Source: Lachnospiraceae bacterium (GTDB lineage Bacteria > Bacillota > Clostridia > Lachnospirales > Lachnospiraceae). From it: a stretch of 39,948 nucleotides of DNA. The notes under the pieces were generated by a model, which saw nothing but the letters and a program-made list of their open reading frames with translations, was not told where the DNA came from and did not search any database. Where the stretch lies: positions 1 through 39,948 of the forward strand of contig JAFZOW010000036.1 in the NCBI GenBank assembly GCA_017552715.1, given 5' to 3'. A program made the translations under genes and the position numbers. Below, one piece after another: positions 1-39,948 of this stretch; the first letter of the stretch is position 1, and the number at the start of each line of letters is the position of its first letter.

Positions 1-576
1 CTCTTTCTGGGGGCGAACCTTCCCATCCACTACCACGACAAAGCCCTGATGCAGTTGGATCCCGGCCCCGGTATGGCAGCGGAAGACTTTCAGCAGGCGG
101 CTTTAGGCTTCCCCTCCGGGCTTCCGGATGTAGACAGCGCTGCCCTGCTGCTGCCGGCTCCCAGACTGCGGGGAAAGGGGATCTCTCTGGCCGCCCCGGA
201 TCCGGAGCTGATCAAGGCCCAGAACCGCAGGCTGATCCTGCACTGGTATAAAACGCAGGCGGAGAGGCTGCTGAAGGTCCGAAGCCGGTATTTTGCACAG
301 CGCATGGGCCTCAGTATCAGCCGCATACGCATCTCTTCCGCCCGCAGCAGCTGGGGTTCCTGCAACGCTCAGCAGGGCATCAACTACAGCTGCTTCCTGA
401 TCTGCTTATCTCCCCGGGAGATAGATTATGTAGTGGTCCACGAGCTTTCCCATATCCGTCACCGGGATCATTCCAAAGCCTTCTATGCCGAGATCGAAAA
501 AACGCTCCCGGATTACCGGGAGCGCGAAGCCGCCCTCAAAAAGGACCAGTGGGTTTTGGAGATCCTTAAGGAATAA
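1..576 (+). CDS. YgjP-like (DUF45) zinc metallopeptidase, 5' end outside window
   Basis: The reading frame is open from the first base, so the start lies upstream; 191 residues are visible. The C-terminal half carries HELSHIRHRDH, a zincin HExxH motif with a third histidine five residues further on, as in the YgjP/DUF45 (M48-like) metal-dependent hydrolase family. The conserved family block SSWGSC lies about 30 residues before it. The protein is cytosolic by appearance, with no signal peptide or membrane segment in the visible part. The family is usually about 220-250 residues, so only a short N-terminal piece is missing. It converges on the next gene across a 16-bp gap with no clear terminator. 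The physiological substrate of this family is not established. Family assignment is firm; function is inferred from the motif only. Confidence 0.85.
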   Translation, partial: LFLGANLPIHYHDKALMQLDPGPGMAAEDFQQAALGFPSGLPDVDSAALLLPAPRLRGKGISLAAPDPELIKAQNRRLILHWYKTQAERLLKVRSRYFAQRMGLSISRIRISSARSSWGSCNAQQGINYSCFLICLSPREIDYVVVHELSHIRHRDHSKAFYAEIEKTLPDYREREAALKKDQWVLEILKE

Positions 577-592
577 GCGTAAAGATCCTGCT

Positions 593-1996
593 CTATCGTA
601 TCAGTTCTTCATACACTGCGCGGCTTTCCTCTGCTGCCGCCCCGCTGATGTAATACTCCGTACCGCTCTTTGTCACGATACGGATGCAGACCTGATCCGC
701 CGGGTTCAGAAATACTTTGCAGCCGTTCTTCCCGTCTACGGAAAAATCCCCCTTCAGCAGCGTTACCATACCCACACCGGCCACGCGGTAAAAGCTGTGC
801 TCTGTCGTATCCCCGATCCATTCCACCGTTTCCATATCCGAAAGCGGTATCACATACTCATCCCGAAGCTGGTGACAGACCAGCTTATCCCCTTCCAGGC
901 CTATGCGGATCGGTGTAGCTTCCAGCATCCCCAGCCAGATGATGGAGACCGCGATAGAAAGAACCAGGAACGCCCCGACGATCTTTCCTCCCGGATGGGC
1001 AAAATTCACGGTCCCGCCTATACCTGCATGCTTTTCCACCATTAAACGCCGGTCTTCGGGATTATAATACAGCATCCCGCCGATCCAGTATTCGTCATCA
1101 TCGGATATCAGGGAGATCTCCTTTTGGTAGCGTGCCTCGATCCGGGATGTTCCGCGCACAAAGAGCGCCATATATATCATAAGGATCAGGATATAGAGGC
1201 CGATACTGATCATCATGAGCATCTCCGAGCCCCTGAAGATAAAAAAGATATATAATACCAACAGATAAACCGTATTCAGCCACACACAGGCCACGCTCAG
1301 ATCCGCCCAGGTCTTCTTTTTCGCCCGGTTATAATTTACATTGATATCGCTGTCGGTGGAGATCACGCTGTTCTTCATATTATCCATCAGGAAGGCTATG
1401 ACGGTAAAGAGCAACCCGACCAGCCAGTAAACCCCTACCAGTACCGTTCCCAGAAACGAAGTTGCTTCCATAGCGCCATTCAGCTTTATCGCTCCCAGAT
1501 TTATTAAAAACGCAAAAATGACGATCGCCAGACCGAAAAGATCCGGTATAAGGATACTTACGATCTTCAGTGCATGCACGCTGCCCGTCATCTTCAGATC
1601 CACGTAGCTTACACCCCTGTCGGATACGATCCCCAGACGCCGCTTTACGGCCATCATATCCCTGTGTCCCAGGATAAAGGGAAGCATACTTAAGAAGATT
1701 GCCGCGAAAATGAACAGGGTCCAGACAAAGGTCACCCAGAAATAGCCGTGAAGCAGAAGAAGCAATGCCGAAATCACCGTACAACTTATAGAAATGTACA
1801 GTGCCTGCCTGCGGCTTTTCATCACGATGGCCTCCACCTCTTCCTCCGCCGGAGGTAACTTGAACTCCTTACGGTTGTTCACCCCCAGGACCAGCTTACG
1901 CTCCTTCCACTTCTTCGGATAGAGATATGCGAAAGAGATCCAGAGCACCGGAACGATACAGATGAACATGATGATCCCAAAACCAAAGCCAGTCAT
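593..1996 (-). CDS. DUF5808 multi-pass membrane protein with C-terminal PH-like domain
   Basis: 467 residues. The ATG at 1996 is chosen because a CGGAGG ribosome site (2005-2010) sits 8 bases upstream, overlapping the stop region of the gntR gene; a longer frame to 2149 would only read through gntR out of phase. About eight hydrophobic segments are visible, one at residues 5-25, a pair near 65-110, then single spans, the last near 338-358. Residues 303-332 (YWIGGMLYYNPEDRR... NFAHP) match the DUF5808 pattern, and the last 110 residues are soluble beta-rich sequence resembling a bacterial PH-like domain. Such proteins are often encoded beside YtrA-type GntR regulators, as here, with 4 bp between the two genes. 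Its biochemical role is unknown; a membrane-stress or export-linked role is inferred from context. Confidence 0.75.
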   Translation of the reverse strand: MTGFGFGIIMFICIVPVLWISFAYLYPKKWKERKLVLGVNNRKEFKLPPAEEEVEAIVMKSRRQALYISISCTVISALLLLLHGYFWVTFVWTLFIFAAIFLSMLPFILGHRDMMAVKRRLGIVSDRGVSYVDLKMTGSVHALKIVSILIPDLFGLAIVIFAFLINLGAIKLNGAMEATSFLGTVLVGVYWLVGLLFTVIAFLMDNMKNSVISTDSDINVNYNRAKKKTWADLSVACVWLNTVYLLVLYIFFIFRGSEMLMMISIGLYILILMIYMALFVRGTSRIEARYQKEISLISDDDEYWIGGMLYYNPEDRRLMVEKHAGIGGTVNFAHPGGKIVGAFLVLSIAVSIIWLGMLEATPIRIGLEGDKLVCHQLRDEYVIPLSDMETVEWIGDTTEHSFYRVAGVGMVTLLKGDFSVDGKNGCKVFLNPADQVCIRIVTKSGTEYYISGAAAEESRAVYEELIR

Positions 1997-2000
1997 TTGC

Positions 2001-2366
2001 TTATCCTCCGTAATACTCCCCGACCAGGTCCAGGAGCTCCTGCCGGGATACTCCGGAAAGTCTGGCCTCCGAAACGATGCGCTTAAGCTCTGTCTTATTG
2101 AGCTCGCTGATACCGCCGGCCTTCTCGATCTCCATACGCACCCTGGCACCGTTCTTCCGGTCGGTCATGATATAGCCCTCCATCTTCAGCTGCTGATAGG
2201 CCTTGCTCACGGTCATGGTATTGATGCCCATCTCCAGAGCCAGGGCCCGCACCGTGGGAAGCTGTTCCCCGGGGGCCAGACTTCCATCGGATATCCCCAT
2301 CACGATCTGATTGCGTATCTGCTGATAGATGGGTACATCCGACAGCTCATTGATCCGAATGATCAT
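2001..2366 (-). CDS. YtrA-subfamily GntR transcriptional regulator
   Basis: 121 residues, the short length typical of the YtrA branch of GntR repressors. An N-terminal winged helix-turn-helix spans about residues 10-75, with the GntR hallmarks GEQLPTVRALA and NTMTVSKAYQQLKMEGY. Only a small helical tail follows instead of a large ligand-binding domain. The start has a strong AGGAGGAAGG ribosome site just upstream. A consensus promoter and a perfect inverted repeat lie at 2387-2427, so autorepression is likely. YtrA-type regulators usually control adjacent ABC exporters, and the ABC genes end 27 bp upstream of this operator. Family is certain; the inducer is unknown. Confidence 0.93.
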   Translation of the reverse strand: MIIRINELSDVPIYQQIRNQIVMGISDGSLAPGEQLPTVRALALEMGINTMTVSKAYQQLKMEGYIMTDRKNGARVRMEIEKAGGISELNKTELKRIVSEARLSGVSRQELLDLVGEYYGG

Positions 2367-2386
2367 GTAACCTTCCTCCTTACGTT

Positions 2387-2427
2387 ATGATACCATAGTA
2401 AACGCGATTTTCAATAGCGTTTACTAT
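2387..2427 (-). promoter_or_regulatory. gntR promoter inside a perfect 11-bp inverted-repeat operator
   Basis: On the minus strand TTGAAA (2414-2409), 16 bp, then TATCAT (2392-2387) form a sigma-A type promoter. The inverted repeat ATAGTAAACGC (2395-2405) / GCGTTTACTAT (2417-2427), separated by 11 bp, places one arm between the -35 and -10 boxes and the other just upstream of -35. This position suits a repressor, most simply the GntR protein encoded directly downstream. Confidence 0.85.
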
Positions 2428-2453
2428 AACGCTCCGCGAGGATGCGCACAAAT

Positions 2454-4061
2454 TCAAAGCCCTGCATTCTTCTGTGCCAGGATCATCACCCGGCGGTAAC
2501 TCAGGAGTGCCAGAATCGCCACGATCAGGATGAAGCACAATGCCAGAAGCGTATGATCCACAGCCATCCCCAGGAAGACCGAGCCCACTACCAGCCCCAT
2601 ACACACAAACATATTGGGAAACATATAGATCATCACAGCCGTCCCCTGTTTGATCACCTCCACCTCGTTTTCCCAGTCCAGGCGCATGTGCCGCATGCCG
2701 CATACACAGCCCCAGGCCGTAGAGAATGCAAGGAGGCAGAAGCCCAGGACCAGATACAGGATCGTATCGATCAGGGAAACCTGTGCGGAAATGCAGACAC
2801 AGATGGTGGAAAAAAACATAAAAGGCACTGTAAGATACATGTTATAGAGCATCTTTCCCTGATACAGAGTCTTTTTTTCTACAGGAAGGCTCTGCACGAT
2901 CCAGTAGTTCTTTCCCTCCAGGGACGGCGAGCAGGCGCAGGTGCTCATCATACCCAGAAAGAAGTATACGATAAAAGGGATGGCCGGACGCAGGATCGCC
3001 GGATCCATCGGTGCATTCGAGGTCACGGTACTGACGATACGATCAAAACCGAAGATCAGCACGCAGATCCCAAACAGCGCAGCCAGGATCTCCCCCATCC
3101 CCACATTGGTCAGATAGACCGTGGAACCGGTCATCCTCTTGAATTCCTTAAAAGCGATGGCATTGACCACGGAGTTTTTTTTCTGGCTCGTCAGTCTGAA
3201 ATCCTTTGACGCCTCGTGGCTTTTCAGCGCCGAATTGATCTTCCTGTAATTTGCCCCGACGATGGCAAATACCACGCCGAACAGAAAGATACTGATCCCC
3301 ACCAGGAGCAGGATATCCGAAAGGGCGAATTTCGTTACCGCATTTGCAAACCAAAGCGCCGGAGGAAAATACCGTGCTGTCTCTTCCGCCATTTCGGAAG
3401 CCTGCTTAAGGACCTCCTCCACCTTTCCGTTCCTCATTACCGACTCGATCACAAAACGGGATCCGAAAGCTGCGAGGATCAGGATAAAGGTCAGCACCGT
3501 CTGCACCAGGTTTTTCTTCTTAAAACCCGAACCGATCTTCGCGATGAGAAAGCCCAGAAAGGATGCCAGCAGCATGGGGATCAGAGGCAGGAACAGGGAC
3601 AGCAGGATCCAGAGGGGATATACCGCTATGGCCGCTTTTGCGTAGACCCCGTATCCGATGAGCATGGCCAGTGAAACGCTTAAGTACCAGGGCAGGCTCT
3701 TCACATACATATACAGGAAGCGGCAGGCCGCCACCGTCGGGACCGAAAAGGGCAGGGCCATCAGCATGTCGTATTCCTTAAACGCAAAGAGATAGCCGTT
3801 GCTCTTGAGAAAAGTGAAAAAGAAAGCAAGGATCGATACCGTAAGCGCACAGAGTATGGGGACGATATCAATGATACCCATCTTCCCGTATCCGATACAG
3901 TTGGCCACGCAATAAGCCATCAGCATCAGATACAGGATCAGCATACCCACAGCATTTCCCACGACCCGGCTTTTCTTTTTCGGGTCCGTGCTGTGCCGGT
4001 ATATATTTGACTGGCTCGTAGAAAGGAGCAGGTTTTTCAGAAGAAGTATGCTCTTATTCAT
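2454..4061 (-). CDS. ABC-2 type transporter permease subunit
   Basis: 535 residues with about a dozen hydrophobic segments arranged in two halves: a cluster near residues 35-180, a charged cytoplasmic stretch around 255-300 (ANYRKINSALKSHEASKDF), then further spans to the C terminus. The ATG at 4061 overlaps the stop of the ATPase gene by 8 bp, so the two are translationally coupled and should form one exporter complex. Length and layout fit large ABC-2 permeases that act as homodimers in Firmicutes. No substrate signature can be read. The gene ends 27 bp before the gntR operator, so ABC and gntR genes could share a transcript or be separately initiated. Confidence 0.85.
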   Translation of the reverse strand: MNKSILLLKNLLLSTSQSNIYRHSTDPKKKSRVVGNAVGMLILYLMLMAYCVANCIGYGKMGIIDIVPILCALTVSILAFFFTFLKSNGYLFAFKEYDMLMALPFSVPTVAACRFLYMYVKSLPWYLSVSLAMLIGYGVYAKAAIAVYPLWILLSLFLPLIPMLLASFLGFLIAKIGSGFKKKNLVQTVLTFILILAAFGSRFVIESVMRNGKVEEVLKQASEMAEETARYFPPALWFANAVTKFALSDILLLVGISIFLFGVVFAIVGANYRKINSALKSHEASKDFRLTSQKKNSVVNAIAFKEFKRMTGSTVYLTNVGMGEILAALFGICVLIFGFDRIVSTVTSNAPMDPAILRPAIPFIVYFFLGMMSTCACSPSLEGKNYWIVQSLPVEKKTLYQGKMLYNMYLTVPFMFFSTICVCISAQVSLIDTILYLVLGFCLLAFSTAWGCVCGMRHMRLDWENEVEVIKQGTAVMIYMFPNMFVCMGLVVGSVFLGMAVDHTLLALCFILIVAILALLSYRRVMILAQKNAGL

Positions 4062-4779
4062 TTTCCACCTCCAGGAATGCTTCCTCCAGGGAATGACCTT
4101 CCGTCATATCCTCCATGGTGCCGCTGGCGATGATCCTTCCTTTTTTGATGATGGCCACCTTATTGCAGAGCTTTTCCGCCACATCCAGCACATGGGTGGA
4201 AAAGAAGATGGCGGTTCCTTTGGCGCACATCTCATGCATGATCTCTTTTAGTGTAAAAGTTGCTTTCGGATCAAGACCCACGAAGGGCTCGTCCAGCACC
4301 AGCAGCTTCGGTTCATGGATCAGGGCCGAGATGATGGCCAGCTTCTGCTTCATACCGTGGGAATAGGAACCGATGAGATCCCCCAGGGAATCGGTGATCT
4401 CAAAGCTCCCGGCATATTTTGCGATCCTCTCTTCCCGCTCCTTTGCCCCGATATCAAATACATCCGCGATAAAATTCAGATACTGTATCCCGGTGAGGTT
4501 TTCGTACAGATCCGGATTATCCGGGATATAGGCTGTGATCTTCTTGCATTCCATGGGCTCGCTCTTTACGGAATGGCCGTCGATCAGGATCTCGCCTTCC
4601 GTGAAGTCCAGCACTCCCACCACCGCACGGATCGTGGTGGATTTTCCGGCTCCGTTATGACCGATGAAACCGTAGATATCCCCTGCCTCCACCGTAAGGC
4701 TCACATCGTCCGCCGCCTTCTTCCCGGCGCCGTATACCTTGGTGTAATTCCTGATCTCCAGTACCTTTTTTTCTGCCAT
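4054..4779 (-). CDS. ABC transporter ATP-binding protein
   Basis: 241 residues. The ATG at 4779 is preferred because AAAGGAG lies just upstream; an in-frame ATG at 4812 has a poor ribosome site. Motifs in order: Walker A GHNGAGKS (40-47), Q-loop region near 83-88, signature SYSHGMKQK (138-146, a variant of LSGGQ common in the EcsA/CcmA-like export group), Walker B LLVLDEP (159-165), D-loop GLDP and H-loop STH (His196). It energises the permease encoded by the overlapping next gene. Upstream is the YhfC-type membrane protein, 99 bp away, with a weak GC hairpin but no terminator between them. Export rather than import is inferred from the ATPase subgroup and the lack of a binding protein. Confidence 0.93.
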   Translation of the reverse strand: MAEKKVLEIRNYTKVYGAGKKAADDVSLTVEAGDIYGFIGHNGAGKSTTIRAVVGVLDFTEGEILIDGHSVKSEPMECKKITAYIPDNPDLYENLTGIQYLNFIADVFDIGAKEREERIAKYAGSFEITDSLGDLIGSYSHGMKQKLAIISALIHEPKLLVLDEPFVGLDPKATFTLKEIMHEMCAKGTAIFFSTHVLDVAEKLCNKVAIIKKGRIIASGTMEDMTEGHSLEEAFLEVENE

Positions 4780-4878
4780 GGTTTTCTCCTTTACTGCGTT
4801 CTGAACGCTCATTATTCCTATATCTCAAATGCATTTCCGGAGCCGGGAACAAAGCTCCCGTCCTCAGCCTGCTTCCTG

Positions 4879-5751
4879 TTACGCTTCAGCCGGTGAAGGC
4901 TTTTCCCCCGCTCTCCGGTCTTCATCCTTCTTATACAGCAGGAGATACGCTCCGAAGAAGGTAAGGCTGCCGCTGATCATCACGAACACTTCCAGCATCC
5001 AGGGCGATATAACAATGATGCCAAAATACGAAAGAGCAGCCATACCGTCCATAAGTGTGTGCAGCACGATGGCCAGCGGATAGAGCCAGAACTTCTTTTT
5101 ATCCTTGCAGGCATAGAATACCAGGATGGAACCCCCGATATGGAACATGACCGCAAAGATGCGTTCCACAATATTGAGTGCCAGATCCCCGAAGGAAAAG
5201 GCCGCCAGCTGCTCTGCCACTGCGTAAACCTGATCCACCTGTGCGGGAGCTGATACCTTCACCTGCTCCAGAATAGTACCGAAGCTTCCGCTGTTGATCA
5301 TAAGCGCATAAGACAGATAAGTAACATAGGTGACCCCCATCAGGAGCATCACTTCAAAGCCGCCATGTCCGATACCGTGCGAAATGGAGGTCTCACGGTT
5401 TTTCTTATTTCGGAGCAGGGTCTTATAGGCCACAAGACGCCCCGTCTCTTCAAATACCCCGGGAAACAGGGCTGTCAATAATACCAGCAGCAGCGGTCTT
5501 GCATTGATGAACTGTGCAGCAGCATGATCCGGAAGACCCATGGTCGAAGGAAAGATCAGCGCGTTCTGTATGGGCTTCTCCAGGATCAGGGCAAACAGCA
5601 GGAACGTTCCTGCACCTGCCAGGATCGTGGTAATGGGTTCCTTCTTCTTTAGCTTCCAGATAATGGCGATCAGCAGAGGAACGCCGAACATGATGATGCT
5701 ACCAAGGACCAGCAGCAGCATCTGTGTGCTTCCTACCTTTGCAAATTCCAT
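4879..5751 (-). CDS. YhfC-family intramembrane metalloprotease (CAAX-protease related)
   Basis: 290 residues with about eight transmembrane segments. Conserved polar motifs within membrane spans are EETGR (101-105), HGIGHGGFE (125-133), and a late HTLMDG near residue 240. Together these are the expected metal ligands of YhfC/PrsW/CAAX-like intramembrane proteases. The start at 5751 has AAGGAGGTAAGAG upstream. The gene leads an apparent operon with the ABC ATPase and permease. A strong promoter lies at 5821-5849, and an unusual run of four 9-bp repeats occupies the leader between promoter and start. The C-terminal tail is charged and cytoplasmic in appearance. Protease activity is inferred from family motifs; the substrate is unknown. 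Confidence 0.85.
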   Translation of the reverse strand: MEFAKVGSTQMLLLVLGSIIMFGVPLLIAIIWKLKKKEPITTILAGAGTFLLFALILEKPIQNALIFPSTMGLPDHAAAQFINARPLLLVLLTALFPGVFEETGRLVAYKTLLRNKKNRETSISHGIGHGGFEVMLLMGVTYVTYLSYALMINSGSFGTILEQVKVSAPAQVDQVYAVAEQLAAFSFGDLALNIVERIFAVMFHIGGSILVFYACKDKKKFWLYPLAIVLHTLMDGMAALSYFGIIVISPWMLEVFVMISGSLTFFGAYLLLYKKDEDRRAGEKPSPAEA

Positions 5752-5771
5752 ATCTCTTACCTCCTTCTGTA

Positions 5772-5807
5772 TGTATAGCGTGTATAGTTTGTATTCTTTG
5801 TATTGGT
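5772..5807. repeat. Four tandem 9-bp repeats (TGTATWNNN) in the yhfC leader
   Basis: Reading the plus strand, the units are TGTATAGCG, TGTATAGTT, TGTATTCTT and TGTATTGGT, starting at 5772, 5781, 5790 and 5799. All four keep TGTAT in exact 9-bp register, and a further TGTATG starts at 5768. The array sits about 7-42 bases downstream of the predicted transcription start, between promoter and ribosome site, so it could be a protein-binding array or an RNA-binding leader. Confidence 0.8.
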
Positions 5808-5820
5808 TATCTTAATACAT

Positions 5821-5849
5821 AAAATACACTAAATTTCAGAGTCTGTCAA
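5821..5849 (-). promoter_or_regulatory. Promoter of yhfC-ABC operon
   Basis: Minus strand TTGACA (5849-5844), 17 bp spacer, TATTTT (5826-5821). Perfect -35 and good spacing, in AT-rich DNA, oriented toward the yhfC start at 5751. Confidence 0.8.
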
Positions 5850-5919
5850 TATGTTTTTCATTTTCAGGAAATAATACAGAAATCAGGTGGCTATGATGTC
5901 CCGGATCGTGGGTGCTGTG

Positions 5920-5970
5920 GCAGGAGCAGAACGGGCGACCACGTCAGACCCCGTCCGCTTCTGCCCCTGC
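5920..5970. other. Long inverted repeat in the 5850-6039 intergenic region
   Basis: GCAGGAGCAGAA (5920-5931) pairs with TTCTGCCCCTGC (5959-5970); the only non-Watson-Crick pair becomes a G-U wobble in a minus-strand transcript, so the hairpin folds better on that strand. A second short stem CGGG/CCCG can form inside. It lies between the terminator of the 6040 gene and the yhfC promoter and is not explained by either. No coding sequence is convincing here. Confidence 0.55.
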
Positions 5971-5981
5971 AACTGTTTACG

Positions 5982-6007
5982 AAAAAACCCGGGGGAAGAT
6001 CCCCTGG
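5982..6007 (-). terminator. Rho-independent terminator of the 6040-6864 gene
   Basis: On the minus strand a GC-rich stem with CCAGGGG pairing to CCCCCGG around a 5-base loop is followed by six T (plus-strand A run 5982-5987). It lies about 35 bp after the stop codon. Confidence 0.8.
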
Positions 6008-6039
6008 TTTACTCATGTTCCTCAATTTTCAAAATCACT

Positions 6040-6864
6040 CTACCAGCTGAAGTCAGGCTGATAATGATTGTACTCGAAGATGTTCTCCGGCTGCGTAGCC
6101 GTGATATAATCCTTAAGCTTCTTCAGATCGTTATACTCATCCTCACGGACCAGTCCGAAATACTCTCTGCCCTTGATGTTGTAATGAAGCACAAAGGCAT
6201 GCTTTCTGTCGGAAGGGTCTACGGGATCCTTGCAGGCATTCCCCCAGAAGAGGGTTTCGTAGGCTTCGAATTCCTCATCGGTCCTGTCGTTGTATTTTTC
6301 TTCATAGACATCCGGCTCCATCCATCCGCCCAGATCTCCCAGGAAACAGCCCTGACGGTTATGCTGGATCACACAGACACAGCCCTTTAATACCCTGCCG
6401 CTGGGATCGGCGATCTTGGCATAATATCTGGCTCCCGTGGAATCATCCGAGCCGTTGGCATTCACAAGATCCAGGATCAGGACCTCAGCCACGCCTACTC
6501 TTCCGCCCTCAAGCTCATCCACAAATGCGTTCCAGTCTCCGGCAAAGAGGCCGAATTTCGCCTTCAGTCCCTGGGCCTTGGCTGCAGGAACCGGTGCAAA
6601 AGCAAGGGAACGGATCTCCGGTCTGCCCTCATCCTCTTCTCTCCAGGCCTTGCGGTTCTGATCCTCAAATAACTCCTTCTCCGAAGGCTTTCTCCACCAG
6701 GTGCCCAGCGGATCCAGATCGAATTCGATCCTGTTCTTCAGGCGCTCCATATCCGAGGATACCATAGCCTGGATGAATTCACCCAGAGAGCTTTCTCCGA
6801 TCTCCGCCACGTCTCCGTGTGCATCCGCAAATTCGTCCGCATTCCTGTAATTGACTCCGTCCAT
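6040..6864 (-). CDS. Unrecognised soluble protein
   Basis: 274 residues, acidic, no signal peptide or membrane segment, and no motif I recognise. The N-terminal third is polar and helical. The central part (about 95-160) reads as alternating beta strands (VAEVLILDLVN, ARYYAKIADP, KGCVCVIQHN). The C-terminal part is rich in aromatic and acidic residues and ends in HYQPDFSW. The ATG at 6864 has AAAGGAG about 10 bases upstream. It has its own promoter (6952-6979) and terminator (5982-6007), so it is a single-gene unit. Codon use resembles the neighbours. Expression and existence as a real gene are well supported; function is not. Confidence 0.8.
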   Translation of the reverse strand: MDGVNYRNADEFADAHGDVAEIGESSLGEFIQAMVSSDMERLKNRIEFDLDPLGTWWRKPSEKELFEDQNRKAWREEDEGRPEIRSLAFAPVPAAKAQGLKAKFGLFAGDWNAFVDELEGGRVGVAEVLILDLVNANGSDDSTGARYYAKIADPSGRVLKGCVCVIQHNRQGCFLGDLGGWMEPDVYEEKYNDRTDEEFEAYETLFWGNACKDPVDPSDRKHAFVLHYNIKGREYFGLVREDEYNDLKKLKDYITATQPENIFEYNHYQPDFSW

Positions 6865-6951
6865 AACCCCCTTCTCCTTTCGTTTATATGTAAATGTTCA
6901 TTATGGTTCTGCTTTAAAGCACGGCAGATCCGCGATCCGGCGCCATTACGC

Positions 6952-6979
6952 ATTATAGCACGGATTTCCGTCGTTTCAT
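6952..6979 (-). promoter_or_regulatory. Promoter of the 6040-6864 gene
   Basis: Minus strand ATGAAA (6979-6974), 16 bp, TATAAT (6957-6952): perfect -10 and four of six -35 bases, about 85 bp before the start codon. Confidence 0.65.
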
Positions 6980-7004
6980 AGTTATTGCGGGCAATACAGC
7001 AGTT

Positions 7005-7589
7005 TTATGCTTCCGCCCCCTCTTTCAGAAAGGCTCTTACCCTTTCCATGATCCCGGACAGATTCTCCAGATCCTTCGTCGTATCGCCGGTCTCCAGCGA
7101 ATGGTTCCCCCCGCGGATCCTGTGCATTTCGATGTTCATTTTTCCGCAGATCTCTTCAACGGCAGGATAATCCGCCAGCGGATCCGCATCCCCGCAGAAG
7201 GCGATCCCTCCGGATACGACAAAGCTGCCGAAAGGAACCACGGGTGAGAAGTAGATCTGTTTCACCTTCAGCTGCTTCTCCGAAGCATAGCAGTTTGCCG
7301 CCACCGTTCCTATGCTCTTGGAGATGAAAAGAAGCTCATCCGCCGCCCCGGGCTCCTGTTCCTCAAGCACCGCCCGCACCTCTTCCATGGCCTGCGCGAA
7401 CAGTTCCTTCATCCTTTGAGGATCCGTCAGATCCTTCTTTTCCCAGCGGAGCTTTGAAAAATCCAGATATAGCGGCTGATAGCCTTCTTCCTCTGCGATC
7501 CGCATATTGTAATACAGCAGAGGCCTATCCTTATGATATCCCACCCCGGGGAACAGTACCGCTATCTTTCCCATCTTCTTCTCCTTCAC
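7005..7589 (-). CDS. Small alpha/beta hydrolase, dienelactone-hydrolase/BAAT-like
   Basis: 194 residues if the GTG at 7589 is used; an in-frame ATG at 7574 gives 189. Both have GGAG only three bases upstream, so the start is not settled. The order of elements fits an alpha/beta hydrolase: an oxyanion strand IAVLFPGVGYHKDRP near residues 8-22, a nucleophile elbow ISKSIGT near 89-95 (Ser in SKSIG), an acid candidate in FCGDADPLAD, and the catalytic His in RGGNHSLE. It lacks a lid domain and any signal peptide, so it is a small cytosolic esterase or thioesterase-like enzyme. It is last in a GH3-SCP2-hydrolase run with 9 bp to the previous gene. Substrate unknown. Confidence 0.8.
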   Translation of the reverse strand: MKEKKMGKIAVLFPGVGYHKDRPLLYYNMRIAEEEGYQPLYLDFSKLRWEKKDLTDPQRMKELFAQAMEEVRAVLEEQEPGAADELLFISKSIGTVAANCYASEKQLKVKQIYFSPVVPFGSFVVSGGIAFCGDADPLADYPAVEEICGKMNIEMHRIRGGNHSLETGDTTKDLENLSGIMERVRAFLKEGAEA

Positions 7590-7598
7590 TTTCTCCGC

Positions 7599-7919
7599 TC
7601 ATTTCAGCAGCTTTGAAAACTCCAGTGCTTTCCCCAGATCGCCGTCTACCTTCAGTTTCCCTACGGTAAAGGCCGGGATCGGATCCAGCTTGCCGTCCAA
7701 CAGCTTATTGAAATCCGTCATGCTCATGGTGATGGCGCAGTTCCGGTCATAGTATTCGTAAGGTTCGACCGAGATCCTGTGGTCCTTCACCTCCACATAG
7801 AACACTCCGCTCTCTTTCCCGGTGATGTTGATCTGAACGGCCAGGAAATCCGTTGCGGATACATCCGTTTTCTCCGCGATAGCACGTACTTTTGCCAGAA
7901 GCTCATCAAATTTCATCAT
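7599..7919 (-). CDS. SCP2-like sterol-transfer family protein
   Basis: 106 residues starting at the first of two adjacent ATG codons (7919, 7916), behind a good AAAGGAG. A longer frame to 7970 overlaps the GH3 stop and has no ribosome site. The sequence follows the SCP2 pattern: an N-terminal helix, strands FLAVQINITG and GVFYVEVKD, the central CAITMSMTDFNKLLDGKLDPIPA segment split by a turn, and the terminal VDGDLGKALEFSKLL. SCP2 proteins bind lipids or acyl chains in a hydrophobic cavity; in bacteria the single-domain forms have no fixed role. It lies 47 bp after GH3 and 9 bp before the hydrolase, which hints at a shared role with that enzyme on an acylated substrate (inference). Confidence 0.82.
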   Translation of the reverse strand: MMKFDELLAKVRAIAEKTDVSATDFLAVQINITGKESGVFYVEVKDHRISVEPYEYYDRNCAITMSMTDFNKLLDGKLDPIPAFTVGKLKVDGDLGKALEFSKLLK

Positions 7920-7966
7920 CCCATCTCCTTTCACACATGTAGTCTCTGCAGTTTTTTGATAAATGA

Positions 7967-10900
7967 TCAAAGGATCATAAACCAGTCATACATAAATGCT
8001 CCCTCAGCCTCGATGCGTATCTCATGCCCGCAGCGGGCGGTAAGATCCTTGACGGCATCGAGCTTCAGCGGGATCCGTATATCCGCCCACAAAAGCGGAT
8101 AGGAGCTTTTGCGCCTGCGCTCATCCTCCAGGGCCCGGGGCATGAGATTTCTTGCTTCCTGAGGGTTCTGCTCGTAGCCCCGGGTGTTCAGCTTAAGCTC
8201 TCCTACGTAAAGGCCGTCGATATAAACCCGGACCAGAGCATCCTCCGGGGCACAGCCGTGTATCCTCAGGCTCTTCGCCTCCGAAGAGATCTCACAGGCA
8301 GCATAGGAGGCGCTGAAATGACCTTCCGCAGAGGGTTCATATACATTATCGCCCTTCGCTGTCAGAGCACTGTATCCGTACAGGCCTTCCACGATCTGGC
8401 TTCCGCTTTCTTCATCATAGTGATCCGCCTTGATCTTTTTTGACATATCCCGCAGGCCCGGGGTCGCTCCGTCTATATCGATCCTTGCCGACAGCCCGGG
8501 ATCGCGGCTCGATGATGCCGCCGTGATCTCGTACTCCCCCTTCTCAACGATGAGGGCCTCCCGGATCACATCATAAAAGGCCAGCTCACGGATCGGGATA
8601 AGAAGCTTTACTTCCCGGCTTTCTCCCGGGGCAAGCGCCTTTACCCGCTCAAAGCCTATCAGCTGTTTCAGCCGCTTCTTCGGTATCTTCGCATAGATCT
8701 GTACCACTTCGTCCGAGACCCGCTCGCCGGTATTCCTCAGGCTAAGCCCTACTTCCAGCAGTCTGTCATCTTTACGGAGTTCATCATAAACCCCGTTGGG
8801 CTGACCGTATCGCTTTTTCGTCTTTCTCTCTTTGTCAGAATTTCCACTGTGGGTGAGTGAAAGCTTAAGTCCGCTGTATTCGAACGAGGTATAAGTAAGC
8901 CCGTAGCCGAAGGGATACAGCACATCCCCTTCAAAGAAGCGGTAGGTCCGCCCGCCTCCAATGATATCATAATCATCGATATCCGGCAGGTCCTTATCCC
9001 AACGGAACCAGGTCTGGGTGAGTCTCCCTGCGGGAGCTGCCCTTCCTGTCAGCGCATCCGCCAGAGAGCGTCCCATGCATTGCGAACCGGTAGCGGACCA
9101 GAGGATCGCTCTGGCATTTTCGCTGATCTCGTTGATCGCAAAGGGATAGTCGCTCATCAGCACCACCACCACCGAAGGATTGACTTTCCGGATCTCATCA
9201 AAGAGCCTTTGCTGATAAGGGATAAATTCTATGGTGGCCCTGTCGACCTCTTCCTTGGCGTTGATCATGGGACAGTGTCCCAGAGCCAGGATCACGGTCC
9301 CCGCTCCCTTCGCCGCACTCAGCGCTTCCTCCATGCCGTTTCGCAGCGTCTCTATCTCGAATTCCAGTCTTGCCAGCGCTTTATGGTCCGCTTTTGCGGA
9401 TACGATATATCCGTCCTTATCCGCATACAGCCTTTTCCCGAAGCGATCCCGCATGATGATCTTTTTCCCGCCGTCGCTCACTCCGTCCAGACGGAACACT
9501 TCCAGATCGAACCAGGAGAATATACGCTCACTGCCCATGCATACTTTTCCGGAGATCTTCTCCGGATATGGCTCTTCGATCACATCTTCAGCCAGCTTCG
9601 TGCTTAAGTATTTCCCGCTCTCTTCATTCCGCAGGGTATAGGAAGCCTCTCCCCAGTCTTCCAGGACAAAGGTATCCGGCTTATCCGACAGCCGCACCCT
9701 TCCTTCCTCATCCGCAGCCAGATACTGTTCCCCGCACTTTAAGCGTATCCTGTCACAGGCATCCACATAGGGGACGGGCTCCTTATTTCCGGCGGAACTG
9801 CGCAGTTCGTTTAAGCCCTCCTTTAGGGAGATCCGTTCCGGAGCCGCCCCGCCATACCAGTCCTGATACCACTTATCCCCAACGGGCCCGATCAGGACGC
9901 TGTCGGGAAATGCCTCCTCCTTAAGGGGCAGTATCCCGTCGTTCTTAAGCAGTACAAGAGAGCGGTCCGTCAGCTCCTTACAGGCCTTACGGGCTTCTTC
10001 ACTGCAGAGCTCTCCCAGGGCATCCTGCTTCGCATCCTCATCCAAAAGCCCCAGGCGTATCTTGGTGCTGTATACATTCCGGATCGCACGGTCCAGATCT
10101 TCTTCCGTAAGCAGTCCCAGCTCATATGCCTCCGATACAGCCGCATAGACCGTATCCGGTCGGCCGCTTAAAGCATCGACCCCGGCTTTGACCGAGCGGG
10201 CGGCGCTCTCCGCATCCAGCCCTGTTGCATGAGTATAGGAAGCCGTCATCTCCATGGCTCCCCCGTCCGAAACCGCATGCGTCAGCCCAAACTCATCTTT
10301 CAGTATTGTCTGTACCTCTTCATTAAACAGGCCCGGAACTCCGTTCACACGGTTATATGCAGTCATCACCCCCTCGGCTCCGCCATCCTCGATGCAGCGC
10401 CGGAAGGGTTCCAGATACAGCTCATATTTATTCCGCGGACTTATGGAAGAATTCTTCCACCCGCGGCCAAGCTCGGTATTGTTGGCATAAAAATGCTTCA
10501 GCGTGGAGGCCGTCATGAGATGCTCCCGGTCCTCCCCCTGTATTCCGCGTACATAAGCGGCCGCCATGGTCCCCACCTGCAGCGGATCTTCACCGTAAGC
10601 TTCTTCATTACGCCCCCAGCGCGGATCCCTTAAAAGATCCACCGTAGGCGCCCAGCGGGAGATCCCTCCCCAGGGATGATCTCGGTACACAAGCCTTGCT
10701 TCTTTTCCCACGATCCTGCCGGCTTCCCTGATGGCCTCCGTATCCCAGGAAGAGCTCATCCCGACGGGCTGCGGGAAAGAAGTCGTTATATCCGCCTCTC
10801 CCACACCGTTCTGATCGTTCCTTGCTTCCACACCGTGGGCAGCTTCCCCTCCCAGACGGCAGTCCGGTATCCCCAGACGTTCCACTCCACCGGAACCGGA

Positions 10901-11011
10901 CGACAGCATGTGAAGCTTCTCATCCAGAGTCAGTTCTTCCAACAGCCGCTTAAGCTTCTCTTCCGTGTCCAGGCCCCGTTCCCACAAAGGATCATCATGC
11001 TTTCCCTGCAT
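7967..11011 (-). CDS. GH3 glycosidase with beta-trefoil insert and C-terminal CBM6-like module
   Basis: 1014 residues. ATG at 11011 is chosen for AAAGGAG seven bases upstream; there is no signal peptide, so it should act in the cytosol. Residues 20-345 are the GH3 TIM-barrel with RWAPTVDLLRDPRWGR, the LKHF motif (171-174), and VSDGG, whose Asp249 is the expected nucleophile (usually SDW). Residues about 422-554, inside the second alpha/beta domain, are a fascin-like beta-trefoil insert of the sort found where other GH3 enzymes carry PA14. The DR of EEVDRATIEF lies in the acid/base loop. An Fn3-like domain (about 740-850) precedes a C-terminal module ending MYDWFMIL that resembles CBM6. It heads a unit with SCP2-like and hydrolase genes. 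Likely beta-glucosidase or beta-xylosidase on imported oligosaccharides; specificity cannot be read. Confidence 0.9.
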   Translation of the reverse strand: MQGKHDDPLWERGLDTEEKLKRLLEELTLDEKLHMLSSGSGGVERLGIPDCRLGGEAAHGVEARNDQNGVGEADITTSFPQPVGMSSSWDTEAIREAGRIVGKEARLVYRDHPWGGISRWAPTVDLLRDPRWGRNEEAYGEDPLQVGTMAAAYVRGIQGEDREHLMTASTLKHFYANNTELGRGWKNSSISPRNKYELYLEPFRRCIEDGGAEGVMTAYNRVNGVPGLFNEEVQTILKDEFGLTHAVSDGGAMEMTASYTHATGLDAESAARSVKAGVDALSGRPDTVYAAVSEAYELGLLTEEDLDRAIRNVYSTKIRLGLLDEDAKQDALGELCSEEARKACKELTDRSLVLLKNDGILPLKEEAFPDSVLIGPVGDKWYQDWYGGAAPERISLKEGLNELRSSAGNKEPVPYVDACDRIRLKCGEQYLAADEEGRVRLSDKPDTFVLEDWGEASYTLRNEESGKYLSTKLAEDVIEEPYPEKISGKVCMGSERIFSWFDLEVFRLDGVSDGGKKIIMRDRFGKRLYADKDGYIVSAKADHKALARLEFEIETLRNGMEEALSAAKGAGTVILALGHCPMINAKEEVDRATIEFIPYQQRLFDEIRKVNPSVVVVLMSDYPFAINEISENARAILWSATGSQCMGRSLADALTGRAAPAGRLTQTWFRWDKDLPDIDDYDIIGGGRTYRFFEGDVLYPFGYGLTYTSFEYSGLKLSLTHSGNSDKERKTKKRYGQPNGVYDELRKDDRLLEVGLSLRNTGERVSDEVVQIYAKIPKKRLKQLIGFERVKALAPGESREVKLLIPIRELAFYDVIREALIVEKGEYEITAASSSRDPGLSARIDIDGATPGLRDMSKKIKADHYDEESGSQIVEGLYGYSALTAKGDNVYEPSAEGHFSASYAACEISSEAKSLRIHGCAPEDALVRVYIDGLYVGELKLNTRGYEQNPQEARNLMPRALEDERRRKSSYPLLWADIRIPLKLDAVKDLTARCGHEIRIEAEGAFMYDWFMIL

Positions 11012-11060
11012 AGCTTTTCTCCTTTCATCGGCGCAGCCTTTCACTCACACATCAGTTCAC

Positions 11061-11069
11061 ATTATATCA
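11061..11069 (-). promoter_or_regulatory. Extended -10 promoter element for GH3 gene
   Basis: Minus strand TGATATAAT, an extended -10 (TGnTATAAT), about 50 bp before the GH3 start. The -35 region is poor, which fits either extended -10 use or an activator. Confidence 0.6.
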
Positions 11070-11110
11070 TAAGATGCATTTTCTTTCCCTGAAGTGACGT
11101 AATTTCCCTC

Positions 11111-11138
11111 AAAAAAAGAGCCGCGTTCCCGCGGCCCT
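11111..11138 (-). terminator. Terminator of the LytTR-to-GGDEF signalling operon
   Basis: Minus strand stem GCCGCG / CGCGGC with GGAA tetraloop followed by TCTTTTTTT, 16 bp past the stop of the REC-GGDEF gene. Confidence 0.92.
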
Positions 11139-11154
11139 TTAAGAGGATCGATGC

Positions 11155-12492
11155 TCAAAGATCCGCGCCCTGCGCATGAAAACGAAGCTTTATCTCTTTT
11201 CCCGCTTCCGTCTGCTCCCAGGCCGAGAAGATATCCGCAGCCAGTGCTCCGGCATCCTTTTCACTGCGCCCGGGGATAAACACAAAAAACTCCGAGGATC
11301 CGCACTGGAATACCATATCCTTTCCGGATAAGTGTTCATCCAGAAAGACTTCGAAGGCCTTCACCCCCTCGGAAGGATCCGCACCGCTCCCTTCCCCTTC
11401 GGAAGACAGAAGTATAAGGAGCCGTGCACAGGGGATATCCGACTGCGTAAGGAAGCGTTTCGCAAAGCGGTATGCTGCCGTAAAAGCCTCCCGTCCGAAC
11501 CACAGGGGCGAATCCGAGGTATTCCGTTCCTCCAGGATCTTTGTAACGCGCGCGAACTCCGCCTCCGGCGTCAGCTCACGCTTTTCCTCTTTCTCTGCCG
11601 CCTCATAAACGGCGCAGCCATGTTTCCCGTTCCGTTTGACACGATAGAGCACCTCATCGGCCAGAGGAAAGAGCAGCTGATAGTCGCGTCCATGTTCCGG
11701 GACGGCAACGGCCCCCACCGACACGCCGATGGGGATACCGAAATCGTCGCCCATCAGCTCTTTGCAGGCGGCCAGCAGCTGTGTGTTCAGCCTTTCCGTC
11801 AGATCCGCGACCCGGGCCTTTCCCTTCATATCCCGGCAGAAGATCAGGAATTCGTCTCCTCCGATCCTGCACAGTACATCGTTTTTGTCCGTATTCTTCC
11901 TGACCGTATCCGCAAAAGCGATCAGCACCCGGTCTCCCATTTCATGCCCGTAGATATCATTGACCAGCTTGAAGCTGTCCAGGTCCAGGATGGCCATCAT
12001 CCCCGTTTCACTCCCGCACAGGGCGCTCATCTTCCCGGCGGCTCCCGCCTTATTCAGGAAGCCTGTCAGTTTGTCCGTGGAAGCTTCCTCCGTGAGCGTC
12101 ACGATGGTACGGCTGTTCTGTATGGTATTGCTGATACGTTTCAGCAGGATGTCCTTAACAAAGGGTTTTCGGACATAGTCCGAAGCGCCCATCATAAGTC
12201 CCCTCTCTTCCGCGGCACTGTCGTTCTCCCCTGTCAGAAAGATGACCGGTGTGTGCCTTCGCCCCTCTCCGGCCTCCAGTTCCCGCAGCTGCCGGAAGGT
12301 TTCAAATCCGTCCATTTCGGGCATGCGTATATCCAGCAGGATCAGGTCGGGGCTGTGTCCTTTCATGAACTTCAAAAGGTCTCTTCCGGAACACGCCGTA
12401 CTGACACGTATTTCCTGTTCGTTCAACATATCCCTTGCGACCTGCAGGCTCATGGGATCGTCATCCGTGATCATGATCCATTCCTTGGCCAT
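11155..12492 (-). CDS. Response regulator diguanylate cyclase (REC-GGDEF) with degenerate second GGDEF
   Basis: 445 residues, cytosolic. Residues 1-125 are a receiver with acidic pocket DDD (10-12), phosphoacceptor Asp54 in LLDIRMPEMDGF, and Lys109 in RKPF. Residues 135-295 are a GGDEF domain with intact RIGGDEF (209-215) and the substrate segment DLDSFKLVNDIYGHEMGD, so c-di-GMP synthesis is expected. The inhibitory RxxD site, nine residues before GGDEF, reads DKND (202-205), so product inhibition at this site is probably lost. The C terminus (about 330-445) looks like a truncated second GGDEF in which the motif is GSSEF (398-402). AAAGGAGG precedes the ATG. It is the last gene of the operon, 15 bp after the dCache kinase, and is the likely output of the phosphorelay. 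Confidence 0.93.
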   Translation of the reverse strand: MAKEWIMITDDDPMSLQVARDMLNEQEIRVSTACSGRDLLKFMKGHSPDLILLDIRMPEMDGFETFRQLRELEAGEGRRHTPVIFLTGENDSAAEERGLMMGASDYVRKPFVKDILLKRISNTIQNSRTIVTLTEEASTDKLTGFLNKAGAAGKMSALCGSETGMMAILDLDSFKLVNDIYGHEMGDRVLIAFADTVRKNTDKNDVLCRIGGDEFLIFCRDMKGKARVADLTERLNTQLLAACKELMGDDFGIPIGVSVGAVAVPEHGRDYQLLFPLADEVLYRVKRNGKHGCAVYEAAEKEEKRELTPEAEFARVTKILEERNTSDSPLWFGREAFTAAYRFAKRFLTQSDIPCARLLILLSSEGEGSGADPSEGVKAFEVFLDEHLSGKDMVFQCGSSEFFVFIPGRSEKDAGALAADIFSAWEQTEAGKEIKLRFHAQGADL

Positions 12493-12507
12493 ATCGTGTT
12501 TCCTCCT

Positions 12508-14964
12508 TTATGCTCCTATAGTCACGCTGCTGTTTCCGTCACGTACGATGAGATCCACGCTGTGCTTTGCGAGATATTTCTCCGCACTGGCATCATCCCT
12601 CACGAACACGCCTTTATACCGTTCCGAAAGAATCTCTTTCAGCTCCTTGAGTTTTTCGGGAGATTCGCTGATCACCAGGACCAGCGGCTTTTCTTCCGTC
12701 TTCCCCTTCTCCGTCCCGCTCTTTCCGGCAGCCGTCTCGCCGTACTCTTCCTCGGAAAGGATCAGCGTACTGTCCAGATATTTCAGGAAAAGACTCTCCA
12801 GATCCGCATACATGACCGGTTTGGACAGATAATCCGTGAAACCTTCCCTTACATAGATCTCCCTTGCTCCCATGATCGCATCGGCGGTAAGGGCTATGAT
12901 GGGTGTATCATCCGCCAGATGCTCCCTTCGTATATATTCCAGCGTCTGGGTCCCCGACATGCCGGGCATCATCTGATCCAGCAGGATCACATCAAAGCGC
13001 TCCTTTTTGACAAGCTCGATGCATTCTCTTCCCGAAAGAGCCACCCTGGTACGGATCTTTGTCTCCCCCATCAGTTCCGTAATGACCTCCAGGTTCATCT
13101 CATTATCGTCAACGATCAGAACCCGGGCCCGGGGAGCGATCAGCCGGGGCTTATAATTCTCCTTCTGCGCATGGGCCTTTTCCAGCCGCTCCGTATAATC
13201 CCCGATGGGAGTGGCATCAACCACTTCCTGCACCATATCCACCGTAAAGACGGAACCGCAGCCGTACTCACTCTCAACCTCGATCCCTCCTCCCATCATC
13301 TCGGCCAGCTGTCTTGTGATATTGAGCCCCAGACCGGTCCCTTCGACATTACGGTTCCGGGTCTCGTCCAGTCGCTGGAAGGAGGAAAAGAGCTTGTCCA
13401 TGTCCTCTTCACGGATACCCATCCCGGTATCTTCCACCCGGATCACCAGACGGTTTTTGGTGTGCCGGAAGGAAACATGGGTCCGTATCCCTCCCTTATC
13501 CGTATATTTGATGGCATTGTTCATGATGTTCAGGATGACCTGGCGTATCCGGATCTCATCCCCCCGCATGACCGAGGGCACATCCGGATCCACGATCATC
13601 TCATAGAGCAGGCCCTTGTTCTTCGCCTTCGTCATGGTCATGTTCACGATATCATTCAGCAGGGAAGCGAAATCATATTCCACCGGCACCAGTTCCATCT
13701 TTCCGGATTCGATCTTGCTCAGGTCCAGGATATCATTGATGATGGAAAGCAGCGTTTTCCCCGCGCTCTGGATATTGGTGGCGTATTTCCGTATCTTGCC
13801 GTCATTGCTCTCCCTGAGGATCATCTCATCCATGCCTATGATGGCATTCATGGGCGTACGGATCTCATGGGACATATTGGCCAGGAAATTGCTTTTTGCT
13901 TTGTTGGCTTCATCCGCTGCATCCTTCTCCAGCTTCAGCACCCGGGTCTCATATTCCTGACGCTGTTCCTCGGCTTTCATCTCCTCCATGCGCCGTGCAT
14001 AGTTCTGCTCGTTCTTTCGTCCCACATGGTAAAGCACGGCGATCATGACCAGCACCAGGGTACAGATGATGATGGTCATGGCCACCTGAGTCCGCACTTC
14101 CCCGTACAGCTCATCATTACCAACCACCATCACCACATACCAGTGATTCGAAATGGCATTCACAAACAGAGTACATTCTTCCCCTTCATAGCTGCGGGAA
14201 AAACTGCCTGCTCCAGTTTTCAGGATATCCGCAAGGAGCTCCTCCCCCTCCTGCGTATCCCGGATATAGGTCCCCTTCTTCTCCTCATCGCTGTGGGCTA
14301 TGAAAAGGCCGCTCTCATCCATGATGAAGCCGTAGCCCTTTCCGTTGATGCTCAGTTCGTTCATCAGCATCTGGATGCCGTTCAGATACACATCCAGGGA
14401 CAGTATGTTCTGGCGGTCCGGCAGCATCCTGCAGACGGATATGATCAGATCCCCCGACTGTGCATCCACATAAGGCGGAACGATCGCCACCTCGCCCCCC
14501 TTCTGTCTGGCAACGATATACCAGTCACGGCTTTTCGGATCATAATCCTCCGGCGGCTCCCAGTTTAAACCGTCCATATACTTGCTCATGATAAAACCGT
14601 ATATGCCATGGTAGTTCTCACCGAACTGCTCCATGACATTATCGGTCTCCTCCACCAGGAATTCGTGTATCCTGGCCGGGGTGGAGCCGCTGATCAGCAT
14701 GTGATGCACCGAGTCGGCCGTGATCTGCAGCACATTCTCGGCGGTATTTAAGTGATTATCCACCAGGGAAGAAACATTCTTGATCCTGTCTTCGATCAGG
14801 GCATTGGAATTCAGCACGGCAACGGAATAGACCAGCTTGGAGATATATACGATCATAACGACCATAAATACGAATACCAGGATAAAAGGAACGAACATGC
14901 TGTATTTATTCCGGCTGTATCCTTTCTCCGGCTTTCCGCTTCTGCCTTTTGTTTCCTCGTTCAT
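12508..14964 (-). CDS. dCache hybrid sensor histidine kinase with receiver
   Basis: 818 residues from ATG 14964 (GGGAGG five bases upstream; a GTG at 14997 would overlap the preceding stop). Order: transmembrane helix about 25-51, extracytoplasmic dCache domain about 52-290 with the typical SRDWYIVARQ and YVDAQSGDLIISVCR blocks, second membrane helix about 295-315, a coiled linker, HisKA with His366 in MSHEIRTPMN, ATPase with N box ILNIMNNAIKYTD, G1 DTGMGI and G2 GTGLGL, then a receiver with Asp663 in LLDQMMPGMSG and Lys in LSKPV. A final 59-residue stretch (from PLVLVISESPEKLK) resembles the start of another receiver but stops early and lacks its Asp. The DUF3798 lipoprotein is encoded just upstream, so the dCache domain may sense that protein or its ligand (inference). 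Confidence 0.94.
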   Translation of the reverse strand: MNEETKGRSGKPEKGYSRNKYSMFVPFILVFVFMVVMIVYISKLVYSVAVLNSNALIEDRIKNVSSLVDNHLNTAENVLQITADSVHHMLISGSTPARIHEFLVEETDNVMEQFGENYHGIYGFIMSKYMDGLNWEPPEDYDPKSRDWYIVARQKGGEVAIVPPYVDAQSGDLIISVCRMLPDRQNILSLDVYLNGIQMLMNELSINGKGYGFIMDESGLFIAHSDEEKKGTYIRDTQEGEELLADILKTGAGSFSRSYEGEECTLFVNAISNHWYVVMVVGNDELYGEVRTQVAMTIIICTLVLVMIAVLYHVGRKNEQNYARRMEEMKAEEQRQEYETRVLKLEKDAADEANKAKSNFLANMSHEIRTPMNAIIGMDEMILRESNDGKIRKYATNIQSAGKTLLSIINDILDLSKIESGKMELVPVEYDFASLLNDIVNMTMTKAKNKGLLYEMIVDPDVPSVMRGDEIRIRQVILNIMNNAIKYTDKGGIRTHVSFRHTKNRLVIRVEDTGMGIREEDMDKLFSSFQRLDETRNRNVEGTGLGLNITRQLAEMMGGGIEVESEYGCGSVFTVDMVQEVVDATPIGDYTERLEKAHAQKENYKPRLIAPRARVLIVDDNEMNLEVITELMGETKIRTRVALSGRECIELVKKERFDVILLDQMMPGMSGTQTLEYIRREHLADDTPIIALTADAIMGAREIYVREGFTDYLSKPVMYADLESLFLKYLDSTLILSEEEYGETAAGKSGTEKGKTEEKPLVLVISESPEKLKELKEILSERYKGVFVRDDASAEKYLAKHSVDLIVRDGNSSVTIGA

Positions 14965-14993
14965 GTACGCCTCCCGCTGCAAGTCCCCGCCCC

Positions 14994-16268
14994 TCACTGA
15001 ATGGTAAAGTATTTCTCGGGAACCTCAACCTTCGTGGTGCCCAGATAGTATCCCGAATCCCCGAAGATATAGGTATCCTGATAGATCAGGAAGGTATTGG
15101 CAAAGCGCTCCCCGCTACCGGCATCCGTGTAATTGGAACCGTTCCACTCCGCTCCGGGAGAGAATACCCCGTATGCCTTGGCCAGATCGTTGATGTTGGT
15201 CAGTTCGCTCTCCCCCAGGATGACATTCCTTGCATGCTCTGCGAGGCCGGCCGAAACCGTATATCCGTAGGAATAGGTCCAGGTTCCGAAACGTCCCGCG
15301 CCTCCACCGGCCACCACAGCCTTCTCGATCATGGCCGTGATCTTCACGAAATCCCCTGCCTCCACGGTGGGATCCAGATCAAGTGCTCCCGGATATCCCA
15401 TCAGGGGGGAAGGAAGATCCGCTTCGATAAAATATCCGCCGCATTTCAGGAGCATACGGATCAGGGGCTCCGTATGGGCATCGTTGGTACAGAAAAAGGC
15501 CGTATTCTCTCCGTATTTCTCCACCCATTCGGGAACATGCTCCGTGATATACTGCTGTGCTCCCGGCACGCCCACCTCGGTGGTGGGATCCGGAGCCGTC
15601 TCCATGGCAAATTCCATCCCGAATTCCTCACAGGCTGCCTTCATCACCGCCACCTGCCTGGATACGGTCTCGTAGGAAAGATGACGGGGAAAAGAGATAT
15701 GTACGAAGGTATCACAGCCCAGCTCATGGGCCGAGCGTATCATCAGATAGCCCCGCGCCACAAAATCACTGCAGACCACCAGATCTGCCGCTTCTCCGAT
15801 CTCCGAGAAATCCTCATAGGCTTCCCCGGCGATACAAAGCACATCCGGCCGCTTCGCTTTGATGCGCCGGAAGGCTTCCGCCGTGCCGTCCACTGCCTGA
15901 TTGACGATGATGGCTTTGATCTCCGGATCATCCGCCAGATCCACCATGATCTGTATGGTGGTCTCCTCTTCCTCGGTAAAATTATCCGGATATATGGCAA
16001 GGGTCACTGCATCCTCCCCGTATTTATCCCGGAAGGCTTCCGCACCGCGCCGGTCATCCTCGGACTGGGCATAGGAACCGCTTATGATGCCGATGCGGAA
16101 AGCATCGCCATCCTCCTCTTTTCCTTCCGTACCCTTTCCTTCCTCTGTGGGCGCCACGGTGGCCGTGGGGGCATCCAAGTTGCCCGGTGCACCGCTCTGC
16201 CCTCCTCCGCAGGCTCCCGTCCAAAGAACCGTAATGAAAAGCGACAGGATACACTTCCACCTTCTCAC
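14994..16268 (-). CDS. DUF3798 substrate-binding-like lipoprotein
   Basis: 424 residues. The GTG at 16268 is chosen because AAGGAGG sits 8 bases upstream and it gives a clean signal peptide (MRRWK, hydrophobic ILSLFITVLW, then TGAC as lipobox with Cys20); the longer frame overlaps the upstream kinase and would bury the signal. After an Ala/Thr/Gly/Glu-rich linker, residues about 58-424 read as a periplasmic-binding-protein fold: FRIGIISGSYAQSEDD, PEIKAIIVNQAVDGT, DVLCIAGEAYEDF, TAFFCTNDAHTEPLI. This fits DUF3798, a family of extracellular proteins in Clostridia. No ABC transporter is adjacent; instead it lies between two hybrid kinases with 19 and 29 bp gaps, so a sensing role (presenting ligand to a kinase) is more likely than uptake. 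Ligand unknown. Confidence 0.88.
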   Translation of the reverse strand: MRRWKCILSLFITVLWTGACGGGQSGAPGNLDAPTATVAPTEEGKGTEGKEEDGDAFRIGIISGSYAQSEDDRRGAEAFRDKYGEDAVTLAIYPDNFTEEEETTIQIMVDLADDPEIKAIIVNQAVDGTAEAFRRIKAKRPDVLCIAGEAYEDFSEIGEAADLVVCSDFVARGYLMIRSAHELGCDTFVHISFPRHLSYETVSRQVAVMKAACEEFGMEFAMETAPDPTTEVGVPGAQQYITEHVPEWVEKYGENTAFFCTNDAHTEPLIRMLLKCGGYFIEADLPSPLMGYPGALDLDPTVEAGDFVKITAMIEKAVVAGGGAGRFGTWTYSYGYTVSAGLAEHARNVILGESELTNINDLAKAYGVFSPGAEWNGSNYTDAGSGERFANTFLIYQDTYIFGDSGYYLGTTKVEVPEKYFTIQ

Positions 16269-16287
16269 TCCGTCATCCTCCTTCTGC

Positions 16288-18903
16288 TCATTCTTTTTCC
16301 GATATCTGCTTAAGGTAAAGCTCTTTGGAAAGCAGTACATATTCCGTATCGTGTTTTTCCAGGTACTTCCGCGCTTTCCCGGGATCGGTCACAAAGGTCC
16401 CCTTCATGATCTGCTCCGTTTTTTTCTTTACCTGCTTAAGCTTCTCACTGTCCGTATCGATCACAAGTACCGGCGGCAGTCCGGTGCTTTCCTTCTTTTT
16501 CCTGTTTTCCGCTTCGGTGACCCGCTCTATATCCTCCTCGGTGATCTGCAGCGCCTGGGGAAGGTGCTTCTTCAGCACTTTTTCCAGATCATCCGCCTTC
16601 ACGGGTTTGGAGAGATAATCATCGAAACCGTGTTCCAGATAGAACTCTCTGGCACCTGCCACCGCATCTGCTGTAAGTGCTATAACAGATACACCTCTCA
16701 TATCATATTTCATATGCATATTCCGGAGTGTACTGATTCCGTCCATCCCCGGCATCATCTGATCCAGGAAGATGATATCGTATCGCCGCCTTTCCATCTT
16801 CACCAGGCCCTCCGGCCCGGAAGCGGCCGTATCGACTCTCATACGGGTCCTTTCCATCAGACCGCTGATCACATCGAGGTTCAGTTCATTATCATCCACC
16901 ACCAGCGCCGATGCGTTCGGAGCGATCACAAGTACCTTGCTGTCTCCCTGCTCCCTCTTTATCTGCCGGATCCGGTCCGTAAAGTCTCCGATGGGTGTGG
17001 GATCCACCACTTCCATGGGCATGTATACGGTAAAGGTCGAGCCCTCCCCGTATACGCTCTCCACATCGATATGCCCTCCCATCAGTTCCAGATAGTTTCG
17101 CGCTATGCTTAAGCCCAGCCCCGTTCCTTCGATCTTTCTGTTCTTCGTCTCTTCCAGCCGGTCAAAGGGCTGAAAAAGCTTTTCCATATCCTCTTCGCGT
17201 ATGCCGATCCCGGTATCCTTCACGGAGATGATCAGAGTCAGCACATCTCCGGCCGCCGGAGCTGCTTCCTTTCGTTCCATATCCAGCCCGACTTTTACAT
17301 AGCCGTCGCTGGTATACTTGACGGCATTGTTGATGATGTTGAGCATGATCTGTCTTGCCCGGATCTCATCCCCGTGGAAACGGACCGGAAGATCCCCGGC
17401 AGCATCAAACTTAAAGCCTATTCCCTTATCCTCCGCCCTTCTGCCGTTAATATTGATGATATCGTTGATGACCGAACAGATCTCAAAATCGGAAGCGACC
17501 AGCTCCGCCTTTCCGGATTCGATCTTGCTTAAGTCCAGGATATCGTTGATGATGGACAGGAGCATATTTCCCGCGGATTTTATGTCCGTTGCATAACGGC
17601 TGATCTTCGGATCATCCCGCGCTTCCCGCAGTATCATCTCGTCCATACCGAGTATGGCATTCATGGGGGTCCGGATCTCGTGAGACATATTGGCCAGGAA
17701 ATTGCTCTTGGTCTCGCTGGCCCTGACCGCCACGGCCGCTTCCTTCTGTGCTTCTCTTACCGCATAGAGCTGATGGATGATGGCCAGGGTAATGGTCCAG
17801 AACAGACCGATGATGACAAAGGTCCCCACATGCTTTTCATCCACGGACACCACCCGCAGGATCTCAAAGACGCAGGAGATCAGGAGCCCTGCCATACCTA
17901 TGTAACTGATGAGATAGGATCGGTAGAAGCCCCGTATGCGGTCCAGGACCAGAGTCGTCACGATCATGATAAGGAGTGCCCCTTCCGTGACGGCAATAAA
18001 AGGAAGCATGGTGAGGAAATCCACCGTAGCGGAAAAATGCAGGATGCAGGCACAGACCGTGACGATCTCCAGATAAAAGAGGCCGAAGATATAGACCATC
18101 CTGTATCTGTGCTCCTGTAAGATGTCCAGATAATAAACAAAAGGATAGGGAATGAGCAGCACCATCAGATAGGACATGGTGCCGTCGATATAATAATGCC
18201 TGAACGCCAGCTGAAAAAGCCCCGAATCAAAGATGAGCCACAGGGACATGAAGAGCACCCCCACCCCCATGGAAGTGATGGGAGAAACCATCTTTCTGGA
18301 AAAACGGAGCAGCAGACCGATACCGATGGCAATGAGCGAGATCAGCAGCAGGGCAAAGGTCAGGATAAAATTCACGATATCCTGGCTTATGATCTGCTCT
18401 ATGATCCCCAGACTGGTCCCGATATACACCGGGCGCAGGTCCACGGCTTTATTCCGGCCGGCACACCAGACGATGCGTATGCTCTTCCCCGCATCCTCCG
18501 GATAAAGGGCCACAAAGATATGAAGCCGTTTGAGCGCTCCGCCTATGATCGTATCCTTATTCCTGTCATAGCTTTTCCGCAGCTCCCCGTCCACATAAAC
18601 AGAGGTATTGCTGTCGCTCAAAAAGCAGATCCAGGTATCATCGCTGATCACCCCGGGAAGCAGGCTCTCGCAGGCAAGCTCTTCCCCTTCCGCGAGTCTG
18701 TAACGCCCCGGAAAAGAGATATGCTCCTCCGATCCCGCATAACGGAAATCCTTCATTTCCTCACAGCTGTAGGTGATCTGGTCGGCATCCTTCCCTTTCA
18801 GGATATGCGCAAGAAAAAAGAGCAGGGAAAAAATGATGATCCCCAGAAAGATAAGTGTGATCAGAACGATCAGTGATCTTTTGAGTTTTGCGGTATCATT
18901 CAA
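16288..18903 (-). CDS. 7TM hybrid sensor histidine kinase with receiver
   Basis: 871 residues. A membrane helix (9-34), then an extracytoplasmic beta-rich region of about 130 residues (TWICFLSDSNTSVYVDGE), then about seven helices between 170 and 385, the layout of 7TMR-DISM-type sensors. Cytoplasmic part: HisKA with His408 in MSHEIRTPMN, ATPase with NIINNAVKYTS, DTGIGI and GTGLGL, receiver with Asp714 in FLDQMMPGMDG and LSKPV. The last 62 residues (from PPVLVIDTDSEKLK) match the tail of the other kinase in the operon. The ATG overlaps the Hpt stop by 8 bp, so the two are translationally coupled. A hybrid kinase without its own Hpt domain needs a separate Hpt protein, and the upstream gene supplies one. 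Signal unknown. Confidence 0.93.
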   Translation of the reverse strand: MNDTAKLKRSLIVLITLIFLGIIIFSLLFFLAHILKGKDADQITYSCEEMKDFRYAGSEEHISFPGRYRLAEGEELACESLLPGVISDDTWICFLSDSNTSVYVDGELRKSYDRNKDTIIGGALKRLHIFVALYPEDAGKSIRIVWCAGRNKAVDLRPVYIGTSLGIIEQIISQDIVNFILTFALLLISLIAIGIGLLLRFSRKMVSPITSMGVGVLFMSLWLIFDSGLFQLAFRHYYIDGTMSYLMVLLIPYPFVYYLDILQEHRYRMVYIFGLFYLEIVTVCACILHFSATVDFLTMLPFIAVTEGALLIMIVTTLVLDRIRGFYRSYLISYIGMAGLLISCVFEILRVVSVDEKHVGTFVIIGLFWTITLAIIHQLYAVREAQKEAAVAVRASETKSNFLANMSHEIRTPMNAILGMDEMILREARDDPKISRYATDIKSAGNMLLSIINDILDLSKIESGKAELVASDFEICSVINDIININGRRAEDKGIGFKFDAAGDLPVRFHGDEIRARQIMLNIINNAVKYTSDGYVKVGLDMERKEAAPAAGDVLTLIISVKDTGIGIREEDMEKLFQPFDRLEETKNRKIEGTGLGLSIARNYLELMGGHIDVESVYGEGSTFTVYMPMEVVDPTPIGDFTDRIRQIKREQGDSKVLVIAPNASALVVDDNELNLDVISGLMERTRMRVDTAASGPEGLVKMERRRYDIIFLDQMMPGMDGISTLRNMHMKYDMRGVSVIALTADAVAGAREFYLEHGFDDYLSKPVKADDLEKVLKKHLPQALQITEEDIERVTEAENRKKKESTGLPPVLVIDTDSEKLKQVKKKTEQIMKGTFVTDPGKARKYLEKHDTEYVLLSKELYLKQISEKE

Positions 18904-19492
18904 TGGCCGGAAGGATCTCCTTTACCAGTTCGGCAGCCTCTTCGTACATAAAATCACCGATATGATCCAGTGCCTCTTTCAGTTTCTGCTTCTGAGTCAG
19001 CCGGAAGGGATAGCCCATAAGCCTGGCTGCCAGCTCGGCCGAAAGCCCGTCATCATATTCGTCCAACGCTTCCAGGAGCTTATCCGCCGTCTCTCTGGCT
19101 TCCTCCGCCGAAATCTCCCCGCTCACCTTCACACGTTCCATTTCTCCGATGGGCCGGATCCACTCGCAGACTTCCGCATATTGTTTAAGCACATCTTCCG
19201 TCGCTCCATGGATAAATTCCGTATCCTTATCCTTTGAAGCGGCCTCCAGTTTTTCGAATCCCTCCGCCAGGGCATCGGCTCCGATCATCCTGGAATTGCT
19301 CTTCAGGGAATGTACCCTTATGGAATAGTTCTCGATATCCTCCGCAGCCAGGGCTTCACGGATCAGCTTCGCATTGCCCTCATATCCTTTAAAGAAACGC
19401 TGGAGGGCAGAGAGGTACTTTTCCTCACTCCCCGTATATCCTATGCCTTCACTGACGGACAATCCTTTTTCGTTAAGCCAGTTCAGTTCCAT
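18896..19492 (-). CDS. Free-standing Hpt phosphotransfer protein
   Basis: 198 residues, all helical, cytosolic. The Hpt motif VHSLKSNSRMIGA (60-72) places the phosphoacceptor at His61. The second half (about 120-198) is another helical segment with regular acidic heptads but no equivalent histidine motif; such C-terminal modules follow Hpt domains in clostridial phosphorelay proteins. AAAGGAG lies about 11 bases before the ATG. It is followed by the 7TM hybrid kinase with an 8-bp overlap. It should move phosphate from the kinase receivers (Asp714 and Asp663) to the receiver of the GGDEF protein, giving a His-Asp-His-Asp relay. That route is inferred from the gene set. Confidence 0.93.
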   Translation of the reverse strand: MELNWLNEKGLSVSEGIGYTGSEEKYLSALQRFFKGYEGNAKLIREALAAEDIENYSIRVHSLKSNSRMIGADALAEGFEKLEAASKDKDTEFIHGATEDVLKQYAEVCEWIRPIGEMERVKVSGEISAEEARETADKLLEALDEYDDGLSAELAARLMGYPFRLTQKQKLKEALDHIGDFMYEEAAELVKEILPAIE

Positions 19493-19513
19493 ATGATCCG
19501 ATACTCCTTTCCG

Positions 19514-19552
19514 CCGGGCCCGGCAATGCTCCTGCTCTCCCTTCAGGCCCGG
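19514..19552 (-). other. GC hairpin between DUF3021 and Hpt genes
   Basis: CCGGGCC (19514-19520) pairs with GGCCCGG (19546-19552) around a 25-base loop, overlapping the DUF3021 stop. No T run follows, so it is not a classic terminator; it may protect the message or reduce readthrough from the LytTR genes into the relay genes. Confidence 0.45.
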
Positions 19553-20037
19553 GACAGCTTTTTAAACTCCGTGGACTTCAGTTCATCCAGCTCTCTGTTG
19601 ATCTCATTCAGCTGCGCCTTATAGGAAAGATAATTGCCCAGCCAGATCATCATATAAACTGCTGTCATGATGCCCAGCATGATGATGAGGGAAACCACAT
19701 CATGCATGAACCAGCGCATGGAAAACGCCAGAATGAGGAAACCTGTCATGACCGCCAGGTAATGGATCAACGTACACTTCAATAAGCCCCACTCTTCGAT
19801 ACCGTATACCGCCGAACCTCCGAAACCCAGCACACCGTACAGCCCGGATGCAAAGGTCTGTATGCTGAAGGCAAAAAGCGGATCCCCCACCGCAGCCAGC
19901 AGTTCATTGGAGCACAGATGGATCGTGCCGTCCGCGTAGCTCAGGGTCGCGGAAACCGTACATATGATCACGCCTACGATCACACCCAGGCCGAAGCCTA
20001 TCGAAGAAAAAAGTATCAGTCTCTGTGAAAATTTCAT
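19543..20037 (-). CDS. DUF3021 four-helix membrane protein (LytTR partner)
   Basis: 164 residues from the ATG at 20037, which has GGGAGG five bases upstream; an ATG at 20061 touches the LytTR stop (TGATG) and would add 8 residues. Four hydrophobic helices are visible, near residues 8-28, 55-75, 90-110 and 115-135, followed by a charged C-terminal helix (YKAQLNEINRELDELKS). This is the DUF3021 layout. In streptococcal LytTR regulatory systems such as BrsRM and HdrRM, the membrane partner restrains its co-encoded LytTR regulator; the same gene order here suggests the same control. What relieves the inhibition is unknown. Confidence 0.88.
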   Translation of the reverse strand: MKFSQRLILFSSIGFGLGVIVGVIICTVSATLSYADGTIHLCSNELLAAVGDPLFAFSIQTFASGLYGVLGFGGSAVYGIEEWGLLKCTLIHYLAVMTGFLILAFSMRWFMHDVVSLIIMLGIMTAVYMMIWLGNYLSYKAQLNEINRELDELKSTEFKKLSRA

Positions 20038-20060
20038 ACCATCCTCCCGTCCGCTGCTCA

Positions 20061-20522
20061 TCAGGATCGGATCAGTTCCTTGATCGCCTTTACGCAGCTT
20101 CTTGCCGCCCAGGACTTTGTCCCGTTCTCAAATTCTACACCGATGGTTCCCGAGATATTTATGTCGAAGCGTTTTACTTTATAGATGTTTATGATCTCGG
20201 ACTGGGATATCCGGACGAAACGGGTGGGATTAAGATCCTCCTCCAGGGCGGAGAGCCTCTTCCGTACCGGATAGGTACCGCTTTCCGTCTGAATAAGGAC
20301 TTTCCTTCCCTCGGTGAAAGCCCGGATGATATCCCTCTGTGAAAAGAATTCCAGGCCCTCATCCACCACTGCCGGAATGCGCGGATATTCGCTTTCCGTT
20401 ACATTCTCAATGGCATATATGATGTTTTCCACCTGCCTGGTCTTTTCCCTTGTCAGGATACGGATCCTGGGGTCTATGCATTCCTCGTCCAGGATCACTT
20501 CAATATCAACCATGTTGTTCAT
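20061..20522 (-). CDS. LytTR DNA-binding transcriptional regulator without receiver
   Basis: 153 residues. The N-terminal 50 residues are a short charged region; residues about 55-153 are a LytTR domain (EFFSQRDIIRAFTEGRKVLIQT, YPVRKRLSALEEDL, FVRISQSEIINIYKVKRFDI, ending SWAARSCVKAIKELI). No receiver or membrane segment is present, so activity is probably set by the DUF3021 protein encoded next, whose stop/start contact is TGATG. GGAG precedes the ATG at 20522. The promoter region carries 9-bp direct repeats 21 bp apart, the spacing LytTR proteins bind, so autoregulation and control of the downstream relay genes are likely. Confidence 0.93.
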   Translation of the reverse strand: MNNMVDIEVILDEECIDPRIRILTREKTRQVENIIYAIENVTESEYPRIPAVVDEGLEFFSQRDIIRAFTEGRKVLIQTESGTYPVRKRLSALEEDLNPTRFVRISQSEIINIYKVKRFDINISGTIGVEFENGTKSWAARSCVKAIKELIRS

Positions 20523-20564
20523 AAGCTCTCCGCTTTCTCAAAAAGAATAGAATATACCATAGGT

Positions 20565-20634
20565 ATTATAATATAAAACGGAATATGCAAGTTTGCGATC
20601 TGCATATTCCGTCGAAATCCGTGTTTATTCCGTC
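20565..20634 (-). promoter_or_regulatory. LytTR operon promoter with direct and inverted repeats
   Basis: Minus strand -10 TATAAT (20570-20565) with no good -35, typical of an activated promoter. Upstream, GACGGAATA occurs twice (plus-strand TATTCCGTC at 20605-20613 and 20626-20634), a 9-bp direct repeat with a 12-bp gap. A perfect 12-bp inverted repeat ACGGAATATGCA (20578-20589) / TGCATATTCCGT (20601-20612) adds a third, inverted copy overlapping the -35 region. Confidence 0.82.
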
Positions 20635-20706
20635 AAAAACCGTTGATCCCGGGCTGTTCCTTTATCCGCAAGCCTCCCTCACTCCCTGCCCGTTCCCGGC
20701 TTCCCC

Positions 20707-21129
20707 TTAAGGATCCATGATCAGCCACTGATCCATCCCGGGCCCCGCATCTTCATTGGGACGCACCTTGAATCCGAACTTCTCATAAAAGGCTTCCTTT
20801 CCTTTGGCGGCATTCAGGTTCAGCTTCACCTTATAGCCGGGCTTCATATCCTTTTTCAGCCTGTCGATACAGGCTTCCACCAGCTTTCTTCCGATCCCGC
20901 GCCCCCGGTATTTTTCGGATACGATCACATCCGAAAGATAAGCGATATAGCCCCCGTCCCAGAGAAGACGGACCACTCCCACCGCCTTTTCATCATCCCG
21001 GACACAGAGGATCATATATGCCTTTTCCACGCATGCCCTGGCTTCCTCCAGGGGAAACATGACCCAGCCCACTTCCTTGCGCAATTCCAGATATTCCTCC
21101 GCCGTGATATGGTCCGTATAACTTATCAT
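20707..21129 (-). CDS. GNAT-family N-acetyltransferase
   Basis: 140 residues, one GNAT domain. The acetyl-CoA loop is RGRGIGRKLV (about 75-84) after strand IAYLSDVIVSEKY; the substrate-side segment EAFYEKFGFKVRP is the usual C-terminal GNAT signature. AAGGAG lies 8 bases before the ATG. It follows a small frameshifted gene by 12 bp and probably shares its promoter at 21399-21428. No partner reveals the substrate. No convincing terminator follows; 20640-20706 holds nothing else I can identify. Confidence 0.9.
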   Translation of the reverse strand: MISYTDHITAEEYLELRKEVGWVMFPLEEARACVEKAYMILCVRDDEKAVGVVRLLWDGGYIAYLSDVIVSEKYRGRGIGRKLVEACIDRLKKDMKPGYKVKLNLNAAKGKEAFYEKFGFKVRPNEDAGPGMDQWLIMDP

Positions 21130-21141
21130 TTCTTTTGCTCC

Positions 21142-21379
21142 TTACTTATATTGCGAATCCGACATTCCGGTCTCTATTACGATCTCATTTTCCTGCTTCT
21201 TCGGAAGTTTGGCGATAGCAGGCTTAAGCTCATCCTTGTAGGAATTATCGGAACAGTCCAGGATCTCCTCCACCTGATCGCGAGTAAGCTCTCCCTTAAG
21301 CGTATTCACTATCCTGGCGAACGCATCTTGGGAAATATATTTTCAGCTTTTCCATCACTTCTGCCCCCACATACAGCAT
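21142..21379 (-). pseudogene. Small unrecognised gene broken by a single-base frameshift
   Basis: From ATG 21379 the frame reads MLYVGAEVMEKLK and then shifts. If one base is removed from the four-T run at 21340-21343 (AAAA on the coding strand), the frame continues as YISQDAFARIVNTLKGELT and on to a stop at 21142, giving a 78-residue acidic protein ending SDSQYK. Codon use after the shift matches neighbouring genes. A near-perfect promoter (21399-21428) stands just upstream and the GNAT gene follows 12 bp downstream. The ribosome site is weak (GGATGGGAA). It could be a true pseudogene, a sequencing error in a homopolymer, or a slippage site. I do not recognise the family. Confidence 0.6.
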
Positions 21380-21398
21380 TTCCCATCCGACAGCTCAT

Positions 21399-21428
21399 AG
21401 TATAAGTGTTTCATGTATATACTGTCAA
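21399..21428 (-). promoter_or_regulatory. Promoter for frameshifted gene and GNAT
   Basis: Minus strand TTGACA (21428-21423), 18 bp, TATACT (21404-21399); predicted start near 21392, about 13 bases before the ATG at 21379. Confidence 0.75.
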
Positions 21429-21464
21429 ACACAATGAGGCTGTACGCAACTCCCTTCCGGAATA

Positions 21465-21504
21465 TAAAAACGCGCAAACCCTATATGGTTCTGCGCGTTT
21501 TTTT
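21465..21504 (-). terminator. Terminator of tRNA-Arg/His/Gln operon (bidirectional shape)
   Basis: Minus strand AACGCGC / GCGCGTT stem extended inward by AACC / GGTT, followed by a T run; a T run also flanks the other side, so it could stop transcripts from both directions. Confidence 0.88.
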
Positions 21505-21509
21505 ATCGC

Positions 21510-21581
21510 TGGGCCAACTGGATTCGAACCAGTGAGATGCAGGGATCAAAACCCTGTGCCTTACCGCTTGGCGATGGCCCA
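21510..21581 (-). tRNA. tRNA-Gln (anticodon TTG)
   Basis: 72 nt cloverleaf: acceptor TGGGCCA/TGGCCCA, D arm GCCAAGCGGTAAGGC, anticodon loop TTTTGAT giving TTG (reads CAA), T loop GGTTCGAATCC. CCA is not encoded. Last of the three-tRNA operon. A glutaminyl-tRNA synthetase gene is also in this window. Confidence 0.95.
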
Positions 21582-21614
21582 AAAAAGGGGTCCGGTACGA
21601 ACCGGACCCCAAAG

Positions 21615-21689
21615 GGTGGGTAGAGGGACTCGAACCCTCGGTCTCCAGAACCACAATCTGGCGCGTTAACCAACTACGCTATACCCACC
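21615..21689 (-). tRNA. tRNA-His (anticodon GTG)
   Basis: 75 nt, with the extra 5' G (G-1) of tRNA-His opposite C73. Anticodon stem CCAGA/TCTGG, loop TTGTGGT giving GTG. T loop GGTTCGAGTCC. CCA is not encoded. Confidence 0.95.
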
Positions 21690-21772
21690 ATATCTGCCCC
21701 CGAAGCGTATCGACGTGGGAGCCCGTGCCGGCTTGAGGCGCTTCAAAGATCTGCCGTGCGTCCCCCGGCAAG

Positions 21773-21846
<74 letters not shown>

Positions 21847-21879
21847 AGTCCATCCGCTTAAACTACCGCGAACCTATGC

Positions 21880-21908
21880 ATTATCTCAAAAACTTGCGTC
21901 CTTGTCAA
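21880..21908 (-). promoter_or_regulatory. Promoter of tRNA operon
   Basis: Minus strand TTGACA (21908-21903), 17 bp, GATAAT (21885-21880), about 30 bp before tRNA-Arg. The -35 box overlaps the last codons and stop of the preceding gene. Confidence 0.87.
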
Positions 21909-24034
21909 GCCCTGCGTAGAGGAACATAATTACCCTGGCCATTTTTTGTGAATTTTGCCAGCCACTTCTTGGAATATTCATCCCCATGGTTTGCAGCACG
22001 GGAGAAATGCCCGACGGCAGAGTTATAATCCGGACCGCCGGAAACACTTAAAGTCTTAACATAGCCCAGGATGAATTCCGCACGGTTTTCCCCTTCTGCA
22101 AGGGAGCGTTCGGCATATTCCACAGCCTCTCCAAGCATAGCTTCATCCGGCTCCGCTCCGTATTCCTTTTCAGGATCGGCCAGACACCAGGCAATACGGT
22201 ACATGGCAAAGCGGTCATTCTTCACCAGCTCCAGGAGTTTCTTATACCACTCTACCGCCTTCTTCGCATCACGTTTTATTCCGCTGCCGAAATCGTAGGC
22301 AACGGCAAGATTCCGTATACCGCGCTCCTGTCCGGCTTCTGCAGCCTTTTCGTTCCACGTAAAGGCTTCTTTTGCGTTTCTCTTTATTCCGTCGCCGTAA
22401 AGATATGCCTGACCGACTGCAGCGGCAGCCGCGCTGTCTCCCAGTTCGGCGCATTGCTTATAATACTCAAAAGCTTCCGCGGGATCCTTCTCAACGGTCA
22501 CACCGTCTTCGTATACACGCCCGAGACAGAAAAGCGCTTTCGCCTTTACCTTGCTATCCGCCGCCAGTTCTTCATCCTCCAGAGCTTCCGTAAGCATGTT
22601 CTTCAGCGCTTCCTCGCCCTCGGGGACTTCCTTCCGGTTACGCAGGATCCAGTCCGCATAGTACACGCGGGCCTTCATACGCCCATGCAGGGCCGCATCA
22701 CGGACCAGCGGAGCCGCAAGCTTCATGGAGCCTTCCTTCTGATACATCAGCCCCAGACACTCCTCAAGCTTCCAGAAGAGTTCCGCGGATTCCGATAATT
22801 CCGGCTTGATCTGTGCAGTTGCAAAATAATCATTATAACGGTCCAGCGCACATTCCAGATCGCTGCGGGCTTCCTGCGGATCACTCTTGCTCTTCTCCAG
22901 GGCGCACTCCGCCAGACTGTCCGCTTCGGTCCTTTTGTCCGCCAGTGCCTTCTCACTCTCTTCGGCAGCCCTTCTCGCTTCTTCCTCGGCTTTTCTGGCC
23001 TCTTCCTCAGCTCTGCGGGCTTCCTCTTCCGCCGCAGCTTTTGCCGCTGCCTCCTCGGCAGCCTTACGTGCAGCTTCTTCCTCCGCGGCTTTGCGTGCAG
23101 CCTCTTCCGCCGCTATACGCTCTTCTTCTGCTTTACGGGCTGCTTCCTCTTCCGCTGCCTTGCGTGCGGCTTCTTCCTCTGCGGCTTTGCGGGCTGCTTC
23201 TTCAGCTGCCTTGCGCTCTTCCTCAGCTTTACGGGCCGCTTCCTCTTCTGCGGCTTTCTTTGCAGCTTCCTCAGCCGCTTTACGTTCTTCCTCAGCCTTA
23301 CGGGCCGCTTCTTCCTCCGCGGCTTTACGGGCTGCTTCTTCCTCTTTCGCTTTGGCTTCCGCTTCTTTTTCCGCCTCGCTGCGGGCTTCTTCCGCGGCTC
23401 TGCGGGCTTCCTCTTCCGCCAGCTGCTGCTTGGCCGCCAGCTGTGCTTCCGCCTCCTCGCGGGTCAGACCCACGGGTACGGGGATCGGTGCGGATACGGG
23501 AGCTGCCTGCGGTGCCGCAGGAGCTGCCGGCTGCATCGCCTGGGATACGGACATACTGCCGGGTACAGGTACACCTCCAACCGGCTGCATAAAGGGAGAT
23601 GCGGATGCTGCACTGTTTCCGGGTGCTGCCAGCATGGGATTGTTAGGTGCCGACTCCAATGTTACGGGAGCCGCAGCGGATGCCACATGCTGCTCCGAAA
23701 CAAAACTCGGTGCCCCGGGAACCTGCGGTGCAGGTTTGCCCAGACCGGCCGAAAAATCTTCCGCACTTTTTAAGAAATCAAGTTCGGGAACTTCCTCTGT
23801 CTTCGGAGCTGAAGGCTGAACACCCATGGGTATGCTTCCGTCTGCGGGACGGCCGCAGGCAGAACAGAACTTTGCTTTCGGATCAACGGTCGCACCGCAG
23901 TATGCACAGGGTTTCCCCTTCGGCGTAACTGCCTGACCGAAGAAATTCGTTTCCTTTACTTCCGATGACCCGCATTTCGGGCAGAAACGGTCGATCCTTC
24001 CCAGCTTGTTTCCACATTGTGCACAAACTCTCAT
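21905..24034 (-). CDS. Double zinc-ribbon / long alanine-glutamate coiled coil / Sel1-repeat protein
   Basis: 709 residues from ATG 24034 (AGAGG upstream; the frame to 24103 runs into the promoter). Two zinc ribbons: Cys4, 7, 18, 21 and Cys43, 46, 57, 60. Residues about 65-188 are a Pro/Ala/Ser-rich flexible linker. Residues 190-372 are an almost pure Ala/Glu/Lys/Arg helix or coiled coil built from near-identical 23-residue units. Residues about 495-605 carry Sel1-like repeats (LGRVYEDGVTVEKDPAEAFEYY, GQAYLYGDGIKRNAKEAF, YDFGSGIKRDAKKAVEWY), a protein-interaction solenoid. There is no signal peptide or membrane segment. It looks like a cytosolic scaffold; partners are unknown. A strong promoter lies at 24089-24117. 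Confidence 0.85.
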   Translation of the reverse strand: MRVCAQCGNKLGRIDRFCPKCGSSEVKETNFFGQAVTPKGKPCAYCGATVDPKAKFCSACGRPADGSIPMGVQPSAPKTEEVPELDFLKSAEDFSAGLGKPAPQVPGAPSFVSEQHVASAAAPVTLESAPNNPMLAAPGNSAASASPFMQPVGGVPVPGSMSVSQAMQPAAPAAPQAAPVSAPIPVPVGLTREEAEAQLAAKQQLAEEEARRAAEEARSEAEKEAEAKAKEEEAARKAAEEEAARKAEEERKAAEEAAKKAAEEEAARKAEEERKAAEEAARKAAEEEAARKAAEEEAARKAEEERIAAEEAARKAAEEEAARKAAEEAAAKAAAEEEARRAEEEARKAEEEARRAAEESEKALADKRTEADSLAECALEKSKSDPQEARSDLECALDRYNDYFATAQIKPELSESAELFWKLEECLGLMYQKEGSMKLAAPLVRDAALHGRMKARVYYADWILRNRKEVPEGEEALKNMLTEALEDEELAADSKVKAKALFCLGRVYEDGVTVEKDPAEAFEYYKQCAELGDSAAAAAVGQAYLYGDGIKRNAKEAFTWNEKAAEAGQERGIRNLAVAYDFGSGIKRDAKKAVEWYKKLLELVKNDRFAMYRIAWCLADPEKEYGAEPDEAMLGEAVEYAERSLAEGENRAEFILGYVKTLSVSGGPDYNSAVGHFSRAANHGDEYSKKWLAKFTKNGQGNYVPLRRA
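22955..23350 (-). repeat. In-frame coding repeats for the EEEAARKA coiled coil
   Basis: Within the scaffold gene, 69-bp units coding for EEEAARKAEEERKAAEEAAR-type 23-residue blocks recur three times, with shorter 9-residue EEEAARKAA blocks between them. Synonymous codons differ among copies, so the repeat is old or kept at protein level. Length variation among strains is likely. Confidence 0.75.
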
Positions 24035-24088
24035 CTCCACCTCTTTCCGAAGGCATCCTGCCCCCATAACCCCTAAATTCTGGTTATC

Positions 24089-24117
24089 ATTATAGTATAA
24101 CAAAAAAAAATTTTCAA
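24089..24117 (-). promoter_or_regulatory. Promoter of the scaffold gene
   Basis: Minus strand TTGAAA (24117-24112), 17 bp rich in T, TATAAT (24094-24089), about 55 bp before the start codon. Confidence 0.85.
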
Positions 24118-24143
24118 GAAATACCGATACGAATTTCCGCCGC

Positions 24144-25445
24144 TCAGGGTGTCATGATCGTCACATAAAGACGTTTTTTCCCGAACTGCTTGGCATCCTC
24201 GTGATTTTCAAAATAAACATCGATATGATTCTTTTTGATCCCTCCGCCGCAGTCTTCCGCGACATAGGTACCCATGCCCTCGATCTCCACCAGGCTGCCG
24301 TAAGGGATCACGGAAGGATCCACCGCAATGGTACGTCCCTCCTCCGGAATGGTTCCGGTAGCCGTATGCGGCTCGCCCCCACGCACCTCGGGGCTGTATT
24401 TTCCGCAGCAGATCTTGCAGGGGCAATAAGCGGTAACGATAAAGAGCACCGCCTGGCCGCTGATCTTGGCATAATCCAGCGAATCCATGATGGTGTCACT
24501 GAGCACATAGCCCGCCAGCCCGTTATACTGCACCATGGTAAAATCCCCGTCCTGCCCAAGGATACGCACATTGCTTCCGGCAGGCAGATTGGCCAGAAGG
24601 TTGAACTCATCATCCGGAGCGCTCCTGAGGCCCGTCTGGGAACCGATACGGTATTCCAGCTGAGGAGCATCGCTCCTGGCTTTCTTCTTTTCCTCCTCCG
24701 TCTTATCCGCCGTCTTCTTGGTCTCGGCACTCTTCGGCAGCGAAACTGCAGCTCCGCCTTCATCGGAAGCGATCTCGGGCAGTACTACCGAAGGCGCCGC
24801 GGGACGAAGGTTGATGGACCGCGCCATATCATCCAGGATCGCACGGTCATCCACACATTCCGCGTAGATATAGCCTTCCTGTTCCCCGTCGGATACGCGG
24901 TAGTAGGAATTCTTTGCTTCCCCGAGATATCGGACCGAATCCCCCACCTTCAGCTGTCCCAGCTTTTTGCTGGTAGAGGAAGCGCTCTCACGCAGATTTG
25001 CCGTGGAGGTGACCTCAAGATATACCGGCGACTTCTCGGCCGGAAGGTTCAGGTTCAAAGCCAGAGTCACCGCAAACTGCCTGCGGTTCTCCCTGCCGTC
25101 CATAGCCATATCACGAACTTCCCGTGCCGTAATGACATTACTCTCCGGAGCCTCGTCTTCTTCTGATTCCCCGGGGATCATCAGCGCGCTGCGGAGCAGG
25201 TAGCCTTTGGTCCCCTCACTCTCCACCAGCACATAGCCATTCTTCTCCCCGCCGATGAGACGGACCGTCGCACCCTCAGGAAGCGTCATGACCCACTCTC
25301 CCTCCACGGAAGGACTCTTCCGAAGATTGGAGCGCTCAGTCAGCACATATTCATCATCGCCATCCTCTGCAAATGCAGCTGTACCGGCAAAGAAAAGCAC
25401 CGATAATACTATGAACAGAAGACAGATTCGTTTACCATATAACAT
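24144..25445 (-). CDS. Secreted SH3b x3 and 3D-domain cell-wall protein
   Basis: 433 residues. Signal peptide 1-26 (hydrophobic LLFIVLSVLFFAGTA, cut after AFA). Three bacterial SH3 domains at about 33-88, 143-195 and 265-318, each with the ANLRxS or GLRSxP start and a GY(L/V/I) end. A Lys/Glu-rich linker lies near 240-262. Residues 335-433 are a 3D domain: TAYCPC...CC, HTATGTIPEEGRTIAVDP, VEDCGG-like AEDCGGGIK, and HIDVYF, whose Asp residues (377, 398, 409) give the family its name and form the lytic-transglycosylase-like active site. It probably binds and remodels peptidoglycan outside the cell. The ATG at 25445 lacks a clear ribosome site, which is unusual here. Promoter at 25493-25521. Confidence 0.92.
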   Translation of the reverse strand: MLYGKRICLLFIVLSVLFFAGTAAFAEDGDDEYVLTERSNLRKSPSVEGEWVMTLPEGATVRLIGGEKNGYVLVESEGTKGYLLRSALMIPGESEEDEAPESNVITAREVRDMAMDGRENRRQFAVTLALNLNLPAEKSPVYLEVTSTANLRESASSTSKKLGQLKVGDSVRYLGEAKNSYYRVSDGEQEGYIYAECVDDRAILDDMARSINLRPAAPSVVLPEIASDEGGAAVSLPKSAETKKTADKTEEEKKKARSDAPQLEYRIGSQTGLRSAPDDEFNLLANLPAGSNVRILGQDGDFTMVQYNGLAGYVLSDTIMDSLDYAKISGQAVLFIVTAYCPCKICCGKYSPEVRGGEPHTATGTIPEEGRTIAVDPSVIPYGSLVEIEGMGTYVAEDCGGGIKKNHIDVYFENHEDAKQFGKKRLYVTIMTP

Positions 25446-25492
25446 ATTTTGTAAACCACTGAGAGTACAGACTCCCTCTTATCGCTCATTAT

Positions 25493-25521
25493 ATGATAAG
25501 ATGGAAAAAAAAGACTGTCAA
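25493..25521 (-). promoter_or_regulatory. Promoter of SH3b-3D gene
   Basis: Minus strand TTGACA (25521-25516), 17 bp, TATCAT (25498-25493); an overlapping TATAAT follows at 25493-25488 but would be 22 bp from the -35. Confidence 0.78.
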
Positions 25522-25543
25522 GCCGCTAGATTTTGGGCTCGAC

Positions 25544-25575
25544 AAAACAAAAACAGGCCACATATGGTGACCTGT
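25544..25575 (-). terminator. Terminator of HPr-like gene
   Basis: Minus strand ACAGGTCAC / GTGGCCTGT stem with a 5-base loop, followed by TTTTGTTTT, 10 bp past the stop. Confidence 0.9.
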
Positions 25576-25584
25576 ACTTAAACA

Positions 25585-25833
25585 TTAATCGCATTCAAAG
25601 CATCCGGCGATCTCTCCTGCCGCCAGCTGTTCGTCCGATCCATCCGCGATCAGCTCCAGGCTGGTGCCCTGCTGAAGCTTCAGTATCGTCATGCCCATGA
25701 TACTTTTCATGTTGATCTTTTTTTCTCCCTCCTGAATATGCAGCGAACAATTGTAGTGGCATGCCGACTGCACCAGATAAGGGATAATGTCCGGCCCAAA
25801 TTCCTTCTTAATCCGGATGGTTTTCTGTATCAT
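25585..25833 (-). CDS. HPr-fold protein lacking the catalytic histidine (Crh-like)
   Basis: 82 residues from ATG 25833, a start that matches the usual HPr N terminus (MIQKTIRI); AAGGA lies about 10 bases upstream. A TTG at 25878 could extend it by 15 residues but has no ribosome site. The fold follows HPr: helix PYLVQSACHYNCS, strand LHIQEGEKKINM, KSIMGMTIL, then GTSLELIADGSDEQLAAGEI. At the position of GLHARP this protein has GPDIIP, so His15 is Asp and Arg17 is Ile; PTS phosphotransfer is not possible. The regulatory serine is kept (Ser44 in KSIMG, HPr Ser46). That combination recalls Crh, a regulator phosphorylated by HPr kinase. No PTS genes are nearby. Role inferred, not shown. Confidence 0.82.
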   Translation of the reverse strand: MIQKTIRIKKEFGPDIIPYLVQSACHYNCSLHIQEGEKKINMKSIMGMTILKLQQGTSLELIADGSDEQLAAGEIAGCFECD

Positions 25834-25888
25834 CTGATCCACATCCTTTTTGTTTTGTTCACCCCCAAACAACCCCAAAAAAGATGCC

Positions 25889-25919
25889 TAAAAAAAATGC
25901 TGACCAAGCAGCATTTTTC
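25889..25919 (-). terminator. Terminator of tRNA-Gly
   Basis: Minus strand AAAAATGCTG / CAGCATTTTT stem with CTTGGT loop and a run of T, beginning two bases after the tRNA 3' end. The HPr-like gene downstream may depend on readthrough, as no other promoter is obvious. Confidence 0.9.
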
Positions 25920-25920
25920 G

Positions 25921-25993
25921 AGCGATAGACGGGACTCGAACCCGCGAGCTCAACCTTGGCAAGGTCGTGTGCTACCAACTGCACCACTATCGC
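25921..25993 (-). tRNA. tRNA-Gly (anticodon GCC)
   Basis: 73 nt: acceptor GCGATAG/CTATCGC, discriminator T, D arm GTGCAGTTGGTAGCAC, anticodon stem CGACC/GGTTG, loop TTGCCAA giving GCC, T loop GGTTCGAGTCC. CCA is not encoded. Confidence 0.95.
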
Positions 25994-26020
25994 ATCTCGT
26001 CTGCCTCAACAGACAAATAG

Positions 26021-26049
26021 ATAATACGACATTGAAATGGATTTGTCAA
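26021..26049 (-). promoter_or_regulatory. Promoter of tRNA-Gly
   Basis: Minus strand TTGACA (26049-26044), 17 bp, TATTAT (26026-26021), about 28 bp before the tRNA. Confidence 0.87.
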
Positions 26050-26057
26050 GCACTTTT

Positions 26058-27398
26058 TTAATCCATTTTAACAAGCAGTGTATATATGCGTTTCAGGGAC
26101 TCATCGATACGTTCTTCGCTGAGTGTCCCGTCATTGACCGCTTCCAGCAGAGTCTTCCTGGCTTCATCCAGATCCTTCTGTTTGCGGAAATAAAGCATAT
26201 CGGCTCCGGCCAGTACCGCGGAGAGCGCGGCGTTACCGGCCTTATCCTTTTCGCTGCAGGCTGCCTGATCCAAGGGTGAGGTAAGGATCACGCCGTCGTA
26301 CCCCAGTTCCTGACGCAGTATGCTGCTTACCAGCTCTTTTGAAAGACAGGCACTGCCTTCCACCCCATCCACAGACGGAAGAGTGATATTGCTGACCATG
26401 ATCATATCGGCTCCGGCCTTCATACCGGAAAGAAAGGGCAGGAATTCACAGGCGCGCATCTCATCCAGACTGCGCTCACTGGATATGGCAGCATTCTCCG
26501 GATCGGCAGTTGCTTCCCCTTCTCCGGGAAAAGCCGTAAGGCAGGACAGCCTCCCGCCTTCCGCCAGGCCTTCCACGGCGGCAGTGACCATGGCATCCGT
26601 GGTATCGGTATCATCGGAAAAAACGCGGTCCTTCAGATAGCAGTTATCCGAAGTCTTCACGCTGGCGACCGGAGCAAGATCCCCGTCCAAGTCGAAGTCG
26701 GAAAGCACATCGGCAATGGCACGATAAGCATCCTTAACCGCAGCATCGTCTCCTTCAGCGGCCAGCTCCGCCGCACTTTTCTGTGCTTCCACACTTCCGA
26801 TCTTTCCGGACAGCTTACTGCCCTCTTCATTGACAAAACAAAGGATCCTGCGATTATAATCCTCCCGGTACATATCTCTTATGTCTTTGATCAGCTGCCG
26901 GAATTTTTCCTCGCTCTCTATATTCTTCTCATCAAAAATAATAGCGCTCACCGCGTACTCTGCGAGCGCCTCCTTTGTCTTTTCTCCTGCCACGGTTGCC
27001 CTGTCCACACCGGTGATCGCCTCCGGGCTCACCATAAAGAGTCCGTCTATCTTCTGTTCCAGCTCCATCCCTTCCAGGAGAGCCATAACGGCGGGATCTT
27101 CTTCATCTTCCGCCACGGCGGCCTCGGTAGGCGTAGGCTCCAGAAGCTCATCCATCGGTTCCGGTGTAGAGATCTTTCCCTGCTCATCCGCAGGTGAAGG
27201 TTCCGCCTCGATCCGGGGCTGCGTTTCCGGCTTTTTTTCGGCTGCTGTCTTCTTAGCTCCCTGCAAATAGCGTATCAGGAAATATCCGCCGCAGACCAGC
27301 GCGGCAAGTAACAGGATCAGTGTCAGCCATGCCAGTATCTGATTCCTCATACGGCGACGGCGCCTGTATTCCCTTCGGTCCATATTATCTTTCGGCAT
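26058..27398 (-). CDS. Membrane-anchored NagZ-like GH3 protein, catalytic residues missing
   Basis: 446 residues. A very basic N terminus (RREYRRRRRMRNQ) precedes one membrane helix (21-44), then a Pro/Glu/Thr linker (about 50-103) and a GH3 N-terminal-type barrel (105-446) outside the membrane. Landmarks align with NagZ: SAIIFDEKNI, CFVNEEGSKL (normally DQEGG), LAPVASV, LTAFPGEG (normally KHFPGHG), and YDGVILTSPLDQAA (normally TDDL, with the Asp nucleophile). The catalytic Lys-His, the loop His and the nucleophile Asp are all changed, so hexosaminidase activity is unlikely. It may bind cell-wall sugars or act as a regulator. GGAGG precedes the ATG; promoter at 27442-27470. Confidence 0.85.
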   Translation of the reverse strand: MPKDNMDRREYRRRRRMRNQILAWLTLILLLAALVCGGYFLIRYLQGAKKTAAEKKPETQPRIEAEPSPADEQGKISTPEPMDELLEPTPTEAAVAEDEEDPAVMALLEGMELEQKIDGLFMVSPEAITGVDRATVAGEKTKEALAEYAVSAIIFDEKNIESEEKFRQLIKDIRDMYREDYNRRILCFVNEEGSKLSGKIGSVEAQKSAAELAAEGDDAAVKDAYRAIADVLSDFDLDGDLAPVASVKTSDNCYLKDRVFSDDTDTTDAMVTAAVEGLAEGGRLSCLTAFPGEGEATADPENAAISSERSLDEMRACEFLPFLSGMKAGADMIMVSNITLPSVDGVEGSACLSKELVSSILRQELGYDGVILTSPLDQAACSEKDKAGNAALSAVLAGADMLYFRKQKDLDEARKTLLEAVNDGTLSEERIDESLKRIYTLLVKMD

Positions 27399-27441
27399 AA
27401 AGTCCTCCGCAAATAAAACTACTTATGTAAACAATCGCTTT

Positions 27442-27470
27442 ATAATAGCACGAAGCCGAAAAGATTGCAA
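27442..27470 (-). promoter_or_regulatory. Promoter of NagZ-like gene
   Basis: Minus strand TTGCAA (27470-27465), 17 bp, TATTAT (27447-27442), about 45 bp before the start codon. It lies 30 bp beyond the end of the candidate ncRNA. Confidence 0.7.
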
Positions 27471-27499
27471 GTCCCCCCGGGGATGCACGCAGACAACGC

Positions 27500-27927
27500 G
27501 AAAGCCCTTGCAGTCTTATTTAATGCTGCAAGGGCTTTCACTCAAGCTCAGTATCCAATGGACCTTACCTCCTGTACTTCGAATTCACTCTGTCCATTTC
27601 CGAGTGCCCTGTCCGTTACCCGGCATCCGCCGCGGACGATCCCTATTCACTTGACCTGCTTCTCAGTTCCGCTACCCGACATCCTTCATCTTTGCACTTA
27701 TGCTGCAACGGTTGGAATATGTTCTTCGTTGCTCCTGCGATGAAACTTAATCAAGCTGCTTTCCTGAGCCCCTGTATCCCCTTTGCTTCCTGCGGATGAT
27801 ATGATCAAATTCTTACCTGGAAAACTCATCCTGCTTCTTCGCAACTATGGGATACTGCTTTCTTACTTAGGTGGACTGTACCTCCGTCTCTTTTTTTATC
27901 TTCTCAACAATCTCTCTTGTTGTTATG
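27500..27927 (-). ncRNA. Candidate large structured non-coding RNA (about 430 nt)
   Basis: This gene-free stretch has a consensus promoter (27933-27960) and no plausible reading frame. A minus-strand transcript can form many stems. Plus-strand positions: 27794-27799 with 27836-27841 (GGATGA/TCATCC); 27685-27690 with 27739-27744 (TTCATC/GATGAA), enclosing 27705-27710 with 27727-27732 (GCAACG/CGTTGC) and a GCA/TGC mini-hairpin; 27611-27615 with 27633-27637 (GTCCG/CGGAC); 27586-27590 with 27602-27606 (CACTC/GAGTG), whose loop 27592-27597 pairs with 27558-27563, a pseudoknot. It ends in a perfect 14-bp hairpin (27500-27513/27526-27539) without a T run. A 17-nt motif occurs twice (27612-27628, 27668-27684; 15 of 17 identical). 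It is not RNase P, tmRNA, SRP, 6S or a T-box by their known signatures. The raiA RNA family is a possibility I cannot confirm. Confidence 0.68.
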
Positions 27928-27932
27928 TACTT

Positions 27933-27960
27933 ATCTTACCACATTTTTCTAAATTGTCAA
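27933..27960 (-). promoter_or_regulatory. Strong promoter of the candidate ncRNA
   Basis: Minus strand TTGACA (27960-27955), 16 bp, TAAGAT (27938-27933), preceded by an A/T-rich UP-like block (27961-27992). No coding start follows for more than 500 bp. Confidence 0.82.
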
Positions 27961-28009
27961 TACTTTTTTGAAAATTATTTTAAATTTTTTATCCAACTTG
28001 AGAGGCCCG

Positions 28010-28035
28010 AAAAAAAGGGCTTTTCAGCCCTTTTT
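28010..28035 (-). terminator. Terminator of hom-lysC
   Basis: Minus strand AAAGGGCT / AGCCCTTT stem with GAAA loop followed by T residues, about 45 bp after the lysC stop. Confidence 0.92.
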
Positions 28036-28077
28036 CCGAGATATCACTGTATATTATCCTCAAAAAGATCAGTCAGA

Positions 28078-29286
28078 TCATTCTTCCAGGCCGAAGATCT
28101 CGTGGGCCGCATTCATGGCCTTCTCCACTTCCTTCTCATCAATGAGTACCGTAACGCGGATCTCGGAAGTGCTGATCATCTTAATATTGATATTGGAATT
28201 ATAAAGTGCTTCAAACATGCGTGCAGCCACACCGGGATTGCTCATCATGCCGGCGCCCACAACGGAAACCTTTGCCACACCCTTTTCGCATTCCAGCTTC
28301 TCATATTTCAGGCGGCTCTTGTTCTCTTCGATCACACGGATGGCATCATCCGCATAATCACCGGTCACGGTAAAGGCGATATCCTGGCTGTTATCGCGGC
28401 CTACGCTCTGCAGGATCATATCTACATTGATGTTGGCCTGTGCCAGTGCATCGAAAAGACGGAAGGCACTGCCCGGCTTATCACTTAAGCCCACCACCGA
28501 GATCTTGGCACAATTCTTGTCGGACGCAACGCCGCTAACTAACATTCTTTCCACTTTAACTTCCTCCTTCACTACGGTTCCTTCTTCATTGGTAAGGCTG
28601 GAGCGGACCACCAGCTGTACACCGTATTTCTTGGCAAGCTCCACGGAACGGTTGTGCAGAACCCCCGCTCCCAGGGTTGCCAGATCCAGCATCTCGTCAT
28701 AGGTGATCTCCGGAAGTTTCCGCGCCTTCTTCACCACGCGGGGATCCGCCGTATACACCCCGTCCACGTCCGTATAGATCTCGCAGGCATCCGCTTTCAG
28801 CGCCGCCGCCAGAGCCACCGCCGTGGTATCCGAGCCCCCCCGGCCCAAAGTCGTATAATTGCCGTACTTGTCGACACCCTGGAAGCCAGTCACGATCACG
28901 ATCTTCTTCTGATCCAGCTCGTGCCTTATGCGCTCGGTATCGATACGCTTTAAGCGTGCATTGGAATAGTTGGACGTGGTATGCATGGCAACCTGAAAAG
29001 CATTCAGGGAGACTGCGGGGATACCCAGCGTCGCAAAAGCCATGGCGGCAAGCGCCACACTTGTCTGCTCTCCCGTGGTCAGCAGCATGTCCATCTCGCG
29101 TCTCGAAGGCTCCGGATTGATGTTCCGCGCCATCTCGATCAGCTCGTCCGTCATCTTACCCATGGCAGAGAGCACCACCACCACATCATTTCCTTTCTGG
29201 TACTCATCCGCACAGCGGCGGGCCACATTCAGGATCCTTTCCTTATTGGCCACCGAGGTGCCGCCGAATTTCTTGACGATCAGCAT
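28078..29286 (-). CDS. lysC: Aspartate kinase
   Basis: 402 residues. It phosphorylates aspartate, the first step to lysine, threonine, methionine and diaminopimelate. Residues 1-235 are the kinase domain: KFGGTSV (6-12), the TTGEQTSVALAA block, TGFQGVDKYGNYTTLGRGGSDTTAVALA, and EIYTDVDGVYTADPR. Two ACT domains follow (about 260-330 and 340-402), including DKPGSAFRLFDALAQANINVDMI, a site of amino-acid feedback control. GGGAGG lies five bases before the ATG. It is 16 bp after hom, so the two enzymes are co-transcribed. The length is normal for monofunctional aspartokinases. Which amino acid inhibits it cannot be read. Confidence 0.97.
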   Translation of the reverse strand: MLIVKKFGGTSVANKERILNVARRCADEYQKGNDVVVVLSAMGKMTDELIEMARNINPEPSRREMDMLLTTGEQTSVALAAMAFATLGIPAVSLNAFQVAMHTTSNYSNARLKRIDTERIRHELDQKKIVIVTGFQGVDKYGNYTTLGRGGSDTTAVALAAALKADACEIYTDVDGVYTADPRVVKKARKLPEITYDEMLDLATLGAGVLHNRSVELAKKYGVQLVVRSSLTNEEGTVVKEEVKVERMLVSGVASDKNCAKISVVGLSDKPGSAFRLFDALAQANINVDMILQSVGRDNSQDIAFTVTGDYADDAIRVIEENKSRLKYEKLECEKGVAKVSVVGAGMMSNPGVAARMFEALYNSNINIKMISTSEIRVTVLIDEKEVEKAMNAAHEIFGLEE

Positions 29287-29302
29287 AATTCCCTCCCAAA
29301 GA

Positions 29303-30499
29303 TCAAACTCTGTAATACCGGATCACTGCCGGAAGATCCGCAAGCTTCTTCTGAAAATCCCTTTCGGTCACAGGCGCCGTCAGGAAGGCCGTCTCCCCGT
29401 TAACACCCTCTTGAGCTTTCGCCTCACAGCCGAATGCAGCCTCCGCCGCAGCCGCGCCTTCCTGCTTCACACGCAGGAGATAACGAAAACTCAGATCCCC
29501 GATATCCTTAAGCTGTACTTTTTCCTCTGACCAGCAATGTCCCACATTCTTTCCCGGATGATTGACGCATTCCACCGCATCGCCCACCACTGCCGAAGCC
29601 GTGGCAAGTTTACCGGCACCGCGTCCGTAATACATGGAATCATCCAGCATATCGGAATGGATCAGCACCCCGTTGAAAACATCCCGCACGCACAGCAGCG
29701 GGTTGTCCTTCGGAATAAAACGCGGGCTGACCATGGCATATACACCGTTTTCCGCAAACTCACACATGGCAACCAGCTTGATACTGCCTCCCAGTGCTTT
29801 GGCATATTCCATATCCACAGGCTCCACTTTCGTGATGCCTTCCATATACATAGAAGAATAGTCCACCTTCTTCCCCAGTACCAGGGAAGCCAGGATGGCA
29901 ATCTTTCTGGCGGGATCGTGTCCCTCAATATCCGCCGTAGGATCCTTTTCCGCATAGCCCAGCTCCTGAGCCTCTTTCAGCGCCTCGTCAAAAGCGATGC
30001 CCGCCAGCTCCATACGGTGCAGGATATAATTGGTGGTCCCGTTTAAGATCCCGAAGATGCTCTCGATGCGCTCTGCCGTAAGTGCACGGTAGATGGTGCG
30101 GATCAGCGGGATGCCGCCGCCCACGCTGGCTTCAAAGAGATAACTGCAGTTATGCTCCTTCGCGATACGTGCCAGCTCGGCACCGTGCAGCTCCACCAGT
30201 TCCTTATTGGAAGTGCATACGCTCTTCCCTGCCATCAGGGCACGCTTCGTAAAATCATAGGCAGCTCCGGCGCCGCCCATGGTCTCGCAGACCACTTTCA
30301 CGCTCTCGTCCGAAAGGATAACATCCACATCGTGAACGAGGCGATCCTCGTAAGGATCACCGGGGAAATCCCGAAGATCCAGGATATACTTAACATGAAG
30401 TCCCTCGCAGCGTTTGGCGATGACCTCCGCGTTCTTTTCGATGACCTCTACCACACCGCTTCCGACGGTGCCGTAGCCCAGTACTGCCGCTTCTGTCAT
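29303..30499 (-). CDS. hom: Homoserine dehydrogenase
   Basis: 398 residues. It reduces aspartate semialdehyde to homoserine with NAD(P)H. Residues 4-15 carry the Rossmann motif (VLGYGTVGSGVV); then CTSNKELVELHG, EASVGGGIPLIRT, GILNGTTNYIL, LGYAEKDPTADIEGHDPARK, typical of the catalytic domain. The C-terminal 85 residues (RYLLRVKQEG...) are a shortened ACT-like domain with an alanine-rich stretch, less conserved than the 430-residue form, so threonine regulation may be altered. AAAGGAAAAAG precedes the ATG. It is followed by lysC in the same transcript. Promoter at 30535-30563; the leader is too short for a riboswitch or attenuator. Confidence 0.96.
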   Translation of the reverse strand: MTEAAVLGYGTVGSGVVEVIEKNAEVIAKRCEGLHVKYILDLRDFPGDPYEDRLVHDVDVILSDESVKVVCETMGGAGAAYDFTKRALMAGKSVCTSNKELVELHGAELARIAKEHNCSYLFEASVGGGIPLIRTIYRALTAERIESIFGILNGTTNYILHRMELAGIAFDEALKEAQELGYAEKDPTADIEGHDPARKIAILASLVLGKKVDYSSMYMEGITKVEPVDMEYAKALGGSIKLVAMCEFAENGVYAMVSPRFIPKDNPLLCVRDVFNGVLIHSDMLDDSMYYGRGAGKLATASAVVGDAVECVNHPGKNVGHCWSEEKVQLKDIGDLSFRYLLRVKQEGAAAAEAAFGCEAKAQEGVNGETAFLTAPVTERDFQKKLADLPAVIRYYRV

Positions 30500-30534
30500 T
30501 TCTTTTTCCTTTCTTTAAACCACAACAACGAAAC

Positions 30535-30563
30535 AGTGTACCACATTCCTTTTATACAATCAA
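30535..30563 (-). promoter_or_regulatory. Promoter of hom-lysC
   Basis: Minus strand TTGATT (30563-30558), 17 bp, TACACT (30540-30535), 36 bp before the hom start. The gap between the TetR stop and hom is only 69 bp. Confidence 0.65.
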
Positions 30564-30568
30564 GCTCT

Positions 30569-31165
30569 TTATAATAATGCCTGCATCGCATTGATATGCT
30601 TCTGCACTTCCATCAGGTAGCGCCCCGGAGCAAAGACCGGTGAACGGTATCCGTCCGCCATCAGTGCCTCTATGGTATAATCCAGCATATCGATGAGCAG
30701 CAGATAGTCCTCTTTATTACGAAGAGCACTGTAATCCGCCTGCATCATGATCCCCGAAAGCTGTTCCGCATATTTCTGCCGGGGCTCCCGGATCAGCTCT
30801 GCCACATCCGGATCCTCTTCCCTCACGATGCTGTTCAGGAAAAGAGGAAGATAGGGATACTTCTCCATCATATCCATCTTGCAGGCTTCTATCTCGTAGC
30901 GCAGACGGAAATAATCCATCCCCGGGGTGAAGGGCTTCATGGACAGCTCCAGCATGGCATATTTAAGCCCGTAACTGGCCACAAAGGAATAGAGCCCGGG
31001 CTTGTTCTCAAAATAATGGAACCACAGCCCCTTGCTGACCCCGCAGACACGCACCATCTCGTCCGTAGATGCATGCCTGTAACCATACAGGGAAAAGACC
31101 TGCATGGCTCCGTTGATCATCTTATCCTGTTTTTCTTTTTTTAAGGAAAAGAACTTTTCATTCAT
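30569..31165 (-). CDS. TetR-family transcriptional regulator
   Basis: 198 residues. The N-terminal helix-turn-helix spans about 10-60: KMINGAMQVFSLYGYRHASTDEMVRVCGVSKGLWFHYFENK is split here only to note its parts: AMQVFSLYGY, the STDEMVRVCGVS recognition region and GLWFHYFENK. The remaining helices form a ligand and dimer domain with no recognisable ligand signature. The ATG at 31165 lacks a strong ribosome site (GAGGCGG is 16-17 bases away). A 13-bp perfect palindrome overlaps the predicted transcription start, so autorepression is likely. A YtxH-like gene is divergent, 136 bp away, and could be co-controlled. Confidence 0.92.
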   Translation of the reverse strand: MNEKFFSLKKEKQDKMINGAMQVFSLYGYRHASTDEMVRVCGVSKGLWFHYFENKPGLYSFVASYGLKYAMLELSMKPFTPGMDYFRLRYEIEACKMDMMEKYPYLPLFLNSIVREEDPDVAELIREPRQKYAEQLSGIMMQADYSALRNKEDYLLLIDMLDYTIEALMADGYRSPVFAPGRYLMEVQKHINAMQALL

Positions 31166-31181
31166 AATTCTGCGTTGACCG

Positions 31182-31226
31182 CCTCAGTCTGAGGGATATC
31201 ATATAAGATTTTCACATTTTTTTCAA
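31182..31226 (-). promoter_or_regulatory. tetR promoter with palindromic operator
   Basis: Minus strand TTGAAA (31226-31221), 17 bp, TATGAT (31203-31198), with the palindrome CCTCAG-T-CTGAGG (31182-31194) at the predicted start site. A 12-bp direct repeat TTTTTCAAGGCT lies at 31219-31230 and 31242-31253, giving a second TTGAAA 23 bp upstream. Confidence 0.78.
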
Positions 31227-31301
31227 GGCTAAAGTCTTTTCTTTTTCAAGGCTTTGCGGTAGAATATGCTTATCATTCTCATACGAAAGGAGTGCATCAA
31301 C

Positions 31302-31706
31302 ATGGCAAGAAAATTTGGGAGCTTAATGCTGTTCGGTCTGGCCGCCGGCGCCGCTGCCGCGGGAGTTTATCATTATCTTCAGACCCGTGAAAAAGAACTG
31401 GCAGATATCGATGATTTCGATGATCTGGAGAATCTTAACGAAGAGAAGAGCAAAAAGAGCTATGTAAATCTGGACAATGTAAAGAGCTTTGCCGGCGAGA
31501 CCTTTGACAAGGCCAAGGAAGCCGCAAAGGAAGCCTACGATGTGGTGAGCAAGAAGGTAGGCGAGGTTGTCTCCGATCTTTCCGAGAAAAAGGAAGAAGC
31601 GGAAGACGATGCGGTGGAAGTCGTGAGTGATGCCGCCGAGGCTGCTGCGGAGACCGCCGGTGAGGAAGCTTCCTCCAGCGAAGATTTTTTCGACGATAAA
31701 GAATAA
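31302..31706 (+). CDS. YtxH-like small membrane-associated protein
   Basis: 134 residues from ATG 31302, with AAAGGAG nine bases upstream; an earlier in-frame start (31266) precedes the ribosome site. One hydrophobic Gly/Ala-rich helix (SLMLFGLAAGAAAAGVYHY, residues 6-24) is followed by a long charged, Ala/Glu/Asp/Lys-rich helical tail that ends in DDKE. This matches YtxH-like proteins of Firmicutes, which are linked to general stress. It is divergent from tetR, with only a moderate -10 (TAGAAT near 31260) visible. The hairpin and T run at 31720-31758 end the transcript. Function not established. Confidence 0.8.
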   Translation: MARKFGSLMLFGLAAGAAAAGVYHYLQTREKELADIDDFDDLENLNEEKSKKSYVNLDNVKSFAGETFDKAKEAAKEAYDVVSKKVGEVVSDLSEKKEEAEDDAVEVVSDAAEAAAETAGEEASSSEDFFDDKE

Positions 31707-31719
31707 GACATTTGCTTTT

Positions 31720-31758
31720 CGCCGCTTCAGGAAACTGAGGCGGCGTTTTTTTTATTTT
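31720..31758 (+). terminator. Terminator of YtxH-like gene
   Basis: GCCGC TTCAG GAAA CTGAG GCGGC with a GAAA loop, followed by eight T. Confidence 0.93.
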
Positions 31759-31916
31759 ACCGTCCTGCGGCACATGTGTTCACGCTCGGACTCAGCTCGC
31801 GCACGGATCTCGCTCGTAGCGGACGCTAAGCTCGCAAAACGGCCTTAAGGCCTGCTCGCTAAGCGCCGACGGCTCGATACGGTCCTCGCGTTGAACACAT
31901 GATGCCTGGGACGGTA
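31758..31916. repeat. 159-bp imperfect palindromic element (MITE- or REP-like)
   Basis: Outer arms TACCGTCC (31758-31765) and GGACGGTA (31909-31916) are perfect; next, GGCA-CATGTGTTCA-CGC (31769-31785) pairs with GCG-T-TGAACACATG-A-TGCC (31888-31906) with single-base bulges. The middle holds a GGCCTTAAGGCC palindrome (31840-31851) flanked by two CGCTAAGC direct repeats. It lies between two convergent genes and is not explained by them. It has the look of a dispersed palindromic repeat; copy number cannot be judged from one window. Confidence 0.72.
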
Positions 31917-31921
31917 TTTTA

Positions 31922-32731
31922 TTACGCCCTATCCTCTATCTGCTTCCTCAGAAAACTTACTGGAGAAGCGTACAGCCCGGTCGGCTCCCTGAGCAGTTTC
32001 TCCTGCATCAGCTCCAGGTCCTTAAGGATCAGCGGATGGATGCTCTGCCCCGTGGACACGCCTCCGCCCACGCTGTGCTCCAGAAAGATCTCTTCGGTAA
32101 AGCCGAAACGTACCCCTTTTTGAAGAAGTGAAACAAAATACGGAAAATCATCCAGAAGACGGTAGTCCTCATCGGGACCGCCGTAGCGTTCGATCAGTTC
32201 GCGGCTGTAGGAAGTGCAGCAGCTGCTGATGAGATTGTGCCGGCGTATCATGTAGTTCATGAGAAGACGGGGGCAGATACGCAGGGCCGGTCCCAGCAGT
32301 GCCGGCGGCATTATGCGCGAACCCTTCTCCCCCACATCCCGGCGACGGCCGGTGAGGATCAGCTCACCGCCCTTTTCAAAGCGGGACAGGATATTGCTCA
32401 CCGTATTCTTTTCCGGAAAGCGGTCTCCCGGGCTGCAGAATACATAATACTTACCTTCCGCGATCTGGAAGGTACGGTTTAAGTGGGCTACGGTCCCCAC
32501 GTTTTCCGGCATCAGGTTCACCTTCACCTGAGGATAACGGCTACGCATGCGCTCCGCCGCTTTTTCGAGAAGGCTGCGGTCATATTTCGTCGAACCGTCA
32601 TCGGAAAGGATCAGTTCCACATCCTCCCCGGCACAGTCCTGCTCCTCGATGGAAGCAAAGGTAGGCTCCGCCTCATCGAAATTGTTGTAAAATACAAAGA
32701 TGATGCTGGCGCGCTTCGTTACTTCCTTCAT
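31922..32731 (-). CDS. Family 2 glycosyltransferase
   Basis: 269 residues from ATG 32731, which overlaps the previous stop as ATGA; an earlier ATG at 32746 is possible. GT-A fold signs: strand ASIIFVFYNNFDEAEP with the usual N-terminal beta strand, then VELILSDDGSTKYD (DDGS at 44-47, nucleotide-sugar binding), the NVGTVAHLNR segment, and a DxD-like region in YYVFCSPGDRF. The C-terminal part is helical with no membrane helices. It is last in a run glnS-DUF2225-FemAB-like-GT2 and is followed by the palindromic element. Cell-surface polysaccharide or glycoconjugate synthesis is the likely pathway; the sugar is unknown. Confidence 0.9.
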   Translation of the reverse strand: MKEVTKRASIIFVFYNNFDEAEPTFASIEEQDCAGEDVELILSDDGSTKYDRSLLEKAAERMRSRYPQVKVNLMPENVGTVAHLNRTFQIAEGKYYVFCSPGDRFPEKNTVSNILSRFEKGGELILTGRRRDVGEKGSRIMPPALLGPALRICPRLLMNYMIRRHNLISSCCTSYSRELIERYGGPDEDYRLLDDFPYFVSLLQKGVRFGFTEEIFLEHSVGGGVSTGQSIHPLILKDLELMQEKLLREPTGLYASPVSFLRKQIEDRA

Positions 32732-33669
32732 AACTGCAGTTCCCATTTCCCGTATATGTTCGTCCGTCCGCCAAAGCCCTCTTTCTGGGCGATCAGACCT
32801 TCGTTCAGATAATGTCCGTCATCCTCCGTGGAGATCCCGAAATCCAGCCACAGCTTTTGGGAAGCATATTCTTCGATGAGCCCTGCGATCACCAGATCCA
32901 GTGCACCGATCCTCCGGGCCGTTTCGTCCGCAGCCATATACTGTGTATGCACAAGCTGCGGGTAGACAAACACCACGCTGCCTGCGATGAGTTCCCCGGA
33001 AAGCATTGCCCCGAAGAGACGGATCTCCTCCGGGAAACGGCTGTGCAGCAGCCACATCTCTTCCGCACTGTGCACGGCCTTTTTATCATGACGTTCCGTC
33101 AGCACCTTATCTTCCAGGGCCATAAAGCGGACGTAATCCTCTTTCTCCGTAAGGAGGCGTACTTCCACCCCCTCCCTCTTTGCACGGGCGATCTGGGCTT
33201 TCCGGCCCTTGGGCATTTTCAGGGGTGCAGAAAGGTTCACCACCGTGGAGGCGCTGACGGCTGAAAGCACAGCCCCTGCACGGTGCAGGCAATACAGATC
33301 CTCCTCTGCCGGCTGACGGTGATAGATATGGGGGACCGCTTTGTAGACAAGCTTTGAGATGCCCTCCGAACGCAGCTGCGAAAGCAGGGCTTCAAAGCAG
33401 TCCTGTGCCGTATGCTGTTTCGCCTTATCGGAAAGGAGCAGGCCGCCGAAGGTCAGGCCCTGATGGGAATAAAGACAGTTTCCGCTGAGATTTGCGGGAA
33501 GCAGCCCGCAGAGTTCGTCATCCTCATAAAACATGAAGGAATGATCCGAAAAGCGGTCACTGTGATAATCCATATAGGATCGATGGAACATAAAAAGGGA
33601 GTTCTTGGCATTTGTCACAAATGCGTTCCACTCCCCTTCTCTCTCTTTTGTATAAACTACGGGCCTCAC
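32728..33669 (-). CDS. FemAB-like / GNAT acyltransferase
   Basis: 313 residues from GTG 33669, whose GTGA overlaps the DUF2225 stop; AAGGA lies nine bases upstream. The protein reads as two GNAT-like halves: residues 1-150 (NSLFMFHRSYMDYHSDRF, GLLPANLSGNCLYSHQGLTFGG) and 150-313 (KGRKAQIARAKREGVEVR, GELIAGSVVFVY, THTQYMAADETARRIG-like VHTQYMAADE, LDFGISTEDDGHYLNEGL). This matches the FemAB-related GNAT proteins found in surface-polysaccharide gene sets. It may transfer an aminoacyl or acetyl group. The following gene is a GT2 with a 4-bp overlap, supporting a joint role. Donor and acceptor unknown. Confidence 0.87.
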   Translation of the reverse strand: MRPVVYTKEREGEWNAFVTNAKNSLFMFHRSYMDYHSDRFSDHSFMFYEDDELCGLLPANLSGNCLYSHQGLTFGGLLLSDKAKQHTAQDCFEALLSQLRSEGISKLVYKAVPHIYHRQPAEEDLYCLHRAGAVLSAVSASTVVNLSAPLKMPKGRKAQIARAKREGVEVRLLTEKEDYVRFMALEDKVLTERHDKKAVHSAEEMWLLHSRFPEEIRLFGAMLSGELIAGSVVFVYPQLVHTQYMAADETARRIGALDLVIAGLIEEYASQKLWLDFGISTEDDGHYLNEGLIAQKEGFGGRTNIYGKWELQL

Positions 33670-34526
33670 GCCTGTTCGTCCTTCATCTCCTTACGCAGCT
33701 CCAGAAGCGCCTCCCTTGCACGGTCTTTCAGCTTTTCCCCTGCGGAAGCGGAACTGAGGACTGCTGCCAGCACCCGGGAACCGTCCTGCAGATGCTCGCC
33801 GGTCTCTACGCAAAGTGCTCCGATCAGATAGTCCAGGGTCTGCTCATTCATCCCGGCGTAAGGTGCGGGTTCCGTGGTACGGGCTTTCATAAAGCCTTCC
33901 AGCGCATTCTTAAGATATTCCTTTTCCTGGGTTTTGCAGGAAAGGATCAGCTTTTTACCTTCGATACTATCCTCGTCCAGATTCTCCAGCCAGGCCCGCA
34001 GCAGCCAGGCAGTCTTTAAGCAGATGAAAGCTTTCTCACTGCTCTTCCCCTGACGCACCACAGCGTTTAAGAGCGCCAGCTTGTAGCGCGTAAAAGCCTC
34101 TTCATATTCGATGGTCTCCGGAAGATCCGTACTCATTGCCCTGAAGTTGGCCGAGATATTATCTTTGATCAGCTGCCGGTGAGGCTTGGCCAGGGCCGCA
34201 TAATAACGCGATACCACGGCATAACCGCAGAAGGGGCAGAGGATCACATCATATTTAGTGGAATCGATACCGTCAAAGATCGGCCGCAGTATACGGTCCT
34301 GATTCAGCAGCTTGGCCTTGCCGGGACGCATGGTACGCTGCTTGAACTTTTTGGAGCATACAGGGCATTCGAATTCCTTATCCAGCAGGAAGTCTTTTTC
34401 CTCATGCTTCTTGGGAGCAGCCACTTTTTTCTCTTCTTTTTTCTTTTCGGCTTCTTCCTCGGCGTAGATGTCCACTTTTCCCAGACCGCCGAGCCCCAAA
34501 CTTTCCAGACCGTCAAAAAAACCCAT
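33666..34526 (-). CDS. DUF2225 zinc-binding protein
   Basis: 286 residues, cytosolic. After a Lys/Glu-rich low-complexity stretch (20-46), CPVC (54-57) and CPFCGYA (97-103) form the two halves of a zinc site, the hallmark of DUF2225. The rest is helical and resembles TPR-like packing (EEAFTRYKLALLNAVVRQGKSSEKAFICLKTAWLLRA). TAGGAGG precedes the ATG. It follows glnS by 9 bp and is joined to the FemAB-like gene by a 4-bp overlap. The family has no assigned biochemical function. Confidence 0.9.
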   Translation of the reverse strand: MGFFDGLESLGLGGLGKVDIYAEEEAEKKKEEKKVAAPKKHEEKDFLLDKEFECPVCSKKFKQRTMRPGKAKLLNQDRILRPIFDGIDSTKYDVILCPFCGYAVVSRYYAALAKPHRQLIKDNISANFRAMSTDLPETIEYEEAFTRYKLALLNAVVRQGKSSEKAFICLKTAWLLRAWLENLDEDSIEGKKLILSCKTQEKEYLKNALEGFMKARTTEPAPYAGMNEQTLDYLIGALCVETGEHLQDGSRVLAAVLSSASAGEKLKDRAREALLELRKEMKDEQA

Positions 34527-34535
34527 AACTGCCTC

Positions 34536-36218
34536 CTACTTCTGTTCCTCCGCCTTCGGAAGCACGAAGGAGGATTTCAGGCCCACGATGCGGTTGAATA
34601 CCGGTGCCCCTGCTTTGGAATCCTTATAATCGCATACAAAGAAGCCCTGCCGTACAAACTGGAAGCTGTCAAAGGCTTTGGCTTCCTTCAGCGCCGGCTC
34701 CAGCTTGCATTCCGTAAGAACCTTCAGGGAATCGGGATTCACGTTCACATTCCCGTTCTCGTCATATACACCCTTTTCCTCGTCCACAAGATTCTCGTAA
34801 AGCCTTACCGTTGCGGTAAGAGCCTCCTTCGCAGGTACCCAGTGGATCGTGCCCTTTACCTTGCGGGTGCAGCCGGCACCGCCCTGCTTCGTTTCGGGAT
34901 CGTAGGTGCAATGTACCACCGTTACTTTCCCGTCCCCATCCTTTTCAAAGGAGGTGCAGGTCACAAAATAGGCACTCATCAGCCTCACCTCGTTGCCGGG
35001 GTACAGGCGGTAATACTTTTTCGGAGGTTCTTCCATGAAATCCTCCCTGTCGATATAAAGCTCGCGCCCGAAAGGCACCTTACGGCTCCCCAGGCTCTCG
35101 TTCTCCAGATTATTGGGGATCTCGAGTTCCTCGCTCTGCCCCTCCGGATAGTTGTCGATCACCAGCTTTACGGGATCCAGCACCGCCATCATACGGGGTC
35201 TGGAAAGCTTAAGATCTTCCCGGACACAGTATTCCAGCATGGCCATATCCGAAGAGGAATTGGCCTTGGAAAGACCGGAAAGCTCCACAAAACGGCGGAT
35301 CGATTCAGGTGTATAACCTCTTCTGCGCAGGGCTGCGATGGAGACCAGACGGGGATCATCCCAGCCGTCCACGATACCGTCCTCCACCAGCTTTTTGATA
35401 TAGCGCTTACCTGTCACCACATTGGTGAGATACATCTTTGCAAACTCGATCTGCCGGGGTTTTGTGCCTTCCCAGGCTTCCTGGACCACCCAGTCATAAA
35501 GGGGCCGGTGATCCTCAAATTCCAGGGTGCAGAGGGAATGGGTCACGCCCTCGATGGCATCCTCCAGAGGATGGGCAAAATCGTACATCGGGTAGATGCA
35601 CCACTGATCCCCGGTATTATGATGGGTCATATGGGCCACACGGTAGATCACGGGATCCCGCATGTTCATGTTGGGAGGAGCCATGTCGATCCTGGCCCGC
35701 AGCACCATGGCACCGTCCTCCACGCTGCCGCTCTTCATCTCTTCAAAGAGCTTCAGATTCTCCTCAATGCTGCGTTCCCTGCCGGGATCTTCCTTTCCGG
35801 CTTCCTCAAAGCTCCCGCGGCTTTCACGGATCTCATCCGCGCTAAGGGTGGAGATATAGGCCTTGCCCTTTTTGATGAGCTTAACGGCAGCTTCATACAT
35901 CTGTCCGAAATAGTCCGATGCAAAGAAAAGCCGGTCCTCCCAGTCGGCGCCCAGCCACTTCACATCCTCTTTGATCGCCTCAACAAATTCCGGCTTTTCC
36001 TTGGTGGGATTCGTATCATCGAAGCGCATATTGAACTTGCCGCCATACTCCTGTGCGATCCCGTAATTGGTCAGGATCGACTTGGCATGACCGATATGCA
36101 GATAACCGTTGGGTTCCGGCGGAAAACGGGTGTGCACGTGATCGTAAACGCCCTCGGCCAGATCCTTGTCAATGGCCTGCTCAATGAAATTCCTTGATTC
36201 CTTTATCTCCTCAGACAT
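34536..36218 (-). CDS. glnS: Glutaminyl-tRNA synthetase
   Basis: 560 residues. It charges tRNA-Gln directly. Rossmann domain with [15 protein letters not shown] (HIGH at 41-44) and [10 protein letters not shown]; the second signature, which is VMSKRKL in the E. coli enzyme, reads VVTGKRYI (267-274), keeping the Lys-Arg but not the MSK. A C-terminal beta-barrel anticodon domain follows ([26 protein letters not shown] to the end). The TGKR variant is one I associate with clostridial GlnRS, but I could not check it. GGGTGAG precedes the ATG. A hairpin (36233-36260) lies just upstream. It heads a unit with DUF2225, FemAB-like and GT2 genes, an odd mix. A tRNA-Gln gene is at 21510. Confidence 0.96.
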
Positions 36219-36232
36219 GTTTTCTCACCCGA

Positions 36233-36260
36233 AAACAGCGGAGCGTTCACTCCGCTGTTT
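36233..36260 (-). terminator. Strong hairpin between DHH gene and glnS (weak terminator or attenuator)
   Basis: Minus strand AAACAGCGGAG / CTCCGCTGTTT, an 11-bp perfect stem with a 6-base loop and only a short T run, ending 15 bp before the glnS start. It may terminate the DHH transcript partly and let some polymerase into glnS; no separate glnS promoter fits in the space after it. Confidence 0.75.
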
Positions 36261-36267
36261 CTCCTTT

Positions 36268-37263
36268 TTATTCTTTGTTGCTGATGATCTTGATCCCGAC
36301 CGGTTTGTTCTTTTCGGAATTCACCACGCCGTCGGGGAAGTTTTCATCGTAATGCACCAGATCATCGATGAGCAGCGGGATATTGATATCCATTGTCTCA
36401 TCCGGGAACTGGCAGGTACCCACCTTTCTGTGGCCGCCGCCGCCGTACTTCAGCATCAGCGCGCCCACATCTATGGTACAGCTGCGGTTTAAGATGCTGT
36501 AACCCGTGGCACAGGAGCAGCCTGCGCCGCCTTTGCCGCTAACGATCCAGACCGAAACATTCTGCTCCGGATACATACTGTAGATCATGAAGCGGTTACC
36601 GGAATAGATGGGATCCACGCCTCTCAGATCCGAAATGATCACATTATTTTCCACACGTGTGTGGGCTGCCACCATCTCTTTGAATTTGGCAGCCTGCTCA
36701 CGATAGACTTCGATACGTTCCACCACATCCGGCAGGGCCAGGATCTCGGCGGTGTTCATGGTACGGCAGGCCTCCATCAGCACTTCCATCAGGCGGTAGT
36801 TGGGAATGGTGAAATTCCTCCAGCGCCCAAGTCCGGTACGGGGATCCATGAGCAGACCCACCAGGATCCATCCCTCGGGATTCTGGATCTCGTCGATGGT
36901 GAGGTTACCGGAGTCCACCTTATCTACCGCTTCCATCATATCATCAAAATGTGCAAAGCGCTCATGACCGCCGTAGTATTCATAAATGATACGTGCACAG
37001 GAAGGAGTGATACGGCTCTCTCCCCTGTATTTCCCTTCCAGTTCGTTACGCTCAAACTCACTGGAATGATGATCAAACCAGAGCCCGCAGCCCTCTACAA
37101 AAGGCACATTGGCCAGGCAGTCATTTTCATCGATCTCGACCAGCCCGTCCTGCAGGTCCTTGGGATGTACAAATTTCCAATGATCTATGATACCGGCTTC
37201 CAGGAGCAGGGTACCGCAGGCAAGTCCGTCAAAATCGGATCTCGTGATCAGTCTCATCGCCAT
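36268..37263 (-). CDS. DHH-family phosphoesterase
   Basis: 331 residues from ATG 37263, seven bases after GAGGTG; a GTG at 37278 and an ATG at 37257 are alternatives. N-terminal DHH domain: RSDFDG (8-13), FDHHSSE (DHH at 64-66), and VDKVDSGNL as metal ligands. The C terminus holds the DHHA1-type motif KYGGGGHRKVGTCQF, which binds the substrate phosphate. Family members hydrolyse nano-RNA, pApA or c-di-nucleotide products, or polyphosphate; this one has no sensor domain, so which applies is not clear. It follows engB by 50 bp and precedes glnS, separated by the hairpin. Confidence 0.87.
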   Translation of the reverse strand: MAMRLITRSDFDGLACGTLLLEAGIIDHWKFVHPKDLQDGLVEIDENDCLANVPFVEGCGLWFDHHSSEFERNELEGKYRGESRITPSCARIIYEYYGGHERFAHFDDMMEAVDKVDSGNLTIDEIQNPEGWILVGLLMDPRTGLGRWRNFTIPNYRLMEVLMEACRTMNTAEILALPDVVERIEVYREQAAKFKEMVAAHTRVENNVIISDLRGVDPIYSGNRFMIYSMYPEQNVSVWIVSGKGGAGCSCATGYSILNRSCTIDVGALMLKYGGGGHRKVGTCQFPDETMDINIPLLIDDLVHYDENFPDGVVNSEKNKPVGIKIISNKE

Positions 37264-37313
37264 AGCATCGCACCTCACATTTAAGGATTTACTTACACAA
37301 AGAACATTCTACA

Positions 37314-37913
37314 CTATTTTTCTTCGTCTTGCAAGATAGTTTCGTCTAACAGGGAATAAATTTCTTCTCTTCCCTGCTTGCTTTCCGCCGAGAAGGGGAT
37401 CAGTATCCCGCCGGCATCCATCTTCAGGCATTGCCTCAGCATCTTCTTCTGTTTATCCAGCTGGCTGCGCTTGATCTTGTCGGCCTTGGTGGCGATCACC
37501 AGCGGTTCATAGCCCTTCGCGCGTATCCACTCATACATCTGCAGATCCTGCGCCGTGGGCTCGTGACGTATATCCACCAGAAGGAAGATGTTCACAAGCT
37601 GCTCCGAGGAACGCAGGTAACGCTCCACCATCTTCCCCCACTGGGCGGAGACCGCCGTTCCCGCCTTTGCATAGCCGTAGCCCGGCAGGTCCACCAGGTA
37701 GAAAGCATCGTTCACTCTGTAATAATTTACCGTCTGGGTCTTTCCCGGCTGGGAAGAAGTGCGGGCCAGATTCTTGCGCTGCATCAGCGCATTGATCAGC
37801 GAACTCTTCCCCACATTGCTGCGTCCGGCAAATGCATATTCCGGAAGCAGGTTTTTGGGGAAGTTACTGCTGATGCCGCAGACACATTCCAGTTCACAGT
37901 TCTTTATCTTCAC
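37314..37913 (-). CDS. engB: Ribosome biogenesis GTPase YsxC/EngB
   Basis: 199 residues. A circularly ordinary G domain: G1 GRSNVGKSS (30-38), G2 region TSSQPGKTQT, G3 DLPGYGYAK, G4 TKADKI, G5 FSAESKQG. It acts in assembly of the large ribosomal subunit. The ATG overlaps the lon stop by 4 bp (ATGA), the conserved lon-ysxC order of Firmicutes. Length is normal. Confidence 0.97.
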   Translation of the reverse strand: MKIKNCELECVCGISSNFPKNLLPEYAFAGRSNVGKSSLINALMQRKNLARTSSQPGKTQTVNYYRVNDAFYLVDLPGYGYAKAGTAVSAQWGKMVERYLRSSEQLVNIFLLVDIRHEPTAQDLQMYEWIRAKGYEPLVIATKADKIKRSQLDKQKKMLRQCLKMDAGGILIPFSAESKQGREEIYSLLDETILQDEEK

Positions 37914-39948
37914 GACTGCCTGTTCTTTCTTTCGCAGAATGCCAGTTCCGTCACCTCGTCCATGCTCTTCACAAATTTAAGCTCTACACCCGAGGTGATC
38001 TCTTTATCGATCTCTTCCACGTCCCTCTTGTTCTCGAAGGGCACAAGCACCGTCTTTATCCCCAGCATCTTGGCGGCCAGGATCTTTTCCTTCAGCCCCC
38101 CCACAGGCATAACGCGCCCACGCAGGGAGATCTCACCCGTCATGGCCAGATCACGGCGTACACGTATACCGGTCACTGCCGAGAGCACGGCGGTAGCCAT
38201 GGTGATACCGGCACTGGGACCGTCCTTGGGCACGGCACCCTCCGGGATATGGATATGGATATCATGCTCCTGGAAATAATTCTTTTCCACCTTATAACGG
38301 GAAGCCACGCTGCGGACATAGGAAAGTCCCGCCATGGCGGATTCCTTCATCACATCTCCCAGCTGGCCGGTAAGGGAAAGCTCTCCTTTTCCGGGCATGA
38401 TGTTCACTTCGATCTGCAGGGTATCCCCGCCCACACTGGTCCAGGCCAGGCCTCGGACGATGCCCACCTCGTTCCTGCCTGCCAGATGGTCCTTCGGGAA
38501 GCGGATCTTCCCCAGAAATTCCTCCAGGTTCTTTTCCGTCACCCGTATGCCTTCCGCCACATTCTTGGGCTTCGGGCCCCGCTTTCCCTTGCGGTTCAGG
38601 ATCCTGACGGCCGCCTTGCGGCAGAGCTTGTCCAGTTCCCTCTCCAGCTCGCGTACTCCCGCCTCCCGGCAGTAGCATTCTATGATGAGACGCAGTGCCG
38701 CGTCCGAGATCTTCAGCTGCGAAGCTTCGATCCCGTTCTTTTCGTATACCTTGCGGAGCAGATGCTCCTTGCCGATATGGAACTTCTCGTTGGCCGTATA
38801 TCCGGCGATCTCGATGATCTCCATACGGTCCAGAAGCGGTCTGGGTATGGTACTCTCGTCATTGGCCGTAGCGATGAAGAGCACCTGGGACAGATCCATG
38901 GGAAGCTCCACGTAATGATCGCGGAAATTCCGGTTCTGTTCCGAGTCCAGCACCTCCAGCATGGCCGAAGCCGTATCGCCGTGATAATCGGCGCTCATCT
39001 TGTCGATCTCGTCCAGGAGCATCAGGGGATCCTTGACTCCCGCCTGCTTCAGTCCTTCGGTGATGCGTCCGGGCATAGCTCCCACATAGGTCTTGCGATG
39101 GCCGCGTATCTCCGCTTCATCCCGTACGCCTCCCAGGCAGATCCGCACATAGGGACGATCCGTCGCCTCGGCGATGGATCTGGCAATGGAAGTCTTTCCC
39201 GTGCCGGGAGGTCCCACAAGACAGAGTATGGGGCTGTCTCCCTTCCGGGTGAGGGTACGTACCGCCAGATATTCCAGTACCCTTTCCTTAACTTCCTTCA
39301 GGCCGTAGTGATCCCGCTCCAGGATCGTCCGGGCCTTACGTATATCGATGGGCTGCGAAAAGCCCGGTGAAGTCTTGTCCCAGGGAAGCTCCAGAAGGGT
39401 CTCGATATAGGAACGCAGCACGGCGGATTCCGGATTCCCGTAGCCGTTCTGCTCCATGTGCTTGATCTCCCTCGCCAGCTTATCCTTTACCTCCGCAGGG
39501 GCATTCAGCGCCGCCGCGGCTTTCTTGTACTGTTCCGTCTCGGAAAGCTCGTCTCCGTCCTCGTCCAGTTCGCTCTGGATATAGGCCATCTGCTCCCGCA
39601 GGATATACTCCCGCTGGTGCTGGTCCACCTGACGGCTGATGTTCTCCGAGATCTCCTTGCGTTCCTTCAGGATGGAAAGCTCCCGGGAGATGCTGCCCAG
39701 CAGCTCCTCCGCCCGAAGCTCCGCCGCCGTGGCATCCAGTATGATCTGCTTTTCTTCCTCCGGCATGGGCAGATGCGCGCAGATACGGTCTGCCAGCTCA
39801 CCCACATCCTTGATATGCTTAAGTCCCAGGATAAAACGGGGATCCACTCCTCCCAGCTCGGAGGCATAGTTTTCAAAGGCCGCCAGCAGCTCCCTGCGGG
39901 TGGCCTCTCTTCTGGACAGATCCCGTATCCCTTTATCCTTCAGCATCC
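37910..39948 (-). CDS. lon: ATP-dependent protease Lon, 5' end outside window
   Basis: About 679 residues are visible; the true start lies past the right edge, so roughly 100 N-terminal residues are missing. Visible parts: the end of the substrate-binding N domain with a long coiled region (KERKEISENISRQVDQHQREYILREQM), AAA+ with Walker A GPPGTGKT and Walker B LMLLDEIDKM, sensor residues near FIATANDESTIPRPLLDR, and the protease domain with catalytic Ser in PKDGPSAGI and Lys in GGLKEKILAAK. Lon degrades misfolded and regulatory proteins in the cytosol. It overlaps engB by 4 bp. Confidence 0.97.
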   Translation of the reverse strand, partial: MLKDKGIRDLSRREATRRELLAAFENYASELGGVDPRFILGLKHIKDVGELADRICAHLPMPEEEKQIILDATAAELRAEELLGSISRELSILKERKEISENISRQVDQHQREYILREQMAYIQSELDEDGDELSETEQYKKAAAALNAPAEVKDKLAREIKHMEQNGYGNPESAVLRSYIETLLELPWDKTSPGFSQPIDIRKARTILERDHYGLKEVKERVLEYLAVRTLTRKGDSPILCLVGPPGTGKTSIARSIAEATDRPYVRICLGGVRDEAEIRGHRKTYVGAMPGRITEGLKQAGVKDPLMLLDEIDKMSADYHGDTASAMLEVLDSEQNRNFRDHYVELPMDLSQVLFIATANDESTIPRPLLDRMEIIEIAGYTANEKFHIGKEHLLRKVYEKNGIEASQLKISDAALRLIIECYCREAGVRELERELDKLCRKAAVRILNRKGKRGPKPKNVAEGIRVTEKNLEEFLGKIRFPKDHLAGRNEVGIVRGLAWTSVGGDTLQIEVNIMPGKGELSLTGQLGDVMKESAMAGLSYVRSVASRYKVEKNYFQEHDIHIHIPEGAVPKDGPSAGITMATAVLSAVTGIRVRRDLAMTGEISLRGRVMPVGGLKEKILAAKMLGIKTVLVPFENKRDVEEIDKEITSGVELKFVKSMDEVTELAFCERKNRQS

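Follow-up and report, generated by a model that had tools for sequence, protein, structure and literature searches.

The DNA between lysC and a glycosyl hydrolase family 3 gene in the window (the whole 39,948 nt stretch of Lachnospiraceae DNA analysed here) raises the question of what is encoded there and what it might do. An initial annotation, made from the letters alone, had placed in this interval a candidate independent, structured non-coding RNA, about 430 nt long and under a strong promoter of its own, between hom-lysC and a NagZ-like gene. The location is correct, the downstream gene being of glycosyl hydrolase family 3, and lysC lies upstream of the RNA gene with its own terminator-like hairpin in between. 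Homologues, synteny and covariation, all of them evidence from sequence, back such an RNA, and we regard the RNA gene call as near certain. The putative transcript is read from the minus strand, with its 5′ end set 5 nt past the −10 element (near 27928) and its 3′ end at the terminal hairpin at 27500. Its features and those of its immediate surroundings are:

27955..27960 (−), −35 element TTGACA, read from the sequence and kept in 22/22 genus homologues
27933..27938 (−), −10 element TAAGAT, preceded by TGG and thus an extended −10 as well
27500..27928 (−), RNA gene of about 429 nt, with genus homologues at the same place; start and end inferred
27905..27922 (−), 5′ hairpin CAACAA/TTGTTG (helix 1), six pairs invariant in 21 homologues
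27870..27885 (−), 5′ unit, Shine–Dalgarno hairpin GGAGG-UACAGU-CCACC; the hairpin pattern occurs in 122/397 family genomes
27609..27770 (−), genus-conserved structured core, helices 3 to 6 (covariance model R1: 164 positions, 30 pairs)
27568..27572 (−), Shine–Dalgarno sequence GGAGG of the 3′ unit (GGAGGUAAGGUCCA), with an anti-Shine–Dalgarno duplex of −11.7 kcal/mol
27538..27558 (−), mini reading frame TTG GAT ACT GAG CTT GAG TGA (MDTELE), whose stop overlaps the terminator stem at its base
27500..27539 (−), terminal 14-bp hairpin, candidate intrinsic terminator whose T run is weak in the window copy
27442..27470 (−), separate promoter-like site, TTGCAA-N17-TATTAT, read from the sequence and belonging to the glycosyl hydrolase family 3 gene downstream

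A structured RNA gene conserved in one genus

The TTGACA-N16-TAAGAT promoter of the initial annotation reads from 27960 to 27933 on the minus strand, and TTGACA followed by a 16-nt spacer recurs in all 22 genus homologues, with a −10 element that is TAAGAT in 10 and a different TA-rich hexamer in the other 12. The perfect 14-bp terminal hairpin with a poor T run had also been described accurately for the window copy, and the T run is better in several relatives. A site similar to the promoter-like one before the glycosyl hydrolase family 3 gene was seen by eye in several relatives.

When 60 genomes (the window's own included) were searched at the DNA level, 23 matched, all of them from the same genus. 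One match (L024, from genome G010) was rejected as a chance DNA match in what appears by eye to be an ABC-type coding region and was dropped before alignment, and another (L029, 31 bases matched) fell outside the examined loci. With about 1.5 kb of context taken on each side (L011 is cut by a contig end), the same downstream gene is within reach in 21 of the 22 RNA loci, and lysC (17) or hom (1) is the upstream gene in 18 of the 22. Model R1, built on the 3′ core, matches 22 of the 35 genus genomes, the window's own among them, and under strict filters it finds no match in 294 genomes of the order from outside the genus. Divergent copies were recognized by eye from the 3′ motif in G016, G023 and G005, and upstream of the downstream gene in G033, G013 and G014, the RNA being present in 28 of 35 genus members altogether (G010 and G024 are in neither the presence nor the absence count). 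In the 900 nt that precede the glycosyl hydrolase family 3 gene, inspection by eye revealed no RNA in G007, G011, G015, G018 and G022, and because it is absent there in these five the RNA is not needed at that place in all members of the genus. The RNA-carrying group was placed among rumen Lachnospiraceae. Protein coding across the region was considered and rejected, since the longest open frames per strand and homologue range from 22 to 93 aa and no frame is of stable length on either strand.

The strong structure described in the initial annotation is confirmed, with a fold z score against shuffles of −6.2 on the minus strand and −4.3 on the plus strand, and none of 100 shuffles as good. An alignment of 21 genus sequences (A1), from which the more divergent L025 was excluded, contains seven helices with 50 pairs, in which 98.5 % of the cells are standard pairs. 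Nineteen of these pairs are changed on both sides, against 8.7±1.5 in shuffled alignments, none of 500 of which reaches 19; the compensatory stems are thus borne out, and the proposed structure covaries among homologues. Slid versions of the structure give only 0 to 6 doubly changed pairs and 36 to 48 % paired, in a test that favours the unslid version because the structure was derived from A1 itself. At the 5′ end the pair next to helix 1 swaps between C–G and G–C among homologues and is unpaired in the window copy, and at the 3′ end five of the 15 counted pairs of helix 7, the terminal hairpin, are doubly changed. Two finer details of the initial annotation did not survive comparison: both halves of an H-type pseudoknot (27592–27597 with 27558–27563) are present in only 4 of 21 homologues, and a 17-nt repeat is found in the window copy alone (1/21). 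Pairing between the 5′ and 3′ GGAGG units was also predicted, and in the genus alignment its columns are invariant or without support.

A covariance-model scan, suggested with the initial annotation, found no Rfam 15 family for the RNA, the window yielding four tRNAs only, and a lax scan (E up to 10) of 27400–28080 produced no credible Rfam match. The guess that this might be raiA RNA is not supported, there being no RF03072 match in the window at the gathering score or in 27400–28080 at E up to 10; RF03072 is also absent from the window's own genome, a result that is weak alone since no control genome matched. Thirty-six further loci (of which L057 and L094 are the same place) gave at the gathering score only tRNAs and one Clostridiales-1 RNA. 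The latter (RF01699, 124.7 bits; L169:1679–1845, plus strand) lies on the opposite strand, back to back with the new RNA. Clostridiales-1 was accordingly discarded as the identity of the RNA in L169, being a separate neighbour, and raiA, ROOL, GOLLD, OLE and other Rfam families were set aside with no credible covariance-model match.

A mini reading frame at the terminator stem

The label non-coding is only partly right for this structured RNA gene, whose 3′ end holds a conserved mini reading frame. The related statement that the interval lacks a start codon or reading frame is right for long frames of stable length and wrong for a six-codon TTG frame, led by a Shine–Dalgarno sequence, at the terminator stem. 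All 21 aligned homologues have GGAGGUANNGUCC(A/C), TTG, GAN, one codon, GAR and two further codons, and then a TGA, TAA or TAG stop, which in 21/21 reaches with its last bases into the opening pairs of the terminator stem. The corresponding frame of L025 has five codons, and by eye its stop again adjoins the stem. When the 3′ pattern GGAGGTANNGTCCNTTGGANNNNGAR-N6-TRR, which also permits TGG, was scanned over about 85,000 species genomes, it was found in 37 stretches at 38 places, every one of them carrying a Lachnospiraceae, Blautia or Acetatifactor label, and a real stop, never TGG, is present at 38/38, a set that overlaps the 21 aligned homologues and in which many places are genus members again. 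The other matches sit in RNAs with very different 5′ parts, some of them very short (L092). On one contig (L085) the RNA is present twice, the copies lying 3.4 kb from each other and flanking ABC transporter-like genes.

Frames of 5, 6, 7, 8, 9 and 15 codons occur, all in frame with the terminator stem, and they start with ATG or TTG, or with GTG in L141 and L142. In these two the GTG frame has by eye 15 codons and its end is still on the terminator stem. Pairing of the hairpin arm with the anti-Shine–Dalgarno sequence was computed at −7 to −12 kcal/mol for five pieces, and in the predicted fold the Shine–Dalgarno sequence and start appear partly paired. We consider it likely that the mini-frame is translated.

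Hairpin units across the Lachnospiraceae

Selection on the 3′ end was avoided by searching 397 family genomes with the 5′ hairpin, GAGGTANNGWCCACC, which is found in 122 of them and in 111 of 334 genera, the reversed pattern giving about 29 (by eye). Taking chance matches off the 111/334 obtained by pattern, we estimate that between a fifth and a quarter of the genera sampled carry the RNA. A locus was said to pass when a start with a Shine–Dalgarno core is followed by a first in-frame stop that ends between −3 and +4 of the first G–C pair of the stem. Twenty of the 30 loci in the first set pass, these being all 19 that have a promoter and a terminator, plus L158. Among the remainder, L159, L160, L174, L167, L171, L172 and L186 are inside open frames of 379 to 878 codons on one strand and look like chance matches; L182 has a 113-codon open frame and no terminator, L178 a frame that is readable by eye and without a Shine–Dalgarno sequence, and L166 a three-unit array for which the script found no terminator. 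The regions of a second set were chosen before the sequence was seen, some of them for neighbouring matches, and 19 count (L213 is excluded): 15 of these pass (14 new, since L225 repeats L179), L211 fails and three are without a detected terminator. Together with L198 and L201 from the class search, which pass by eye, there are 36 distinct passing loci and two failures (L200 and L211) among the loci judged, and the passing loci are related to each other, so that 36 loci are not 36 independent events. L200 and L211 have near-identical letters, and their frame, TTG GGA TCG AAT TTC AGG, runs into the terminator stem.

In the two wrong frames, used as controls, a stop falls in the −3 to +4 range in 1 and 2 of 35; widening the range to −4 raises the +1 frame count from 1 to 7 of 35, because ATAG before the stop is common. 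None of 50 other terminators, taken from the window and 15 loci, has such a frame, with stronger stems required and starts within 36 nt. Several wider settings for the hairpin were considered and rejected. Spread outside the family was examined in a class sample, where 21 of 391 genomes matched, 16 of them outside the family; among the matches listed, 14 of these 16 are without an AYRG loop, and L197 and L205, which have the loop, lie antisense within open frames (389 and 314 codons, respectively). A phage origin was dismissed after one two-unit pattern was found on no viral contig, as was an mRNA regulon sharing the hairpin in the window's own genome, where, besides its two occurrences in the RNA, the pattern is present once more, antisense to a long open frame.

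In many relatives the hairpin unit is repeated, usually at a spacing of 50 to 66 nt, and upstream of the last one there are seven in L158, six in L162 (with a variant seventh by eye) and five in L154. The place of the start codon is mostly CCN in the upstream units, so that the window copy could initiate at the last unit only; in the window CCT AAG TAA (27871–27863) follows the hairpin of the 5′ unit, in the same frame as the 3′ unit uses. Of 89 units scored, last units included, the first frame-0 stop is at codon 3 or 4 in 53 and at codon 6 or 7 in 30, and there is none within eight codons in six, compared with 57/89 without such a stop in the +1 frame and 25/89 in the +2 frame. Five upstream units of L158 consist of ATG, two codons and TAA. 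Since upstream units keep an in-frame stop and these five keep ATG, the arrays suggest serial mini-frames, the start having been lost from most. GAGG is missing from 9 of 44 loosely matched units, and the hairpin may therefore matter more than the Shine–Dalgarno match. The parts shared across the family are one or more Shine–Dalgarno hairpins, mostly GAGGUAYRGWCCA, and the last, frame-opening one. On the sequences compared, the window RNA is a large, genus-specific member of a family that extends through the Lachnospiraceae.

Possible function and relation to known RNAs

We propose, with a probability of about 0.4, that this is a trans-acting RNA that engages ribosomes, and that it holds or titrates those that are initiating. 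The 30S subunits would pair with the hairpins via the anti-Shine–Dalgarno sequence, and ribosomes would begin at the last unit and, after only a few codons, stop on the terminator stem; the RNA might in this way capture or meter ribosomes as they initiate, and one that has reached the stop codon could shield or reshape the RNA 3′ end. What counts is probably not the peptide as such, since its length and letters drift while the geometry of frame and terminator stays. More tentatively, the family may represent a class of serial translation mini-units (Shine–Dalgarno hairpin, start or CCN, a few codons, stop) that capture and hold ribosomes, with one to seven upstream units plus the last unit on the terminator, and could be described as a ribosome-occupancy RNA. 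We know of no counterpart to a ribosome-occupancy RNA of serial mini-units.

CsrB/CsrC and RsmX/Y/Z sponges are independent RNAs with several similar hairpins, and a sponge of the CsrB/RsmZ type, whose tandem hairpins would sequester CsrA or another small RNA-binding protein and in which the mini-frame would be secondary, is the main alternative, weakened but credible, and in our view less likely than ribosome engagement. It would account for tandem hairpins with GGA, many of them with AYGGAC loops and most with AGGAGG-like arms: by eye about half of the listed family units have an ACGGAC or ATGGAC loop, and ACGGAC is in many distant units, several of them in one RNA in some distant relatives, and within the genus in the 5′ unit only (5 of 21 homologues). 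CsrA is also common (48 of 60 genomes), and passages in PMC4333381 propose TwoAYGGAY of Clostridia as a CsrA sponge. However, neither of the two window units has GGA in the loop, which is missing from the 5′ unit in 16/21 and from the 3′ unit in 21/21 genus homologues and so differs from the known sponges in not being conserved, and a sponge leaves the position of the frame relative to the terminator unexplained; the mini-frame is itself a difference from those sponges. Moreover, a well-matched RNA goes without any CsrA (PF02599) match in G019, G025 and G031 (97 to 100 % complete) and in G012 (92 %), and because of these four near-complete carriers the RNA is probably not only a CsrA sponge, with the qualification that the CsrA-negative carriers are draft genomes and may owe this to a single shared loss. 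CsrA has no match in 6 of 35 genus members (G007, G012, G019, G023, G025 and G031; G001 has a fragment only), of which four are at least 92 % complete.

The remaining alternatives are less probable. A dual-function small RNA with a short, mostly acidic peptide (MDxE..) as its active product seems improbable to us: codon 2 is GAN (Asp or Glu) with a free third base in 21/21 aligned homologues, and GAN in 25 of 34 distinct passing loci, but the peptides drift widely (e.g. MNTNKK, MIEPQK and MYCTEEHQ, and 15 codons in L141/L142), and because a GGA that begins codon 2 is able to pair with UCC in the spacer, codon 2 may reflect a structural constraint. Much the same doubt attaches to a base-pairing small RNA that would regulate mRNAs via exposed core segments such as AAGAUGGAGGAUGAU; the genus core does contain long near-invariant stretches, yet it is seen in the genus alone (with strict filters R1 matches 0/294 other genomes of the order), and what is found family-wide is the hairpins and the frame. 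We give very little weight to a cis-acting leader, in which translation of the mini-frame would block the terminator and allow transcription into the next gene. A stop codon on the terminator stem is the geometry expected for a ribosome that prevents the hairpin, and the glycosyl hydrolase family 3 gene is downstream in 21 of 22 genus loci; however, that gene has its own promoter-like site in the window, and the next long frame is convergent in L085, L088 and L105 (and, past a short frame, in L086). By eye, neighbours elsewhere, several of them convergent, include ABC transporter, feoB-like, coaBC-like, mscL-like and exonuclease-like genes, with an aspartokinase-like gene again upstream in L091, L092 and L095, and a gene like the window's downstream one following in L025, L074, L094 and L096. 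Since neighbours thus differ between loci and some are convergent, the RNA does not appear to be a leader.

Among known RNAs, ROOL, GOLLD and OLE are large and ornate, and ROOL is named after the rumen; the window RNA is unlike them in having no Rfam match and in having a fixed position within the genomes of the genus. Lambda bar and other minigenes, with frames of two to a few codons, act through translation itself, in mRNAs. They resemble the present family in their tiny frames and differ in that here there is a separate structured RNA with serial units, and the same applies to the two-codon minigene of axe-txe, which acts in cis, in an mRNA (PMC8708949). raiA RNA is likewise a structured RNA of Clostridia, but it is 205 nt long in a cryo-EM study (PMC12286853, in excerpt) against about 430 nt here. 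A further likeness is to TwoAYGGAY, an RNA of Clostridia and the human gut with AYGGAY terminal loops (excerpts of PMC4333381, PMC11661157 and PMC2864571), in that some family units have a GGU-ACGG-ACC loop. The window does not contain two hairpins with AYGGAY loops, its loops being ACAGUC and AAGGUC, and RF01731, whose presence among the 4227 models is assumed, has no match in the window or the 36 loci, nor at lax E in four loci. The present RNAs are further unlike TwoAYGGAY in having the Shine–Dalgarno arm within the hairpin, tandem units with in-frame stops and a 3′ mini-frame on the terminator. Searches of open-licence PubMed Central texts, some of them aimed at known RNAs, turned up no account of the family, and lists of anonymous candidates (e.g. 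PMC8040213) could contain it; as far as these searches reach, the architecture is new.

An RNA with a strong promoter and no Rfam match is thus found in a family common in gut and rumen, the Lachnospiraceae being among the commonest bacteria of both. If serial Shine–Dalgarno hairpins and frames of three to nine codons do engage ribosomes, this would be a new control of translation capacity; if the RNA is instead a protein sponge, it would found a new sponge family, where the proposal contained in passages of PMC4333381 was unvalidated.

Two other parts of the window, both on the minus strand, may be recorded here. Positions 21905–24103 encode a long protein that, as read from the translation, has N-terminal cysteine motifs and an Ala/Glu/Lys-rich repeat stretch, and a tRNA gene at 25921–25993 directly adjoins a small reading frame at 25585–25878.
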